The notes beneath the pieces were generated by a model. It saw only the letters and a program-made list of their open reading frames with translations. It searched no databases and was not told the origin of the DNA. 64,000 bases of DNA. It comes from Geobacillus thermoleovorans. Lineage in GTDB: Bacteria; Bacillota; Bacilli; Bacillales; Anoxybacillaceae. The position numbers and the translations under genes were made by a program. Shown here one piece after another: positions 1-64,000 of the stretch; within the stretch, counting starts at the first letter, position 1, and the number at the start of each line of letters is the position of its first letter. The stretch lies in the NCBI RefSeq assembly GCF_001610955.1, contig NZ_CP014335.1, positions 971,001 through 1,035,000 of the forward strand. Direction: 5' to 3'.

Positions 1-609
1 TATCGCTCCAACCGGGTGACGAAAGGTGAGGCGGCGAAACTATTGGCCATTTTCGCCCAATTTGATTACAGCCCAGTGATTGCATATGTGCTCGAACCGA
101 AATATAAGTTAACGGAGTTTTCCTATCGGGTCATTTTTGGCCATATGAGCGAGCGGCTTCTTCGACAGGTGGAACAGCGATTTGATGAGCTGCCGCGGGC
201 AGGGAAATGCGCGTTCATCGATATGATCGGCATCCGTCGACGAGGGGAGCGATCGTTTTTGCTGGAGCTGTTGGCATCAGATGAGTTGGAGCTTCGTGTT
301 CGCGCGCTTAAGGCGATGGCAGAAATTGGCGTTTCAATTGAAGCGACAAAGCTTGATCGCCACTTGCGCTCGCCGCATTGGCAAGAGAGGCTGATGGCAG
401 TCCGTCTTGCCGGAAAATGCCGCGAAGAATGGTTGCTTCCCTTGCTCTATGAGCGGCTGGCCGACCGTTCATTCGCCGTTCGTTCGGAAGCGGCTGCCTC
501 CATCGTGCGCCTGCCGGGCGGCCGGGCGATGCTGCATAAAGCGGCGTGCACAGCGGAGGACCGTTATGCCCGTGACATGGCGAAGCAATGGATTGGAGAG
601 GAGGGGTGA
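1..609 (+). CDS. HEAT-repeat protein, 5' end outside window
   Basis: The frame is open from base 1, and the first in-frame start (GTG at 16) has no ribosome binding site before it, so the gene probably begins upstream. The visible part, about 200 residues, is a chain of amphipathic helix pairs (for example around LASDELELRVRALKAMAEIG and LADRSFAVRSEAAASIVRL) typical of HEAT/armadillo-like repeats that serve as protein-binding scaffolds. It ends in TGATG, where its stop overlaps the ATG of the glycosyltransferase, so the two were translationally coupled. A role in surface polysaccharide production is inferred only from that neighbour. No catalytic motif is visible. Confidence 0.75.
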   Translation, partial: YRSNRVTKGEAAKLLAIFAQFDYSPVIAYVLEPKYKLTEFSYRVIFGHMSERLLRQVEQRFDELPRAGKCAFIDMIGIRRRGERSFLLELLASDELELRVRALKAMAEIGVSIEATKLDRHLRSPHWQERLMAVRLAGKCREEWLLPLLYERLADRSFAVRSEAAASIVRLPGGRAMLHKAACTAEDRYARDMAKQWIGEEG

Positions 610-1965
610 TGGTGGAAGGGGGGCAAGCGTTTCTATCGGCTATCGGGCATGTCGTGCTCATTTATATGGCTGTCGTTCTCGCCTTTTATACGTTTTTGCT
701 TGTGGTAGCTTTCATTCACTTGCGCCGCACTCGTCGTCTTGACGATTGGGAGCCGTATGAAGAATTGCTCGATGCCAGCTACGCAAAACCGATATCGATC
801 CTTGTTCCAGCTTATAATGAGGAAGCCGGCATCGTTGGTTCGGTTCGCTCACTGCTAGCCATCGAATACCCGGAGTATGAAGTCATTGTCATTAATGATG
901 GGTCGACTGACAAGACACTTAAGCGGTTGATCGATCATTTTCATCTGAAGCCGGTCTATCGCGTCATTCGCCATCAGCTGGCGGCGAAGGAAATCAAGGC
1001 GGTTTACCAGTCGCCCGATTACCCGCATTTGTTTGTGCTGGATAAAGAAAACGACGGGAAAGCCGATGCATTGAACGCCGGAATCAACGCCGCCCGCTAT
1101 CCATACATTTGCTCCATCGACGGCGATTCTGTTCTTGAGCGGCGCGCGTTTTTGAAGGTGATGAAACCGATGCTTGAATCCGACGGAGAGGTCATTGCTT
1201 CTGGAGGGACGGTCCGGATCGCCAATGGCTGTCGGATTGAACGCGGTGAAATCGTCAAGGTCGGTTTGTCGCGGCGGCCGCCTCGGCTTAAGCCGCCATA
1301 ACTTGCTGCTCATCGTTTCTGGGGCATTCGGCGTTTTTTTTAAGCCGTGGGTGATCGAAGCAGGCGGATATACGGATACAGCTGGAGAGGATATGGAACT
1401 CGTTGTGCGCCTGCATCGACTGGCGCGTGAAAAAAACGAGGAGAAAAAAATCATCTATATCCCCGACCCGGTTTGCTGGACAGAAGCGCCGGAAACGTAT
1501 GGGGATTTGCGGAGGCAGCGGCGGCGCTGGCATCGCGGGCTTTTGGAAAGCTTATGGATGCATCGATCGATGCTATTCAATCCAAAATATGGCTCAATCG
1601 GCCTTCTTTCGCTGCCGTATTTTTGGTTCATTGAGCTTCTTGGTCCGATCGTTGAATTGATGGGCTATATTGTCGTTGTTTTCTCCTTATTTCTCGGAAA
1701 CTTGTACGTCGAATTCGCTCTTCTTTTGCTGACGGTTTCGGTTTTGTACGGTTCGCTGTTATCAGCAGCAGCCGTCTTGCTTGAAGAGTGGACTGAGCGG
1801 AAGTTCCCGAGCATCTCTGATTTGGTGAAGCTGTTTTTCTTCGCGTTGACTGAGACATTTTGGTACCGTCCGCTTACCGCTTGGTGGCGGTGCGAAGGGG
1901 TGATCGACGCTGTTCGCCGGAAAAAGCAATGGGGGAGCATAAAGCGAAAAGGAGTGTCGGTGTAA
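609..1965 (+). pseudogene. family 2 glycosyltransferase, disrupted by deletion and frameshift
   Basis: Starts at ATG 609, coupled to the preceding stop, with a GGAGAGGAGGGG-type RBS. The first 230 codons hold a membrane helix (about residues 12-36), the nucleotide-sugar fold with VINDGST (D97) and the DGD motif (171-173). The frame then ends at 1299-1301. The rest of the enzyme continues in another frame from about 1276: GRLGLSRHN, an ISGAFG-like strand, the GED acidic motif, QRRRWHRG (the QxxRW motif) and several C-terminal membrane helices, ending at 1965. In this family (BcsA/PgaC-like processive synthases) some 15-20 residues normally lie between VKVGLSRRP and the GRLG segment; they are missing here. 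This suggests a real deletion of about 50 bp plus frame loss at 1265-1280, not a single-base error. The protein is expected to be inactive. Confidence 0.7.
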
Positions 1966-2100
1966 ACATAGGTAGAGAATAGAGCGAAAAGGGTGCGCCT
2001 CGGCTTGACGAATCAGTGCATGTCTCCCCAAGTGATCGTGATCGAACCCAAAGAGGAATATTCACGAAAACATGATGAATTCAAAGAGAAAAGCCAGGTC

Positions 2101-2141
2101 ACGGCTCGGCGTCCGCTTAATAGCGGTCGCCGAGCCGTTTA
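2101..2141. terminator. 11-bp perfect hairpin over the ykyB stop
   Basis: ACGGCTCGGCG pairs with CGCCGAGCCGT around a 16-base loop. The + strand side is followed by only TTTAAA, and the - strand side has no immediate T-run. It overlaps the 3' end of ykyB and could end transcription from either side, weakly. Confidence 0.45.
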
Positions 2142-2551
2142 AATACGGGTCTTGTCAGCCGTTTCGGCTTTTGTTCCGGCTTTTCCTTCAGTCCGGTGTA
2201 GGCGATGAGAATGGCTTTTGCCTCTGACAGCGGCATCCGAGCTGGAGGGTTGCGGTATGAATCGTTGAGAGAGCCAAGGTGCGGAAGGGCGGCGAAATCT
2301 TGTTTTGTCGGTGGGATGTGGAAGTAGTAGTCGCCGACGGCGACAAGCACGTCGGATTGCTGTTGGCTGTATCTCGGATTGCGGGAAAAATGGAGGCCCA
2401 CTTTTTTCGCCTTGCCCTCCTCAAGCAGCTTCTCGATCGCTTTTTTCTTCAGAAGATAAAGAAACGAAGGGTTCAATGCTGTTTTGGCATGGCGGTTGAC
2501 GGTAAAAATCGCTTTGGCAATATTGTCGACCGTCAATTGCACCGGTTTCAT
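2117..2551 (-). CDS. ykyB: YkyB-family protein
   Basis: A 144-residue protein resembling B. subtilis YkyB (YkyB-like family), function unknown. It is basic, with a helical N-terminal half (LTVDNIAKAIFTVNRHAKTA) and a KRLTRPVF-type C-terminus; no membrane helix or signal peptide is seen. Two ATGs lie six bases apart. The RBS (AAGGAG) is only 2 bases from the outer one but 8 bases from the inner one at 2551, so MKPVQLTV is chosen as the start. The B. subtilis neighbours ykuC and ykuD are absent and ykuE follows directly upstream. Confidence 0.85.
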   Translation of the reverse strand: MKPVQLTVDNIAKAIFTVNRHAKTALNPSFLYLLKKKAIEKLLEEGKAKKVGLHFSRNPRYSQQQSDVLVAVGDYYFHIPPTKQDFAALPHLGSLNDSYRNPPARMPLSEAKAILIAYTGLKEKPEQKPKRLTRPVFKRLGDRY

Positions 2552-2619
2552 CGGCATGTCTCCTTTTTTCTTTCTATTATAACATAGGAAGCGGTGTTGT
2601 TGCCCGGTTTGTCCTACTT

Positions 2620-3489
2620 CTATCCGGGGGTAAGCGAAAAAACGGTCAACTCCGGCGGAGCGAAGAAGCGAAGCGGCACCCTTGTTGTGCCAAGGCCGCG
2701 GTTGACGTACAACAAGAGTCCGCCGACGTGGTAAAACCCTTCATAATACCGCTCAGACAACGGCGGCGTGATGAGCGGTCCGATAAACGGCAACTGAATT
2801 TGCCCGCCGTGGCTATGGCCGGAGAGTTGAACGTGAATAGGGAAGCGGCGAGCCTCAATGGCACCGTCCGGCTCATGAACGAGGGCGATCGTATATGTCG
2901 CCCGAGGAATGCCGTTCGTCATTTTCGACCAGTCCGGGCGTCCGAGCATCATATCGTCGCTGCCGGCGATAGCGATCGCGTCATGGCCGCGCCGGACGAG
3001 TGCATGCTCATTGACGAGAACGCGGAACCCGGCTCGTTCCATCAATCGACGGTAAATATCTGTCCCGTAGCCGCCGTGATCATGGTTTCCGTAAATGCAA
3101 AATTTTCCAAGAGGAGCACGGACGCCAGCCAACGCCTCAGCGACCGCGTTGACGTGCGGATACCGGTTCGCCTCATGGAGCAGATCACCTGTGAATACGA
3201 CGAGATCGGGCCCGAGTTCGTTGATGCGGCCGATAATGCGGTAAAAGCGTTTCAAGCCGTAATAATGGCCGAGATGGAGATCACTGAACTGCAGCAGCTT
3301 GACGCCGGCAAACGACTTTGGGATCAGCGGATGCGACAGCGCATGGTGCGTCACGGTCAGCTCGGCTGGCTCAATCCAGCGGGCGTATCCAGAGGCGGCT
3401 GCCATCGCCAGCGCTGCGCTGAAACTTGTGCGCGCCAGCTTTTTCAAAAAGGCGCGCCGGCTTAGTTTGGTTGTTTCGATATGGTGCAT
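2620..3489 (-). CDS. ykuE: Tat-exported metallophosphoesterase YkuE
   Basis: A 289-residue calcineurin-like phosphoesterase. The N-terminus carries a twin-arginine signal (SRRAFLKK, R11-R12) followed by a hydrophobic stretch. Metal-binding motifs follow in order: FSDLHLG (D70, H72), GDLL (D102), GNHDH (N135, H136) and later GHSHGG. In B. subtilis YkuE is a substrate of the TatAyCy translocase and is retained at the wall as a metal-dependent phosphoesterase; the conserved RR motif supports the same route here. The RBS AAAGGACGG precedes ATG 3489. Natural substrate unknown. Confidence 0.9.
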   Translation of the reverse strand: MHHIETTKLSRRAFLKKLARTSFSAALAMAAASGYARWIEPAELTVTHHALSHPLIPKSFAGVKLLQFSDLHLGHYYGLKRFYRIIGRINELGPDLVVFTGDLLHEANRYPHVNAVAEALAGVRAPLGKFCIYGNHDHGGYGTDIYRRLMERAGFRVLVNEHALVRRGHDAIAIAGSDDMMLGRPDWSKMTNGIPRATYTIALVHEPDGAIEARRFPIHVQLSGHSHGGQIQLPFIGPLITPPLSERYYEGFYHVGGLLLYVNRGLGTTRVPLRFFAPPELTVFSLTPG

Positions 3490-3564
3490 CGTTTCGCCGT
3501 CCTTTCACAAGCAGCTTTATTATAACGAAAAGAGAGGGAAAAGGACAATAGGAGGACTAAGATG

Positions 3565-3594
3565 TTCGAATATTCCACTATTTTATGATATGAT
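3565..3594 (+). promoter_or_regulatory. sigma-A type promoter of fadH
   Basis: TTCGAA, an 18-base spacer and TATGAT lie just upstream of the FadR operator. A second TATGAT starts five bases earlier. Confidence 0.5.
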
Positions 3595-3598
3595 AAAA

Positions 3599-3618
3599 AT
3601 GAATGAGTAATCAGTCAT
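3599..3618. promoter_or_regulatory. FadR (TetR family) operator
   Basis: ATGAATGAGTAATCAGTCAT is an imperfect palindrome (8 of 10 positions symmetric). It matches the Bacillus FadR box (ATGAATGA..TCATTCAT type). It lies between the -10 and the RBS of fadH, the position expected for repression. In B. subtilis FadR releases DNA on binding long-chain acyl-CoA, and fadH is in its regulon. Confidence 0.75.
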
Positions 3619-3632
3619 AGGAGGAGAAATGG

Positions 3633-4400
3633 ATGAACGGAAAAGTGATCATTGTGACCGGCGGGTCGAGCGGAATGGGGAAATATATGGCGAAGCGGTT
3701 TGTTTCTGATGGGGCCAACGTCGTCATTACGGGAAGGCGGGCCGAGGCGCTCGAAGAGGCCAAGCGGGAAATCGCCGCGCCGGATGGAGGGAAAGTGCTT
3801 ACGATCCCGATGGATGTGCGCAACCCGGAACAAGTGGCGCACATGGTGGAGCGGACTGATGCGGAATTCGGCCGCATCGATGCCCTCATCAACAACGCGG
3901 CTGGCAATTTCATTTGCCCGGCGGAAAAGTTGTCGATCAACGGCTGGAACAGCGTCATTAACATTGTGTTAAACGGCACGTTTTACTGCAGCCGGGAAGT
4001 CGGCAACTACTGGATTCAGCGCGGCTTGAAAGGGAACATTATCAACATCGTTGCGACATATGCCTGGCATGCCGGCGCCGGGGTCATTCATTCAGCGAGC
4101 GCCAAGGCTGGAGTGCTGGCAATGACGCGCACGCTTGCTGTGGAATGGGGGAAAAAGTACGGCTTCCGCGTCAATGCGATCGCTCCCGGACCGATTGAGC
4201 GGACCGGCGGGGCGGAGCGGCTTTGGGAATCAGAGGAAGCGGAGCGGATGACGTTGGAAAGCGTGCCGCTCGGGCGGCTCGGGACGCCGGAAGAAATCGC
4301 GGCGGTCGCTTCGTTTTTGCTTTCGGATGAAGCCGCTTACATTAACGGCGCTTGCATCACAGTCGACGGCGGCCAATGGCTGAACCGGCGGCCGTTTTAA
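3633..4400 (+). CDS. fadH: 2,4-dienoyl-CoA reductase (SDR family)
   Basis: A 255-residue short-chain dehydrogenase, close to B. subtilis FadH (YkuF), which reduces 2,4-dienoyl-CoA with NADPH so that unsaturated fatty acids can enter beta-oxidation. The cofactor motif is TGGSSGMG (9-16), and NNAAGN is at 87-92. The usual YxxxK is replaced by SASAK: K158, S154 and Y143 keep exactly the spacing of the mitochondrial dienoyl-CoA reductase catalytic set (Lys214, Ser210, Tyr199), which favours this reaction over a generic dehydrogenase. ATG 3633 is used; ATG 3629 is out of frame. Regulated by the FadR box just upstream. B. subtilis fadG is absent after it. Confidence 0.92.
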   Translation: MNGKVIIVTGGSSGMGKYMAKRFVSDGANVVITGRRAEALEEAKREIAAPDGGKVLTIPMDVRNPEQVAHMVERTDAEFGRIDALINNAAGNFICPAEKLSINGWNSVINIVLNGTFYCSREVGNYWIQRGLKGNIINIVATYAWHAGAGVIHSASAKAGVLAMTRTLAVEWGKKYGFRVNAIAPGPIERTGGAERLWESEEAERMTLESVPLGRLGTPEEIAAVASFLLSDEAAYINGACITVDGGQWLNRRPF

Positions 4401-4507
4401 TCAAATTTGCCATAAAGCAAGATGGTCCTCACCCAAAAGGGATTGCAGGCGGTATTTCTTCATTTATCGCGGGCAACCGGCTCATTGCACGCAACGGCCT
4501 TTGTCAC

Positions 4508-4544
4508 AAGCGGATTCCCTGCTGTCAGGGGAGCCGCTTTTTTT
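4508..4544 (+). terminator. terminator after fadH
   Basis: AAGCGG/CCGCTT stem with inner CCCT/AGGG pairing, followed by a run of seven T. Confidence 0.85.
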
Positions 4545-4616
4545 ACGAGTCAGGAACGATTGGGCAATTATGCTATAATAAAGGCAAAGATGGTCGATGG
4601 GGATGAGGTGAACACG

Positions 4617-5834
4617 ATGGATGCATTAGACGTGATGGCCAACTTGCCGCACGTGATTCCGCACTATCAACCGATTTTCAGCGCCGATGAGCATGGGGTC
4701 GTCGGCTATGAAGTGCTCGGTCGGTTTCAAACGGAAACAGGGCCGGTCAGCCTTGGGCCGTTTTTTCACGATGAAACCATTCCAGAAGAATTTCGCATCG
4801 AAGTGGATGATGTGATCACGAAAAAAGCGCTCGACTATTTTCTGTCGCTTGATGATCAAACGCTGCTCATTTTTTTAAACCGCGACGCCAACTTGCTGAT
4901 GCTTGACCGCGGCGAGTCGTTTTTGCAGCTGCTTCTCTCCTATGAAGCGAAAGGGTTGGCCCCAAGCCGCATCGTTTTGGAAATCAACGAGCAGCATTTC
5001 AAGGGAGACGTCGATCAGCTCAGCCATTTATTGACGTATCTTCGTACATACGGCGTTAAAGTGGCGGTCGACAACATCGCCGAACATAGCATTCATCTTG
5101 AGCGAATCGGCGTCTTGTCGCCTGACATTTTAAAAATCGATTTGCGTGAATTGCGGAAAACGTCCGTTCATCAAGCATACCAGGAAATCGTTCACTCGAT
5201 TTCGCTGTTGGCGCGCAAAATCGGAGCGACGCTCCTGTATGAGGACATCGAAACGTCATTTCAGCTTCAGTATGCTTGGCGGCATGGCGGCCGCTATTAT
5301 CAAGGGTATTATTTGGCCAAGCCGGCGCCAGAGGTTGTGCCGCGCGATTTGTTGAAAGACTTGCTCCGCCAAGAGTGCCATCGCTTCATCCAGCAGGAAA
5401 AGAAAAAGCTTGAAACGCTGTATCAAATTGCTGAGCAGTTTCAGCAGCGGATCAGCGCGCTGCTTGGCAAATACAAAAAAGCCGCCGATTTTAACGAGCT
5501 CATTTCCCTGTTGGCCGGCGAGCTCGACGATGTTTGCTTCCGCATTTATGTTTGTGATGAGGACGGCTTCCAGCAGTCGGGCAATATGTTCAAGCGCGGC
5601 GGCCGGTGGGAGCTTCAGCCGCAATATTATATGAAAAACTGGAGCTGGCGCCCGTATTTTTTGGAAAACATTATTCGCATGCGCTCGCGCCGAAGAGGGA
5701 TTTTGTCCGATTTATACACGGATATTGAAACAGGGGAAACGATCCGGACGTATTCGTATCCGATCGATGAGCGCCATTACTTGTTTATTGACTTGTCGTA
5801 CAGCTATTTGTTTGAGCATGACGCCCATTATTGA
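4617..5834 (+). CDS. ykuI: EAL-domain c-di-GMP binding protein YkuI
   Basis: A 405-residue protein matching B. subtilis YkuI: an N-terminal EAL domain (about 1-250), a helical linker rich in KKK/Q (about 255-290) and a C-terminal PAS-like domain ending in TYSYPIDERHYLFIDL. The signature EAL is EVL here (E32-V33-L34), as in the YkuI group. That protein binds c-di-GMP but has shown little or no phosphodiesterase activity, so a sensor role is likely. The start ATG 4617 is chosen because AGGTG lies 6 bases before it and the homologue begins at this point; the frame stays open 195 bases further upstream without an RBS. An extended -10 (TGCTATAAT, 4571-4579) lies upstream. Confidence 0.9.
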   Translation: MDALDVMANLPHVIPHYQPIFSADEHGVVGYEVLGRFQTETGPVSLGPFFHDETIPEEFRIEVDDVITKKALDYFLSLDDQTLLIFLNRDANLLMLDRGESFLQLLLSYEAKGLAPSRIVLEINEQHFKGDVDQLSHLLTYLRTYGVKVAVDNIAEHSIHLERIGVLSPDILKIDLRELRKTSVHQAYQEIVHSISLLARKIGATLLYEDIETSFQLQYAWRHGGRYYQGYYLAKPAPEVVPRDLLKDLLRQECHRFIQQEKKKLETLYQIAEQFQQRISALLGKYKKAADFNELISLLAGELDDVCFRIYVCDEDGFQQSGNMFKRGGRWELQPQYYMKNWSWRPYFLENIIRMRSRRRGILSDLYTDIETGETIRTYSYPIDERHYLFIDLSYSYLFEHDAHY

Positions 5835-5882
5835 CTGCATAAAATCGCCTCATTGCGGCAAAGTAAACATGAGGTGAAACTT

Positions 5883-6116
5883 ATGGCACAGTTAACTTTT
5901 GTGTTATCCGCCCTCTCTGTATTGATCGCGGTCATTGGGTTCGTCTATACGGTTCGCCTCGGACGCCAACAGCGTTGGCAAGGGGAGCTTGACGGGCCGA
6001 TTCCGAAAACGGTCGAGGAGCATGCCTACTTGCGCAACCCGGTGTTCCTCGCTTACGTACTCGCTGTCTTGCTCGCCATTTTTGCCATTGGTTATTTGGC
6101 GTTGCGCTATTATTGA
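5883..6116 (+). CDS. small membrane protein, unknown
   Basis: A 77-residue protein with two predicted membrane helices (about residues 4-22 and 56-76) flanking a charged, proline-containing loop (RLGRQQRWQGELDGPIPKTV). ATG 5883 is preceded by GAGGTG at a good distance. It follows ykuI by 48 bases and could be cotranscribed with it; a terminator follows immediately. I do not recognise a named family. Confidence 0.75.
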   Translation: MAQLTFVLSALSVLIAVIGFVYTVRLGRQQRWQGELDGPIPKTVEEHAYLRNPVFLAYVLAVLLAIFAIGYLALRYY

Positions 6117-6117
6117 A

Positions 6118-6152
6118 AAAAAGGCCATTCCATTCATATGGGTGGCCTTTTT
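6118..6152 (+). terminator. terminator after small membrane gene
   Basis: AAAAAGGCCA pairs with TGGCCTTTTT, loop of 15 bases. Confidence 0.85.
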
Positions 6153-6241
6153 GCCTGTCCGCAAATGACGCTTTTTTCCACGACTTTTTTCCTTTGCCGG
6201 CGAATATATATGGAAGCGGAAGAGGCAAAGGGGGAATGGAG

Positions 6242-6445
6242 ATGACGAAGCGGCTGCCGACAAGGCTGTCGGGCGAGGAAGCGGCGTTATTGCTTGACGT
6301 TTTGTTCAGCCAGCAATATGCACTCGAGCTCATCCGCTCCGAGCTGGCGGATATCGAAAACGGAGACAAGGAGGTCGATGAACACCGGTACCGGCAGCTG
6401 TTGCGTTTATACGACCGACTGTTGACAGAGGAAGAGGAAGGATAA
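6242..6445 (+). CDS. small acidic helical protein, unknown
   Basis: A 67-residue protein, almost entirely helical by appearance, with an acidic tail (LLTEEEEG). Two ATGs lie six bases apart; AAAGGGGG is 1 base from the first and 7 from the second, so ATG 6242 is used. It sits alone between two terminators (6118-6152 and 6458-6491), so it forms a unit of its own. No family recognised. Confidence 0.65.
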   Translation: MTKRLPTRLSGEEAALLLDVLFSQQYALELIRSELADIENGDKEVDEHRYRQLLRLYDRLLTEEEEG

Positions 6446-6457
6446 AAATTGTTGTGC

Positions 6458-6491
6458 ACTATCGCTATCGCAGGAAGCGATAGTCTTTTTT
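6458..6491 (+). terminator. terminator of the 67-residue gene
   Basis: ACTATCGCT/AGCGATAGT perfect 9-bp stem followed by CTTTTTT. A TATGAT -10 for the next gene starts five bases later (6496-6501). Confidence 0.88.
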
Positions 6492-6547
6492 ATGGTATGA
6501 TAACAATGTGGAGAGGAGAAGATGCAGAAGAAAGGCGGAACATCGGC

Positions 6548-7021
6548 ATGACATGGGAACACAATGAATTCATGCAAATGACTGTCAAGCCATTTCTGAT
6601 TCCGGCGGATAAAGTGGCGCATGTGCAGCCGGGAAATTATTTGGATCATGCGCTGCTCGTCCTGACGAAAACCGGCTATTCAGCGATTCCAGTTCTCGAT
6701 ACATCGTATAAACTGCATGGGCTCATCAGCATGACGATGATGATGGATGCAATTTTAGGATTGGAGCGCATCGAATTTGAACGTCTCGAGACGATGAAGG
6801 TCGAAGAAGTGATGAACCGAAACATTCCGCGCCTGCGGCTTGACGACAGCCTGATGAAGGCAGTGGGGCTTATTGTCAATCATCCGTTCGTGTGTGTGGA
6901 AAATGACGACGGATATTTTGCAGGCATTTTCACTCGACGGGAAGTACTGAAGCAACTGAATAAACAGCTGCACAGGCCTAATGGCGGCCGGAAGCTAGGC
7001 CGAAAAGAGGCTGAACAATGA
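6548..7021 (+). CDS. darB: CBS-domain c-di-AMP receptor DarB
   Basis: A 157-residue protein with two CBS domains (about 20-80 and 85-145), matching B. subtilis YkuL, also called CbpB/DarB. Characteristic stretches are ADKVAHVQPGN, LVLTKTGYSAIPVLD and FVCVENDDGYFAGIFTRREVL. In B. subtilis apo-DarB binds and stimulates the (p)ppGpp synthetase Rel and pyruvate carboxylase, and c-di-AMP releases it; the pyc gene is also in this window. ATG 6548 is chosen by homology and AAAGGCGG nine bases upstream; the frame is open further upstream but has no better start. The last bases overlap the ATG of a possible 48-codon ORF. Confidence 0.9.
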   Translation: MTWEHNEFMQMTVKPFLIPADKVAHVQPGNYLDHALLVLTKTGYSAIPVLDTSYKLHGLISMTMMMDAILGLERIEFERLETMKVEEVMNRNIPRLRLDDSLMKAVGLIVNHPFVCVENDDGYFAGIFTRREVLKQLNKQLHRPNGGRKLGRKEAEQ

Positions 7022-7164
7022 GCAGAAAGATAATCGTGTGCAATAACAAGAGCAGCTGGCTTTGGCTGATCAGTTCGGAAGCTGCGTGGCAACTTCCGCA
7101 AGTGCAAGCCTTCGAGAAGATATTTACAGCATTTTGCTCGATGAATTTGTGCTTGTCACAATGA
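7018..7164 (+). CDS. possible 48-codon ORF coupled to darB
   Basis: An ATG overlaps the darB stop as ATGA and opens 48 codons (MSRKIIVCNN... ending FCSMNLCLSQ). AGAGG lies 7 bases before it. The product is rich in Trp and Cys and unlike any family I know. In B. subtilis ccpC follows here, but I see no LysR similarity. It may be a chance ORF or a remnant. Confidence 0.25.
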   Translation: MSRKIIVCNNKSSWLWLISSEAAWQLPQVQAFEKIFTAFCSMNLCLSQ

Positions 7165-7182
7165 TCTCTGTTTTGCTAAAGT
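7153..7182 (+). promoter_or_regulatory. promoter of dapH
   Basis: TTGTCA, 18-base spacer, TAAAGT with a TG extension (TGCTAAAGT); the dapH RBS AAAGGAGG follows 18 bases later. Confidence 0.65.
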
Positions 7183-7217
7183 AAAAAAGAATACAGGTGT
7201 AAAGGAGGATATCGCCC

Positions 7218-7928
7218 ATGAAGATGATGGACGCCAATGAAATCATTTCCTTTATTCAAAACAGCAAAAAATCGACACCAGTCAAAGTATACATAAAAGG
7301 GGATCTCGAAGGCATCGATTTCGGCTCAAGCGCCAAAACATTTATCACGGGCAACGTCGGCGTCGTGTTTGGCGAATGGCAAGACATTCAAGCGGCAATC
7401 GAAGCGAATCAAGACAAAATCGAGGACTATGTCGTCGAGAACGACCGCCGCAACTCGGCCATTCCGCTCCTGGATTTGAAAGGCATCAAGGCGCGCATTG
7501 AGCCGGGCGCCATCATCCGCGACCATGTCGAAATCGGCGACAACGCCGTCATTATGATGGGAGCGGTCATCAATATCGGCGCCGTCGTCGGCGAAGGAAC
7601 GATGATCGACATGAATGCGGTGCTCGGCGGCCGGGCGACGGTCGGGAAAAACTGCCATATCGGCGCCGGCGCGGTGTTGGCAGGCGTGATCGAGCCGCCA
7701 TCAGCCAAGCCGGTCGTCATTGAAGACGATGTGCTCGTCGGGGCGAATGCCGTTATTTTGGAAGGCGTCACGGTCGGCAAAGGAGCGGTTGTGGCTGCCG
7801 GCGCCGTTGTTGTCGAAGACGTGCCGCCGTATACGGTCGTGGCCGGCGTGCCGGCGCGCGTCATTAAGCAGATCGACGAGCAAACGCGGGCGAAAACGGA
7901 GATTAAGCAGGAGCTTCGCCAATTATAA
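7218..7928 (+). CDS. dapH: tetrahydrodipicolinate N-acetyltransferase
   Basis: A 236-residue enzyme nearly identical in layout to B. subtilis DapH (YkuQ). It transfers acetyl from acetyl-CoA to tetrahydrodipicolinate, the committing step of the acetylase branch to meso-diaminopimelate (lysine and peptidoglycan). After a short N-terminal domain (1-90) the protein is a left-handed beta helix of hexapeptide repeats (about 90-215: [21 protein letters not shown] and similar turns). The RBS is GGAGG nine bases before ATG 7218. dapL follows 59 bases downstream across a terminator-like hairpin. Confidence 0.96.
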
Positions 7929-7935
7929 TCATCAT

Positions 7936-7969
7936 AAAAGCTGTCCCTTCACACGAGGACAGCTTTTTT
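7936..7969 (+). terminator. hairpin with T-run between dapH and dapL
   Basis: AAAAGCTGTCC pairs with GGACAGCTTTTTT. It lies between two genes of one pathway, so it may lower dapL expression relative to dapH, unless dapL has its own promoter. Confidence 0.85.
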
Positions 7970-7987
7970 GCCCATGGAGGAGAGACG

Positions 7988-9121
7988 ATGTCTGCGATCA
8001 GCCCATTTGTCGCCATTCGCCGCGACTTGCATCAAATTCCGGAGCTTGGGTTTCAGGAGTTTAAGACGCAGCAATATTTGCTTCGCTATATCCAGTCCCT
8101 GCCGCAAGAGCGGCTTCAAGTCCGGACGTGGAAAACGGGGATTTTCGTCAAAGTCAACGGAACATCGCCGCGCAAAACGATCGGCTACCGCGCCGATATG
8201 GACGGGCTGCCGATTCGCGAGGAGACCGGCTTGCCGTATCGGTCGAAACATGAAGGGCGCATGCACGCGTGCGGCCACGATGTGCATATGAGCATCGCTC
8301 TTGGTGTGCTCACCCATTTTGCTCATCATCCACTGAAAGACGATTTGCTGTTTGTATTCCAGCCGGCCGAGGAAGGACCGGGCGGAGCAAAGCCGATGTT
8401 AGAAAGCGACATCATGCGGGAATGGAAGCCGGATATCATCGTCGCCTTGCATATTGCGCCGGAATATCCCGTCGGCACGATTGCAACGAAAGAAGGGTTG
8501 CTGTTTGCCAATACGTCGGAGCTGTTTATCGATCTGAAGGGGAAAGGTGGCCACGCGGCGTTTCCGCATTTAGCGAATGACATGGTCGTCGCCGCCTGCG
8601 CATTGGTGACGCAGCTGCAGTCGATCGTCGCCCGCAACGTCGATCCGCTCGACAGCGCGGTCATTACGATCGGAAAAATTGCCGGCGGGACGGTGCAGAA
8701 CGTCATTGCGGAGCACGCCCGGCTCGAAGGAACGATTCGGACGCTGTCGACTGCAGCGATGCAGAAGGTGAAGCGGCGGATTGAAGCGATCGTGCATGGC
8801 ATTGAAGTCGCGTACGAATGTGAAGCATCCATCGATTACGGTGCCATGTACCATGAAGTGTATAATGATCCGGATCTGACAGCGGAATTTATGAAGTTTG
8901 CCAAGGCGCACGGCGGCGTGAATGTGATCCGTTGCAAAGAAGCGATGACTGGCGAAGATTTCGGCTATATGCTGGCGGACATCCCGGGTTTTATGTTTTG
9001 GCTTGGCGTCGCCTCACCATATGGGCTGCACCATGCAAAACTGGCTCCGAACGAGGAAGCGATCGACCGCGCCATCGCGTTTTTAATCGACTATTTTTCA
9101 TGGAAAGGAAACGCAGAATGA
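7988..9121 (+). CDS. dapL: N-acetyldiaminopimelate deacetylase
   Basis: A 377-residue M20-family amidohydrolase matching B. subtilis YkuR. It removes acetate from N-acetyl-LL-diaminopimelate, two steps after DapH. Metal-site motifs are visible in order: [31 protein letters not shown], and the late [12 protein letters not shown] dimerisation domain lies between about 175 and 285. ATG 7988 follows GGAGGAGAGACG. Pathway partner of the preceding gene; the aminotransferase step is encoded elsewhere. Confidence 0.94.
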
Positions 9122-9176
9122 AGTATAGTTCCGCCTCTAGCAACACACATTAATGAGTGTGAGGAGGTGGATTGTG

Positions 9177-9419
9177 ATGGCGAAAATTGGTGTTGAGCCA
9201 TCGTTGACGGACGTACAGGAAGCGTTGAAAGAGCGAGGATATGACGTTGTGCCGCTCCGAGGGGAGCAAGACGCAAGAGGCTGCGACTGCTGCGTCATTA
9301 CCGGCCTGGACGCCAATATCGCCGGCATTCACAACATCGTGACGTCCGGTCCGGTCATTGAAGCGAGCGGGCTCACCGCAGAAGAGATTTGCCAAAAAGT
9401 CGAAGAAAAACTTCGCTGA
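9177..9419 (+). CDS. ykuS: UPF0180 family protein YkuS
   Basis: An 80-residue protein of the YkuS family, function unknown. It contains the conserved GCDCCVITG segment (C-x-C-C) and [19 protein letters not shown] 9177 is used, with GAGGAGGTGG 7-8 bases upstream; a GTG directly before it is in the same frame and cannot be excluded. It is separated from dapL by 55 bases and ended by two successive terminators. Confidence 0.88.
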
Positions 9420-9430
9420 TGACGAACGTT

Positions 9431-9459
9431 CGGGCTGTGTGCGCTGGCAGCCCGCTTTT
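9431..9459 (+). terminator. first terminator after ykuS
   Basis: CGGGCTG/CAGCCCG stem followed by CTTTT. Confidence 0.7.
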
Positions 9460-9500
9460 GGGCGAAATGGCAAAATCGCATAGCGTAAAGGAATGGTGGA

Positions 9501-9538
9501 AAAGGAACGAAGAACGTTTTCGTTCCTTTTTCTTTTTT
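9501..9538 (+). terminator. second terminator after ykuS
   Basis: AAAGGAACGA/TCGTTCCTTT, a perfect 10-bp stem, then TTCTTTTTT. An extended -10 (TGCTAAAAT, 9538-9546) for ktrC overlaps its tail. Confidence 0.88.
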
Positions 9539-9588
9539 GCTAAAATAAGGGGAAGAAACAATGCTTGATCAACGATGGAGGAGTGTCA

Positions 9589-10251
9589 ATGAAAAAGAAA
9601 CAGTTTGCCGTCATCGGCCTCGGGCGCTTTGGCGGCAGCATCTGCCGGACGCTGAGCGAACAAGGGATGGAAGTATTGGCCATCGATATTGATGAAGACC
9701 GGGTAAACGAATTTGCGTCGATCGCTTCGCACGCCGTCGTCGGCGACACGACCGATGAAAACGTGCTGAAAAGTTTAGGCATCCGCAACTTCGACCATGT
9801 CATTGTCGCGATCGGCGACAACATCCAGGCGAGCATTTTGACGACCCTGATTTTAAAAGAGCTCGGCGTCAACCATATTACGGTCAAGGCAACGAACGAT
9901 TACCATGAGAAAGTGCTGAAAAAAATCGGCGCTGACCAAATCGTGCATCCAGAACGGGACATGGGCGAGCGGATCGCCCACAACTTGATTTCCAACAACG
10001 TCCTAGATTATCTGGAGCTGTCGGACAAATACAGCATTGTCGAAATCGTGGCAAGCGAGCGGCTTGACGGCCATTCGCTTTTGGAGCTTGACATCCGCGC
10101 CCGCTATGGCATCAACATCGTCGCCATCAAGCGTGGAACAAGCGTCATCGTCTCCCCGCTCGCCTCGGAAATCATCCGCAAAGGCGACGTGTTGGTCGTC
10201 ATCGGCGCTGACAGCGACATTGACCGGTTTGAGGAAAAAGTGGTCGGTTGA
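9589..10251 (+). CDS. ktrC: K+ uptake regulator KtrC (RCK domains)
   Basis: A 220-residue cytoplasmic gating ring subunit of the Ktr potassium/sodium-coupled transporter, matching B. subtilis KtrC (YkqB). It has an N-terminal Rossmann RCK_N domain (GLGRFGGS, 10-17; about 1-135) that binds ATP/ADP and a C-terminal RCK_C domain (about 136-220), the site of c-di-AMP binding in relatives. Its membrane partner KtrD is not in the window. ATG 9589 follows GGAGGA by six bases. It converges on rnjA across a shared terminator; B. subtilis has adeC between these genes. Confidence 0.94.
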   Translation: MKKKQFAVIGLGRFGGSICRTLSEQGMEVLAIDIDEDRVNEFASIASHAVVGDTTDENVLKSLGIRNFDHVIVAIGDNIQASILTTLILKELGVNHITVKATNDYHEKVLKKIGADQIVHPERDMGERIAHNLISNNVLDYLELSDKYSIVEIVASERLDGHSLLELDIRARYGINIVAIKRGTSVIVSPLASEIIRKGDVLVVIGADSDIDRFEEKVVG

Positions 10252-10285
10252 CGGCTGGCAGGCGGCCTGTGCATGATGATGACGG

Positions 10286-10320
10286 AAAAAGGGCATCCTT
10301 TTACAAGGACGCCCTTTTTT
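10286..10320. terminator. bidirectional terminator between ktrC and rnjA
   Basis: AAAAAGGGC-TCCTT pairs with AAGGA-GCCCTTTTTT (one mismatched pair inside); T-runs on both strands. Confidence 0.9.
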
Positions 10321-10322
10321 CT

Positions 10323-11990
10323 TTAGATTTCCATGATGATCGGCAAAATCATTGGCCGCCGTTTCGTCCGCTCGTACAAGAACGGAGCGAGCGTTTCCGT
10401 AATTTCGTTTTTGATCTCCGACCATTGGTTCGTTTTCCGTTCCAGCACTTTTTCGAGATGCTTGGAGATCAACACTTGCGCTTCGCTGATTAAGTCACCT
10501 GACTCACGCATATAGACGAAGCCGCGAGAAATAATGTCCGGGCCGGCGGCGATTTTGAACTCTTTCATGTTGATGCTGACGACGACAATCACGAGCCCTT
10601 CCTCAGACAAAATGCGGCGGTCGCGCAAGACGATGTTGCCGATGTCGCCGACACCGCTGCCGTCGATGTAGACGGAGCCGGACGGGATCTTGCCGACGAT
10701 GCGCGCTTCTTTGTCGCTGATGCCAAGCACTTCGCCGTTGTCCATAATAAAGCAGTTTTCCTCCGGCACGCCGCAGTCGATGGCGAGCTTGGCGTGCATT
10801 TTTTGCATGCGGTATTCGCCGTGGATCGGCATGAAATATTTCGGCTTCATCAGCCGGATCATCAATTTTTGTTCTTCCTGCCCACCGTGGCCGGACGTAT
10901 GGATGTCGTTGAGCGGGCCATGGATGACTTCTGCGCCGGCGCGGTACAGCATGTTGATTGTCCGGTTGACGCTCACCGTGTTGCCCGGAATCGGCGATGA
11001 GGAAAAGACGACCGTGTCGCCTGGGATGATTTGAATTTGCCGGTGCGTGCCGTTGGCGATGCGCGACAAGGCGGCCATCGGCTCCCCTTGGCTGCCGGTG
11101 CATAAAATCGTCACCCGGTTGGCCGGCAGGCGGTTGATTTCGTTCGCGTCGACGAACGTGCCTTTCGGACATTTGATATAGCCGAGGTCTTGTCCGATCT
11201 CAATCGCCGCTTCCATGCTTCGACCGAAGACAGCGATTTTTCGGTTGTTGGCGACGGCTGCTTCCGTCACCTGTTGGAGACGGTGGATGTTTGATGCAAA
11301 TGTGGCGAAAATGATGCGTCCTTCCACCTTGCGGAAAATGTCGTGAATGCTTTCACCGACGCGCCGCTCCGACATCGTAAAATGCGGGATCTCGCTGTTC
11401 GTGCTGTCCGACAGCAGGCAAAGAACTCCTTCTTTCCCAATTTCGGCCATTTTTGTCAAATTGGCCGGCTCGCCGACCGGCGTAAAGTCGAATTTAAAAT
11501 CCCCAGTGTGAACGATTTGCCCGACTGGCGTTTTCACAACAATACCGTAGCTGTCCGGAATGCTGTGTGTCGTCCGGAAAAAGGTGACGGCCGTTTTTTG
11601 AAAGCGGATGACATCGTCTTCGCGAATCTCAATGAGTTTCGCTTGGCGCAACAATCCATGTTCCTCAAGCTTATTGCGAATCAGCCCAAGCGCTAATTTG
11701 CCGCCGTAAATCGGGATGTTCACCTGCCGGAGCAAATACGGAATGCCGCCGATATGGTCTTCGTGCCCGTGGGTGATGAACAGTCCTTTCACTTTGTCCG
11801 CGTGCTTCACTAAATAGGAGTAGTCTGGAATGACATAGTCGATCCCGAGCAGCTCATCTTCCGGAAACTTAATGCCTGCGTCAATGACAATGATTTCGTC
11901 TTGGAATTGTACGCCGTATGTATTTTTTCCAATTTCACCCAGTCCGCCGAGGGCAAAAACGCCAACTTGCTGATCTGTCAACAGCTTCAT
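10323..11990 (-). CDS. rnjA: ribonuclease J1
   Basis: A 555-residue metallo-beta-lactamase/beta-CASP ribonuclease, very close to B. subtilis RNase J1, which acts as 5'-3' exonuclease and endonuclease in mRNA decay and 16S rRNA maturation. The zinc motif HGHEDH is at 74-79, with the beta-CASP part around [10 protein letters not shown] and [13 protein letters not shown], a late motif MPIHGEYR, and the C-terminal domain ending [10 protein letters not shown]. It starts 4 bases inside the 3' end of rpoY (ATGA overlap), so the two are one operon. In B. subtilis the SR1P peptide and GapA modulate this enzyme; an SR1P gene is found at 20570. Confidence 0.97.
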
Positions 11991-12202
11991 GATGAAATCT
12001 CCAATACTTGAAAGTTCGGGCTTTTCTTTTCGTATTCTAGATGCGCTCCCTCTAACGGCTGAATATACTCAATATTGATCGGACGGCCTTCGAGTTTTCG
12101 GCGTACATCCCGCTCTGATTCTGCTTCGATGTAGAGTGTTTTCGTTTTTTCTCTCACGGGCGCCTCGTCTGCGTTTTCTTGGTAAAACACTTTGAAAATC
12201 AT
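11987..12202 (-). CDS. rpoY: RNA polymerase epsilon subunit
   Basis: A 71-residue acidic protein matching YkzG/RpoY, the small epsilon subunit that binds RNA polymerase in Firmicutes. Typical features are the IFKVFYQE start and the [15 protein letters not shown] segment. RBS AAGGAGA before ATG 12202; an AT-rich promoter region with TATAAT lies about 35 bases upstream on the minus strand. Overlaps rnjA by four bases. Confidence 0.95.
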
Positions 12203-12363
12203 CGTGAAATCTCTCCTTATCGTACAATGGTTGCTCTATCTATTATATAAGAATGTAACTTTCTTTTCATGTATTTTGTTGCCAAAAGCAAAAAACAGGC
12301 GTGAGATGTGCCGACGATATGCATCATCTTTGACGAATGTTGCCCGCTTTATTCGCCAAAGTG

Positions 12364-12391
12364 GGAAAGAAGCCCTTCGAATGGAAGGGCT
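12364..12391 (-). terminator. terminator of the small peptide gene
   Basis: On the minus strand AGCCCTTC pairs with GAAGGGCT around a 5-base loop and is followed by TCTTT. It lies 13 bases after the stop of the 23-codon ORF. Confidence 0.65.
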
Positions 12392-12404
12392 GTTGTTGTA
12401 ACGG

Positions 12405-12476
12405 TCAGGCGATCAATTTTTTCCGGAGCAGGTCTTTCCACTGTTGAAGCAGCTTTTTTTTCAGCTTTTTCAACAT
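12405..12476 (-). CDS. 23-residue cationic amphipathic peptide
   Basis: ATG at 12476 (minus strand) opens 23 codons ending TGA at 12405-12407. AAGGAG lies exactly 9 bases before this ATG. An overlapping ATG in another frame (44 codons) is only 2 bases from the RBS and therefore less likely. The product starts MLKKLKKKLL and ends RKKLIA: nine Lys/Arg, one Asp, and Leu/Ile/Trp at positions 2, 5, 9, 13, 16, 17 and 21, which puts one hydrophobic face on an alpha helix. It has its own promoter (12499-12526) and terminator (12364-12391). No family recognised; membrane- or RNA-binding is inference from composition. Confidence 0.6.
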   Translation of the reverse strand: MLKKLKKKLLQQWKDLLRKKLIA

Positions 12477-12498
12477 GTTTCATCACTCCTTACCTTTT

Positions 12499-12526
12499 AT
12501 TGTACTCATTTTGCGGCGAAAGTAAA
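12499..12526 (-). promoter_or_regulatory. promoter of the small peptide gene
   Basis: On the minus strand TTTACT, 16-base spacer, TACAAT, then the AAGGAG RBS eight bases later, so the leader is very short. Confidence 0.6.
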
Positions 12527-12567
12527 TGTTCTATTATATATGATATGTAGGCGGAGGTTTGTTTTTC

Positions 12568-12663
12568 ATGGGTAAAAATGGAACAGATCGTGCCTCTTGG
12601 TTGACATTCCGGGCGTTTTTCAGTACGGTAGACAATGAACAATTTTTTAACAAGGGGAAGTGA
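12568..12663 (+). CDS. possible 31-codon leader ORF before the HAD phosphatase
   Basis: ATG 12568, preceded by GGAGG at 10 bases, opens 31 codons (MGKNGTDRAS... ending FFNKGK) whose stop lies 3 bases before the start of the next gene. It covers the TTGACA promoter of that gene. It may be a leader peptide or chance; no similarity recognised. Confidence 0.25.
   Translation: MGKNGTDRASWLTFRAFFSTVDNEQFFNKGK
12601..12629 (+). promoter_or_regulatory. promoter of the HAD phosphatase gene
   Basis: TTGACA, 17-base spacer, TACGGT. Transcription would start about 30 bases before GTG 12666. Confidence 0.6.
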
Positions 12664-12665
12664 AC

Positions 12666-13442
12666 GTGGGCAGAAAAATCGTCTTTTTCGACATCGACGG
12701 CACGCTTCTTGATGAGCAAAAGCAGCTGCCGCTGTCAACGATCGAAGCGGTTCGCCGCCTGAAGCAGTCGGGCGTTTATGTCGCCATCGCCACCGGACGC
12801 GCTCCGTTTATGTTTGAGCATGTGCGCAAACAGCTTGGCATCGATTCGTTCGTCAGCTTCAACGGTCAGTACGTCGTTTTTGAAGGGAACGTGTTATACA
12901 AGCAGCCGCTCCGGCGCGAGAAAGTCAGGGCGCTGACAGAGGAAGCCCACAAAAACGGCCATCCGCTCGTCTTTATGGATGCGGAGAAAATGAGAGCGAG
13001 CATCGGCGACCATCCGCACATCCACGTCAGCATGGCGAGTCTAAAATTCGCCCACCCGCCTGTCGACCCTCTTTATTATGAGAACAAAGACATTTATCAA
13101 GCGCTTCTGTTTTGCCGCGCCGAGGAAGAAGAACCGTATGTGCGCAACTATCCCGAATTTCGCTTCGTCCGTTGGCATGACGTCTCGACGGATGTGCTGC
13201 CGGCAGGGGGCTCGAAGGCGGAAGGCATCCGCATGATGATCGAAAAGCTCGGGATCGATAAGAAGGATGTGTACGCGTTCGGCGACGGATTGAATGACAT
13301 TGAAATGCTCTCGTTCGTCGGAACCGGGGTGGCGATGGGCAACGCCCATGAGGAAGTGAAAAGGGTCGCCGACTTCGTTACGAAACCGGTCGATAAGGAA
13401 GGCATTTGGTACGGATTGAAACAGCTGCAGCTCATCCGATAA
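12666..13442 (+). CDS. ykrA: Cof-type HAD phosphatase YkrA
   Basis: A 258-residue HAD hydrolase of the Cof subfamily, like B. subtilis YkrA. Motif I DIDGT lies near residue 9, motif II in IATGR, and motif III GDGLND in the C-terminal core; a cap domain of about 110 residues sits between. Such enzymes dephosphorylate sugar phosphates or nucleotides; the substrate is unknown. GTG 12666 is chosen over GTG 12660 because AAGGGG is 8 bases before it and the homologue starts at this point. Convergent with def. Confidence 0.87.
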   Translation: MGRKIVFFDIDGTLLDEQKQLPLSTIEAVRRLKQSGVYVAIATGRAPFMFEHVRKQLGIDSFVSFNGQYVVFEGNVLYKQPLRREKVRALTEEAHKNGHPLVFMDAEKMRASIGDHPHIHVSMASLKFAHPPVDPLYYENKDIYQALLFCRAEEEEPYVRNYPEFRFVRWHDVSTDVLPAGGSKAEGIRMMIEKLGIDKKDVYAFGDGLNDIEMLSFVGTGVAMGNAHEEVKRVADFVTKPVDKEGIWYGLKQLQLIR

Positions 13443-13474
13443 AAAGCGGCCTTGGCCTTTTCGGCGAGGCCGCT
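13441..13474 (-). terminator. terminator of def
   Basis: AGCGGCCT/AGGCCGCT with TTTTT on the minus strand side. The + strand side lacks a T-run, so ykrA may rely on read-in to the same hairpin. Confidence 0.75.
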
Positions 13475-13494
13475 CGCCATTGACAGCGGGCTTT

Positions 13495-14049
13495 TTAGCG
13501 CCCGATTGGAATCGCCCCGTCCGGCACTTGAAACGGGTCATCGGGGTTGATGCGGTCATAGAACATAATGCCGTTTAAATGATCGATTTCATGTTGGAAG
13601 ACGATGGCCGGCAGCCCTTTCAAGCGCAGTGTGACTTCTTCGCCGTCGATCGTCGTCCCAGTGACCGTGATGCGGGCATAGCGCGGCACATACCCTGGCA
13701 CGTCGCGGTCGACCGACAGGCAGCCTTCCCCGGTCGTCAAGTAACATTGCTGGACGGAATGGCTGACGATTTTCGGATTGAACAAGGCGTAGCTGTACAG
13801 CGTCCCGTTTTCATCGGTGACATGGACGGCGATCATCCGCTTTGAGACGTTGATTTGCGGGGCGGCAAGGCCAATGCCGGGCCGCAGGCCGTATTTAGCT
13901 GCCAGCTCCGGGTCTTGGCTCATTTTCACGTAGTCAAGCAAGCTTTGCAAAATGCGCTTATCTTCCTCTGAAGGCGGCAACGGAACGGGTTCGGCGATTT
14001 TCCGCAATGTCGGGTGCCCCTCTTTGATGATGTCCTTCATCGTGATCAT
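13495..14049 (-). CDS. def: peptide deformylase
   Basis: A 184-residue iron-type deformylase that removes formyl from the N-terminal Met of nascent proteins. Motif 1 GIGLAAPQ (58-65), motif 2 EGCLS with metal ligand C110, and motif 3 HEIDH (H153, E154, H157) are all intact. It has the longer Gram-positive (type 2) form, with an insertion around residues 40-55. Start ATG 14049 with AGGGAGTG upstream. B. subtilis ykyA, normally between def and pdhA, is absent. Confidence 0.96.
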   Translation of the reverse strand: MITMKDIIKEGHPTLRKIAEPVPLPPSEEDKRILQSLLDYVKMSQDPELAAKYGLRPGIGLAAPQINVSKRMIAVHVTDENGTLYSYALFNPKIVSHSVQQCYLTTGEGCLSVDRDVPGYVPRYARITVTGTTIDGEEVTLRLKGLPAIVFQHEIDHLNGIMFYDRINPDDPFQVPDGAIPIGR

Positions 14050-14183
14050 TCGCTTCGTTCACTCCCTACGTTTGGCATCGCTGTCTATCGTTTAGTCTAA
14101 CAAAATGAGCATCGATCGTAAATAAAAACGCAACCGCACGAATATATTATTCGAGTATAAGGAAAACAATAAGACAAATTCGA

Positions 14184-14195
14184 GAAAACGTTTTC
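14184..14195. promoter_or_regulatory. cre-like site (CcpA)
   Basis: GAAAACGTTTTC, a perfect 12-bp palindrome centred on CG. It agrees with the CcpA cre consensus except at the outer T. It lies about 170 bases upstream of the pdh promoter and just upstream of -35/-10-like sequences at 14202-14230. Confidence 0.5.
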
Positions 14196-14355
14196 ATTAT
14201 CTTGTCAAGCCACTGTGTGTTTTATATTTTGTGAAAATATAATACAGAACTCATACAGATGGTGAGGAATGTAATATAACAGTTTGTGGGCGGAATATTG
14301 CCAATTCCAATTTCACCCAAAAAATAAAGCGAAAAAACATGAGAAATCAAAGTCG

Positions 14356-14384
14356 TTGACGGTTGATCCAAGAACGTGTAAACT
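14356..14384 (+). promoter_or_regulatory. promoter of the pdh operon
   Basis: TTGACG, 17-base spacer, TAAACT. The predicted leader to ATG 14577 is about 185 bases. Confidence 0.7.
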
Positions 14385-14441
14385 AAAACTTGCAAATGCA
14401 TATTGTACTAATTCAGTCTTGAAAAATAGTGAAACAGATTT

Positions 14442-14487
14442 CGGCGCCTTTGTTGCTTGTGTTGGCGCCGGATGGCGGCCGTTTTTT
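14442..14487 (+). terminator. leader hairpin before pdhA, possible attenuator
   Basis: CGGCGCC and GGCGCCG (7 bp, perfect) are separated by 15 bases; a run of six T follows 11 bases after the stem. The position between promoter and first gene suggests transcription control, but the spacing to the T-run is not that of a standard terminator. Confidence 0.4.
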
Positions 14488-14558
14488 ATTTCTCTTTCAT
14501 TTTGGGTACATTAATAGTATATGGGCGAATGTATTCTCATTTCTAAAATTTCTAATGA

Positions 14559-15686
<1,128 letters not shown>

Positions 15687-15689
15687 GCC

Positions 15690-16667
15690 ATGGCGCAAAT
15701 GACAATGGTTCAAGCGATCACCGATGCGCTGCGCATCGAGATGAGAAACGATCCGAACGTGCTGGTGTTTGGCGAAGACGTTGGGGTCAACGGCGGCGTA
15801 TTCCGGGTGACCGAAGGGCTGCAAGCTGAGTTTGGCGAAGAACGTGTGTTTGATACGCCGCTGGCCGAATCGGGGATCGGCGGTTTGGCGATCGGCTTGG
15901 CCTTGCAAGGGTTTCGCCCAGTGCCGGAAATTCAGTTTTTCGGGTTCGTCTATGAGGCGATGGATGCGATTTGCGGACAAATGGCGCGCATCCGCTACCG
16001 CACTGGCGGCCGCTACCATGTTCCGATTACGATTCGTTCGCCGTTTGGCGGCGGCGTCCATACGCCAGAATTGCACTCAGACAGCTTAGAAGGACTCGTC
16101 GCCCAACAGCCGGGCTTGAAAGTCGTCATCCCGTCGACGCCGTATGATGCGAAAGGATTGCTCATCTCGGCGATCCGCGACAACGACCCGGTTATTTTCC
16201 TTGAGCATTTGAAACTGTACCGTTCGTTCCGACAAGAGGTGCCCGAAGGAGAGTACACAATTCCGATCGGCAAAGCAGACATTAAGCGTGAAGGGAAAGA
16301 CATTACGATTATCGCGTACGGGGCCATGGTGCATGAATCGTTAAAGGCGGCGGCAGAATTAGAGAAAGAAGGCATTTCTGCCGAAGTCGTCGACTTGCGC
16401 ACCGTGCAGCCGCTCGATATTGAGACGATCATTGGTTCGGTCGAAAAAACGGGCCGCGCCATCGTCGTTCAAGAAGCGCAACGGCAAGCCGGCATCGCCG
16501 CCAACGTCGTTGCTGAAATTAACGAGCGCGCGATTTTAAGCCTTGAGGCGCCTGTATTGCGCGTCGCCGCGCCGGATACCGTCTATCCGTTCGCTCAAGC
16601 AGAATCGGTGTGGCTGCCGAACTTTAAAGACGTGATCGAGACGGCGAAAAAAGTGATCAACTTCTAA
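15690..16667 (+). CDS. pdhB: pyruvate dehydrogenase E1 beta
   Basis: A 325-residue E1 beta subunit, partner of PdhA in the alpha2beta2 E1. It has the [15 protein letters not shown] start region and ends in the transketolase C-terminal domain (about 200-325). It starts three bases after pdhA, with GAAGGAG at the end of pdhA as RBS. The complex converts pyruvate to acetyl-CoA for the TCA cycle and for branched fatty acid synthesis. Confidence 0.97.
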
Positions 16668-18044
<1,377 letters not shown>

Positions 18045-18048
18045 AACG

Positions 18049-19461
18049 ATGGTAGTTGGCGATTTTGCAATTGAAACAGAAACGCTCGTCGTTGGCGCCG
18101 GCCCTGGCGGCTATGTCGCCGCCATCCGCGCCGCACAGCTCGGCCAAAAAGTGACGATTGTGGAAAAAGGAAATTTGGGCGGCGTCTGCTTAAACGTCGG
18201 TTGCATCCCGTCCAAGGCGCTTATCTCGGCAAGCCATCGCTACGAGCAGGCGAAGCATTCCGAAGAGATGGGCATCAAGGCGGAAAACGTCACGGTTGAT
18301 TTCTCGAAAGTGCAAGAATGGAAAGCGAGCATCGTCAAAAAATTGACGGGCGGCGTCGAAGGACTTCTCAAAGGCAACAAAGTCGACATCGTCAAGGGGG
18401 AAGCGTACTTCGTCGACGCCAATACGGTGCGCGTGGTCAACGGCGATAGCGCGCAGACGTATACGTTTAAAAACGCGATTCTGGCCACCGGTTCGCGTCC
18501 GATCGAGCTGCCGAACTTCAAGTTTTCCGGCCGCATTCTCGACTCGACCGGTGCGCTCAACCTCGGGGAAATCCCGAAATCGCTCGTTGTCATCGGCGGC
18601 GGCTACATCGGCATCGAACTCGGTACGGCTTACGCCAATTTTGGTGCGAAAGTGACGATTCTTGAAGGGGCCGGTGAGATTTTATCCGGCTTTGAAAAGC
18701 AAATGGTGTCCATCATTAAGCGCCGTCTGAAGAACAAAGGGGTCGAAGTTGTGACGAATGCGCTCGCAAAAGGAGCCGAAGAGCGTGCAGACGGCGTGAC
18801 GGTCACGTATGAGGCGAACGGCGAAACGAAAACGATCGACGCCGACTATGTGTTGGTGACGGTCGGCCGCCGACCGAATACAGATGAACTTGGTCTTGAA
18901 CAAATCGGCATCAAAATGACGAACCGCGGCTTGATTGAAGTGGACCAACAATGCCGGACAAGCGTGCCGAACATTTTCGCCATCGGCGACATCGTTCCAG
19001 GCCCGGCGCTTGCTCATAAAGCGTCGTATGAAGGGAAAGTGGCGGCGGAAGCCATCGCCGGCCATCCGTCGGTAGTGGATTACATCGCCATTCCGGCTGT
19101 GGTCTTCTCCGATCCGGAATGCGCCTCGGTCGGCTACTTTGAACAACAGGCGAAAGAGGAAGGCATCGACGTCATTACGGCGAAATTCCCGTTTGCCGCC
19201 AACGGCCGCGCTCTGTCACTCAACGATACGGACGGTTTCCTGAAGCTTGTCGTCCGCAAAGAAGACGGCGTTGTGATTGGAGCGCAAATCATCGGCCCGA
19301 ACGCCTCGGATATGATCGCCGAGCTTGGGCTGGCCATTGAAGCCGGCATGACGGCGGAAGATATCGCGTTGACGATTCATGCCCACCCGACGCTTGGCGA
19401 AATCGCCATGGAAGCGGCGGAAGTGGCGCTTGGCACGCCGATTCATATCATTGCGAAGTAA
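18049..19461 (+). CDS. pdhD: dihydrolipoamide dehydrogenase (E3)
   Basis: A 470-residue flavoprotein that reoxidises dihydrolipoamide with NAD+. FAD motif GAGPGG (about 16-21), redox-active disulphide C47-x4-C52 in [13 protein letters not shown], second dinucleotide motif GGGYIG near 185, and C-terminal HAHPTLGE with the catalytic His-Glu pair. It starts 4 bases after pdhC and ends the operon at a strong terminator. It may also serve 2-oxoglutarate dehydrogenase. Confidence 0.97.
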
Positions 19462-19470
19462 CGGAAAACG

Positions 19471-19502
19471 AAGGTGCCCCAAACACAGCGGGGCACCTTT
19501 TT
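19471..19502 (+). terminator. terminator of the pdh operon
   Basis: AAGGTGCCCC/GGGGCACCTTTTT, loop of 9 bases. Confidence 0.93.
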
Positions 19503-19723
19503 CCTGCGGTGCAATAAGCAGGGAACATCATCCAGAAGCAAGATGATTGGCAGAAAAGAAATGAATCTGCGGCGACAGCTGTATGTTCGCCTGTTGCTGC
19601 GCCCGGTCGACAGTCTTTTGTCCAAAGGAGCGGCCTGGTCCATTTCTTGTCCAATTTCCCATACTATTTTCCGCTCTCGCTTCATATCGTTATGGTAAAG
19701 AACAAGCGGGAGATGGAGTTGAA

Positions 19724-19966
19724 ATGAAAGCTTACGTTGCATTTTTGATGCAGATGATGATTTGGAGCAGTTTCTCATTGATCGAGTGGCTGTCAGGAAG
19801 AGACCGCCTGTTTTTCCGCGGGCTGATGCTGTGCATCTTTATGTACATCGCGTTTTTGCTGGCCCGCCAGCTCGGCTTGGCGACGCGCAAGGCGGCGCTG
19901 ACGACGATTGGGACGGCGGCGGTGTACTTTGCCGGTCAGCATGTCATTTGGCAGGCCGTTCAATAA
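19724..19966 (+). CDS. small three-helix membrane protein, unknown
   Basis: An 80-residue hydrophobic protein with three likely membrane helices (about 4-23, 30-49, 57-78) and a short charged turn (SGRDRLFFR). ATG 19724 has GGAG five bases upstream. It lies between the pdh terminator and a convergent gene; I see no clear promoter in the 220 bases before it, only a weak TACTAT. No family recognised. Confidence 0.65.
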   Translation: MKAYVAFLMQMMIWSSFSLIEWLSGRDRLFFRGLMLCIFMYIAFLLARQLGLATRKAALTTIGTAAVYFAGQHVIWQAVQ

Positions 19967-19993
19967 AAAACAGCGGTCGAATGCCCGCTGTTT
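19965..19993 (-). terminator. terminator between convergent genes
   Basis: AAACAGCGG/CCGCTGTTT perfect stem; the T-run (TTTTTT) is on the minus strand side, so it mainly serves the DUF1885-like gene, whose stop it overlaps. Confidence 0.8.
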
Positions 19994-20372
19994 ACGCGCT
20001 GCCAAACACCATTGTCCGGCCGCTGAACAAGTGCAGTTCACCGCCGAGCGTTTTCGCCAGCCATTTGCTGAATTCATTGGCCTTCCCTTTATCCCCATGC
20101 GTCGCCCCCGGCGGCAGTGCGATGTCAATGAATGTCTCTTCTCCAGCTGTTCGCACGGAAATCGCCATCCCTTTGTACAAGCGGCCGTCGCCTTGCAAGT
20201 AGAGAACGGATTCGTGTATGCGGACCGTATACGGGAAAGCGGCCTGTTCGTACGCCCAACCAAGCTGTTCCCCTGTCTTTTTGAGCGCCATCTGGTAGCG
20301 CTCGAGCAGCTGTTTGACGTCCTCGATGGTCATCGTTTTCCCCGCAGGCAGCTTTAGATCGGTGTTCATCAT
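19992..20372 (-). CDS. DUF1885-like protein
   Basis: A 126-residue soluble protein. It looks like the DUF1885 family of Bacillaceae: a helical region IEDVKQLLERYQMALKKTG, the segment YEQAAFPYTVRIHE, and the conserved PPGATHGDKGKANEFSKWLAK near the C-terminus. Function unknown. Two adjacent ATGs (20372, 20369) are possible; GGAGG lies 7 bases before the first. The frame extends further upstream without an RBS. Minus strand, with a TTTATT/TACAAT promoter-like pair upstream. Confidence 0.7.
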   Translation of the reverse strand: MMNTDLKLPAGKTMTIEDVKQLLERYQMALKKTGEQLGWAYEQAAFPYTVRIHESVLYLQGDGRLYKGMAISVRTAGEETFIDIALPPGATHGDKGKANEFSKWLAKTLGGELHLFSGRTMVFGSA

Positions 20373-20479
20373 TCCTTCCCCTCCCACCATTTCCATTGCG
20401 TCTTTATCCTTATTGTACCATATGTTGGCGGACAATAAATGGAAAAAGGGCGTTTTCAAAAAAGTTCTTTTTTATTAAA

Positions 20480-20490
20480 TGTGATATACA
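20480..20490. promoter_or_regulatory. CcpN operator, distal
   Basis: TGTGATATACA fits the CcpN consensus TRTGHYATAYW at every position. It lies upstream of the -35 of the SR1 gene. Confidence 0.75.
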
Positions 20491-20498
20491 AATTAGGA

Positions 20499-20527
20499 TT
20501 GACAATTGAAATGTGATATATTATTAT
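20499..20527 (+). promoter_or_regulatory. promoter of the SR1 RNA
   Basis: TTGACA, 17-base spacer, TATTAT. It is among the best -35/-10 pairs in the window, as expected for a gene kept silent by a repressor. Confidence 0.8.
20512..20522. promoter_or_regulatory. CcpN operator, inside the promoter spacer
   Basis: TGTGATATATT also fits TRTGHYATAYW fully, 32 bases downstream of the first site and between -35 and -10. In B. subtilis CcpN (activated by ATP and low pH) represses sr1, gapB and pckA under glycolytic conditions through paired sites of this kind. Confidence 0.78.
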
Positions 20528-20569
20528 GAAATCAACAAGCGAATTTATCATCACAAAGGGGTTTTGGGG

Positions 20570-20695
20570 ATGGGCACGATCGTATGTCAAACGTGTGATG
20601 CGACGATTGCGTATTTCGAAGATGAAAAAGTGACGACGCTTTATGGGAAATGTGATTGCTGCGAGCATGACAATGAGGGCGGAGAAAAAGAATAA
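20570..20695 (+). CDS. sr1P: GapA-binding peptide SR1P
   Basis: A 41-residue peptide beginning MGTIVCQTCDATIAYFEDEK and continuing VTTLYGKCDCC. It is a clear member of the SR1P family, with cysteines at 6, 9, 28, 30 and 31 and an acidic tail. In B. subtilis SR1P binds glyceraldehyde-3-phosphate dehydrogenase GapA, stabilises gapA mRNA and promotes the GapA-RNase J1 interaction. RBS AAAGGGG before ATG 20570. Encoded inside the SR1 RNA. Confidence 0.88.
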   Translation: MGTIVCQTCDATIAYFEDEKVTTLYGKCDCCEHDNEGGEKE

Positions 20696-20730
20696 AACGG
20701 TCAAACCGATGGGGGAAAGGAACGGATAGA

Positions 20731-20771
20731 GGCGCGCATGTCGACAAGTCACATGCGCGCCGTTTATTTTT
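20731..20771 (+). terminator. terminator of SR1
   Basis: GGCGCGCATGT/ACATGCGCGCC, a perfect 11-bp stem, followed by GTTTATTTTT. Confidence 0.92.
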
Positions 20772-20780
20772 GGCAAACAA

Positions 20781-20807
20781 GCACAAGCCAGGCAAACCGG
20801 CTTGTGC
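20781..20807 (-). terminator. hairpin after speA
   Basis: GCACAAGCC/GGCTTGTGC perfect 9-bp stem just after the speA stop; only a weak T-rich tail (TTGTTT) on the minus strand. Confidence 0.6.
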
Positions 20808-20809
20808 GG

Positions 20810-22282
20810 TCAGCGGATCGGTTTATATTCCTTAATGACACGCAACGTCTGCAGCGTGTCGTCTTCCGGCCCTTGGACAGGGAGGCCGGCAGCCAAGTTC
20901 GTCTCAATATACTTCAAGTTTTCTTCCGTGATGATTTCGCCTGGAATAAAAATTGGAATGCCAGGCGGATACACCATCACAAATTCGGCGATGATTCGGC
21001 CGGCCGATTCGTGAAACGGCACGACTTCCGTTTCGGCGTAAAACGCATCGCGCGGCGTCAAGGCGAGCGCCGGGATGTCCGGAAGGAGCACTTTCGGCTT
21101 GATCCCTTTCTCTGCCTGATGGCTGAACTGCTTCGACAAGCGGCGGAGCGCTTCAACGAGCAGGCTCGCCTCCCGTTCGGTATCGCCCGGGGTGATGATG
21201 CACAAAATGTTGTATAAATCGGAAAGCTCGACTTCAATGTTGTACGTTTCGCGCAGCCACCGTTCGACGTCATGGCCGGTCAGCCCGAGCTCTTTAACCG
21301 AAATGATGAGCTTTGTCGGATCGTAGTCGTACGTTGCTTCCGTGCCTAAAATCTCTTCGCCGACGCAGTACAAATATGGAATCTCGTTGATTTGCCGGCG
21401 CGTCCAGTCGGCGAGTCGAATGGCTTTGTCGATGAGTTCACGCCCTTTCGTCGCCAACTGTTTGCGGGCGACATCAAGCGAAGCGAGCAACAAGTACGAC
21501 GTTGAAGTCGTCGTCAGCATGCTTAAAATCGCCTGCACGTGTTTCGCGGAGACGAGTCCTTCGCGCACATTCAAAATCGAGCTTTGCGTCAGCGATCCGC
21601 CGAGCTTATGGACGCTTGTCGCCGCCATATCGGCGCCCGCTTGCATCGCTGAGAGCGGCAAGTCCTCATGAAAATGAATGTGCACGCCGTGCGCTTCGTC
21701 GACAAGCACCGGAACGTTGTACGAGTGGGCGATATCGACGATTTTTTTCAAATCGCCGGCAATGCCAAAGTACGTCGGGTTGATGACGAGCACCCCTTTG
21801 GCGTCCGGGTGCTGGCGGAGCGCTTTTTCCACTGCTTGCGGCGTAATGCCATGGGAAATGCCAAGCTCTTTGTCGATTTCGGGATGAATGAAAATGGGCG
21901 TCGCTCCAGAAAAGACAATGGCCGACATGACCGATTTATGGACGTTGCGCGGCACGATGATTTTATCGCCCGGCCCGGCGACCGACATGACCATCGTCAT
22001 GATGGCGCCGCTCGTTCCTTGCACGGAAAAAAACGTATAATCGGCGCCGAACGCTTCGGCAGCGAGCTCCTGCGCCCGTTTGATCATCCCTTTTGGATGG
22101 TGCAAGTCATCGAGCGGGCTGATGTTGATTAAATCAATCGCCAAGGCGTTGTCTCCGATGAAAGCGCGAAACTCCGGATCCATGCCGGCCCCTTTTTTAT
22201 GGCCGGGAATGTGAAATTGAACCGGATTTTTTTTCATATGCTCCAACAAACCGGTAAACAATGGTGTCTCGAGTTGCGACAA
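20810..22282 (-). CDS. speA: arginine decarboxylase (Orn/Lys/Arg family)
   Basis: A 490-residue PLP enzyme matching B. subtilis SpeA, which makes agmatine for polyamine synthesis. PLP lysine is K226 in TSVHKLGGS; QFHIPGHKKG is near the N-terminus and DEAHG at about 195-199. It lacks the response-regulator-like N-terminal wing domain of the enterobacterial enzymes, as expected for the Bacillus type. It uses a TTG start at 22282 with AGAGGTG upstream. Its promoter is at 22324-22351. Convergent with SR1. Confidence 0.92.
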   Translation of the reverse strand: MSQLETPLFTGLLEHMKKNPVQFHIPGHKKGAGMDPEFRAFIGDNALAIDLINISPLDDLHHPKGMIKRAQELAAEAFGADYTFFSVQGTSGAIMTMVMSVAGPGDKIIVPRNVHKSVMSAIVFSGATPIFIHPEIDKELGISHGITPQAVEKALRQHPDAKGVLVINPTYFGIAGDLKKIVDIAHSYNVPVLVDEAHGVHIHFHEDLPLSAMQAGADMAATSVHKLGGSLTQSSILNVREGLVSAKHVQAILSMLTTTSTSYLLLASLDVARKQLATKGRELIDKAIRLADWTRRQINEIPYLYCVGEEILGTEATYDYDPTKLIISVKELGLTGHDVERWLRETYNIEVELSDLYNILCIITPGDTEREASLLVEALRRLSKQFSHQAEKGIKPKVLLPDIPALALTPRDAFYAETEVVPFHESAGRIIAEFVMVYPPGIPIFIPGEIITEENLKYIETNLAAGLPVQGPEDDTLQTLRVIKEYKPIR

Positions 22283-22323
22283 TGGTTTTTCACACCTCTT
22301 TATCTCGAGGATAAAACAAGTGC

Positions 22324-22351
22324 ATTATAGCATGGATTTTTCCGTTTGCAA
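22324..22351 (-). promoter_or_regulatory. promoter of speA
   Basis: Minus strand TTGCAA, 16-base spacer, TATAAT with TGC extension. Confidence 0.75.
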
Positions 22352-22439
22352 AGAAGAAATGAATGGACGCTGAAAAAGGAAAACAGCGGTTCAAGAGAGA
22401 AATAAAAGAAAGACAAAACAAAAAGGGGGCGTTATCGAA

Positions 22440-23399
22440 ATGAAATGGAGAACGAGGGTGACAGAGCTGCTCGGCATTACATATCCGATCATTCAAGGGG
22501 GACTCGCTTACTTGGCGTACGCTGATTTGGCCGCAGCGGTCTCGAACGCCGGTGGGCTCGGACAAATTACGGCGATGTCGCTCGATGGACCGGAGCAACT
22601 GCGCGAGGAAATCCGCAAGGTGAAGGAAAAAACCGATCGGCCGTTCGGCGTCAATTTCGCCATTGGCCAGCACGGCCGCCCGTTTGCTCATATGCTTGAA
22701 GCAGCGCTTGATGAGGGGGTGCCGGTCGTTTCGGTCACCGGCGGCAATCCAGCGCCGTTTTTTGAACAATTGAAAGGAACGAACGTGAAAAAGCTCGTGC
22801 TCGTTGCCGCCGTCCGCCAAGCAGTGAAAGCAGAGGAGCTCGGTGCTGATGCGGTGATGGTCGTCGGTCAGGAAGGGGGCGGGCATCTCGGCAAATACGA
22901 TACTGGCACGTTCGTCCTTATTCCGAAAGTCGTTGACTCCGTATCGATTCCGGTCATCGCCTCGGGCGGCATCGCCGATGGACGCGGGTTGATGGCGGCA
23001 TTGGCGCTTGGAGCGGAAGGGATTGAGATGGGAACGCGGTTTATCGCCACGAAAGAATGCGTTCATGCTCATCCCGCATATAAAGAAATGATTCTCAACG
23101 CCACCGAAAACGATACGGTCATCATTAAACGGTCGCTCGGGGCGCCAGGGCGGGTGCTGGCCAACGCCTGGGCGGAAAAAATATTGGAAATCGAGCGCCA
23201 AGGCGGTACGTATGATGATTTAAAAGAATATATTAGCGGAGAAGCGAACCGGCGCTTCATTTACGAAGGAAAGGTGGACGAAGGATTCGCTTGGGCCGGG
23301 CAGGCGATCGGGCTCATTCACGACGTTCCGTCCGTCGCTGAGTTGTTTGCCCGCATGATTGAAGAGGCGGAACAAATTCGGCGCCGTTGGGCAAACTAA
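22440..23399 (+). CDS. NAD(P)H-dependent flavin oxidoreductase / nitronate monooxygenase family
   Basis: A 319-residue FMN TIM-barrel protein of the 2-nitropropane dioxygenase/FabK superfamily. Visible motifs are PIIQGGLAY, SNAGGLGQI, VGQEGGGHLG, IASGGIADG and the FMN-phosphate loop GAEGIEMGTRF. The family includes nitronate monooxygenases and the enoyl-ACP reductase FabK; the sequence alone does not decide which. ATG 22440 with AAGGGGG about 12 bases upstream. It has no counterpart at this place in B. subtilis, where yktA follows speA. Confidence 0.82.
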   Translation: MKWRTRVTELLGITYPIIQGGLAYLAYADLAAAVSNAGGLGQITAMSLDGPEQLREEIRKVKEKTDRPFGVNFAIGQHGRPFAHMLEAALDEGVPVVSVTGGNPAPFFEQLKGTNVKKLVLVAAVRQAVKAEELGADAVMVVGQEGGGHLGKYDTGTFVLIPKVVDSVSIPVIASGGIADGRGLMAALALGAEGIEMGTRFIATKECVHAHPAYKEMILNATENDTVIIKRSLGAPGRVLANAWAEKILEIERQGGTYDDLKEYISGEANRRFIYEGKVDEGFAWAGQAIGLIHDVPSVAELFARMIEEAEQIRRRWAN

Positions 23400-23415
23400 C
23401 GGTGGAGGTGGAACA

Positions 23416-23505
23416 ATGGGTTATTCCTATCCATTTTCCTACGACTGGTCAACACAAGAAATCATTGATGGTCATAGTTCCCCTTGGATTATCGCTGTGG
23501 TATAA
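23416..23505 (+). pseudogene. yktA: truncated yktA (UPF0223), 29 codons left
   Basis: A strong RBS (GGAGGTGG) and ATG 23416 open a frame reading MGYSYPFSYDWSTQEIID, which matches the N-terminus of the UPF0223 protein YktA (about 90 residues in relatives). After 18 codons the similarity ends and a stop follows at 23503-23505. In B. subtilis the order is speA-yktA-yktB-ykzI-suhB; here the rest of yktA and all of yktB are absent and ykzI follows. A deletion joining yktA to the region before ykzI is the simplest reading. Confidence 0.65.
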
Positions 23506-23548
23506 TTCGAGCCACAACGGAAGCGCGGTAGGTAAACGCACAAATTAG

Positions 23549-23577
23549 TTGCATACACCCCTTTTTCCACATAATAT
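23549..23577 (+). promoter_or_regulatory. promoter candidate of ykzI
   Basis: TTGCAT, 17-base spacer, TAATAT, in a very AT-rich stretch; TATAAT three bases on is an alternative -10. Confidence 0.5.
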
Positions 23578-23658
23578 AATATAAAACAAAATGAAGCAGC
23601 ACATTCGTGACGGGCGCCGGAAGTTTAGCGGATGATAGGGAAAGGGGTGCGGACGAAT

Positions 23659-23847
23659 ATGAAAAAAACCGCCAATTCGCTGAAGCGACCAGATGGAGAC
23701 AAACGCATGGCGGTGTTGCGGCTCGAACTCGATTACGAATTAGCGACGCTGTACGAGGCCATGATGGAAAACGATGAAGAAAAGAAAAAAGAGTGCAAAC
23801 GGCGGCTTGAAAAGCTGCGCCAAGAACTGATGCGCCTTCAAGTATGA
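23659..23847 (+). CDS. ykzI: YkzI-like small protein
   Basis: A 62-residue, highly charged helical protein (RMAVLRLELDYELATLYEAM, then EEKKKECKRRLEKLRQELMRL), probably a coiled coil. It corresponds in place and length to B. subtilis YkzI, function unknown. ATG 23659 has AAAGGGGTG about 10 bases upstream; the longer frame from 23632 has no RBS. Followed by its own terminator. Confidence 0.75.
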   Translation: MKKTANSLKRPDGDKRMAVLRLELDYELATLYEAMMENDEEKKKECKRRLEKLRQELMRLQV

Positions 23848-23860
23848 TTCTGATTCAAGG

Positions 23861-23887
23861 CGAACCATCTTTCCGGTTCGTTTTTTT
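23861..23887 (+). terminator. terminator after ykzI
   Basis: CGAACC/GGTTCG stem followed by seven T. Confidence 0.85.
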
Positions 23888-23952
23888 CTTGAGCGGTGTC
23901 CGCCCCCGTTCCGGTTGCGATCTATACATAACCGAAGGCAGGAGGAATCAAT

Positions 23953-24747
23953 ATGGCAGAAAAATGGGAAGAAATCGACCGATACGCCCGGCAATGGATC
24001 GACGAAGCAGGAAAGCGCATCCGCGCCTCGTTTGCAAAACAGCTGACGGTGGAAGCGAAAGAGAACCCGAACGACTTAGTGACGAACGTTGACCGCGCCA
24101 TTGAGCAATTTTTCGCCGAGCACATCCGCCGCCAGTTCCCTAGCCACCGCCTGTTGGGGGAAGAAGGATTTGGCGACCGGATCGATGCCTTGGACGGCGT
24201 TGTTTGGGTGATTGACCCGATCGACGGCACGATGAATTTCGTTCATCAGCGGCGCCATTTTGCTGTATCGATCGGCATTTTTGAAGATGGCATCGGACAG
24301 CTCGGCTACGTGTATGACGTCGTGTTTGACGAACTGTATGCGGCGCAAAAAGGGCGAGGGGTGTTTTTGAACGGGGAGCCGCTTGGCCTCCTGCAGCCCG
24401 CGCCAGTGACGGAGTCGATCATTGCCATCAACGGGACATGGCTCATGGAAAACAAGCGCCTCGACCATCGCCCGCTCATGAGGCTGGCGAAAGAGGCGCG
24501 CGGCACGCGCTCGTATGGTTCAGCGGCGCTTGAGCTCGCGTATGTTGCCGCCGGCCGTTTGGACGCCTACATTTCGCCGCGCCTGTCGCCGTGGGATTTC
24601 GCCGGCGGGATGATTTTGATTGAAGAAGCGGGCGGAATGGTGACGACCCTTGACGGGAAGCCGCTGGATCTGCTTGGCCGCAATTCGGTGCTTGCTGCGA
24701 AACCTGGGGTGCACGAAGAAATTTTGCGGCGCTATCTTCACGATTGA
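23953..24747 (+). CDS. suhB: inositol monophosphatase family protein
   Basis: A 264-residue Mg2+-dependent phosphatase of the IMPase family, matching B. subtilis YktC. Metal-binding GEEGF (E70-E71), WVIDPIDGTMNF (D88, D91) and the late SPWDFAGGMILIEEAGG are intact. Such enzymes hydrolyse inositol phosphates and in some bacteria also act on NADP or fructose-1,6-bisphosphate; the substrate here is not known. RBS CAGGAGGAAT before ATG 23953. Ends at a terminator shared with the opposite ylaF. Confidence 0.9.
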   Translation: MAEKWEEIDRYARQWIDEAGKRIRASFAKQLTVEAKENPNDLVTNVDRAIEQFFAEHIRRQFPSHRLLGEEGFGDRIDALDGVVWVIDPIDGTMNFVHQRRHFAVSIGIFEDGIGQLGYVYDVVFDELYAAQKGRGVFLNGEPLGLLQPAPVTESIIAINGTWLMENKRLDHRPLMRLAKEARGTRSYGSAALELAYVAAGRLDAYISPRLSPWDFAGGMILIEEAGGMVTTLDGKPLDLLGRNSVLAAKPGVHEEILRRYLHD

Positions 24748-24764
24748 TGGGGCGCGAAATCGCG

Positions 24765-24798
24765 AAAACGGGACAAGCATCCAGCTTGTCCCGTTTTT
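24765..24798 (+). terminator. terminator between suhB and ylaF
   Basis: AACGGGACAAGC/GCTTGTCCCGTTTTT with a 5-base loop. The minus strand side reads CCGTTTTCGC, so it can also serve ylaF. Confidence 0.92.
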
Positions 24799-24968
24799 CA
24801 ACGCGTCCGTTTTTTATGGGCGAACCCGGCGCCCATGGCGGCGATAAAGATGAGCGTGGAAGCGGCGATGCCGATCAAACTTTGCTCGGCGATGAAGACG
24901 CCGATCGCCATGATGGCGGCGACGGCAAGAATGGCGAGCAACAGAGGTACAGGCTCGATCCGTTTCAT
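24798..24968 (-). CDS. ylaF: YlaF-like membrane protein (DUF5325)
   Basis: A 56-residue protein with two membrane helices (about 7-25 and 30-48) and a basic tail (HKKRTR). It corresponds to B. subtilis YlaF and lies divergent from typA as there. ATG 24968 has AAAGGAG at 9 bases; the frame is open far upstream but without an RBS. Confidence 0.82.
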   Translation of the reverse strand: MKRIEPVPLLLAILAVAAIMAIGVFIAEQSLIGIAASTLIFIAAMGAGFAHKKRTR

Positions 24969-25046
24969 TGGGTTGACTCCTTTCTGGCAAAGTGGGCGTC
25001 TTTTTCTAGTGTACCGGAAAACATGCCGATTTTCTATCGGTTGTGA

Positions 25047-25052
25047 TATAAT
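25047..25052 (+). promoter_or_regulatory. extended -10 of typA
   Basis: TATAAT preceded by TGTGA; the -35 (TGCCGA at 17 bases) is poor, as is usual with an extended -10. Confidence 0.5.
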
Positions 25053-25086
25053 AGACAAGCAGTTTGCCGAACAGGAGTGACCGACA

Positions 25087-26931
25087 TTGACGAACAAACG
25101 AATCGATCTTCGCAATATCGCGATCATCGCTCACGTCGACCATGGGAAAACGACGCTCGTTGACCAGCTGCTTCGGCAGTCAGGGACGTTCCGCGAAAAC
25201 GAACAAGTCGCGGAGCGGGCGCTTGACCGCAACGATTTGGAGCGGGAGCGCGGCATTACGATTTTGGCAAAAAACACTGCTGTCTTGTATAAAGGAACGC
25301 GCATCAACATTTTGGATACGCCGGGACACGCTGATTTCGGAGGGGAAGTGGAGCGGATCATGCGCCTTGTCGACGGCGTCTTGCTTGTCGTCGATGCGTA
25401 TGAAGGCTGCATGCCGCAGACGCGGTTTGTGCTGAAAAAGGCGCTTGAGCAGCAGCTTGTGCCGATCGTCGTCGTCAACAAAATCGACCGCGAATTTGCT
25501 CGGCCGGCGGAAGTCGTTGATGAGGTGCTCGACCTGTTTATCGAACTTGGTGCTTCTGAGGAGCAGCTCGAGTTTCCAGTCGTGTACACATCAGCGCTGC
25601 GCGGGACGGCAAGCCTCGATCCGGATCGCCAGGACGGTGACATGACCGCCTTGTTTGAGACGATCATCGAGCATATTCCGGCGCCGGCGGACAACCGCAG
25701 CGAACCGTTGCAGTTTCAAGTGGCGCTGCTCGACTATAATGAATATGTCGGACGCATCGGCATCGGCCGCATTTTCCGCGGCACGATGAAAACAGGCCAG
25801 CAAGTCGCTCTCTTAAAGCGCGACGGTGCCGTCAAGATGTTTCGTGTCACGAAGCTGTTTGGTTTTATTGGGTTGAAGCGGATTGAGATTGAAGAAGCGC
25901 ACGCTGGCGACATCGTCGCGGTCGCCGGGATGGAGGACATCAATGTCGGTGAAACGGTTTGCCCGCCCGATCATCAAGAGCCGCTGCCGCCGCTTCGCAT
26001 CGATGAGCCGACGTTGAAAATGACGTTTCTCGTCAACAACAGCCCGTTTGCGGGGCGCGAAGGCAAATACGTGACGGCGAGAAAGCTGGAGGAGCGGCTT
26101 CGCACCCAGCTGGAGACGGATGTCAGTCTGCGCGTTGAGCCGACCGAGTCGCCGGATGCGTGGATTGTCTCCGGCCGCGGGGAGCTTCATTTGGCGATTT
26201 TGATTGAAAGCATGCGCCGCGAAGGATACGAACTGCAAGTATCGAAGCCGGAAGTCATTCTAAAAGAGATTGACGGTGTCACGTGCGAGCCGATCGAGCG
26301 GGTCGTCATTGACATCCCGGAGGAATATACGGGAGCGATCATGGAGTCGCTCGGCAGCCGCAAGGGCGAGCTCGTCGATATGGTGCACGGCGACAACGGG
26401 CAGGTGCGTCTCGTCTTCCTTGTGCCGTCGCGTGGCTTGATCGGCTATCGGAGTGAATTTATGTCGTTGACGCGCGGATATGGAATTTTAAACCATTCGT
26501 TTGACCATTATGCCCCCGTGCAGCCTGGCGCCATCGGCGGCCGCCGCCAAGGGGTGCTCGTCTCGATGGAAACCGGAAAGGCGACGGCTTACAGCATCAT
26601 GCAACTTGAGGATCGCGGCGCCATTTTTGTTGAGCCGGGCACTGAAGTGTACGAAGGGATGATCGTCGGCGAGCATAACCGCGAAAACGACCTGGTCGTC
26701 AACATTTGCCGCGAAAAACATGTCACCAACATGCGTTCATCGACGAAAGAACAGACGGTGACGATGAAAAAGCCGCGTCTGTTGACGCTTGAAGAAGCGC
26801 TCGAGTATTTGAATGATGATGAATATTGTGAAGTGACGCCAGCCTCGATCCGGTTGCGCAAAAAAATCTTGAATAAAAGCGAGCGTGAAAAGGCGGAGAA
26901 GAAAAAGAAAGCGGTTGAGCAGGCGAAATAG
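25087..26931 (+). CDS. typA: translational GTPase TypA/BipA
   Basis: A 614-residue ribosome-associated GTPase, matching B. subtilis YlaG. G1 AHVDHGKT (15-22), the switch region RGITI, G3 DTPGHADFG and G4 NKID are visible. EF-G-like domains II, III and V follow, and a C-terminal domain ends in lysine-rich sequence ([16 protein letters not shown]). It helps 50S subunit assembly and growth under stress such as cold. The start is TTG 25087, behind CAGGAGTG. First gene of a group continuing with ylaH. Confidence 0.96.
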
Positions 26932-27021
26932 CCGGAAGCGCCATGCGCGCGTCTTTAGTTTGCGAACAATCGAAAACGCCTTGGAGAAGGGCGCTATTAG
27001 GATGAACGGGAGGGGAATGAT

Positions 27022-27330
27022 GTGAATGTGCTCGAACGGCTCACGTTTTTCGCCTCGCTTTATAAGGTGCACGATCATCCCGAGCGAGGTATGTGGCTAT
27101 TGTATGTGACAGTGTTGTTGCTTGCCGCGCTTGTGTATCGACTCGGTTTTGCCCGCCGCCTGCCGCTGTTGAAAAACGTCATCATTTACGTCTTGCTGGC
27201 GCTTGGCTGCACGGTTTTGACCTTTTTTGCCGTCTTTTTGCCGGTGGCAGAAGGATTGGCCGTCGCCGCCCTCGTATTAATCATTTATAAAGTGCGCCTG
27301 AAGCAGGCGAAAGAGGGAGAAAAGTCATGA
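27022..27330 (+). CDS. ylaH: YlaH-like membrane protein
   Basis: A 102-residue protein with three predicted membrane helices (about 24-40, 49-68, 72-92) and a charged end (KQAKEGEKS), matching YlaH of B. subtilis, function unknown. GTG 27022 behind GGGAGGGGAATGAT. Its stop overlaps the ATG of the next gene (ATGA). Confidence 0.82.
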
Positions 27331-27608
27331 AATCCGTGCAGGATGCCCTTTATAACTGGCTGACGATCCACATCGTCGCCAAAGCCCGTCCGCACGATGC
27401 GGCGGCGCGCGATACGGCCTCGTTTTTCCGCGCCATCTTGGAAAACGACTTTGGTGTGACGGCCGTAGACGCCGTCAAAGATGAAACGAATGGGCAATAC
27501 ATCGTCGAATATGTGCGCGGCGGGGAAACAAAGGCGGCGTGTTTCCCGCTTGAGCTGGCTGAGGCGATGTGGCGGCAGATCGAAGCCGAACCGGAAAAGT
27601 ATGGATGA
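27327..27608 (+). CDS. conserved small protein, unknown
   Basis: A 93-residue soluble protein coupled to ylaH by a four-base overlap. It contains the stretch [20 protein letters not shown] and ends [12 protein letters not shown], with alternating helix and strand appearance. I do not recognise the family. Ends at a bidirectional terminator. Confidence 0.75.
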
Positions 27609-27616
27609 TGACAACC

Positions 27617-27662
27617 AAAAAGGCGCGGAAAAGCGATCGCTCTTCCGCACCGTTTTTTTTTT
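27617..27662. terminator. bidirectional terminator, ylaH operon and ylaI
   Basis: GCGGAA/TTCCGC with an inner AGCGATCGCT palindrome; ten T on the + strand side, CTTTTT on the minus strand side. Confidence 0.88.
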
Positions 27663-27668
27663 GCAGGA

Positions 27669-27869
27669 TCACCAATCATCGTCTGCGCGGCGGCCGCGAT
27701 AGAAGCGGAACTTTCCTGTTGCCAGCCGCTGTTTCGTTTTTTCGGCGATGCGGTCGTGGCATTCGCGGCACATGTACGTGTGGATCGGGCGGTTGCGCAG
27801 CCGCTTGGCGAGCGGCGATTCATCGTCGATCGTATCGATTTGGTCGCAAAGCACGCATTTGACTCTCAT
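27669..27869 (-). CDS. ylaI: YlaI family zinc-ribbon-like protein
   Basis: A 66-residue protein of the YlaI (DUF2197) family. Two CxxC pairs (C5/C8 and C34/C37, in KCVLCD and MCRECH) predict a zinc ribbon, and the RNRPIHTYMC segment is conserved. Function unknown. RBS GAGGTG before ATG 27869; TATAAT at 27927-27932 (minus strand) lies upstream. Confidence 0.87.
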   Translation of the reverse strand: MRVKCVLCDQIDTIDDESPLAKRLRNRPIHTYMCRECHDRIAEKTKQRLATGKFRFYRGRRADDDW

Positions 27870-28030
27870 TGTTCACCTCAATACATCCAAACGCGAAATG
27901 GTAGAGTGTTCTTTCGTTCCCATTATACCACATTTCCCGCCATCGTTTGTTGATTCAAATGCATTTCACTCCCGCTTTCCTCGGAAATGAGCCGCGCTTT
28001 CTGTTCCATTATAACCCACACAGAAACCGT

Positions 28031-28630
28031 TTATCGATTTAAATGTTCATTCGATTGCTTGTTTTGCTGTTCGTTCAGTTGCCGCTCCTCCCGTTCGTTC
28101 AGCTGTCCGTCATTTTCTTCGGTCGGCTTCGGCGTCGTTTCAAACAAGTCGCTCGGCACTTCCGGCATCACTCGTCCGACGATGTCGGCGATTTCGTTCA
28201 TGAACGCTTGCACCGGCCTCCCCTCATCGATTTGCCGGCCGATGTTGCGCACGCGGGTGTAAAGATCTGGGTCAGCGACAATAATAGCGTTCGCGCCGTA
28301 CGGATCTTTTTGCAATGCTTCGGCGACGGAATATTTGATGGTGCCGACGCGCGAGGCATCCATATTGGCGCCGACGTCAATGCCGACGATGGCATATTTG
28401 CCGACGACGAGCGCGGCGGCATTGTGAACGTTTGGAACACGGTCGGCGATTTCTGCAAGCCGGCGGGCGATCTCTTGCCCGGATTTATTCTCGATGCGTT
28501 CATCGACTGTATTTTTGACGCGCACGAGTGAACGATTGGACTCGTTCGCTTCATGATCGTTTCCAAACGTGCAGCCGCTGAAAATCAAAAGGGGGAGGAA
28601 GAAAACGGCGAGCCAGCAGTTTCTCTTCAT
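28031..28630 (-). CDS. ylaJ: YhcN/YlaJ family sporulation lipoprotein
   Basis: A 199-residue lipoprotein: signal peptide with lipobox LIFSGC (lipid cysteine near residue 19), then a YhcN/YlaJ domain (about 35-150: GKYAIVGIDVGANMDAS, SVAEALQKDPYGANAIIVADPDL) and a Gln/Glu/Asn-rich tail of some 40 residues (repeats of QLNE/QSNE). In B. subtilis it is a spore membrane lipoprotein involved in germination and cortex lysis. ATG 28630 is chosen over the upstream open frame because AGGTGG lies 8 bases before it and the signal peptide begins there. Confidence 0.85.
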   Translation of the reverse strand: MKRNCWLAVFFLPLLIFSGCTFGNDHEANESNRSLVRVKNTVDERIENKSGQEIARRLAEIADRVPNVHNAAALVVGKYAIVGIDVGANMDASRVGTIKYSVAEALQKDPYGANAIIVADPDLYTRVRNIGRQIDEGRPVQAFMNEIADIVGRVMPEVPSDLFETTPKPTEENDGQLNEREERQLNEQQNKQSNEHLNR

Positions 28631-28763
28631 AATGGGCCACCTCGACTTTTTTTCTTTAGTTTGCAAATGTCCTTCTATCTTTATACATGTTTTCATATGT
28701 TGTATTACAGCCATTCCCATCCAACGGAAAAACATGAAAAACTCACATGGGGGGAAGCGGAAT

Positions 28764-30095
28764 TTGGGAAAAAAAATTTACGTGCTCGATACGAACGTGC
28801 TGTTGCAAGATCCGTATTCGATTTTCGCGTTTGAGGATAATGAGGTCGTCATTCCAGCGGTCGTGCTTGAGGAAGTGGATTCGAAAAAGCGATATATGGA
28901 TGAAATTGGTAGGAATGCCCGCCAAGTGTCAAAGCTCATCGACCGTCTGCGCGAAAACGGCAAGCTGCATGAAAAAATTCCGCTTGAAAACGGAGGGGCG
29001 CTTCGCATTGAGTTGAACCATCGTTCGTTTCATCAACTGCAAGAAATTTTTGTCGAAAAAACAAATGACAACCGCATTCTGGCGGTGGCGAAAAATTTAT
29101 CGCTTGAAGAGCAGGCGAAGGAAGATGGACGCTCTGTCATTTTGGTGAGCAAGGATGCGCTCGTGCGCGTCAAAGCGGATGCCATCGGGCTGCAGGCAGA
29201 AGACTTTTTAAGCGACCGCGTCGTTGATGTCGACCATATTTACAGCGGATTTTTGGAGCTGTACATAGGAAAGGACCACCTGCAGCGGTTTTACGACAAA
29301 GGGGAGCTCGTGCTCGCTGATATCGCCGACCACCCGTTTTATCCGAACCAGTTCATCATTATGAAAGACGCGTTTGGCAGCTCGGCGTCAGCGATTGGCA
29401 TTGTCGACCAAAACGGCAAAAAAGTGAAAAAGCTCATCTTCCATCACGAACATATATGGGGCATTCGCCCGCGCAACGTGCAGCAGACGATGGCGTTTGA
29501 GCTTCTCATGCGCGACGACATTCCGCTTGTGACGCTAATCGGCAAAGCCGGAACGGGCAAGACGTTGCTTGCCCTTGCCGCGGGGTTGATGCAAACGGAA
29601 GATTTGCGCACATACAAAAAATTGCTCGTCGCTCGGCCGATTGTGCCGATGGGGAAAGATCTCGGCTTTCTGCCGGGGGAAAAGGAAGAAAAGCTGCGCC
29701 CGTGGATGCAGCCGATTTTTGACAACTTGGAATACTTGTTCAACACGAAAAAACCGGGGGAGCTCGATGCGATTTTAGCCGGCATGAGCTCGATTGAAGT
29801 GGAGGCGCTCACGTACATCCGCGGCCGGAGCCTGCCGGAGCAGTTTATCATCATTGATGAGGCGCAAAATTTAACGAAGCATGAAGTGAAGACGATTTTG
29901 ACACGCGTTGGGGAGAAAAGTAAAATCATTTTAATGGGCGATCCGGAACAGATCGACCATCCGTATTTGGATGAATATAACAACGGGTTGACGTACGTCG
30001 TCGAAAAGTTTAAAGACCAAAAAATCGCCGGCCATATCCGGCTCGTCAAAGGGGAGCGTTCGGCGCTCGCACAGCTTGCCGCTGATTTGCTGTAG
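28764..30095 (+). CDS. phoH2: PIN-PhoH ATPase YlaK
   Basis: A 443-residue PhoH2-type protein: an N-terminal PIN nuclease-like domain (IYVLDTNVLLQDP, D9; about 1-150) and a C-terminal PhoH helicase-like ATPase domain with Walker A GKAGTGKT (about 260-267) and Walker B IIIDEAQN (about 362-369). Relatives act as sequence-dependent RNases/RNA helicases. TTG 28764 (MGKKIYVLD) fits the homologue start and the GGGGGGAAG RBS; ATG 28734 in frame is an alternative with a poor RBS. Divergent from ylaJ. Confidence 0.9.
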   Translation: MGKKIYVLDTNVLLQDPYSIFAFEDNEVVIPAVVLEEVDSKKRYMDEIGRNARQVSKLIDRLRENGKLHEKIPLENGGALRIELNHRSFHQLQEIFVEKTNDNRILAVAKNLSLEEQAKEDGRSVILVSKDALVRVKADAIGLQAEDFLSDRVVDVDHIYSGFLELYIGKDHLQRFYDKGELVLADIADHPFYPNQFIIMKDAFGSSASAIGIVDQNGKKVKKLIFHHEHIWGIRPRNVQQTMAFELLMRDDIPLVTLIGKAGTGKTLLALAAGLMQTEDLRTYKKLLVARPIVPMGKDLGFLPGEKEEKLRPWMQPIFDNLEYLFNTKKPGELDAILAGMSSIEVEALTYIRGRSLPEQFIIIDEAQNLTKHEVKTILTRVGEKSKIILMGDPEQIDHPYLDEYNNGLTYVVEKFKDQKIAGHIRLVKGERSALAQLAADLL

Positions 30096-30252
30096 CTAGG
30101 CGTTCCTCAGAGCATCCGCCGTTAAAGAACGGGTGCCAGGCGCGCGGCCCGACGCCGCGAACGTTTCGAAAGGCGCCCGCCGCCTGGGGCGCTGTGGAAA
30201 ACATCTGGGGTCAAAGCGCTTAAGGCGGTTGAAGGCGTCAAAAGCTCAAACA

Positions 30253-30282
30253 CCGGGCCGCCCCTTCATGGGGCGCCCGGTC
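30253..30282 (-). terminator. hairpin after ylaL
   Basis: ACCGGGC-GCCCC pairs with GGGGC-GCCCGGT (one bulged C), overlapping the ylaL stop; the tail on the minus strand is GTTTGAGCTTTT. The 150 bases between phoH2 and this hairpin are GC-rich, with a CCAGGCG/CGCCTGG inverted repeat, and hold no gene. Confidence 0.55.
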
Positions 30283-30787
30283 ATCGGACGACGAGCCGAC
30301 GCACATGAGTAATCGGCGCCTCGCGGTTGGAGCCGTCGCCAAAATAAATGTGCACCGGACCGTCGTCGCGCAACGGTTTTCCGTTTTGGGAAAAAGCGAA
30401 AATCAGGTCGTACGCCTTTTCCAGAGGGATCACGGTTTCTCCATGTTCCGTCTCAATGACAAGTTCAGACGCGTCTTCATGCGGCTCAGCGTTTCGCAAA
30501 AATGGGGCGAACGGCATGCCGAACGAGCCGGTGATGATTTTCTCCTTCAAAAAGCGCCGCTCCGTTTTCAACGTCGGCGGAAAAACCGCGCCCTCTTGAA
30601 TTTCCCGGTCCCAAAATGCCGACAGCTTTTTGATTTCCTCGTCCTCTTGCTCCGCTTCCGTCGGCTGTGGAGCCGGCTCCGAAAAATACGCATCCATGTC
30701 CACTTTCCGGTCGTCGAAAATCCAGACGCCGGGGTCAAGCGTGATCGTAAACTTCACCTTTCCTGTCAGCACAATAATATCGTTCAT
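30281..30787 (-). CDS. ylaL: YlaL-like protein
   Basis: A 168-residue soluble protein corresponding to B. subtilis YlaL, which I know only as a conserved protein of unknown function. Conserved-looking stretches are GKVKFTITLDPGVWIFDDRKVD and KTERRFLKEKIITGSFGM; the centre is acidic (TEAEQEDEEIK). RBS GAGAGGTG before ATG 30787. Divergent from ylaN. Confidence 0.8.
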   Translation of the reverse strand: MNDIIVLTGKVKFTITLDPGVWIFDDRKVDMDAYFSEPAPQPTEAEQEDEEIKKLSAFWDREIQEGAVFPPTLKTERRFLKEKIITGSFGMPFAPFLRNAEPHEDASELVIETEHGETVIPLEKAYDLIFAFSQNGKPLRDDGPVHIYFGDGSNREAPITHVRRLVVR

Positions 30788-30884
30788 GAAACACCTCTCC
30801 TCTGCATGTTCCCACCGTTTTTAGTATAATAATAATGAAAGAGCTTGTCATGTTCCAGGCCCGGTTGCTGTCAACGGTTTCAAC

Positions 30885-30913
30885 TTGCAAAATGGCTTGT
30901 TTCACGTTAAGAT
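30885..30913 (+). promoter_or_regulatory. promoter of ylaN
   Basis: TTGCAA, 17-base spacer, TAAGAT. Confidence 0.6.
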
Positions 30914-30949
30914 GTAAAGAAGGATAGGGGAGAGAACGGAGGGATCGAT

Positions 30950-31237
30950 GTGACGGACGAATCGATGAGCTATCGGGAGAAGGCGTACGCGCTTTTACAA
31001 GCGGATGCAGAGAAAATCATCCAACTCATCCGCGTGCAAATGGACCATTTGACGATGCCGCAATGTCCGGTGTATGAAGAAGTGCTTGACACGCAAATGT
31101 TCGGGTTGTCACGGGAAATTGATTTTGCGGTGCGCCTCGGGCTTGTGGAGGCGAAAGACGGAAAGGCGCTCCTTGACCGGCTTGAGCGCGAACTTTCCAC
31201 GTTGCACGAGGCCGTGGCCAAAAAGCGCGTGCGATAA
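30950..31237 (+). CDS. ylaN: YlaN (UPF0358), iron-linked Fur partner
   Basis: A 95-residue all-helical protein with the highly conserved core [39 protein letters not shown] (positions about 27-65). In B. subtilis YlaN is needed under iron limitation and has been reported to bind Fe(II) and Fur, relieving Fur repression. GTG 30950 with GGAGGG seven bases upstream; an in-frame ATG 15 bases on lacks an RBS. Ended by its own terminator. Confidence 0.92.
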
Positions 31238-31250
31238 AGGATATATAAAA

Positions 31251-31286
31251 CAACTCAAACGATTGGTTTCCCGTCGTTTGAGTTTT
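31251..31286 (+). terminator. terminator after ylaN
   Basis: AACTCAAACGA/TCGTTTGAGTTTTT, perfect stem. Confidence 0.9.
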
Positions 31287-31362
31287 TCTGTTTTTCGGCA
31301 GGAAAACAGCGCGCCGCTGCGAATGATTTTAAGTACATACATGTTCACAGGGAAGAGGAACG

Positions 31363-32574
31363 ATGGAACGACAATTATGGAAAAAAGTATTGAAGTGCTA
31401 TGATTATCCGCTGATCACCGCGGTCATCATGCTGTCGTTGTTCGGATTGATTATGGTGTACAGCTCAAGCATGGTCACCGCTGTCATCCGCTTTGAAGTG
31501 CCAAGCGACTATTTTTACGAGCGGCAAAAACTGTGGCTGATTGCCGGATTCATCGCGTTCGCCATCATGATGGCGATTCCGTATAAAGTGTGGCGGGCGG
31601 AGCGATGGGTGAAACTCGTCTTTTTTGCTTCTCCATTGATGCTGATCGCCGTCGCTTTTCTCGGCCATACGGCCAACAACGCAACAAGCTGGTTTCGCGT
31701 CGGGGCGCTTTCGATCCAACCGGCGGAGCTCGCGAAGCTCGGTCTGATTTTATACTTGGCCGCAGCGTTTGCCAACAAGCGGAAGCGGCTGGCCGAGCCG
31801 GCGAAAAGCAATTTGTTCCCCATTTATTATACATTGGTGATTTGTTTCCTGATTGCCATACAGCCTGACTTCGGAACGGCGGCGATCGTGTTTGCCATCG
31901 CGATGTGCATCATTGTTTCGTCCGGTTTGCGCCTCGTGTTGCTTCTAAAGCAGCTGCTTTTTTTTACATTGATCGGGACGGTGCTGTCACCGTTTTGGCT
32001 CCCGGTTGCCGGCAAAAAAATTTTTTCTCCTGAACGGGTATCGCGTCTTTACAGCTTTTTGGATCCATTTCAATACGCAAACGGCGATGGCTACCAGCTC
32101 GTGAATTCGTATTTGGCGATCGGGCTTGGCGGGCTGAAAGGAGTGGGGCTTGGCAAAGGCATTCAAAAATACGGCTACCTGCCAGAGTCGCACACCGATT
32201 TTATTATGGCGGTCATCGCCGAAGAGCTCGGCTTATTTGGTGTAGCGTTCACGCTTGGGTTATTGGCGTTTATCGTGCTGCGCGGGCTTTGGATTGCCCG
32301 CCGCTCCCACGATGCGTTTGGGAGTCTGCTTGCGATCGGCATCTCCGTCATGATCGGCTTTCAAACGTTCATTAACGTTGGTGGGGTCGTTGGCCTTATT
32401 CCGATTACAGGGGTGCCGCTGCCGCTCGTCAGCTATGGGGGAACGTCGCTTGTCCTGACCATGGCTTCGCTCGGTCTGCTTGTGAACATTTCTATGTTTG
32501 CAAAGTACGAACAACGGTATAAAAAAGCGGAAAAAACGATGGTCAGCAAACAGAAAAGAGGTCTGACTTTTTAG
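31363..32574 (+). CDS. ftsW: septal peptidoglycan polymerase FtsW
   Basis: A 403-residue SEDS-family glycosyltransferase with about ten membrane helices that polymerises lipid II at the division septum with PBP2B, whose gene lies at the end of this window. Conserved pieces: MVYSSSM, NNATSWFRVGALSIQPAELAK, AIQPDFGTA, SYLAIGLGGLKGVGLGKG, PESHTDFIMAVIAEELG and PLPLVSYGGTS. Place and sequence match B. subtilis ylaO/ftsW. RBS AGAGGA before ATG 31363. pyc follows 62 bases downstream. Confidence 0.95.
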   Translation: MERQLWKKVLKCYDYPLITAVIMLSLFGLIMVYSSSMVTAVIRFEVPSDYFYERQKLWLIAGFIAFAIMMAIPYKVWRAERWVKLVFFASPLMLIAVAFLGHTANNATSWFRVGALSIQPAELAKLGLILYLAAAFANKRKRLAEPAKSNLFPIYYTLVICFLIAIQPDFGTAAIVFAIAMCIIVSSGLRLVLLLKQLLFFTLIGTVLSPFWLPVAGKKIFSPERVSRLYSFLDPFQYANGDGYQLVNSYLAIGLGGLKGVGLGKGIQKYGYLPESHTDFIMAVIAEELGLFGVAFTLGLLAFIVLRGLWIARRSHDAFGSLLAIGISVMIGFQTFINVGGVVGLIPITGVPLPLVSYGGTSLVLTMASLGLLVNISMFAKYEQRYKKAEKTMVSKQKRGLTF

Positions 32575-32588
32575 AAAGTGTATTTACA

Positions 32589-32615
32589 AATCGGCAAAAC
32601 TTTTATACTTTTATT
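32589..32615 (+). promoter_or_regulatory. promoter candidate of pyc
   Basis: TTTACA, 15-base spacer, TATACT in an AT-rich gap between ftsW and pyc. Confidence 0.45.
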
Positions 32616-32636
32616 AAATAAAGGAGGAGGGACAGA

Positions 32637-35600
32637 ATGAGGACAAGACGAATTCGCAAAGTGCTGGTAGCCAACCGCGGAGAGATCGCCATTCGCGTTT
32701 TCCGCGCCTGCACGGAGCTTGATATCCGCACCGTGGCGATTTATTCGAAGGAAGACGCCGGATCGTACCACCGCTACAAAGCGGATGAGGCGTATTTAGT
32801 CGGGGAAGGGAAAAAACCGATCGAAGCGTACTTGGACATCGAAGGCATCATTGAGATCGCCAAAGCCCACGATGTTGATGCCATCCACCCGGGATATGGG
32901 TTTTTGTCGGAAAACATTCAATTTGCCAGACGGTGCCGCGAAGAGGGGATTATTTTCATCGGCCCGAATGAAGAACATTTGGATATGTTCGGCGATAAAG
33001 TGAAAGCGCGGCATGCGGCCATGAAGGCGGGCATTCCGGTCATCCCGGGCAGCGACGGACCGGTCGGCGGCCTTGAGGATGTCGTCCGCTTTGCCGAGAC
33101 GCACGGATACCCGATCATCATTAAAGCGGCGCTTGGCGGCGGCGGCCGGGGCATGCGCATCGTCCGCTCAAAGTCGGAAGTGAAGGAAGCGTTTGAGCGG
33201 GCTAAGTCGGAAGCGAAAGCGGCGTTTGGCAGCGATGACGTTTATGTCGAAAAGCTGATTGAAAAGCCGAAGCATATTGAAGTGCAAATTTTGGGCGACC
33301 ACGAAGGAAACATCGTTCACCTTTATGAACGCGACTGCTCGGTGCAGCGCCGCCATCAAAAAGTCGTGGAAGTCGCGCCGAGCGTCTCGTTGTCGGACGA
33401 GCTGCGCGAGCGCATTTGCGAGGCGGCGGTCCGGCTCATGAGAAGCGTCGGCTACGTCAACGCTGGCACGGTTGAGTTTCTCGTCTCCGGAGATGAGTTT
33501 TATTTCATCGAAGTCAATCCGCGCATTCAAGTTGAGCATACGATCACCGAAATGATCACCGGGATTGACATCGTCCAGTCGCAAATTTTAATCGCCGACG
33601 GATTTTCGCTCCACAGCCCGGAAGTCGGCATTCCCAAGCAGGAGGACATCCGCATCAACGGCTACGCCATTCAGTCGCGGGTTACGACGGAAGACCCGCT
33701 CAACAACTTTATGCCGGATACGGGAAAAATTATGGCGTACCGTTCCGGCGGCGGTTTTGGCGTGCGCTTGGACGCCGGCAATGGCTTCCAAGGGGCGGTC
33801 ATTACGCCGTATTACGATTCGCTGCTCGTGAAAGTGTCGACATGGGCGTTGACGTTTGAGCAGGCGGCAAGAAAAATGTTGCGCAACTTGCGCGAATTCC
33901 GCATCCGCGGCATTAAAACGAACATTCCGTTTTTGGAAAACGTCGTGCAGCATCCGAAATTTTTGTCGGGGGAATACGATACGTCATTTATCGATACGAC
34001 GCCGGAATTGTTTGTATTCCCGCGCCGAAAAGACCGCGGGACGAAAATGCTTACGTACATCGGCACCGTGACGGTCAACGGCTTCCCTGGCATCGGCAAA
34101 AAGAAAAAGCCGGTGTTTGACAAACCGCGCGTGCCGAAGGTGAGCCAAACGGAACCGATCCCAGCGGGAACGAAGCAAATTTTGGATGAACGCGGACCTG
34201 AAGGGCTTGTTCGCTGGATCCAAGAGCAGCCGCGCGTGCTCTTGACCGATACGACGTTCCGTGACGCTCATCAGTCGTTGTTGGCGACCCGCGTCCGCAC
34301 GATCGACTTGTTGCGGATCGCTGAGCCGACGGCGCGTTTGCTGCCCAACTTATTCTCGCTTGAGATGTGGGGCGGGGCGACGTTTGATGTGGCGTACCGC
34401 TTTTTGAAAGAAGATCCGTGGGACCGGCTGCTCAAGCTGCGCGAGCGCATCCCGAACGTGCTGTTCCAGATGCTTCTTCGCTCGGCCAACGCCGTGGGGT
34501 ATAAAAACTATCCCGACAACGTCATCCGCGAGTTCGTTGAAAAATCGGCGCAAGCCGGCATTGATGTGTTCCGCATTTTCGACAGCCTAAACTGGGTGAA
34601 AGGGATGACGGTGGCGATCGATGCCGTCCGGCAAAGCGGCAAAATCGCCGAGGCGGCTATTTGCTATACAGGCGATATTTTGGACCCGAACCGGCCGAAG
34701 TACAATTTGGATTATTACAAAGCCTTGGCGAAAGAGCTCGAGCAAGCCGGTGCGCACATTTTAGGCATTAAGGATATGGCCGGCCTGTTGAAGCCGCAGG
34801 CGGCGTACGTGCTCATTTCCGCGCTCAAGGAAACGGTCGACATTCCGATCCATTTGCATACGCATGACACGAGCGGCAACGGCATTTATACGTACGCCAA
34901 AGCGATCGAAGCCGGCGTCGATATCGTCGATGTCGCCGTCAGCTCGATGGCCGGCTTGACGTCGCAGCCGAGCGCCAATACGCTCTACTATGCCCTTGAA
35001 GGAACGGAGCGGGCGCCGGAGGTCGATATTTACAGCTTGGAGCAGTTGGCCCGCTATTGGGAAGACGTGCGCAAATTTTATCAGGAGTTTGAAAGCGGCA
35101 TGAACGCGCCGCATACGGAAGTATACATGCATGAGATGCCAGGCGGCCAGTACAGCAACCTGCAGCAGCAGGCAAAAGCGGTCGGCCTCGGCGATCGGTG
35201 GGATGAAGTGAAAGAAATGTATCGCCGCGTCAACGACTTGTTCGGCGACATCGTCAAAGTGACGCCATCATCGAAAGTTGTCGGCGACATGGCGCTTTAC
35301 ATGGTGCAAAACAACTTGACGGAGCAAGACATTTTTGAACGCGGCGAAACGCTCAATTTCCCAGACTCGGTCGTGGAGTTTTTCGAAGGCTATTTAGGCC
35401 AGCCGCACGGCGGGTTCCCGAAAGAGTTGCAGCGCATTATTTTGAAAGGGCGTGAACCGATCACCGTTCGTCCGGGCGAGCTGCTTGAGCCGGTTGATTT
35501 CGAGCAAATCAAGCGGGAGCTGTATGACAAGCTCGGCCGCGAAGTGACCGACTTTGACGCCATTGCCTATGCGCTTTATCCGAAAGTGTTTTTGGAATAT

Positions 35601-36080
35601 GCCGAAACGGTCGAAAAATACGGCGATATTTCAGTGCTCGATACACCGACGTTCCTGTACGGCATGCGCCTCGGCGAAGAGATCGAAGTGGAGATTGAGC
35701 GCGGGAAAACGCTCATCGTCAAACTCGTCTCCATCGGCCAGCCGCAGGCGGACGGCACACGCGTCGTTTACTTCGAGCTGAACGGCCAGCCGCGCGAAGT
35801 CATCATCCGCGATGAAAGCATCAAAGCCGCTGTCGCTGAGCGCATCAAGGCCGATCGGACGAATCCGAACCACATTGCCGCCACGATGCCGGGCACGGTT
35901 GTGAAAGTGCTCGTGGAGAAAGGGGAAAAAGTTGACAAAGGCGACCATTTGATGGTTACGGAAGCGATGAAGATGGAAACGACGGTGCAGGCGCCGTTTG
36001 CCGGCATTGTCAAAGATATTTACGTCAAAAGCGGCGATGCCATTCAAGCGGGGGATTTGCTAATTGAGCTGTCCAAATGA
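32637..36080 (+). CDS. pycA: pyruvate carboxylase
   Basis: A 1147-residue biotin enzyme that makes oxaloacetate from pyruvate, bicarbonate and ATP. Domains in order: biotin carboxylase (about 1-455; ATP-grasp GGGGRGMR, active EVNPRIQVEHT), carboxyltransferase (about 530-830; TDTTFRDAHQSLLATR, metal-binding HLHTHDTSGNG), PC tetramerisation region, and biotinyl carrier domain (about 1075-1147) with K1112 in AMKME. ATG 32637 follows AAGGAGGAGGG. In B. subtilis DarB regulates this enzyme; darB is at 6548. The Geobacillus enzyme is usually activated by acetyl-CoA. Confidence 0.97.
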   Translation: MRTRRIRKVLVANRGEIAIRVFRACTELDIRTVAIYSKEDAGSYHRYKADEAYLVGEGKKPIEAYLDIEGIIEIAKAHDVDAIHPGYGFLSENIQFARRCREEGIIFIGPNEEHLDMFGDKVKARHAAMKAGIPVIPGSDGPVGGLEDVVRFAETHGYPIIIKAALGGGGRGMRIVRSKSEVKEAFERAKSEAKAAFGSDDVYVEKLIEKPKHIEVQILGDHEGNIVHLYERDCSVQRRHQKVVEVAPSVSLSDELRERICEAAVRLMRSVGYVNAGTVEFLVSGDEFYFIEVNPRIQVEHTITEMITGIDIVQSQILIADGFSLHSPEVGIPKQEDIRINGYAIQSRVTTEDPLNNFMPDTGKIMAYRSGGGFGVRLDAGNGFQGAVITPYYDSLLVKVSTWALTFEQAARKMLRNLREFRIRGIKTNIPFLENVVQHPKFLSGEYDTSFIDTTPELFVFPRRKDRGTKMLTYIGTVTVNGFPGIGKKKKPVFDKPRVPKVSQTEPIPAGTKQILDERGPEGLVRWIQEQPRVLLTDTTFRDAHQSLLATRVRTIDLLRIAEPTARLLPNLFSLEMWGGATFDVAYRFLKEDPWDRLLKLRERIPNVLFQMLLRSANAVGYKNYPDNVIREFVEKSAQAGIDVFRIFDSLNWVKGMTVAIDAVRQSGKIAEAAICYTGDILDPNRPKYNLDYYKALAKELEQAGAHILGIKDMAGLLKPQAAYVLISALKETVDIPIHLHTHDTSGNGIYTYAKAIEAGVDIVDVAVSSMAGLTSQPSANTLYYALEGTERAPEVDIYSLEQLARYWEDVRKFYQEFESGMNAPHTEVYMHEMPGGQYSNLQQQAKAVGLGDRWDEVKEMYRRVNDLFGDIVKVTPSSKVVGDMALYMVQNNLTEQDIFERGETLNFPDSVVEFFEGYLGQPHGGFPKELQRIILKGREPITVRPGELLEPVDFEQIKRELYDKLGREVTDFDAIAYALYPKVFLEYAETVEKYGDISVLDTPTFLYGMRLGEEIEVEIERGKTLIVKLVSIGQPQADGTRVVYFELNGQPREVIIRDESIKAAVAERIKADRTNPNHIAATMPGTVVKVLVEKGEKVDKGDHLMVTEAMKMETTVQAPFAGIVKDIYVKSGDAIQAGDLLIELSK

Positions 36081-36098
36081 AACTGTCCATCGCGCGCA

Positions 36099-36225
36099 AA
36101 AAGAGGGTGTCCCAAAAGGATCGGGATACCCTCTTTCGTTGCTCTATATACGTGCTGACTGCTTCTGCTGCACGATAGGTTGTGCCTATCTTGAAGACAG
36201 ACAACCTTTTGGGTCAGCCCCTTTT
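36099..36225. repeat. 127-base element with 21-base inverted ends
   Basis: The ends are inverted repeats matching at 18 of 21 positions: GAGGGTGTCCCAAAAGG on the left and CCTTTTGGGTCAGCCCC on the right form the core. The interior has small hairpins (GATAGG/CCTATC) and no reading frame. This looks like a miniature transposable element or a collapsed insertion sequence; such GTGTCCCAAAAGG-type ends are common on Bacillaceae transposons. No target duplication is obvious. It lies between convergent pyc and ctaA. Confidence 0.45.
36100..36137 (+). terminator. terminator of pyc, inside the element
   Basis: AAAGAGGGT-TCCC pairs with GGGA-ACCCTCTTT. The left arm is also the left end of the 127-base element. 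Confidence 0.7.
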
Positions 36226-36245
36226 GGTTTGCTGACCGACGAACG

Positions 36246-37199
36246 TCATTTCAACGTCGCCGGCGCCGCTTCCCCAGCTGAATGGTCGGCGGCTTTTACC
36301 GGCGCGCGGCGGGTGCGGAGCGCCAAAAGCAATAAATAGCTGAGCACACCGAACAGGCAGGAAATGAAAAAGGCATGCGCCAAGGCAATGTATAAATTCA
36401 GCTGCGTAAAAACGACAAGCGCTCCAGTCGTCATTTGCGCGAGCACGAGCAAAAGGGCGATGAGCCATCCGTAGTAGATGACCGGTTGCCTGCGGTAATG
36501 GCGGACGGCATGTATTGCGGCGGCGGCGATCCAAATGATGATGACAGCAGCGGCCAATCGATGGCCCATCTGCACCCATTCATGAAACTGAACCGGGAGG
36601 AGGCGCGTTTTCGCGCAAAGCGGCCAGCTCGGACAAGCGAGGCTGGCGTTCGTATGGCGCACGAGCGCTCCGGTGTAGACGACGATGTATGAGTATATGG
36701 TGATGCCGTAAATATGAAACCGCATTTTGCCGTCAAGCGAAAGCGAAGCGGCGGAAAACGTTTTGTCGATTTCAAAAATCAATAGCGTCAATAGCAGCAC
36801 AGCGGCAAACGAAATGAGCGAAATGCCGAAATGCAAGGCGAGGACGAAATCGGACTGCCCCCACACGACCGCGGCGGCGCCGATCAGCCCTTGCAAGACG
36901 AGAAAGACAAACGATATGACCGCTAAAAACTTCGTCTCCTGCACATGGCCAATGGCTCTCCATGCCCAGATGGAAAGGATGAGCACCATGATGCCGGCAA
37001 GGCCGGAAACGAGTCGATGGCTCAGCTCGATGATGAGCTCAGGCGTAATGTGATCCGGCACCCATTGGCCGTTGCACAGCGGCCATGATCGGCCGCACCC
37101 CATGCCGGAGCCGGTTTTGGTCACAAGCGCTCCGCCAATTAAAACAAACAACATTGCCAACGTGGTTGCCGAGGCAAACCATTTCAGTGAACGTTGCAA
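36246..37199 (-). CDS. ctaA: heme A synthase
   Basis: A 317-residue membrane protein with eight helices that oxidises heme O to heme A for cytochrome aa3/caa3. Four conserved heme-ligand histidines lie in [22 protein letters not shown] and LAHAFFI; the Cys pair of the first half is in [13 protein letters not shown] 37199 (MQRSLKWFA) is chosen because AAGGTGA lies six bases before it and the homologue starts here; ATG 37241 in frame would add 14 residues without a good RBS. Divergent from the ctaB operon, as in B. subtilis. Confidence 0.92.
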
Positions 37200-37579
37200 A
37201 ATCTTCACCTTCTTGTATTGAGAAATTGTGATTTTGTCCATATTAGTAAAGTGATGGATTTTATTGCAGCCAACCGTGTCGCTAAGCCAAGTCTATTTTA
37301 CACGATGGCGCCGGGAAACACAAAATGACGTTTGCATATTGAATAAGTCGATTAAGTTTGCTAGAAATATTAATGGGACAAGCGAATGAACCGTTTGGGG
37401 CATACGGATTCAAAAATTTGACACAAATTATTCAAAAAAAGTTCACATGATGAGGAAAAAATGTGATTTAATATAAAGAGGAAACAGCCCGTTTTTGCTA
37501 TTTGGCGTTGGAAAGAATTTCAGGCAACATCACGGCGCCGGCCGGGCAAGGAGCGGCGCAGCGAGGAGGAACAGGAGAC
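37200..37579. other. 380-base noncoding region between ctaA and ctaB
   Basis: AT-rich control region of the divergent cta genes. It holds the ctaA promoter (37295-37323). On the ctaB side there is a TTGACA (37418-37423), a TTCACA (37442-37447) and -10-like TAATAT/TATAAA (37469-37477), none at ideal spacing. TTTGTGTCAAA on the minus strand at about 37416-37426 resembles a ResD-type site; that is only a suggestion. Confidence 0.6.
37295..37323 (-). promoter_or_regulatory. promoter of ctaA
   Basis: Minus strand TTGTGT, 17-base spacer, TAAAAT with a TG extension. Confidence 0.55.
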
Positions 37580-38509
37580 ATGGCCGAATTGAAAGCGGTG
37601 CACCAGGATGCGGCCGATGCCGGGCATCGCTCGCATGTGAGCGTCAAGGCAGTTTGGAGAGAGTTGTCGTCTGTTGTGAAAATCGGAATCGTCAATTCCA
37701 ATTTGATTACGACGTTCGCCGGAATGTGGCTGGCGTTTTATTTTACTGGGGAACACTTTTTGGAGAACCTGCATCTTGTCTTTTTCACACTGTTTGGAGC
37801 AGCGCTTGTCATTGCGGGTTCATGCGCCATCAACAACTACATTGACCGCGACATTGATCAATATATGGAGCGGACGAAAGCACGCCCGACCGTCACCGGG
37901 ACGATGGATCCGCGGCGGGTGCTTTGGCTTGGGATTGGTCTTGTCGCAATCGGCGAGATGGGCCTGCTTATGACAACGGTTACGGCTGCCGTCGTTGGAT
38001 TGATCGGTATGGCGACGTACGTCTTTTTATACACCCTTTGGACGAAGCGCCATTACACGATCAACACCGTTGTCGGCAGCATTTCCGGCGCGGTGCCGCC
38101 GGTTATCGGCTGGACGGCGGTCGATCCGGAGTTTCATATTGTTCCGCTCATCTTGTTTTTGATCATGTTTTTATGGCAGCCGCCGCACTTTTTGGCGTTG
38201 GCGATGAAGCGATGCGAAGAATATCGTGCAGCCGGCATCCCGATGTTGCCGGTCGTCCATGGATTCGCCATGACGAAGCGGCAAATCATCGTTTGGGTGG
38301 CATGTTTGCTGCCGTTGCCGTTTTACTTGTTCTCGCTTGGCGTTCCATTTTTAATCGTGGCCACGCTGCTCAATGTCGGCTGGCTGCTGCTGGGATTGGC
38401 AGGTTTGAAAATGAAAGATGACATCAAATGGGCGAAGTGGATGTTCGTCTATTCGCTCAATTACTTGACGATTTTGTTCGTGGCGATGGTCATCGCGACG
38501 CTTTGGTGA
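37580..38509 (+). CDS. ctaB: protoheme IX farnesyltransferase (heme O synthase)
   Basis: A 309-residue UbiA-family membrane enzyme that adds farnesyl to protoheme, giving heme O for CtaA. Polyprenyl-binding motif [19 protein letters not shown] in the first half, and a second motif in YTLWTKR / [10 protein letters not shown]; about nine membrane helices. ATG 37580 is behind GGAGGAACAGGAG; the open frame upstream lacks an RBS. First gene of ctaBCDEF. Confidence 0.95.
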
Positions 38510-38518
38510 ATTAAGATA

Positions 38519-38544
38519 AAATTCTTTCTTTAGTGAAAGAATTT
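38519..38544 (+). other. intercistronic hairpin between ctaB and ctaC
   Basis: AAATTCTTTC/GAAAGAATTT, a perfect 10-bp AT-rich stem with a 6-base loop. Followed by ATATAC, not a T-run. It may stabilise or process the mRNA so that oxidase subunits exceed CtaB. Confidence 0.6.
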
Positions 38545-38586
38545 ATATACATTTATCCATCAAAGAAAGAGGGGTTTGATTAGGCT

Positions 38587-39657
38587 ATGAACAAGGGGCT
38601 CTGTAACTGGCGCTTATTTTCCCTGTTCGGGATGATGGCGCTGTTGCTCGCCGGTTGCGGCAAACCGTTTTTATCGACGCTCCAGCCCGCCGGTGAAGTA
38701 GCGGACATGCAGTATTCGCTCATGCTGTTGAGCACATCGATCATGGTGCTCGTCATTGTCGTCGTGGCGATCATCTTCGTTTACGTTGTCATCCGCTTCC
38801 GGCGGCGCAAGGGGGAAGAAAATAAAATCCCGAAGCAAGTGGAAGGGAACCATAAACTGGAAATTATCTGGACTGTCATTCCGATCATCCTCTTGCTCAT
38901 TTTGGCCGTGCCGACGGTATCAACCACGTTTAAACTGGCCGATGTCAAGGCGATGAACGACAAAAAACGAGATAAGGATACAGTTGTCGTCAATGTTCGC
39001 GCCAACCAATACTGGTGGGAGTTTGAATATCCGGATTACGGCATTATCACGAGCCAAGATTTGGTCGTGCCGACGAATGAAAAAGTGTATTTCAACTTGA
39101 TTGCGTCGGATGTCAAACATTCGTTCTGGATTCCGGCGGTCGGCGGCAAAATGGATACGAACACCGACAACAAAAACCAATTTTGGCTTGTTTTTGACCA
39201 AAAGGCGACCGATAAAGCCGGCGGCGTCTTTTACGGCAAATGTGCGGAGCTTTGCGGTCCGTCCCATGCGCTGATGGATTTTAAAGTTCGGCCGTTGCCG
39301 CGCGACCAATTTGACGCCTGGGTGAAAAAGATGCAAAATGCGAAAAAACCGGTTGTCACCGATCCGGTCGCCAAAGAAGGGGAAGCGATTTTCAATAAAA
39401 GCTGTATTGGCTGCCATGCGGTGACGCCTGTGGACAAGCGTCCGGTGCAAGCGCGCACGGCGCCGAACTTGGCGAACTTTGGCGATCGCGAACGAATCGC
39501 CGGTATTTTGGAGCATAATGAAGAAAATCTGAAAAAATGGCTGAGAGACCCGAACAGCGTGAAGCCAGGAAATAAAATGGCGGGTACATATGGCCACTTG
39601 ACGGAAGAGCAAATTGATGCATTGACGAAATATTTGATGAGCTTAAAAGTGGAATAA
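38587..39657 (+). CDS. ctaC: cytochrome caa3 oxidase subunit II (with cytochrome c domain)
   Basis: A 356-residue lipoprotein. Signal peptide with lipobox LLAGC (C24), two membrane helices (about 45-68 and 92-112), then the CuA domain with C219, C223, H227 and M230 in CAELCGPSHALM, and a fused cytochrome c domain with C273-x2-C276-H277 and a late Met ligand (GNKMAG). The cytochrome fusion defines the caa3 type, which takes electrons from cytochrome c on the outer face. Confidence 0.97.
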   Translation: MNKGLCNWRLFSLFGMMALLLAGCGKPFLSTLQPAGEVADMQYSLMLLSTSIMVLVIVVVAIIFVYVVIRFRRRKGEENKIPKQVEGNHKLEIIWTVIPIILLLILAVPTVSTTFKLADVKAMNDKKRDKDTVVVNVRANQYWWEFEYPDYGIITSQDLVVPTNEKVYFNLIASDVKHSFWIPAVGGKMDTNTDNKNQFWLVFDQKATDKAGGVFYGKCAELCGPSHALMDFKVRPLPRDQFDAWVKKMQNAKKPVVTDPVAKEGEAIFNKSCIGCHAVTPVDKRPVQARTAPNLANFGDRERIAGILEHNEENLKKWLRDPNSVKPGNKMAGTYGHLTEEQIDALTKYLMSLKVE

Positions 39658-39679
39658 AGCATGAGAAGGAGGTTTCACC

Positions 39680-41551
39680 GTGAGTACAATCGCGCGCAAA
39701 AAGGGTGTTGGCGCCGTTTTGTGGGATTATTTGACAACGGTCGACCATAAAAAAATCGCCCATCTGTACTTGATTGCCGGCGGGTTTTTCTTCCTGCTCG
39801 GCGGTCTCGAGGCGTTGTTCATCCGCATTCAGCTCGCCAAGCCGAACAACGATTTCCTTGTCGGCGGGTTGTATAACGAAGTGTTGACGATGCATGGGAC
39901 GACGATGATTTTCTTGGCTGCGATGCCGCTTGTTTTCGCCTTTATGAACGCAGTCGTGCCGCTGCAGATCGGCGCGCGCGACGTCGCGTTCCCGTTTTTG
40001 AACGCTCTTGGATTCTGGATGTTTTTCTTCGGTGGTTTGTTTTTGAACTGTTCATGGTTTTTAGGCGGCGCACCGGACGCTGGTTGGACGTCGTATGCGT
40101 CGCTGTCGCTTGACTCAAAAGCGCATCATGGCATCGACTTTTATACGCTCGGGCTGCAAATTTCCGGCTTCGGAACGATCATGGGTGCCATTAACTTTCT
40201 TGTGACGATCATCAACATGCGCGCTCCGGGCATGACGTTTATGCGCATGCCGATGTTCACATGGGCGACGTTTGTGACGTCGGCGCTCATCTTGTTTGCG
40301 TTTCCGCCGCTTACGGTCGGCTTGATTTTCATGATGATGGATCGATTGTTTGGCGGCAACTTCTTTAACCCCGCTGCCGGCGGCAATACGATCATCTGGG
40401 AGCACTTGTTCTGGGTGTTCGGCCATCCGGAAGTATACATCCTTGTCTTGCCGGCGTTCGGCATTTTCTCGGAAATTTTCGCGACGTTCTCGCGCAAACG
40501 CCTATTCGGTTATTCGTCAATGGTGTTTGCGACGGTGCTTATTGCTTTCTTAGGGTTCATGGTATGGGCGCACCATATGTTCACGGTCGGGATGGGGCCG
40601 ATTGCGAACGCCATCTTTGCCGTCGCGACGATGACGATCGCCGTTCCGACAGGAGTCAAAATTTTCAACTGGCTGTTTACGATGTGGGGCGGAAGCATCA
40701 AATTCACAACGCCGATGCATTATGCCGTCGCCTTCATCCCGTCGTTCGTCATGGGCGGGGTGACCGGGGTCATGTTGGCGTCGGCGGCGGCGGACTATCA
40801 ATACCATGACAGCTATTTCGTCGTTGCGCACTTCCATTACGTCATCGTCGGCGGGGTTGTGTTCGCTTTGCTCGCGGGCACGCATTATTGGTGGCCGAAA
40901 ATGTTTGGCCGCATGCTGAATGAAACGCTCGGCAAAATTACGTTCTGGCTGTTCTTTATCGGGTTCCATTTAACGTTCTTTATTCAGCACTTCCTTGGTT
41001 TGACAGGGATGCCGCGGCGCGTGTTTACGTATTTGCCGCATCAAGGATGGGAGACTGGCAACTTGATCAGTACGATCGGCGCGTTCTTTATGGCGGCCGC
41101 CACGGTCATTTTGCTCATTAACATCGTGATTACAACCGCAAAAGGAGAAAAAGTGGCGGGCGATGCGTGGGGCGACGGCCGCACGCTCGAATGGGCGATC
41201 GCTTCGCCGCCGCCGGTGTACAATTTTGCCCAACTGCCGCTCGTCCGCGGGCTGGACGCTTTCTGGCTCGAAAAAATGGAAGGCAAAAACGAATTGACGC
41301 CAGCCGAACCGCTTGGCGACATCCATATGCCGAATTCGTCGTTCCTGCCGTTTGTCATTGCGTTCGGTCTGTTTGTCGCCGCCTTCGGCTTTACGTATCA
41401 TAACGATGCTGGATGGGGCTTGCCGGTCGGCATTCTTGGCCTGCTCATTACGCTCGGTTCGATGTTCTTGCGCTCGGTGATCGATGATCACGGCTTCCAC
41501 ATCCATAAAGAAGAAGTGCTTGAACTTGAGAAGAAGGGGGCGAACGCCTGA
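39680..41551 (+). CDS. ctaD: cytochrome caa3 oxidase subunit I
   Basis: A 623-residue heme-copper oxidase core with at least 12 membrane helices. Heme a ligand region LTMHGTTMIF, CuB ligands in WVFGHPEVYIL (His-Tyr crosslink) and WAHHMF, and VAHFHYVIVGG for the heme a3/a ligands. A C-terminal extension carries further helices. GTG 39680 has AAGGAGG eight bases before it. Stop and next start overlap (TGATG). Confidence 0.97.
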   Translation: MSTIARKKGVGAVLWDYLTTVDHKKIAHLYLIAGGFFFLLGGLEALFIRIQLAKPNNDFLVGGLYNEVLTMHGTTMIFLAAMPLVFAFMNAVVPLQIGARDVAFPFLNALGFWMFFFGGLFLNCSWFLGGAPDAGWTSYASLSLDSKAHHGIDFYTLGLQISGFGTIMGAINFLVTIINMRAPGMTFMRMPMFTWATFVTSALILFAFPPLTVGLIFMMMDRLFGGNFFNPAAGGNTIIWEHLFWVFGHPEVYILVLPAFGIFSEIFATFSRKRLFGYSSMVFATVLIAFLGFMVWAHHMFTVGMGPIANAIFAVATMTIAVPTGVKIFNWLFTMWGGSIKFTTPMHYAVAFIPSFVMGGVTGVMLASAAADYQYHDSYFVVAHFHYVIVGGVVFALLAGTHYWWPKMFGRMLNETLGKITFWLFFIGFHLTFFIQHFLGLTGMPRRVFTYLPHQGWETGNLISTIGAFFMAAATVILLINIVITTAKGEKVAGDAWGDGRTLEWAIASPPPVYNFAQLPLVRGLDAFWLEKMEGKNELTPAEPLGDIHMPNSSFLPFVIAFGLFVAAFGFTYHNDAGWGLPVGILGLLITLGSMFLRSVIDDHGFHIHKEEVLELEKKGANA

Positions 41552-42171
41552 TGCATGCAGAGGAAAAATTGACGGCCGAGACGTTTCCGGCCGCGCCGGA
41601 ACGCGCCACCCTTGAGGGGAAAAATAAGTTTCTTGGCTTCTGGCTCTTTTTAGGCGGAGAGACGGTGCTGTTCGCCTCTCTCTTCGCCACCTATTTGGCG
41701 CTCAAAGATAAAACGAACGGCGGCCCTTCGGCGGAAGAACTGTTCCAAATGCCGGTCGTGTTCATGGCGACGATGCTGCTGCTAACCAGCAGCTTGACGA
41801 GCGTGTATGCCATTTATCATATGAAAAACTTTGACTTTAAAAAGATGCAGCTCTGGTTTGGCATTACCGTTTTGCTTGGCGCCGGCTTTTTGGGCTTGGA
41901 AATTTACGAGTTCAATGAATATGTGCATGAAGGCCATAAGTTTACGACCAGCGCTTTCGCTTCAGCGTTCTACACGCTCGTTGGCACGCACGGAAGCCAC
42001 GTCGCGTTCGGGTTGCTTTGGATTTTGACGCTCATGATTCGCAACGCTAAGCGTGGGTTGAATTTATACAACGCCCCGAAGTTTTACGTCGCGAGCCTTT
42101 ATTGGCACTTCATCGATGTTGTCTGGGTGTTCATTTTTACCGTTGTATACTTGATGGGAATGGTGGGGTGA
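41551..42171 (+). CDS. ctaE: cytochrome caa3 oxidase subunit III
   Basis: A 206-residue subunit with five membrane helices. Typical segments are GFWLFLGGETVLFASLFATY near the start and TLVGTHGSHVAFGLLW, YWHFIDVVWVFIFTVVYL near the end. Translationally coupled to ctaD by TGATG. Confidence 0.96.
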   Translation: MHAEEKLTAETFPAAPERATLEGKNKFLGFWLFLGGETVLFASLFATYLALKDKTNGGPSAEELFQMPVVFMATMLLLTSSLTSVYAIYHMKNFDFKKMQLWFGITVLLGAGFLGLEIYEFNEYVHEGHKFTTSAFASAFYTLVGTHGSHVAFGLLWILTLMIRNAKRGLNLYNAPKFYVASLYWHFIDVVWVFIFTVVYLMGMVG

Positions 42172-42175
42172 ACGT

Positions 42176-42508
42176 ATGGCGAACCAAACGAATTCAGGAA
42201 ATGAGCGCATCGACTTAGCGTATCGCCGCCGGAAAAATGCGGAAGAAATGCGCCATCAAATGATTGCATTCGTTTTGATGATTTTGTTGACGCTCATTGC
42301 CTTCGCCGCCGTTGGTTACGAAGAGTTTTCCCATTGGTTTGTCGTTCCGTTTATTTTGCTTTTAGCCGCCGTGCAGGTCGCATTTCAGCTGTATTATTTC
42401 ATGCACATGAGCCATAAAGGCCACGAATTCCCGGCGATGTTTATTTACGGCGGTGTGGCGGTTATGCTTCTACTTGTTTGGGCGTTTACAACAGTCGTTT
42501 GGTGGTAA
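42176..42508 (+). CDS. ctaF: cytochrome caa3 oxidase subunit IV
   Basis: A 110-residue small subunit with three membrane helices (about 28-45, 53-72, 82-105) after a charged N-terminus (LAYRRRKNAEEMRHQ). It starts 4 bases after ctaE and ends the operon at a terminator. Confidence 0.95.
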   Translation: MANQTNSGNERIDLAYRRRKNAEEMRHQMIAFVLMILLTLIAFAAVGYEEFSHWFVVPFILLLAAVQVAFQLYYFMHMSHKGHEFPAMFIYGGVAVMLLLVWAFTTVVWW

Positions 42509-42509
42509 G

Positions 42510-42548
42510 AAAAGGGGGAATCGGTTTTTGCACCGGTTTCCCCTTTTT
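42510..42548 (+). terminator. terminator of the ctaBCDEF operon
   Basis: AAAAGGGG(G)AA and TTTCCCCTTTT arms with inner CGGT/ACCG pairing; T-run at the end. Confidence 0.88.
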
Positions 42549-42610
42549 CAATAGCCTTGGCGCGGCGTCGTATAGTATAATGGGAAAGGACAAATCAGGA
42601 GGGGATTCGT

Positions 42611-43513
42611 ATGTTTCAATCGCTGCAAATGTTTGGCCCCGTTGCCCTTTGGAGTCCGTTTTTTTTGCTTATGTTAGCGGCGGTTGCGTTGCTGTACATT
42701 GGGATCACCGGGCCATGGCGGCAGCGTTTCGGCCTCGGTGATGCCGTTTCGGAGAAGCAGAAAGCGTATTTTTTGACCGGGATTGCGCTTCTTTATATAT
42801 GCAAAGGGTCTCCGTTGGATTTGATGGGCCATTTGACGTTCACCGCCCATATGGTGCAAATGGCAGTGCTGTATTTGATCGTGCCGCAATGTTTTATTTT
42901 AGGCATTCCGGCGCCGCTTTATGAGCGCGCATTCCGCATCACAGCAGTGCGCCGCGTGTTTCGGCTGTTGACAAAGCCAATTGTGGCGTTGCTGCTGTTT
43001 AACGGCTTGTTTTCGCTTTATCACGTTCCATTCATTTTTGACGCTGTGAAAATGAATATGTGGCTGCATGCGTTTGTTACCTCGGTCATTTTCGTTGCCG
43101 CGTTTTGCATGTGGTGGCCGCTTGTCAACAAGCTGCCCGATTGGCAAACGTTGTCCGGCCTAAAAAAAATGGGTTACATTTTCGCTGACGGCATGCTGTT
43201 GACCCCGGCTTGCGCGCTCATCATTTTTACCGATACGCCGCTTTATGCGACGTATACTGACCCGAAAGCATGGATGGCCGCGCTGGCTCTATGCGTTCCT
43301 CAAGGGACGCTGGCTTCGCTTGATTTGACCGGGCCGCAAATGTTTTTATCGATGTCGCCGCTCCATGATCAGCAGCTCGGCGGAGTGTTGATGAAAATCA
43401 TCCAGGAAATCGTGTACGGGACGATGCTGTTCTTCATCTTCACCGAATGGTATCGGAAGGAGCGGGAGAAAGAGCCAAGCATGGATATGGAGCCGCGGCC
43501 GACCAAACTGTAA
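42611..43513 (+). CDS. ctaG: cytochrome c oxidase assembly factor CtaG
   Basis: A 300-residue membrane protein (about seven helices) of the CtaG/caa3_CtaG family needed for caa3 oxidase formation, probably in copper insertion. Recognisable stretches: SPLDLMGHLTFTAHMVQMAVLYLIVPQ, YHVPFIFDA and LSMSPLHDQQLGG. Unrelated to Cox11-type CtaG. ATG 42611 behind AGGAGGGG. TATAAT at 42576-42581 suggests a promoter of its own after the operon terminator. Confidence 0.94.
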   Translation: MFQSLQMFGPVALWSPFFLLMLAAVALLYIGITGPWRQRFGLGDAVSEKQKAYFLTGIALLYICKGSPLDLMGHLTFTAHMVQMAVLYLIVPQCFILGIPAPLYERAFRITAVRRVFRLLTKPIVALLLFNGLFSLYHVPFIFDAVKMNMWLHAFVTSVIFVAAFCMWWPLVNKLPDWQTLSGLKKMGYIFADGMLLTPACALIIFTDTPLYATYTDPKAWMAALALCVPQGTLASLDLTGPQMFLSMSPLHDQQLGGVLMKIIQEIVYGTMLFFIFTEWYRKEREKEPSMDMEPRPTKL

Positions 43514-43561
43514 AGCGCGGTTGGCCGCCAACGATGAACAAAGAAGAAAGGGAGAGAAGCG

Positions 43562-44017
43562 ATGGCCGTTTTACCGACAATCAGCACGAGCTGCATCGTG
43601 ATCAGCGCTTTGCTTGTTGCTTATGGGTGGTATTTGATCAGCCGCAGGCGGATCGAAGCGCATAAAAAGGTGATGCTGACGGCAGCGGTGTTTGCTTTGC
43701 TGTTTTTCACCATTTACATGTCGCGGACGTTGTTTATCGGCAATACGAGCTTTGGCGGGCCGGAGAACGTCAAAGTGTACTATACGCTGTTTCTTATTTT
43801 CCATATTGTGCTGGCGACAGTTGGCGCCGTATTTGGTCTTGTCACGATTTGGACGGGATTGAAAGACAAGAGGGCCCGCCATCGTCGGCTTGGGCCGATC
43901 ACCAGCATCATTTGGTTTGGCAGCGCCTCAACCGGGGTCGTCGTCTATTGGCTGCTTTATGTCCTCTATCCAGGGGGCCAAACGACGTCGCTCATCAAGG
44001 CGGTGCTCGGTTTTTAA
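43562..44017 (+). CDS. yozB: DUF420 membrane protein (YozB-like)
   Basis: A 151-residue protein with four membrane helices and conserved histidines (RIEAHKKVML, LIFHIVLATVG, RARHRRLGPIT). Such proteins often lie next to oxidase genes and are thought to act in their assembly. ATG 43562 behind GGGAGAGAAGCG. It follows ctaG by 48 bases and is probably cotranscribed with it. Confidence 0.88.
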   Translation: MAVLPTISTSCIVISALLVAYGWYLISRRRIEAHKKVMLTAAVFALLFFTIYMSRTLFIGNTSFGGPENVKVYYTLFLIFHIVLATVGAVFGLVTIWTGLKDKRARHRRLGPITSIIWFGSASTGVVVYWLLYVLYPGGQTTSLIKAVLGF

Positions 44018-44112
44018 CCGGCGGGCAAGGAGCAAGGGCAGCGGCGGTTGCATAGCATAGAATACAACACGCCTATATAGACGTGATTTTGTGCAGCGGG
44101 GGGGGGAAGGCG

Positions 44113-44418
44113 GTGAACACGTTTCGCTATCGGAAACGGAGCGCCGTAGAGGCGACGCTATTGACAATTGTCATGATGTGTGTGCGCGGCCAGACGGAGG
44201 TCGCCCTTGACGATTGTGAGGTGTTCATCACCGTTGCTCAAGGCGGGCGGTGCCGCGTCACGGTAAAGATGTCCATTCGATATGGGGCGCCGGTGATGGA
44301 AGTTTGCCGCCAGCTGCAACAGCATATTGCCGAGGAGATCGCCGCGATGACGCCATATGTCGCCGAGGCGGTCGACATTGTTGTCAAACGGCTTGTCATG
44401 CCGGAAAAAAACGCATGA
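44113..44418 (+). CDS. Asp23/Gls24-like protein
   Basis: A 101-residue protein. The order (ALDDCEVFITVAQGGRCRVTVKMSIRYGAPVMEVCRQLQQHI, then EEIAAMTPYVAEAVDIVVKRL) follows the Asp23/Gls24 alkaline-shock domain, with a variable N-terminus. GTG 44113 is chosen with the G-rich RBS before it; the frame is open for 10 further codons. No neighbour suggests a specific role. The assignment is by fold pattern only. Confidence 0.6.
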   Translation: MNTFRYRKRSAVEATLLTIVMMCVRGQTEVALDDCEVFITVAQGGRCRVTVKMSIRYGAPVMEVCRQLQQHIAEEIAAMTPYVAEAVDIVVKRLVMPEKNA

Positions 44419-44442
44419 GAACCGCGCTCTCATGCGTTTTTT
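44412..44442. terminator. bidirectional terminator
   Basis: CGCATGAGA/TCTCATGCG, perfect, with TTTTTT on the + strand side and TTTTTTT on the minus strand side. Confidence 0.92.
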
Positions 44443-44455
44443 GATTATTCTTTGA

Positions 44456-44815
44456 TTATTCTTTGATTTTTTCAAGCTCGCTTTTGACCTGCGCCAACAC
44501 GTTTTGGCATTGGCTGACAAGAGAGGACGGAAAATGCTCATCATCGCCGTATTCGACGCCGTGTGGATAGTAATGTTTCCCTAAAATCGGCGTGAGCAGC
44601 TTAATGAGTGCATAGCGCGAATCGACGTTTCCCTCAATGGCGTATCCTTGAACGCGCAAATAGTAGGTGCCTTCTTTCACGACGTATTTCCGGTCGTATG
44701 TGACCCGTTCATAATCCCATTGCGCCGCGCGTACAAAGCCGAGGCGCTCCATAATGTCATCAAGGCGGGATAGTTCGACCGTCTGATTTTCCAGTCCGGT
44801 ATTTTCAAACTTCAT
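44456..44815 (-). CDS. yugN: YugN-like family protein
   Basis: A 119-residue protein of the YugN-like family (function unknown): MKFENTGLENQTVELSRLD, GFVRAAQWDYERVTYDRKY and ILGKHYYPHGVEYGDDE are conserved. ATG 44815 has TAGGAGG about 7-8 bases upstream; the extra upstream codons lack an RBS. The stop lies in a short tandem repeat (unit TTGATTATTCT, nearly three copies, 44441-44472). Confidence 0.82.
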   Translation of the reverse strand: MKFENTGLENQTVELSRLDDIMERLGFVRAAQWDYERVTYDRKYVVKEGTYYLRVQGYAIEGNVDSRYALIKLLTPILGKHYYPHGVEYGDDEHFPSSLVSQCQNVLAQVKSELEKIKE

Positions 44816-44990
44816 CCTTCTTCCTCCTAACAACACAGTATGTAAAAGCGCCAAACAGGAAATCATCCCCTCATTTATAATAGTACGAAAACGGTTTGCT
44901 TTTCAACGAATTGTTTGCCGTTGTTTCCGTTTCGCTCGCATTTTTTTGTGTGATCCGGCGCACAATACGGGTAGAAAGGAGAGACGAAGA

Positions 44991-45416
44991 ATGCAAACGG
45001 TACGGGACGTCATGTCAACGGATGTGCAATATTGCACCCCCCTTGACAATCTCTACGAAGCGGCGGTAAAAATGCGCGATTTCAACGTCGGGGCGATTCC
45101 GATTGTCGATGACGGCCGCCTTGTCGGAATGATTACCGACCGCGATATTGTCGTGCGCGGCATGGCTGAAAAACGTCCTGGTTCGACTGCGGTGACGGAA
45201 GTGATGAGCCGCGATCTCGTCACGCTTTCTCCGGACGATTCGGTGCAAAAGGCAGCAGATATGATGGCACGTCACCAAATTCGCCGCCTCCCGGTCGTAG
45301 AAAACGGGCGTTTGGTCGGCATCATCTCGCTCGGCGATTTGGCGACGAACCGCTATTCTGATGAACGCGCGGGTCGTGCGTTAAGCGAGATTTCCGAACA
45401 AGACGCCATCCATTGA
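44991..45416 (+). CDS. ylbB: CBS-domain pair protein YlbB
   Basis: A 141-residue protein made of two CBS domains (VRDVMSTDVQYCTP..., VMSRDLVTLSPDDS...), close to B. subtilis YlbB. CBS pairs bind adenosine nucleotides; the ligand is unknown. Differs from DarB in lacking its signature stretches. ATG 44991 behind AAAGGAGAG. Confidence 0.88.
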   Translation: MQTVRDVMSTDVQYCTPLDNLYEAAVKMRDFNVGAIPIVDDGRLVGMITDRDIVVRGMAEKRPGSTAVTEVMSRDLVTLSPDDSVQKAADMMARHQIRRLPVVENGRLVGIISLGDLATNRYSDERAGRALSEISEQDAIH

Positions 45417-45428
45417 CAAATGCAACGG

Positions 45429-45479
45429 ACACGGCTTCTTTCGAGGAGGAGCGCTCTTTTTGGGTGTCCTCTTTTTTTT
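45429..45479 (+). terminator. terminator after ylbB
   Basis: GGACAC/GTGTCC with a long loop, or GAGGA/TCCTC, followed by eight T. The exact fold is uncertain. Confidence 0.6.
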
Positions 45480-45539
45480 GCCTCTAAAAAACGGCTATAA
45501 TGGCAATAAGGAGATTGCGCAGAAAGCGGGAGTTGCCGT

Positions 45540-46547
45540 GTGAAATGGTTTTTCCTTTTTTTGTTTTTCTTGATTGGATTGTATTATTTTGTGCCGAGTC
45601 CGCCGCCCCCGAGCCCCCCGGAGCAGCCAGAGACGAATCGATACATGTTGAAAGAGCCGAAGGCGACGGCCGGCATCGTTGCGTTGATCGGGCAATCGGC
45701 GCAAGAGGCGAAAAAACTGTTTGGCGCCCCAGACCGAATCGACCCGTCAGCTTACGGATATGACTGGTGGGTGTACAGCCGTCGACCCGAGTCGTACGTG
45801 CAGATTGGCATCTTGCGCGGTCGCGTCGTCACCGCCCTTGTCGGCGGAGAGAAGGTGAACGTTGAACCGTTTGCGGTCGGCCAGCGGTTGCAGACGATTT
45901 TTCAAACGATGCCGGTGCTATCGAACATTGAGATTAAGCTAGGCAACGGGACATACCGGTTTGAGCTGTCTGAACAAGATTACTCATCAAGGCCGGTTGT
46001 CAAAGTTGGCAGCGTCTACGCTCAGCTGTATGTTGACCGCTTTACCGGCGAGGTGGCGGCGATCCGCCTGATGGATGCAGAAACGTTCGTCAAGTTGCGG
46101 CCGTACGAGCTCGTTTACCGCGGCAGCCTGCCGGCGGCCGCGCCGCTGTCGGAAGAAAAGCGACAGGCTGTTGATGCGGCCAACGCGAAGCAAATTTTTG
46201 ACTGGACGAATTTGATCCGCCGTCGCCATGGGCTTTCCTCTCTCATGTGGGATGACAAGGCCGCTGCCGCTGCGGAAAAACATAGCCGAGATATGCATGA
46301 TCACCAGTTTTTCTCCCACGAGTCGCCGCAGTATGGCGATTTATCGAGGCGGCTTGGCGCGCTTCACATTCCGTTCCAGCTTGCCGGGGAAAATATCGCC
46401 GCCCATCAAGTCGATGGCGTTGAGGCGACCATCGGATGGCTGAACAGCCAAAACCATCGGAAAATTATGTTGAACGAAGAGTTCACCCGCTTGGGCGTTG
46501 GCGTCTACGCCGATTACTATACGCAAAACTTCTTTACGCCGCTCTAA
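45540..46547 (+). CDS. ylbC: CAP/SCP-domain protein YlbC
   Basis: A 335-residue secreted or anchored protein. N-terminal hydrophobic segment (about 3-18) followed by a proline-rich stretch, a CAP-associated N-terminal domain (about 45-190) and a C-terminal CAP (cysteine-rich secretory protein-like) domain with FSHESPQYGDLSRRL and LAGENIAAHQVDG. Bacillus relatives are spore- or envelope-associated, function unknown. GTG 45540, overlapping no other gene. Confidence 0.88.
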   Translation: MKWFFLFLFFLIGLYYFVPSPPPPSPPEQPETNRYMLKEPKATAGIVALIGQSAQEAKKLFGAPDRIDPSAYGYDWWVYSRRPESYVQIGILRGRVVTALVGGEKVNVEPFAVGQRLQTIFQTMPVLSNIEIKLGNGTYRFELSEQDYSSRPVVKVGSVYAQLYVDRFTGEVAAIRLMDAETFVKLRPYELVYRGSLPAAAPLSEEKRQAVDAANAKQIFDWTNLIRRRHGLSSLMWDDKAAAAAEKHSRDMHDHQFFSHESPQYGDLSRRLGALHIPFQLAGENIAAHQVDGVEATIGWLNSQNHRKIMLNEEFTRLGVGVYADYYTQNFFTPL

Positions 46548-46627
46548 AAATTGGGCGCACCTCTCTTTGTTGGATGCGATATGATATGGCAGATAGGCAT
46601 GAGTGGACGAAAGGGATGAGAACCGCC

Positions 46628-47011
46628 ATGGTCAAGCCTCTGCATCCTTCCGTTGAACAGTTTAAACAGTTTGTGAAAAAACATCCAAAAATCATCCAAG
46701 AGGTGCGCAGTGGCAAAAAGACGTGGAAACAAGTGTATGAGGATTGGTATTTGTTCGGGGAAGACGATGACATATGGGAGCCGTATCGGGAAACAAACGG
46801 TGCGGCAAAAGAGGAGGAAAAAGGAACGAACAAATGGCTCGATAAGCTCGCGTCTATGCTTGGACAGATCGATGCAACCGATGTGCAAAAACATTTGGCG
46901 AACGTCCAGCAGGCGATCGCGGCGATCCAAAGCATTCTTTCCGAATTTCAAGGGGCCGGTCAAGAACAAAGAAACAAAGAAGCGCATCCGTTTTCGTTCC
47001 GCAAAGATTAA
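46628..47011 (+). CDS. ylbD: YlbD family spore coat protein
   Basis: A 127-residue protein matching YlbD: HPSVEQFKQFVKKHPKIIQEVRSG, KTWKQVYEDWYLFGE and a C-terminal helix VQQAIAAIQSILSEFQG. In B. subtilis it is linked to the spore coat and sigma-E expression. ATG 46628 is chosen with AAAGGGATGAG 9 bases upstream; ATG 46616 sits on top of that RBS. Forms a pair with ylbE. Confidence 0.85.
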   Translation: MVKPLHPSVEQFKQFVKKHPKIIQEVRSGKKTWKQVYEDWYLFGEDDDIWEPYRETNGAAKEEEKGTNKWLDKLASMLGQIDATDVQKHLANVQQAIAAIQSILSEFQGAGQEQRNKEAHPFSFRKD

Positions 47012-47023
47012 AGGGTGGTGGCG

Positions 47024-47257
47024 ATGAGGAAAGATGTATGGCAATATGTACAAGGAACACCGATGTTGCGCGCGTTTTTGCGCGAACAGCCGCGCTGGTA
47101 CCGGCTCCTTGCCCGCCGTCCGCATGAACTGTCGACGTTCCAATTGGCCGCCTTGCGCCACTATGAGCTGACGATCCCTGACAAAGTGGAAAGAATCTCC
47201 CAATCGTTGCAAATGGCGTCGCTTATGTGGCAAATGTTTAAAGCCATGCGCGACTAA
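47024..47257 (+). CDS. ylbE: YlbE-like protein
   Basis: A 77-residue basic helical protein (RKDVWQYVQGTPMLRAFLRE, WYRLLARRPHEL), matching YlbE of B. subtilis, function unknown, cotranscribed with ylbD 12 bases upstream. ATG 47024 with AAGGGTGG. Confidence 0.85.
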   Translation: MRKDVWQYVQGTPMLRAFLREQPRWYRLLARRPHELSTFQLAALRHYELTIPDKVERISQSLQMASLMWQMFKAMRD

Positions 47258-47303
47258 TCGGGCGGCCAATGGCAAAGACTAGTTTCGAAAGGGAGTGATG
47301 TCT

Positions 47304-47666
47304 TTGCCAAAGTGGTTTGCATGGTTTGCGGCTGTCATATTGCTTGCGGCGTATGCCTTCTTTGAGCCGGCGCCGTCGTCCTCCGCTCACGCCGAAGCAG
47401 TGGGCGGTCCGCTTCAGGTGAAGCATGAAGTGAAAGGAAGCGACGTATTCATTGAATGTGTTGCCGTCCACTTTCCGTTCCGCAAAGGGAGCGGCGGCGG
47501 ACACATTAATGTCTATGTCAACGGGCAAAAAATGACGGAAGTATACACGGCCGCCTTTATCGTGCGCGGTTTGCCGAGCGGGAAACATACCATCCGTCTT
47601 GAGCTCGTCTACAATGATGGGAAAGCAACCGGCATGACGCACGAATTTGACGTCGCCATCCGATAG
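47304..47666 (+). CDS. secreted protein, unknown
   Basis: About 120 residues: a signal peptide (hydrophobic WFAWFAAVILLAAYAFF, cleavage probably near AHA/EA) followed by a beta-rich domain (VKHEVKGSDVFIECVAVHF, GKHTIRLELVYNDG). TTG 47304 has GGGAG at 8 bases; ATG 47298 is possible but only 2 bases from it. No family recognised with certainty; the fold pattern is immunoglobulin-like. Confidence 0.65.
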   Translation: MPKWFAWFAAVILLAAYAFFEPAPSSSAHAEAVGGPLQVKHEVKGSDVFIECVAVHFPFRKGSGGGHINVYVNGQKMTEVYTAAFIVRGLPSGKHTIRLELVYNDGKATGMTHEFDVAIR

Positions 47667-47697
47667 AGATGACGACGATCGTTTAAAAGGCGAACAG

Positions 47698-47730
47698 AGG
47701 CGATTCGGCACAGTCTGGATCGCCTTTTTT
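47698..47730 (+). terminator. terminator before ricF
   Basis: AGGCGAT/ATCGCCT stem followed by TTTTT. Confidence 0.85.
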
Positions 47731-47806
47731 GTTTGCTTCTTTGCTATCTCTTTCCTTTTCATTTTCTTTTCGTTCATGGTATGATGGATAATGGAGGTGC
47801 CATTTG

Positions 47807-48253
47807 GTGAAGATTGCGACTCTCGAGCGCATCGAGATTTTAGATAAAGCAGAAGCGTTGGCCAAAATGATTGTCGAGTCGGACGTGGCGGACGAATACC
47901 GCCGCGCCTTTTGGCGGCTGAAGCAAGACCGCCGCGCCCAGCAGCTGATCGCTCGCTTTGTCAAGCTGAAGGAGCGCTACGAAGAAGTGCAGCGCTTCGG
48001 AAAATACCATCCTGATTACCGCGACGTGATGAAAGAAGTGCGCGAAGCGAAGCGGGAGCTCGATTTGCATGAGACGGTCGCCGCCTTTAAGGAGGCGGAG
48101 AAGGCGATGCAAGAGTTGCTTGATGAGATCAGCGTGCTGATCGGCAAAGCGGTGTCCGAACATGTGAAAGTGCCGACCGGAAATCCGTACTTTTTGTCGG
48201 CGGGCTGTTCCGGTGGCTGCGGGGCGGGCGGAAGCTGCGGCTGCCGCACATAA
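47807..48253 (+). CDS. ricF: RicF (YlbF), RNase Y specificity factor
   Basis: A 148-residue helical protein matching B. subtilis YlbF/RicF, which with YmcA and YaaT forms the Y-complex directing RNase Y cleavage and affecting sporulation, competence and biofilms. The C-terminus has the cysteine cluster [13 protein letters not shown], matching the reported Fe-S ligand region. GTG 47807 is used, 7 bases from GGAGGTG; TTG 47804 is only 4 bases away. Confidence 0.93.
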
Positions 48254-48269
48254 AAAAGGGGAAGGGACT

Positions 48270-48539
48270 ATGTTTCCAAAACGGCAAGGGATTATCGTTT
48301 GGCTTCATTCGCTGAAATATGGGAAACAGTTGCGCAAGTTCGGCAACATTCATTACATTTCCAAACGGCTGAAGTATGCTGTTCTGTATTGTGATATGGA
48401 GCAAGTCGACCATGTAATGAAAAAGCTCGCCTCGCTTCCGTTCGTCAAGCGGGTCGAGCCGTCGTACCGCCCATTTTTAAAACTGGAATTTGAATCGAAA
48501 GGGGAGAAGGAAAAAGACTCCCCGTATCCGCTTGGATGA
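48270..48539 (+). CDS. ylbG: UPF0298 protein YlbG
   Basis: An 89-residue protein of the YlbG family: [37 protein letters not shown] and [16 protein letters not shown]. Ferredoxin-like fold expected, function unknown. ATG 48270 behind AAAAGGGGAAGGGACT; 16 bases after ricF, so cotranscribed. Confidence 0.9.
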
Positions 48540-48543
48540 AGGA

Positions 48544-48597
48544 AAACAGCGGGTCGAAAAAAAGCCGGCACCGGCTTTTCGACCCGCTGTTTCTTTG
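48544..48597. terminator. bidirectional terminator after ylbG
   Basis: AAACAGCGGGTCGAAAA pairs perfectly with TTTTCGACCCGCTGTTT; an inner GCCGG/CCGGC closes the loop. Confidence 0.93.
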
Positions 48598-48598
48598 T

Positions 48599-48988
48599 TT
48601 ACTGCAGCGGCGGGATGAAGCGATTCATCCGCATAATGCCGATCAAATGTTGGTAATATAAATCGGGTTCAGCGAACATCGTCGATGGCTTAACATCAAG
48701 GTGAATGACGTCCATGCCCAGTTCCTTTGCGGTTTCCATAAATAGTTCGTACCGTTTGTTTGGCTTGACGGACGGATCGGGAATGCCTTCACGGCAAATG
48801 TAAAGTGGTTGGAAATCGCCGGGATCCGTCGGATGAAGGACAACGGCCAAGGAGACGACCGCCTGGCCTTTTTTCACCGTATGAAAGACAAAGAATCCGG
48901 ACAAACGATGGCGGTTGGCCTTCGCCAATGCAATCAGCTCATATATATCGGAATATCCTTCGCCAAGTTCGATAAATCGTTGGATCAT
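48599..48988 (-). CDS. conserved Bacillaceae protein, unknown
   Basis: A 129-residue soluble protein: MIQRFIELGEGYSDIYELIA, HTVKKGQAVVSLAVVLHP, and ends IGIMRMNRFIPPLQ. I know this as a conserved protein found next to ylbG/ylbH in relatives but not its function. ATG 48988 behind AAGGGGGAACG. Convergent with ylbG; an additional minus-strand terminator lies upstream of it at 49055-49086. Confidence 0.75.
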   Translation of the reverse strand: MIQRFIELGEGYSDIYELIALAKANRHRLSGFFVFHTVKKGQAVVSLAVVLHPTDPGDFQPLYICREGIPDPSVKPNKRYELFMETAKELGMDVIHLDVKPSTMFAEPDLYYQHLIGIMRMNRFIPPLQ

Positions 48989-49054
48989 GAATCGTTCCCC
49001 CTTGCAAGCATCGTCCACCCTTAACTTTACCGGCCATCCTCGCGAATTGCAATC

Positions 49055-49086
49055 AAAAAAAACCTTGCGGAAATGAACCCGCAAGG
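49055..49086 (-). terminator. minus-strand terminator with no gene before it
   Basis: On the minus strand CCTTGCGG/CCGCAAGG with an 8-base loop and eight T. It would end a transcript coming from 49090-49380, where no minus-strand gene is seen. Confidence 0.8.
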
Positions 49087-49289
49087 CCCTTTCCAGTTCC
49101 TTGCCTCCGCGCAGGGCGGAACAAGGATCGGAAAGAATAAAGAAAAGGGAGAGGAGAAACCGGAGGAAGAACTTATGGGGAAACGTAAGTCTTCTCCGTC
49201 ACTGGCAACAACGCGTCAAGCGTGTTGCCATTACTCATTATGGACCGTTTGCCGATTTCTATACATGAATGGCGAAAAAATTCCGTAGT

Positions 49290-49317
49290 TTGACGATCAT
49301 CAACTTTATGGTAAGAT
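49290..49317 (+). promoter_or_regulatory. promoter of rsmD
   Basis: TTGACG, 16-base spacer, TAAGAT. The transcript would start after the hairpin region. Confidence 0.55.
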
Positions 49318-49383
49318 TACCATGAAAACAACGAATCAAATGGATGACAAGGCCACCTTGAAACGGTGAATTGGGTGAAGGCG

Positions 49384-50440
<1,057 letters not shown>

Positions 50441-50556
50441 CGCTTCCTTATGAAAGCCGCTTAAGCGAACATTGCAGTCGGCGCCGGCCCGGTTTTGCCG
50501 TCAAGGGCGGCTCACGGCTGAGACGACGCGAACCGCCCCGATGGCTTTTTGCTGCC

Positions 50557-50591
50557 AAAAAGCTGGGCGCTCAAGCGTCTTATGAGCGCCC
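50557..50591 (-). terminator. terminator of ylbJ
   Basis: Minus strand GGGCGCTC/GAGCGCCC then AGCTTTTT, overlapping the ylbJ stop. The 140 bases between coaD and ylbJ are otherwise GC-rich, with only a second small stem (GCTTTTTG/CAAAAAGC). Confidence 0.7.
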
Positions 50592-51815
50592 GCGCGATTT
50601 ACTGACCGCCTTGATGACGAGCCATATATAAAGGCAAAGGAACAACAGTGTCAGGAGCGGCCCGTATTGCTGCAGCAACCGCCAGCCTTCATTCCAAGCG
50701 CTGTCTTTTGCGGCGTGAAGAAACGCTGGGATGTGGGTCGGCATCCCGCCGGCTGTTTTGATGTACAACGGTTTCCAAAGCAAGTATGTAAAGGAAGCGG
50801 CAAACACTCCGTGCAGCAAGCGCGCGATGAAAAACGGCTGAAAGCGGATGTTCGCTTCGGCGAGAATGCTGGCGACTTGCGCTTGGACGGAAAAACCGCC
50901 AAAAGCGAGGACGAAGCTTGTTGCCACTGCTTTTTCCATCAGCATCGCCTCATCGGTCTGACTGATCATTTGGCTGCCGAGTGTAATTTCAAACAAGCCG
51001 GAAAACACTGGGATGTCAAGCTGCTCCGGCAGCTGGGCAAGGCGGAGCAGATGGCGCAGCAATGGGGCAAGCTGTTCGGTCAAATGCATCATATACAGAA
51101 GTTTATTCATAACCGAAAAGAGAATAATAAAACCGCCGATCATTAACAGTGTTTGGACAGAAGAGCGCACGGCGTCGCCAAGAAGTTTGCCAAGCGGCTG
51201 TTCGTTTTTCAGTCGCGTGCGGTGCAGTGTGCGCAGCGCATACGGGAGCGAAAATGAGCGTGGCTGCCGCTTCGATTGCCTCCGTTCTTTTCGGATGCCG
51301 TGAAAGCGCATGATCAGCCCAACGCTAATGTTTCCTAAATAGTGGGAAACGGCCAGCACAAGGCCGAGTTGCGGGTTGTTGAAAAATCCCGCTGATACAG
51401 CTCCAAAAATAAAAAGTGGGTTGGATGAATTGGTGAACGACGAGAGCCGTTCGGCTTCAATCGTCGTCAGCTGTTTTTCCTGGTACAGGCGGGCGGTCAG
51501 CTTGGCTCCAGACGGGTAGCCGGACGCCATTCCCATGGCCCAGGCGAATCCGCCGACGCCCGGGACGCGAAACAACGGGCGCATGAGCGGCTCGAGCAAG
51601 ACGCCAAGGAAGCTGACGACGCCGAAGCTGATGAGCAGCTCCGAGACGATAAAAAACGGCAAAAGCGATGGAAAGACGACCTCCCACCACATATTTAAAC
51701 CGCGAATGGACGCTTCAAGCGACTGTTTTGGATAGCAAATGAGCGAAAACGCAAACAAGGTGGCGGCGGAAGCGAGCAATACGGTTTTCCATTTCGCCCC
51801 CCAATTTTGTTTCAC
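50580..51815 (-). CDS. spoVV: sporulation membrane protein YlbJ (SpoVV)
   Basis: A 411-residue membrane protein with about eight helices and nucleoside-recognition (Gate) domains: MASGYPSGAKLTARLY, SSFTNSSNPLFIFGAV and FGGFSVQAQVASIL. In B. subtilis YlbJ/SpoVV is made in the mother cell under sigma-E and is needed to move dipicolinic acid toward the forespore. GTG 51815 behind a G-rich RBS; ATATT and a CATA-like element upstream on the minus strand would suit sigma-E but are not clear. Divergent from ylbK. Confidence 0.9.
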   Translation of the reverse strand: MKQNWGAKWKTVLLASAATLFAFSLICYPKQSLEASIRGLNMWWEVVFPSLLPFFIVSELLISFGVVSFLGVLLEPLMRPLFRVPGVGGFAWAMGMASGYPSGAKLTARLYQEKQLTTIEAERLSSFTNSSNPLFIFGAVSAGFFNNPQLGLVLAVSHYLGNISVGLIMRFHGIRKERRQSKRQPRSFSLPYALRTLHRTRLKNEQPLGKLLGDAVRSSVQTLLMIGGFIILFSVMNKLLYMMHLTEQLAPLLRHLLRLAQLPEQLDIPVFSGLFEITLGSQMISQTDEAMLMEKAVATSFVLAFGGFSVQAQVASILAEANIRFQPFFIARLLHGVFAASFTYLLWKPLYIKTAGGMPTHIPAFLHAAKDSAWNEGWRLLQQYGPLLTLLFLCLYIWLVIKAVSKSRGRS

Positions 51816-51946
51816 TTTTCCCCCCCCTTTTTTTGCCGTGCGGTTTCTTGTAGTACAACCTCATATAACCTAATATACGAGCATAGGGGGGCGTTTTAGA
51901 CCATAAGATGAAAGCGGATAGCGCTGCGACAAAGGGGGGAGGAGGC

Positions 51947-52735
51947 GTGCCGCCAAAAGTCGGATTGGCGCTCGGGTCGGGAGGAGCGCGCGGGTTCGCC
52001 CATCTTGGGGTATTGAAAGTGCTCGAGGAGGAGCATATTCCGATTTCCTATTTGGCCGGCAGCAGCATCGGCGCGCTCGTCGCCGTCCTTTACGCAAGCG
52101 GCCATGGCCTCCATCGTCTCTATCGGTTGGCTCAATCGTTTCGACGCAACGATTTTCTTGACTGGACGGTGCCGAAAATGGGACTGATCGCTGGCGAGCG
52201 CATCACGCAGTTTATTCGCTTGTTGACGAAAGGGAAACGAATCGAGGAGATGTCCCCGCCTGTGGCTGTTGTCGCCGCTGATTTGCAGACAGGGGAGAAA
52301 GTCGTGTTTCGGCAAGGGGAAGCAGCCCAGGCGGTGCGGGCGAGCATCTCGATTCCTGGCATTTTTGTGCCGGCGGAGGTGAATGGCAGACTGCTTGTCG
52401 ACGGCGGCGTCGTTGACCGGGTGCCAGTGTCGGTCGTCCGAGCGATGGGAGCGGATATTGTCATCGCCGTCGATGTCTCTCCGCTCAATACAAAGGCGGA
52501 AATTGCGTCGATCGCCGATGTCATTTGGCAGAGTCTCGATATTTTGCAAGCGGAACTGGTAGCTCACCGTCAGCTCGCCTCAGACGTTATGATCCGGCCG
52601 CGAGTCGAACAGTATAGCTCGCGGGCGTTCAAGGATATTGAGGAAATCATCGCTCGCGGGGAAGAGGAGGCGCGGAAGCAAGTGGGAGCGATCCGTCAAG
52701 CGATCGAACAGTGGAAGGAGCCATCACACGAATGA
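51947..52735 (+). CDS. ylbK: patatin-like phospholipase YlbK
   Basis: A 262-residue patatin-family acyl hydrolase. Oxyanion motif GSGGARG (10-16), nucleophile elbow GSSIG (S40), catalytic Asp in DGGVVDRVP near residue 150. Similar to B. subtilis YlbK. GTG 51947 behind AAAGGGGGGAGG is chosen, as in the homologue; ATG 51908 in frame has no RBS. Overlaps ylbL by four bases (ATGA). Confidence 0.9.
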   Translation: MPPKVGLALGSGGARGFAHLGVLKVLEEEHIPISYLAGSSIGALVAVLYASGHGLHRLYRLAQSFRRNDFLDWTVPKMGLIAGERITQFIRLLTKGKRIEEMSPPVAVVAADLQTGEKVVFRQGEAAQAVRASISIPGIFVPAEVNGRLLVDGGVVDRVPVSVVRAMGADIVIAVDVSPLNTKAEIASIADVIWQSLDILQAELVAHRQLASDVMIRPRVEQYSSRAFKDIEEIIARGEEEARKQVGAIRQAIEQWKEPSHE

Positions 52736-53751
52736 AAAAACGGACGTATATTGCCCTGTTTTTCTTTGGCGCCGCCCTCACCTTTCTGCTTATTTTTATG
52801 AAGCTGCCGTATTATGTGACGATGCCGGGAAGCGCGCAAAGTTTAAAGCCGCTCGTTCACGTGGAAAACGGCGACCGCGATAAGGGAACGTTTATGCTTA
52901 CGACGGTGCGGATGGGGCGGGCGAATGTGATAGCGTATTTGTTTGCCCATATCCGCCCTTTTTATGAGCTTCATCCGGTCGAGGAAATCAAGCAGGAAGG
53001 GGAGAGCGACAAGGAATATACGATGCGCCAGCTTGAGCTCATGGAACAGTCGAAGGAAGCGGCGATCGTCGTCGCTTATCGCCACGCCGGAAAGCCGGTG
53101 TCGTATGAACCTCATGGTGTTTATGTCATGAGCGTCCTCCCTGATATGCCGGCCGCCGGCCGTCTAGAGACCGGCGATCGCATCGTCGCGATCGACGGAA
53201 AGCCGCTCGGCACATCGGAGCAGATGGTCAACTACATTCGCGGAAAACAAGCGGGTGATCGCGTCCGCGTCGCATTCATTCGCGGCCGGAAGCGGCAGGA
53301 AACAGAGCTCGAGCTGAAGCCGTTTCGACAGCACCCGAACCAAGTCGGCCTTGGGGTGACACTCATGACCGATTATGACGTCCGCACCGACCCGCCGGTT
53401 GACGTGGAGTCGGAACAAATCGGCGGACCGTCGGCTGGGCTCATGTTTTCACTTGAAATTTACAACCAACTTGTCGATGAAGATATTACAAAAGGTCATA
53501 AAATCGCTGGCACCGGAACGATTGATCTTGACGGAAACGTCGGGCCGATCGGCGGTGTTTCGCAAAAAGTCGTGGCCGCTGACCGCGAAGGAGCCGAGGT
53601 GTTTTTCGCCCCGAACGAACATGGTGCGCCGACGTCGAACTATCGCGAGGCGGTGCGGACGGCGAAAAAAATCGGGACGCATATGAAAATCGTCCCGGTC
53701 GATACGTTCGACGAGGCAGTTCGTTATTTGCGTTCGATGCCGGAAACGTAA
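52732..53751 (+). CDS. ylbL: PDZ and Lon-type serine protease YlbL
   Basis: A 339-residue membrane-anchored protease. N-terminal helix (about 8-24), a PDZ domain (about 120-200: [23 protein letters not shown]), then a Lon-like proteolytic domain with the Ser-Lys dyad S234 (GGPSAG) and K279 (GGVSQK). In B. subtilis YlbL degrades the division inhibitor YneA after DNA damage. Coupled to ylbK. Its 3' end overlaps the convergent tmcAL by 28 bases. Confidence 0.92.
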
Positions 53752-54944
53752 ATCGGCGCCGTGGCGTATTCTTCTTTCAGCGCGGCGCTGTAGAGCGGCT
53801 CCGGAAAAGCGGCGGCGTACACAGCTGCCGCTCTTTTTTCTTGCTCATAAAGAGAGTCGCCGTTGAGTTTGGATGCTCTGGCGACGAGCGGGAGCGCAGC
53901 GCTTTTTTTCACCTGCTTTAAGTAGCGGCGGCCGGCTTCACTCATGCCGAGCAGCCGGATATAGGTCGGGTTGGCCGCTTTGGCTTGCTCCTCCTTTGTG
54001 AAATTCGTCAACACATGCGCACATAGGCGTTGCAGCCTTGTCCAGGTGTATCGCTTCGTTTTGACGGCGGCAATGAAGGCGGCAAACGTTTCGGCGTGGG
54101 CGATGTGTTGCTTCAGCCGGTGTTCGATCCCTTCCTCCACGCCGGCGATGCGGCGCAAGTCGGCCTCTGTGGCGGTCAACAGCCGATATTTTAGGAGCGG
54201 AAAATACACTTCCCAATCGTGAAAGCGCCCGTATGTCTCCCGATATTGGCGGAGTTGTTCGAGCGCAGCGGGCGGAACGTACGCCGCGATCGACTCGAGA
54301 CGACCGGTTTGTCGCAATGTTTTCCGCAGGCTGGTGGCGCTCGCAATCGACGGGTGGGAAAATGATTCGTCATGATAGCCGGCGGCCAGCCGCGGAATCG
54401 TGCGCGGCATCATCGCCAGCTTGTTTTGCCAAATGGCTTTCACATACGCAAAACCAAGCACGTTGTTTGGCTTGGACAAATCAAGCGGAGCGGCGCCGAA
54501 CTTTTGCCACGCTTCAGCGGCGGCTTTCGGAAAGCTTTGTCCGCGCGCCAGCCCGGTGCGGATGAGGGAATCGAACGTTTCCTTCTGTTCAAGCCATGTT
54601 TTGGCCGCGGATAAAAAAGCGGAAATTTCCCCCGATTCGCTGCCAAAGCAAAGCTCTTGGCAGCCGATCGCCGCAAGCAGCTGCACCGCCCCATGTGCGA
54701 ACTGTTCAGCCGCTTGCACAGCGAAGGCGTACGGCAGCTCGATGACCACATCTACGCCGGCGGCGAGCGCCATTTTTGCCCGCGCCCATTTGGAGACGAT
54801 GGCCGGCTCACCGCGCTGCAAGAAGTTTCCGCTCATGACGGCGATCAAACAGTCCGCATCTGTCTTTTGTCTCGTTTCGTTCAAATGGTGGAAATGACCG
54901 TTGTGAAACGGGTTGTATTCCACGATCACGCCGACGGCTTTCAC
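53724..54944 (-). CDS. tmcAL: tRNA(Met) cytidine acetate ligase TmcAL
   Basis: A 406-residue enzyme matching B. subtilis YlbM, which uses ATP and acetate to acetylate C34 of elongator tRNA-Met. The nucleotidyltransferase core is at the start: [17 protein letters not shown] (HxGH type) and [20 protein letters not shown] 54944 behind AAAGGAGCG. No terminator is visible beyond its stop, which lies inside ylbL. Confidence 0.93.
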
Positions 54945-55253
54945 CTTTTTTCGCTCCTTTCATGGCGATTCGCGCGGCTTGGCCGCAACGAAATGGCTGT
55001 CTATTCTATCTGAACTTAGTATGGAATAGAAAGCGGCGAAGATCAACGGCAACATGCGGTGAGGACAGCAAAAGAAACGAAGCGGTCGACCGTTTTCCGA
55101 TGTCCGCGCGCCGACCGTGCATGTTCAAAATGGCATTTGGAAATGATGGGAGTATGCCGTTCTTTTCCCAAGGAATGAGTGGTTGTAAAGAAAAAACATT
55201 GACAAAACTAGAAACGAAACGTATAATTTTATTCGTTGCCTTGAGGTGATGAT
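54945..55253. other. 309-base region between tmcAL and ylbN
   Basis: Divergent control region. It holds an inverted repeat TCTATTC..GAATAGA (55000-55031) near the likely tmcAL promoter (minus strand TAGAAT) and the ylbN promoter at 55199-55227. No gene is seen. Confidence 0.65.
55199..55227 (+). promoter_or_regulatory. promoter of ylbN-rpmF
   Basis: TTGACA, 17-base spacer, TATAAT: a perfect consensus. Confidence 0.9.
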
Positions 55254-55793
55254 ATGAAATGGACGGTCCAACAGCTTCGCCGTTTTCAACATAAGGAAAT
55301 GGCGATTGATGAGACGGTCGATGTGTCCGATTTAAAACAAATTGACACGTTGATCCGCGATATTTCGCCGGTGCACGTCCGAGGAAAAGCGGATGTCGGG
55401 TCGACAAAATTCACGTTTCATTTGACGTTGTCCGGAACGATGGTGTTGCCTTGTTCGCGGACGCTTGTCGATGTGACGTATCCGTTTTCCATTCAGACGA
55501 CGGAGACGTTTTTTGCGGATGGCAGCGGCATCGTGAAGACCGATGAGGACACCCATATGGTGGCGGGGGACACGATTGATTTGAATCCCATCATCCGCGA
55601 GTTGATTTTGCTTGAAATCCCGTTGCAGCTTATCGCCGAAGGACCGGTTGCCGGCGGAGCGCCGCAACATGGGGAAGGATGGGACGTTCTGTCGGAAGAA
55701 GAATGGGAGAAAGCGATGCAAGAGCGGGAAAAGAAAGTAGATCCTCGCCTTGCAGGGCTGGCCAAGTTTTTCGAGGAAAAACGAGAGGAATGA
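55254..55793 (+). CDS. ylbN: YceD/DUF177 family protein YlbN
   Basis: A 179-residue protein of the YceD family, which in most bacteria precedes rpmF and is linked to rRNA/ribosome assembly. Conserved pieces: [14 protein letters not shown] (one Cys of the family pattern), [18 protein letters not shown]-terminal helix [21 protein letters not shown] 55254 behind GAGGTG. Driven by a consensus promoter. Confidence 0.9.
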
Positions 55794-55938
55794 TCGTGAG
55801 TCGGCGTTGCCGGCCGATGGCGCCGAATATTGCGCACCGTCCGGCAGCCGCCTTGTGTGCCGGCGGACGGCGGCCTCGAGGTTGACTGATCCGCCGGCAT
55901 GGATATGCCAAAATGCGCCCGACAAGGAGGTGGGAATG
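55794..55938 (+). other. GC-rich structured spacer between ylbN and rpmF
   Basis: An unusually long gap for this gene pair. CCGTCCG/CGGACGG with inner GGC/GCC forms a strong stem (about 55842-55872). It has no T-run. It could be a cleavage or regulatory site setting L32 levels. Confidence 0.45.
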
Positions 55939-56112
55939 ATGGCAGTACCTTTTAGAAGAACATCGAAAACGAGAAAACGGCTGCGCCGCACGCACTTTAA
56001 ACTGCAAGTGCCAGGCATGGTGCAATGCCCGAACTGCGGCGAATGGAAATTGGCGCACCGCGTCTGCAAAGCATGCGGAACATACAAAGGAAGAGATGTC
56101 GTCAACAAATAA
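55939..56112 (+). CDS. rpmF: ribosomal protein L32
   Basis: A 57-residue L32 with the zinc ribbon C30-x2-C33...C43-x2-C46 ([16 protein letters not shown]). This is the zinc-containing form. The second of two adjacent ATGs (55939, MAVPFRRT) is used, 7 bases from AAGGAGGTG. Ended by a terminator. Confidence 0.97.
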
Positions 56113-56130
56113 TGGCCGACATCGAACGAC

Positions 56131-56159
56131 AGGCTGTCCGAAAAGAGGACAGCCTTTTT
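56131..56159 (+). terminator. terminator after rpmF
   Basis: AGGCTGTCC/GGACAGCCT followed by TTTT. Confidence 0.9.
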
Positions 56160-56278
56160 GATTGTCTACAAAAAATCAACGCTGTTCGTCTAGGCGGCAG
56201 TTTTTTTCGTCGTGAGGCAGGAAATTGAAGAGAACGCGCCCAATTCATTGATGTGATGAAGAAAGGAGAGACGTGCTG

Positions 56279-57034
56279 ATGGAAGCAATGTTGGAGCATC
56301 ATGACGGCATTGCACTGTTTACGATTTGCCGTCCAGAGAAACGGAATGCGATCAATTTTGCCGTGATGGGGGCGCTTGAGGAGGCGATGGAACAGGCGGC
56401 GGCTGATCCACAGGTGAAAGTGTTCGCCATTACCGGCGCCGGCAGCGAGGCGTTTTGCTCCGGCGGCGATTTGAGCGAGTTTGGGCATTTGCGCGGCACG
56501 GAGGCAAGACAGATGCTCATGCGCATGGGAGAGCTGCTGTACAGGCTGCTGACGTTTCCGAAGCCGACGGCCGCCCTTGTCAACGGAACAGCGATGGGGG
56601 GCGGCTGCGAGCTGGCGACCGCTTGCGATTTTCGCTTTGCCAAAGAAGGAAGCCGGATCGGATTTGTGCAAGGCCGGCTTGGCATTACAACCGGCTGGGG
56701 AGGAGCGTCGATGCTGTTTGCCAAACTTCCGTACGGGCGGGCGCTTGACTTATTGCTGCGCGCCGAGCCGATGACGGCGGAGGCGATGGAAGCGTGCGGT
56801 TGGGTTGACGCCATCCTGCCAGCCGAACATTGGCGCGAACAATGGCGTGAACGGCTGGCGCCTTATGCGGAGCGGTCGCTTTCCGTCTTGCAGGCATATA
56901 AGGCCGCAGCCGGCGAAAAATGGCGAACAGCTTGGTTTCGAGAGCGGTTTTTCGCCGAGATCGCCCGTTGCGCCGAGCTGTGGGGGTCGGCTGAACATGA
57001 ACAGGCATTGCGTCCTTTTTTGTGTAAGAAGTAA
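56279..57034 (+). CDS. enoyl-CoA hydratase/isomerase family protein
   Basis: A 251-residue crotonase-fold protein. Oxyanion-hole segments FCSGGDLSEF (60-69) and MGGGCELATACDF (106-118). Of the two catalytic glutamates of classical hydratases, the first is present (E111), but the second position is Gln (Q131 in FVQGRLGI). It may therefore catalyse another crotonase-family reaction. ATG 56279 is eight bases from GAAAGGAGAG; GTG 56273 is too close. Not present at this place in B. subtilis. Confidence 0.82.
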   Translation: MEAMLEHHDGIALFTICRPEKRNAINFAVMGALEEAMEQAAADPQVKVFAITGAGSEAFCSGGDLSEFGHLRGTEARQMLMRMGELLYRLLTFPKPTAALVNGTAMGGGCELATACDFRFAKEGSRIGFVQGRLGITTGWGGASMLFAKLPYGRALDLLLRAEPMTAEAMEACGWVDAILPAEHWREQWRERLAPYAERSLSVLQAYKAAAGEKWRTAWFRERFFAEIARCAELWGSAEHEQALRPFLCKK

Positions 57035-57103
57035 TTTTTTCCTTCTACCGTTTCTACTAGCCGCATACATATAATGACAAAGCGGCGATAAGGGGGGAAG
57101 GGG

Positions 57104-57682
57104 ATGACGGGAGTACGTCAAGATGCATGGACGAAAGAAGAGGATGAGTTGTTGGCGAATGTTGTGCTTCAGTATATTCGCGAAGGCGGCACCCAGCTGG
57201 AGGCGTTTGCCGAAGTCGGGCGGCGCTTGTCGCGGACGGCGGCAGCGTGCGGATTTCGCTGGAATTCGTGCGTTCGCAAGCAGTACAAGGAGGAGATCGA
57301 GCAAGCCAAGCAAGAACGGAAGATGCGAAAAAAAGAAACCCCATCAACAAAGGAAAGCGAGGGGCAGGAGAAGGTGGAAGCGGCAGTCAAAAGCCATTTG
57401 TCATGGGCGGAAGTGCTGGCCTTTTTGCAAGCTGAGGAGCAAAAGGCGCGCGACGCTCGACGGACGGCCGATGAAAACCGGGCGCTCAAAAACGATATGG
57501 AGCAGCTGCAGCAAATGGTAACGAAGTTGCAAATGGAAAAAGAATCGCTGCAAAAACAACTAGCTGCGATCCAGGAGGAGTATAAAACGCTGCTTTCCAT
57601 TATGGAGCGGGCGCGCAAAATGGTGACAGACAGCGGGAAACCGGCGCCGAATGCAGTGGCTGAAGGCGTCGACGAAGGGTAA
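57104..57682 (+). CDS. rsfA: RsfA prespore-specific regulator
   Basis: A 192-residue protein: Myb-like DNA-binding N-terminus ([31 protein letters not shown]) and a long C-terminal coiled coil (about 100-170: [20 protein letters not shown]). Matches B. subtilis RsfA (YlbO), which is made in the forespore and modulates sigma-F genes. ATG 57104 behind AAGGGGGGAAGGGG; CATACATATAAT lies upstream. Confidence 0.88.
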
Positions 57683-57683
57683 A

Positions 57684-57708
57684 GGCTGGCTTTTCGCCGG
57701 CTTTTTTT
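57684..57708 (+). terminator. terminator after rsfA
   Basis: GGCTGGC/GCCGGCT type stem (one G-U pair), 5-base loop, seven T. Confidence 0.85.
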
Positions 57709-57709
57709 C

Positions 57710-57739
57710 TTAACGGAAGAAGAAGATCTCTGCTAAAAT
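57710..57739 (+). promoter_or_regulatory. promoter of the PanE-like gene
   Basis: TTAACG, 18-base spacer, TAAAAT with TG extension (TGCTAAAAT). Confidence 0.6.
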
Positions 57740-57778
57740 AAGGCTAACGCCATGTTGCAAGAAAGCGGGGGAGAAGGA

Positions 57779-58672
57779 TTGAACATTGGGATTGTCGGCG
57801 GCGGAGCAGTCGGATTGCTGCTCGCCGCTTATCTTGGGCGGCGCCATGGGGTGACGGTCTATACGAGGCGTCCGTCCCAAGCAAGGCAGCTTGCCGAGCA
57901 TGGTGTGGCGCTAAAAAAAGATGGCGAGACATCGGTCGTGGCGGTGCGCGCGCAGCCGTTTGCTGGAGCGGAGCTGGACGAGCCGCTCGTGTTTGTGACC
58001 GTCAAACAGTACGATCTCGCTTCCGTCTGTGCGCAAATCGACGCGTTTCGCCGCGTTCGCACGCTCGTTTTTTTGCAAAACGGCATGGGACATCTCGAGC
58101 AGTTGACGATGTTTGCCGACAAAAATGTCCTCGTCGGCGTCGTGGAGCATGGCGCAATGAAGCTAGATGACCGGACGGTGGCGCATACGGGCGCCGGAAA
58201 GCTGACACTTGCTTCCCGCTACGGTTCACTTGGCGACGCCCGGGAGCTTCGGGAAGGGGAGCGCGGCTTTCCGATCGAATGGGCCGATGATTGGGAGCGC
58301 ATTCTTGTGGACAAGCTTGTCGTCAACGCCGTCATCAATCCGCTCACCGCTCTATTGCAAGTGAAAAACGGGGCGCTGCTAGAAACGGCTCCGTACCGCG
58401 ATATGATGAGGCAGCTGTTTGATGAGGTGCGGAACGTGCTGCCTCTTGAAGACGCCAATCGGGCGTGGGAGCGCGTCGTCCGCATATGCCAAAAAACAGC
58501 GGACAACTATTCGTCGATGTATATGGACTTGGCGAACGGGCGCCGGACGGAGATTGACGCCATTTTGGGCTATGTGTTGAAACAAGGGGAGGCGCGCGGC
58601 GCTATGCTGCCGGTCGTCCGCTTTGTCTTTTGCGCGGTGAAAGGGAAGGAAGGGAGAGAGACGGATGGGTGA
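57779..58672 (+). CDS. panE: 2-dehydropantoate 2-reductase
   Basis: A 297-residue ketopantoate reductase family protein (YlbQ-like); the reaction reduces 2-dehydropantoate with NADPH on the way to pantothenate and CoA. Rossmann motif GGGAVG (7-12), FLQNGMGH, and the helical C-terminal domain with KLVVNAVINPLTALL and DNYSSMYMDLANGRRTEIDAI. TTG 57779 is chosen (MNIGIVGGG) with GGGGGAG six bases upstream. Overlaps the next gene by eight bases. CoaD, a later CoA enzyme, is 8 kb upstream. Confidence 0.88.
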   Translation: MNIGIVGGGAVGLLLAAYLGRRHGVTVYTRRPSQARQLAEHGVALKKDGETSVVAVRAQPFAGAELDEPLVFVTVKQYDLASVCAQIDAFRRVRTLVFLQNGMGHLEQLTMFADKNVLVGVVEHGAMKLDDRTVAHTGAGKLTLASRYGSLGDARELREGERGFPIEWADDWERILVDKLVVNAVINPLTALLQVKNGALLETAPYRDMMRQLFDEVRNVLPLEDANRAWERVVRICQKTADNYSSMYMDLANGRRTEIDAILGYVLKQGEARGAMLPVVRFVFCAVKGKEGRETDG

Positions 58673-59051
58673 TTGGCTCGCTTCAACGCTGGCGACGTTT
58701 GTGACCGCGCCGCTTCTGCTGTTTTTGCTCGTCTACTTCGGAGCACGCTTGGTCGGCAGGCGGAGGCGGGCAGCGTTTTACGCCGCGGTCAACGCTGCGA
58801 CTGTTTTTTTCATCGCCGCTGTCTATTTTTTGCTGACAGTGCTGTTTGGGAAATCGTACTTCGTTCCTCTTCTTCTCTTTTTGTTTGGTCTGCACGCGGC
58901 GATCGCGCTTGGCTATTGGCGGAAAAAGGCGGACTTTCGGTTGCGGACGGTGTTCCGCGTCTTTTGGCGGGCGAGTTTTCTCATTTTTGCCTCCCTTTAC
59001 GCCGGGCTGCTTGTATACGGAATGGCCATTCGCGTTGCGATGAGCCTTTAG
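58665..59051 (+). CDS. DUF3397 membrane protein
   Basis: A 128-residue protein with four membrane helices (about 10-28, 38-62, 65-84, 100-122) and basic loops (RLVGRRRRAAF, WRKKADFRLRT). It fits the DUF3397 family, often found just before bshC. ATG 58665 lies within the end of panE, preceded by GGAAGGGAGAG. Confidence 0.78.
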   Translation: MGDWLASTLATFVTAPLLLFLLVYFGARLVGRRRRAAFYAAVNAATVFFIAAVYFLLTVLFGKSYFVPLLLFLFGLHAAIALGYWRKKADFRLRTVFRVFWRASFLIFASLYAGLLVYGMAIRVAMSL

Positions 59052-59133
59052 TGTGGCCGAGCAAGCCTTTTTTCTCTTGGCAATAAACGTGCTATACTCA
59101 TGAAAGAATACATAAGAAAGGGAGTTTTTAGCC

Positions 59134-60762
59134 ATGGAAGTTCGCGAAATTCCGTTGCCAGCAGCGACGAAATTGGCGGCTGATTACATAACCGGCGCGT
59201 TTCCAGCAGAGAGCGGCTTCGCTTATGCCCAGGCGGACGATGAAGCGTTTTGTCGGCGGTTGGCCTATTTGCAAGGAAGAACCTATGACCGAGAAGGGCT
59301 TGCCGACTATTTGCGTGCTTATCACCGGCGCTTCTCGGCGAGTGTGGCTACGATGGCAAACATTGAGAAACTGCGCAATGAGCGAAGCGTCGTCATTGTC
59401 GGCGGGCAGCAAGCCGGGCTGTTGACTGGGCCGCTGTATACGATTTATAAGATCATCACCATCATCCAGCTTGCCAAAGAGCAGGAACGAAAATTGGGCG
59501 TGCCGGTCGTGCCGCTGTTTTGGATCGCCGGCGAAGATCATGACATCGCGGAAATCGATCATGTCTATGTCGTTGAGGAAGGAGAAGTAAAAAAAGCAGC
59601 GTACCCACACAAAACGAACGAAAAACGGATGGCCGCCGATGTGCTGCTGGACCGGATGGCTGCGAAAGAGTGGATCGAGCGCGTCGTCAAAACATATGGG
59701 GAAACGGACGTGACGAATGAGCTGCTCTTCTTTTTGTCATCGTGTCTTGATGAGGCGCGCACGTTTGTCGACTTTTTTGCCGCCATTGTGCTCCGGTTGT
59801 TCGCTGATCACGGTTTAGTTGTTTTGAACGCTGGCGATGCGGCGGTGCGGCCGCTTGAGCGCCGCTTTTTCGCTGCGCTCATTGAACGCCATCGCGATGT
59901 GACGGCCGCGGTGCTCGCTCAGCAAGAGGCGTTGCGCACGCTCGGATATGCGCCGCTGATTGAAATCGGTCGTGACGCGGCCAACTTGTTTTATTACGAC
60001 GGCCGTGAACGTTCGCTTTTGCAGTATGATGAGGAACGCGGCCTGTTTCACAATAAAGCGGGAACTCTCGTTTGGACAAGAGAAGAGCTGCTTGAGCTTG
60101 CCGAAACGAATCCGGCCCGTTTAAGCAACAATGTCGTCACCCGTCCGCTCATGCAAGAGCATTTGCTGCCGACGCTCGCTTTCGTTGCCGGACCGGGGGA
60201 GATCGCTTATTGGGCGGAATTGAAAGAGGCGTTCCCGCTTTTCGACCTAGAAATGCCTCCAGTCGTGCCGCGTCTGCAGGCGACGATTGTCAGCCGTTCG
60301 CTGCAAACCGACCTGTCCGATATCGGTCTTGAGGTGGCTGATGTATTGACTGGGCGGCTCGATGAAGCAAAGCGGGAGTGGCGGGAGGCGACCGCTCAAG
60401 CGCCGCTTGCTTCGGCGTTTGCCAAAGCGAAGGCGGACATTGACGCGGCGCACCGGCCGCTTCGTGAGCTTGGGGTGGCGATTGACCGCGGATTGGAGGG
60501 ATTGGTGGCGAAAAATGCCGCCATCCTTCAGGCGCAAATCGAGTTTCTTCAGCACGCGCTCGAGCGGGCGCTGTTGCGCAAACATGAGACGGAGTGGCGG
60601 AAATTTTGGCGCATCGAGACGTCGCTTCGGCCGAACGGCGCGCTCCAGGAGCGGGTTTGGAACGTGTTTTATTACATCAACCGCTACGGATTTGATTTTG
60701 TAGAAAAACTTTTGGCCATTCGCAGTCCTGGCAATGGAATGCATAAAATTGTATATATGTGA
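59134..60762 (+). CDS. bshC: bacillithiol synthase BshC
   Basis: A 542-residue enzyme that adds cysteine to glucosaminyl-malate in the last step of bacillithiol synthesis. Conserved: VIVGGQQAGLLTGPLYTIYK, PVFWIAGEDHD-like stretch (VPLFWIAGEDHDIAEIDH) and the C-terminal IRSPGNGMHKIVYM; a long coiled coil lies near 440-520. ATG 59134 behind AAAGGGAG. Matches YllA, normally the last gene before mraZ. Confidence 0.95.
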   Translation: MEVREIPLPAATKLAADYITGAFPAESGFAYAQADDEAFCRRLAYLQGRTYDREGLADYLRAYHRRFSASVATMANIEKLRNERSVVIVGGQQAGLLTGPLYTIYKIITIIQLAKEQERKLGVPVVPLFWIAGEDHDIAEIDHVYVVEEGEVKKAAYPHKTNEKRMAADVLLDRMAAKEWIERVVKTYGETDVTNELLFFLSSCLDEARTFVDFFAAIVLRLFADHGLVVLNAGDAAVRPLERRFFAALIERHRDVTAAVLAQQEALRTLGYAPLIEIGRDAANLFYYDGRERSLLQYDEERGLFHNKAGTLVWTREELLELAETNPARLSNNVVTRPLMQEHLLPTLAFVAGPGEIAYWAELKEAFPLFDLEMPPVVPRLQATIVSRSLQTDLSDIGLEVADVLTGRLDEAKREWREATAQAPLASAFAKAKADIDAAHRPLRELGVAIDRGLEGLVAKNAAILQAQIEFLQHALERALLRKHETEWRKFWRIETSLRPNGALQERVWNVFYYINRYGFDFVEKLLAIRSPGNGMHKIVYM

Positions 60763-61040
60763 GGCTTTTTCAAAGAAAAAGTCGAAAAGAAACATCCTGC
60801 TTTGAGCAGGATTTTCTTTTTTGTGAAATGAATTGTAAAAAAACAACATTCATTAAATGGAAATAAAAGTAAAGGGGTGAAGCCGCCAGGATGGCTGTGA
60901 TTGGCCCGTCCGACAAAAAGAAACAAAAAAGGACGTTTTTTTACAAAAAAAGCTAAAATTTTGTCCATCTTTGCGATATAATAAGGAGGCGGCCACTGGC
61001 CGATGTGAGTGTGGCTTTACGCAACGAAGGTGGTGGACAT
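60763..61040 (+). other. bshC-rsmH spacer, mraZ missing
   Basis: Holds the bshC terminator, a second weak stem (CGTCC/GGACG then seven T, about 60918-60951), TATAAT (60977-60982) and AAGGAGG (60983-60989). The ATG nearest that RBS (61003) is followed at once by a stop, so this strong RBS serves no visible gene. A 21-codon frame from ATG 60891 is the only other one with an RBS-like sequence and seems fortuitous. Confidence 0.7.
60794..60822 (+). terminator. terminator after bshC
   Basis: ATCCTGCT/AGCAGGAT with a 3-base loop, then TTTCTTTTTT. Confidence 0.9.
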
Positions 61041-61973
61041 GTGTTTCAACATACAACAGTGTTGCTGAAAGAGGCAGTCGATGGGCTGAACATCCGCCCT
61101 GACGGCATTTACGTCGATTGTACGCTGGGCAGCGGCGGCCATAGCGAATATTTGCTCTCCCGTTTGTCGGAACATGGGAAGCTGTTTGCCTTTGACCAAG
61201 ACGAAGCCGCCATCATGCATGCGCGCGAACGGCTCGCCCGCTACGGCCGGCAAGTGCAGTTTGTGCACCGGAACTTCCGGTTTTTGCAAGAGGAGCTTTC
61301 GGCGCTTGGCGTCAAGTCCGTCGACGGCGTCTTGTTTGATTTGGGTGTTTCTTCACCGCAGCTTGACGAACCCGAGCGCGGCTTCAGTTATCAGCACGAT
61401 GCGCCGCTTGATATGCGGATGAACCGCAAGCAGCGGCTGACGGCGGCGGAGATTGTCAACTGCTGGCCATACGAGGAGCTCGTCCGCATCTTTTTCCGTT
61501 ACGGCGAAGAGAGGTTTTCGAAGCAAGTGGCGCGCAAAATCGAGGAAGTGCGCCGCACGAGGCCGATTAAAACGACGGGGGAGCTCGTTGATGTGATCAA
61601 GGCGGCGATTCCCGCCCCGGCTCGCCGCAGCGGCGGACACCCGGCCAAACGCATTTTTCAGGCGCTCCGCATCGCGGTCAACGACGAACTTGAGGCGTTT
61701 CGCGAGGCGCTCGAGCAGGCGATCGAACTGCTTGCACCCGGTGGACGGGTGAGCGTCATTACGTTTCATTCGCTTGAAGATCGCATTTGCAAAGAAACGT
61801 TTAAAAAGGCGAGCGAAAGTCCGCCATTGCCTCCGGGGCTTCCGGTTCTCCCCGACGACTACCGCCCCGTGCTGAAAATCATTACAAAAAAACCGATCGT
61901 TCCTTCCGAGGAAGAGCTCGAACGAAACCACCGCGCCCGTTCGGCCAAACTCCGCATTGCCGAAAAGCTGTAG
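61041..61973 (+). CDS. rsmH: 16S rRNA (cytosine1402-N4)-methyltransferase
   Basis: A 310-residue RsmH (MraW). SAM site [27 protein letters not shown], and C-terminal [13 protein letters not shown] 61041 ([15 protein letters not shown]) is chosen, with AAGGTGG just before and the same N-terminus as in relatives; GTG 61005 in frame would be 15 bases from AAGGAGG. First gene of the division and wall cluster here. Confidence 0.95.
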
Positions 61974-62068
61974 ATGACGAAAATAGCGGGGAAACACAAC
62001 CAATTTCAATGCGGGCGCCGCCCATTGCGGCGAAAAACGAATGCATGGAGAAACAGGAGGGGAAAAAT

Positions 62069-62425
62069 GTGAACGATGCAGCAGTCAAAGTCGCGCGTGA
62101 ACAACGACATCCGGCGGCACCGCCAAGCCCGAAGACGCGGCGGAAGCAGCGCTTTCGCCTGTCGCTGGCTGAAAAGATGCTATTTGTGTTGTTTTTCTTG
62201 TTTGTCTTCTATGCGGCGGTTCATATCGTCTCGAACCAAGTGCGCATTTACGAATTGAACAAAGGGGTGCAAAAGCTCGAGGCGTCGATTGACGAGCAGA
62301 AAAAGGAGAACAATGACCTATATGTCGAGGTGCAACGGCTGAGCGCGTACGAGCGCATTTTGCAAAAGGCAAAAGAGCTCGGTTTGTCGCTCAACGAAAA
62401 CCATGTGAAAGTTGTGCAGGAATGA
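62069..62425 (+). CDS. ftsL: cell division protein FtsL
   Basis: A 118-residue bitopic division protein: basic cytoplasmic part (KTRRKQRFRLSL), one membrane helix (about 38-58) and an outer coiled coil (NKGVQKLEASIDEQKKENND). With DivIC/FtsB it activates FtsW-PBP2B. GTG 62069 is eight bases from AGGAGG; the frame upstream is open but not translated by any RBS. Confidence 0.93.
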   Translation: MNDAAVKVAREQRHPAAPPSPKTRRKQRFRLSLAEKMLFVLFFLFVFYAAVHIVSNQVRIYELNKGVQKLEASIDEQKKENNDLYVEVQRLSAYERILQKAKELGLSLNENHVKVVQE

Positions 62426-62431
62426 TCGGCG

Positions 62432-64000
62432 ATGGAGGCAAGAAAGCATCGCAACACCCATCAGGGAGCGTTCATCCTGTTTTGCCTGTTCGGCTTTCTC
62501 TTTTCTCTGTTGTTCGCCCGCTTTGTGCAGCTTGAATGGACCGGCAAAGCGGACGGCCAAACGCTGGCTGTGATCGCGGAGCGGCAGCATCAACAAACGC
62601 GGACGATCAAGGCGAAGCGCGGAACGATTTTCGACCGCAACGGCGCCATTTTGGCTGAAGATGTACCGTCGTATACGGTTGTGGCCATTTTGGATCCGAA
62701 GATGACAACCGATCCAGATCATCCGCACCATGTGGTCGATCCGAAAAAAACAGCGGAACAACTCGCCCCGTTGCTTGGCATGGACGTCGAGGCGATGGAA
62801 CGCATTTTGACCAAAAAAGCGAAGCAAGTCGAGTTTGGGGCCTACGGCCGCAACATCAGTTTTGAGCTGAAGCGAAAAATCGAAGCGCTCCATTTGCCAG
62901 GCATCGCTTTCATCCGCGACACGAGCCGGTTTTATCCGAACGGCATGTTTGCGTCGCACGTCATCGGCTATGCGCAAAAAAATGCAGCCAACGAAACGGT
63001 CGGCAAAATGGGAGTGGAAAAAGAGCTTGACCGGTATTTGCGTGAAGAAGACGGCTATGTGTCGTTTGCCGGCGACATAAACGGCTTCCGCCTCCCCGGG
63101 GGGAAAGAGCGCATTGTCAAGCCGGACAATGGGGCAAACGTCTATTTGACGATTGACGGAAAGATTCAATCGTTTTTGGAAGATGCGATGAACAGCGTCG
63201 AGAAGCAATACAAGCCGAAAAAAATGATCGCCATCGTCGCTGATCCAAAAACAGGGAAAATTTTGGCGATGGCGACGCGTCCGAGCTTTGACCCAAACAA
63301 GCGTGATATTACGAACTTTTTAAATGACGCCATTTCCTATCCGTATGAGCCGGGATCGACGATGAAAGTGTTCACGCTCGCGGCGGCCATCAACGAAGGA
63401 GTGTATAACGGCAACGAAACGTATCGCTCCGGTTCCTACAAAGTGGGGCCGAACACGATCCGCGACCATAACGATGTCGGCTGGGGGACGATCACGTTTA
63501 ATGAAGGGGTGCAGCGCTCTTCAAACGTCGCCTTTTCGATTTTAGTGAAAGAAAAGCTTGGTGAAGATCGGTTTTTGCAATATTTGCACCGTTTCCATTT
63601 TGACCGGAAAACGGGCATCGATTTGCCGAACGAAGCGGTCGGACAAATCCGCTATCGCTACCCGATTGAACGAATTACGACCGGATTCGGCCAAGGGACA
63701 TCGGTGACGCCAATCCAGCAAATCCAAGCGGCGACGGCGATCGCCAACGATGGGAAAATGATGAAGCCGTATGTCATCGAGAAAGTCGTCGACCCAGACA
63801 GCGGCAAAGTCGTGCTCGATCATGGGCCGACCGTGGTCGGCGAGCCGATTACGGCGGAAACCGCGCGCAAAGTGCGCGCCATTTTAGAGACGGTCGTCAC
63901 GTCCGAGCACGGCACCGGCCGTCCGTACCAAATCAACGGCTACCGCGTCGCCGGCAAAACGGGGACGGCGCAAATTCCGTCGGCTTCCGGGGGCTATTTG
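62432..64000 (+). CDS. pbpB: penicillin-binding protein 2B, 3' end outside window
   Basis: The first 523 codons of the division transpeptidase PBP2B. Membrane anchor (about 11-31), dimerisation domain with KRGTIFDRNGAILAED, and transpeptidase domain with S309 in the SxxK motif (GSTMK), SSN (about 358-360) and K509-T-G. It reads along B. subtilis PBP2B throughout; order after ftsL agrees, and spoVD would be expected next. ATG 62432 is 6 bases after ftsL with a weak RBS, so coupling is likely. PASTA domains would lie beyond the window. Confidence 0.95.
   Translation, partial: MEARKHRNTHQGAFILFCLFGFLFSLLFARFVQLEWTGKADGQTLAVIAERQHQQTRTIKAKRGTIFDRNGAILAEDVPSYTVVAILDPKMTTDPDHPHHVVDPKKTAEQLAPLLGMDVEAMERILTKKAKQVEFGAYGRNISFELKRKIEALHLPGIAFIRDTSRFYPNGMFASHVIGYAQKNAANETVGKMGVEKELDRYLREEDGYVSFAGDINGFRLPGGKERIVKPDNGANVYLTIDGKIQSFLEDAMNSVEKQYKPKKMIAIVADPKTGKILAMATRPSFDPNKRDITNFLNDAISYPYEPGSTMKVFTLAAAINEGVYNGNETYRSGSYKVGPNTIRDHNDVGWGTITFNEGVQRSSNVAFSILVKEKLGEDRFLQYLHRFHFDRKTGIDLPNEAVGQIRYRYPIERITTGFGQGTSVTPIQQIQAATAIANDGKMMKPYVIEKVVDPDSGKVVLDHGPTVVGEPITAETARKVRAILETVVTSEHGTGRPYQINGYRVAGKTGTAQIPSASGGYL

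Follow-up and report, generated by a model that had tools for sequence, protein, structure and literature searches.

SpoVM is a 26-residue amphipathic peptide specific to sporulation, and the locus described here resembles it in that its predicted product is a very short cytoplasmic amphipathic helix. Attenuator leader peptides are a second point of comparison, as the locus likewise has a short open reading frame (ORF), a good Shine-Dalgarno (SD) site, a hairpin soon after the stop codon in the genus, and an operon downstream. SR1P is a small protein that, according to PMC8152036, is known from the Bacillales only and acts on RNase J1 through GapA. By that description, our peptide and SR1P are alike in being small, in occurring in the Bacillales, and in having a constant genomic place, and SR1P itself is tied to RNase J1. 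They differ in length, SR1P having 39 residues and the peptide 23.

The window, a 64,000-nucleotide stretch of Geobacillus thermoleovorans DNA (contig NZ_CP014335.1, positions 971,001 to 1,035,000), carries the following features at this locus.

12540 to 12569, minus strand: promoter-like site P1, ATGAAA-18-TATCAT, upstream of P2, from a pattern scan, degenerate in the window
12499 to 12526, minus strand: promoter-like site P2, TTTACT-16-TACAAT (boxes 12526-12521 and 12504-12499), from a pattern scan
12486 to 12491, minus strand: SD sequence AAGGAG, with a 9-nt spacer to the peptide ATG
12405 to 12476, minus strand: ORF for the 23-residue peptide MLKKLKKKLLQQWKDLLRKKLIA, ATG at 12476, TGA at 12407-12405
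12371 to 12391, minus strand: terminator-like hairpin AGCCCTTC-CATTC-GAAGGGCT, 13 nt 3' of the stop codon, with a weak T-run
12242 to 12270, minus strand: rpoY promoter-like site ATGAAA-17-TATAAT, 10 of 12 matches, distinct from the peptide gene
11987 to 12202, minus strand: rpoY, RNA polymerase epsilon subunit (PF07288, E = 6.6e-32)
10323 to 11990, minus strand: rnjA, ribonuclease J1 (NF047419, E = 1e-296)
12660 to 13442, plus strand: ykrA-like HAD hydrolase gene (PF08282), divergent

The original prediction placed a promoter, a ribosome binding site, 23 codons, and a hairpin in that order on the minus strand, and all of them are found at the predicted positions, with P2 placed such that the RNA start would fall close to the peptide SD. 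The peptide does contain the nine Lys/Arg residues that had been counted (8 Lys and 1 Arg), along with 1 Asp, for a net charge of +8. The pattern evidence alone is weak: 3 promoter-like sites occur in 461 bases versus 1.3 (standard deviation, 1.1) in shuffles, and the peptide hairpin is absent from the list of the minus-strand terminator scan, its T-run (TCTTTCCC) being too poor. We therefore accept the peptide gene as real because of its conservation. An overlapping 45-codon GTG frame (12349-12486) was considered and rejected, as its stops are scattered in relatives and the frame is not kept.

Loss of the frame in close relatives had been named beforehand as the outcome that would count against the gene. 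Both the frame and the region are present in all 14 genomes of the genus set, which yielded 15 copies of the region. Relative to the window ORF, these copies differ by 31 synonymous codon changes and a single replacement, which puts Ser in place of Leu21 in one of the genomes. The predicted conservation of protein over synonymous sites thus holds, with pN/pS ratios of 0.025 in the genus (8 distinct ORFs) and 0.118 in the family (30 distinct ORFs); over the 144 distinct ORFs of all loci, where synonymous sites are near saturation, the ratio is 0.315. All 15 genus copies retain intact P2 boxes and an intact hairpin stem, while the five-base loop occurs in eight different sequences and the 3' region is variable except for the stem and its close flank. 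Among 169 distinct loci, the peptide frame stops at codon 23 (interquartile range, 23 to 23), whereas one alternative frame closes immediately and the other stops at scattered positions. In the family, rpoY was matched in 40 of 41 genomes (the exception is G025), and a 23-residue version lies upstream in 40 of 40. The pattern of codon changes indicates that the peptide is under strong purifying selection and marks the ORF as a genuine small protein-coding gene, presumably translated. The one genome with two copies of the region (G012, loci L006 and L016) has them in one contig near both ends, with identical match scores, and probably represents a circular chromosome with overlapping ends, not a true second copy.

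A profile (A1) built from 19 versions of the peptide was used to search the order, the class, and the phylum. In the order, 333 of 397 genomes were matched at E ≤ 1; by hand count, the best E value exceeded 0.01 in 82 of the 333, leaving about 251 at E ≤ 0.01. Follow-up by way of rpoY covered 20 of the 64 genomes without a match and 20 whose best E value was 0.1 or worse. All 40 contain rpoY, and in the 39 that were read (G137 was left out) we found 24 diverged versions (for example, MLKRWRERILKRCRDLLPKNLYA), 2 doubtful ones (L284 and L285), and 13 loci with none. Since 13 of these 39 genomes have rpoY without a recognizable peptide, neither neighbor strictly needs it. In the class sample, A1 matched 73 of 398 genomes at E ≤ 0.01 and rpoY was found in 175 of 398; the A1 matches fall in the Bacillales, in family f49 (which contains a named Planomicrobium soli contig), in one genome of f55, and, as a partial match, in one of f86. 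The phylum sample yielded 12 matched genomes out of 398, four of them spurious. The matches in f172 (4 genomes, E = 2e-4 to 1.4e-3) were rejected, as another conserved ORF, read in a different frame, encloses them and no rpoY occurs within the 2.1 kb fetched around them. The match in G708 (E = 0.0035) is partial and lies within a 126-residue frame.

Of 161 named loci found through rpoY, the best 80 were inspected, and 75 of these 80 contain a version of the peptide; carriers include Geobacillus, Parageobacillus, Anoxybacillus, Neobacillus, Cytobacillus, Rossellomorea, Priestia, Domibacillus, Virgibacillus, Evansella, Planococcus, and Planomicrobium. It is missing in Bacillus sp. 165 (L075), Sporolactobacillus sp. 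THM7-7 (L076), Marinococcus halophilus (L095), a Bacilli metagenome-assembled genome (L100), and Fictibacillus gelatini (L105). Under the filters applied, no such peptide was found at any of the 15 rpoY loci fetched from families f51, f56, f62, f72, f78, f84, and f87, while the Bacillales loci L301 and L302, fetched with that set, do carry it. Taken as sequence matches, these results describe a microprotein family, usually of 23 residues, that extends through the Bacillales and also occurs in f49, a further family group within the class.

Primers for Bacillus subtilis rpoY (ykzG) are given in PMC2994887, and both match loci L182 and L304 of genus g51 without mismatch. L182 carries MLRRLRKKLKRQWGGMLRKKVIT 187 nt and L304 carries MLRRLRKKLRRQWGGMLRKKVIA 186 nt upstream of rpoY, and a version of the peptide is also found in seven other g51 loci read. 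By this sequence evidence the peptide is present in the B. subtilis lineage (genus g51). In PMC3814617 and PMC8216469, the locus numbers are BSU14540 for ykzG and BSU14550 for ykrA. As these numbers are consecutive, no gene was originally numbered between the two, if they are neighbors there as in the window.

The original prediction suspected an undescribed gene, and the peptide is indeed absent from the family libraries searched. It matched no Pfam family at E ≤ 1, in a search that approaches its sensitivity limit with so short a query, and no NCBIfam family, either for the window peptide at E ≤ 1 or for the 19 members of A1 at E ≤ 10. No relative was found among PDB sequences (7 partial matches at E ≤ 10, the best with E = 0.23). 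A profile of versions of 23 to 45 residues retrieved 68 proteins at E ≤ 10 from a database of 5.8 billion proteins, and any name shown for them is "hypothetical protein" or "uncharacterized protein." Our search of an incomplete literature library found no description of the peptide gene; an entry in supplementary lists of small transcripts or small proteins is possible.

Upstream control signals vary among relatives. All 161 distinct relatives have an SD-like tetramer no more than 24 nt upstream of the ORF, and among the loci listed, a sigma-A-like promoter ends just 5' of the SD in Geobacillus, Neobacillus, Cytobacillus, and f49. Sigma-70-like scores 5' of the peptide are slightly higher than those of shuffled sequences (7.70 versus 7.11), with 68 of 168 reaching 9 of 12 matches. 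P1, degenerate in the window, has a counterpart in many relatives of the form CCATGAAAAA...CATATAATA or CATATACTA. Of 171 distinct upstream regions, 91 have the fuller motif, TTCCA followed by CCATGAAAAA and then by CATATAATA or CATATACTA, on the coding strand, compared with 5 on the opposite strand and 12.7 in mononucleotide shuffles; its appearance is that of a promoter combined with a regulator site. TTCCA and CCATGAAAAA provide two CC boxes at a spacing of exactly 10 bp, upstream of CATATAATA or CATATACTA (for example, in L026, L032, L070, L137, and L169). Among the loci listed, GGACAAG, which we take to resemble a SpoIIID site, occurs in the promoter spacer or just 5' of the SD in L070, L073, L078, L085, L154, L169, and L178.

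A Virgibacillus/Lentibacillus-type clade (Virgibacillus, Lentibacillus, Ornithinibacillus, and Amphibacillus loci together with f2, f7, f13, and f36) has a different arrangement. A TACTATACTA-like box starts 67 to 103 nt before the ORF and is followed by a conserved leader, AAGAGGGAttGGatCGG...AACGTTTTT...GCTTTTC...GAAAGGAG, whose CTTTTC is able to pair with the SD. Leaders of the AAGAGGGAttGGatCGG type occur in L081, L087, L089, L092, L098, L120, L172, L173, L177, L180, L184 to L187, L193, L202 to L206, L210, L213, L214, and L241. In single leaders the SD is less accessible than in shuffled sequences (mean of 0.21 versus 0.41), hiding being significant at P < 0.05 in 3 of 23 and two leaders being more open than most shuffles, and RNAalifold found no consensus fold (energy 0). 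It is possible that this leader controls translation by SD pairing, for which these values are only suggestive.

The peptide had been predicted to form a cationic amphipathic helix, and the family bears this out. The mean hydrophobic moment of 104 distinct peptides is twice that of shuffled sequences (0.68 versus 0.34; P < 0.05 in 98%), their mean net charge is +8.5, and the moment peaks near 95 to 100 degrees per residue, as for an alpha helix. For the window peptide the moment is 0.705. The length is exactly 23 residues in 97 of 113 distinct peptides. Hydrophobic residues occupy positions 2, 5, 9, 13, 16, 17, and 22 in at least 96 of these 97, and Lys or Arg occupies positions 3, 6, 8, 19, and 20 in at least 94. 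A structure model of a 31-residue relative consists of a single helix spanning residues 2 to 20, at modest confidence (mean pLDDT, 71.6; pTM, 0.31). All but one of the 101 distinct versions of 22 to 23 residues have a C-terminal Ala, preceded by Ile, Tyr, Leu, Met, or Val, and this Ala is lost in extended versions. One possibility is that a hydrophobic residue followed by Ala at the C terminus is a degradation signal.

We propose that the peptide is a core microprotein of the Bacillales that acts in trans. It very likely has a real job, and we consider the proposal as a whole, which is drawn from sequence, to have an even chance of being right. Action in trans is favored because amino acid selection covers the whole length of the peptide, because the gene has its own promoter-like site and hairpin in the genus, and because the helix pattern is conserved. 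A sigma-A-type promoter would produce a short mRNA, about 140 nt in the genus if ended by the hairpin, that would be translated from the good SD site, and a Leu/Ile/Trp face opposite a Lys/Arg face would make the product an amphipathic helix. The most likely place for this helix would be the acidic inner face of the cytoplasmic membrane, where it would recruit or modulate a partner. The combination of a hydrophobic face containing Trp and numerous Lys/Arg residues is typical of peripheral membrane helices, and for this reason binding to the membrane surface is ranked first, with a probability that we put slightly short of even. A cationic amphipathic helix is equally compatible with acidic proteins, RNA, and ribosomes. 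That the partner belongs to transcription or RNA decay is suggested by the constant linkage to rpoY-rnjA; RNA polymerase or RNase J1 itself ranks after membrane binding and is a tentative choice, probably wrong in this specific form.

The original prediction compared the peptide with SpoVM, which it resembles in hydrophobic moment, the only property compared (0.71 for the window peptide versus 0.62 for an approximate SpoVM sequence). Planococcus and Planomicrobium are not known to sporulate, and Planococcus salinus (L099) and Planomicrobium soli (L084) retain the peptide, which makes a spore-only role like that of SpoVM unlikely. The promoter boxes also set the family apart from SpoVM, as they are mostly sigma-A-like among the loci listed, and P2 in the window looks to be of the sigma-A type.

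The gene was predicted to lie between rpoY and ykrA. This holds in the window, and across the family it is rpoY-rnjA that is the constant partner. In 107 of 107 loci picked by the peptide profile alone (one per genome, a part of all positive genomes), rpoY-rnjA lies downstream on the same strand at a distance of 157 to 639 nt, whereas divergent ykrA is found within 1 kb in 57 of the 96 loci with enough sequence, its place being taken elsewhere by defB or more distant genes. Over 175 distinct loci, the gap from the peptide stop codon to rpoY has quartiles of 141, 193, and 262 nt and a range of 19 to 994 nt. The shortest gaps are in L214 (19 nt) and L193 (31 nt), and in these loci and in L302 the arrangement makes it very likely that the peptide and rpoY share one mRNA.

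This neighborhood is an argument for the strongest of the rival explanations, in which the helix would tune transcription-linked RNA decay by binding to RNase J1 or RNA polymerase, much as SR1P acts on RNase J1 through GapA. The precedent that SR1P raises RNase J1 activity through GapA (PMC8152036) would favor such a role, as would the fixed position upstream of rpoY-rnjA and the operon probably shared with rpoY in L193, L214, and L302. It is weakened by the 15 loci of f51 to f87 in which rpoY does without the peptide, and a neighborhood may persist without any contact between products. We regard this cofactor role as possible and rather improbable. A broader version, in which a trans-acting Bacillales microprotein is a functional partner of rpoY-rnjA and links RNA polymerase to RNase J1 and perhaps also to the membrane, is more doubtful still.

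Where an operon is shared with rpoY, as in some relatives, a leader role is also possible. The ORF would then act in cis, with ribosome pausing or stopping deciding transcription or translation into rpoY-rnjA. The constant upstream position, the hairpin that starts so close to the stop codon in the genus, the fixed length and C-terminal Ala, and the 5' leader that may hide the SD in one clade are all in keeping with this idea. It accords poorly with selection that follows an amphipathic pattern over the entire peptide, a pattern that distinguishes the locus from attenuator leader peptides, and with a gap to rpoY that reaches 994 nt and the loss of the C-terminal Ala in extended versions. An attenuator would further be expected to have a conserved terminator and no separate promoter for the genes downstream. 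A crude scan found a hairpin with a T-run 3' of the ORF in 61 of 166 distinct regions, so that the hairpin is not general, and rpoY has a promoter-like site of its own, scores 5' of it being 7.9 versus 6.1 in shuffled sequences, with 95 of 168 reaching at least 9 of 12 matches. We consider action in cis unlikely.

The locus might instead produce a small regulatory RNA in which the ORF is secondary, as would fit a short transcript with a hairpin and a fold z-score of -2.56. A precedent for such a dual-function RNA, SR1, lies in the same window, its covariance match (RF02376, 20525-20771, plus strand, 58.2 bits) being elsewhere and not at the peptide locus. SR1 also base-pairs with mRNA, and nothing of that kind was seen for the peptide transcript. 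The peptide locus itself has no Rfam match between 12300 and 12600 (at E ≤ 1 over 9000-16000 and at the gathering cutoff over the whole window), the 3' region varies within the genus except for the stem and flank, and changes in the ORF are nearly all synonymous, which together make an RNA with a secondary ORF very unlikely. With SR1 and the peptide gene, the window may hold two small-protein genes near RNA decay functions. The window also contains a match to the ylbH leader (RF00516, 49053-49201, plus strand, 90.5 bits).

A toxin-like or antimicrobial membrane-active peptide, of the kind of a type I toxin or a leaderless bacteriocin, would share the charge and amphipathicity seen here, but type I toxin-antitoxin systems are expected to be patchy and in several copies, whereas the window's genome has a single match to the peptide at E ≤ 10 (the A1 profile counts a second, weak one) and one constant chromosomal site across the order under strong purifying selection is the pattern of a core gene, so that we give this explanation hardly any weight.

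We thus return to a core microprotein acting in trans as the preferred reading. Order-wide, strongly selected genes without a name are expected to be rare in the well-studied Bacillus group, and a peptide profile combined with synteny is a practical way to find such small genes. If the gene is translated, Bacillales, the B. subtilis lineage among them, would have a conserved small protein whose gene lies beside those for a polymerase subunit and a main 5'-3' exoribonuclease. Should the more speculative coupling of RNA polymerase and RNase J1 prove true, transcription-coupled RNA decay would have in this peptide a small cofactor of its own, overlooked by gene callers even in the B. subtilis lineage.
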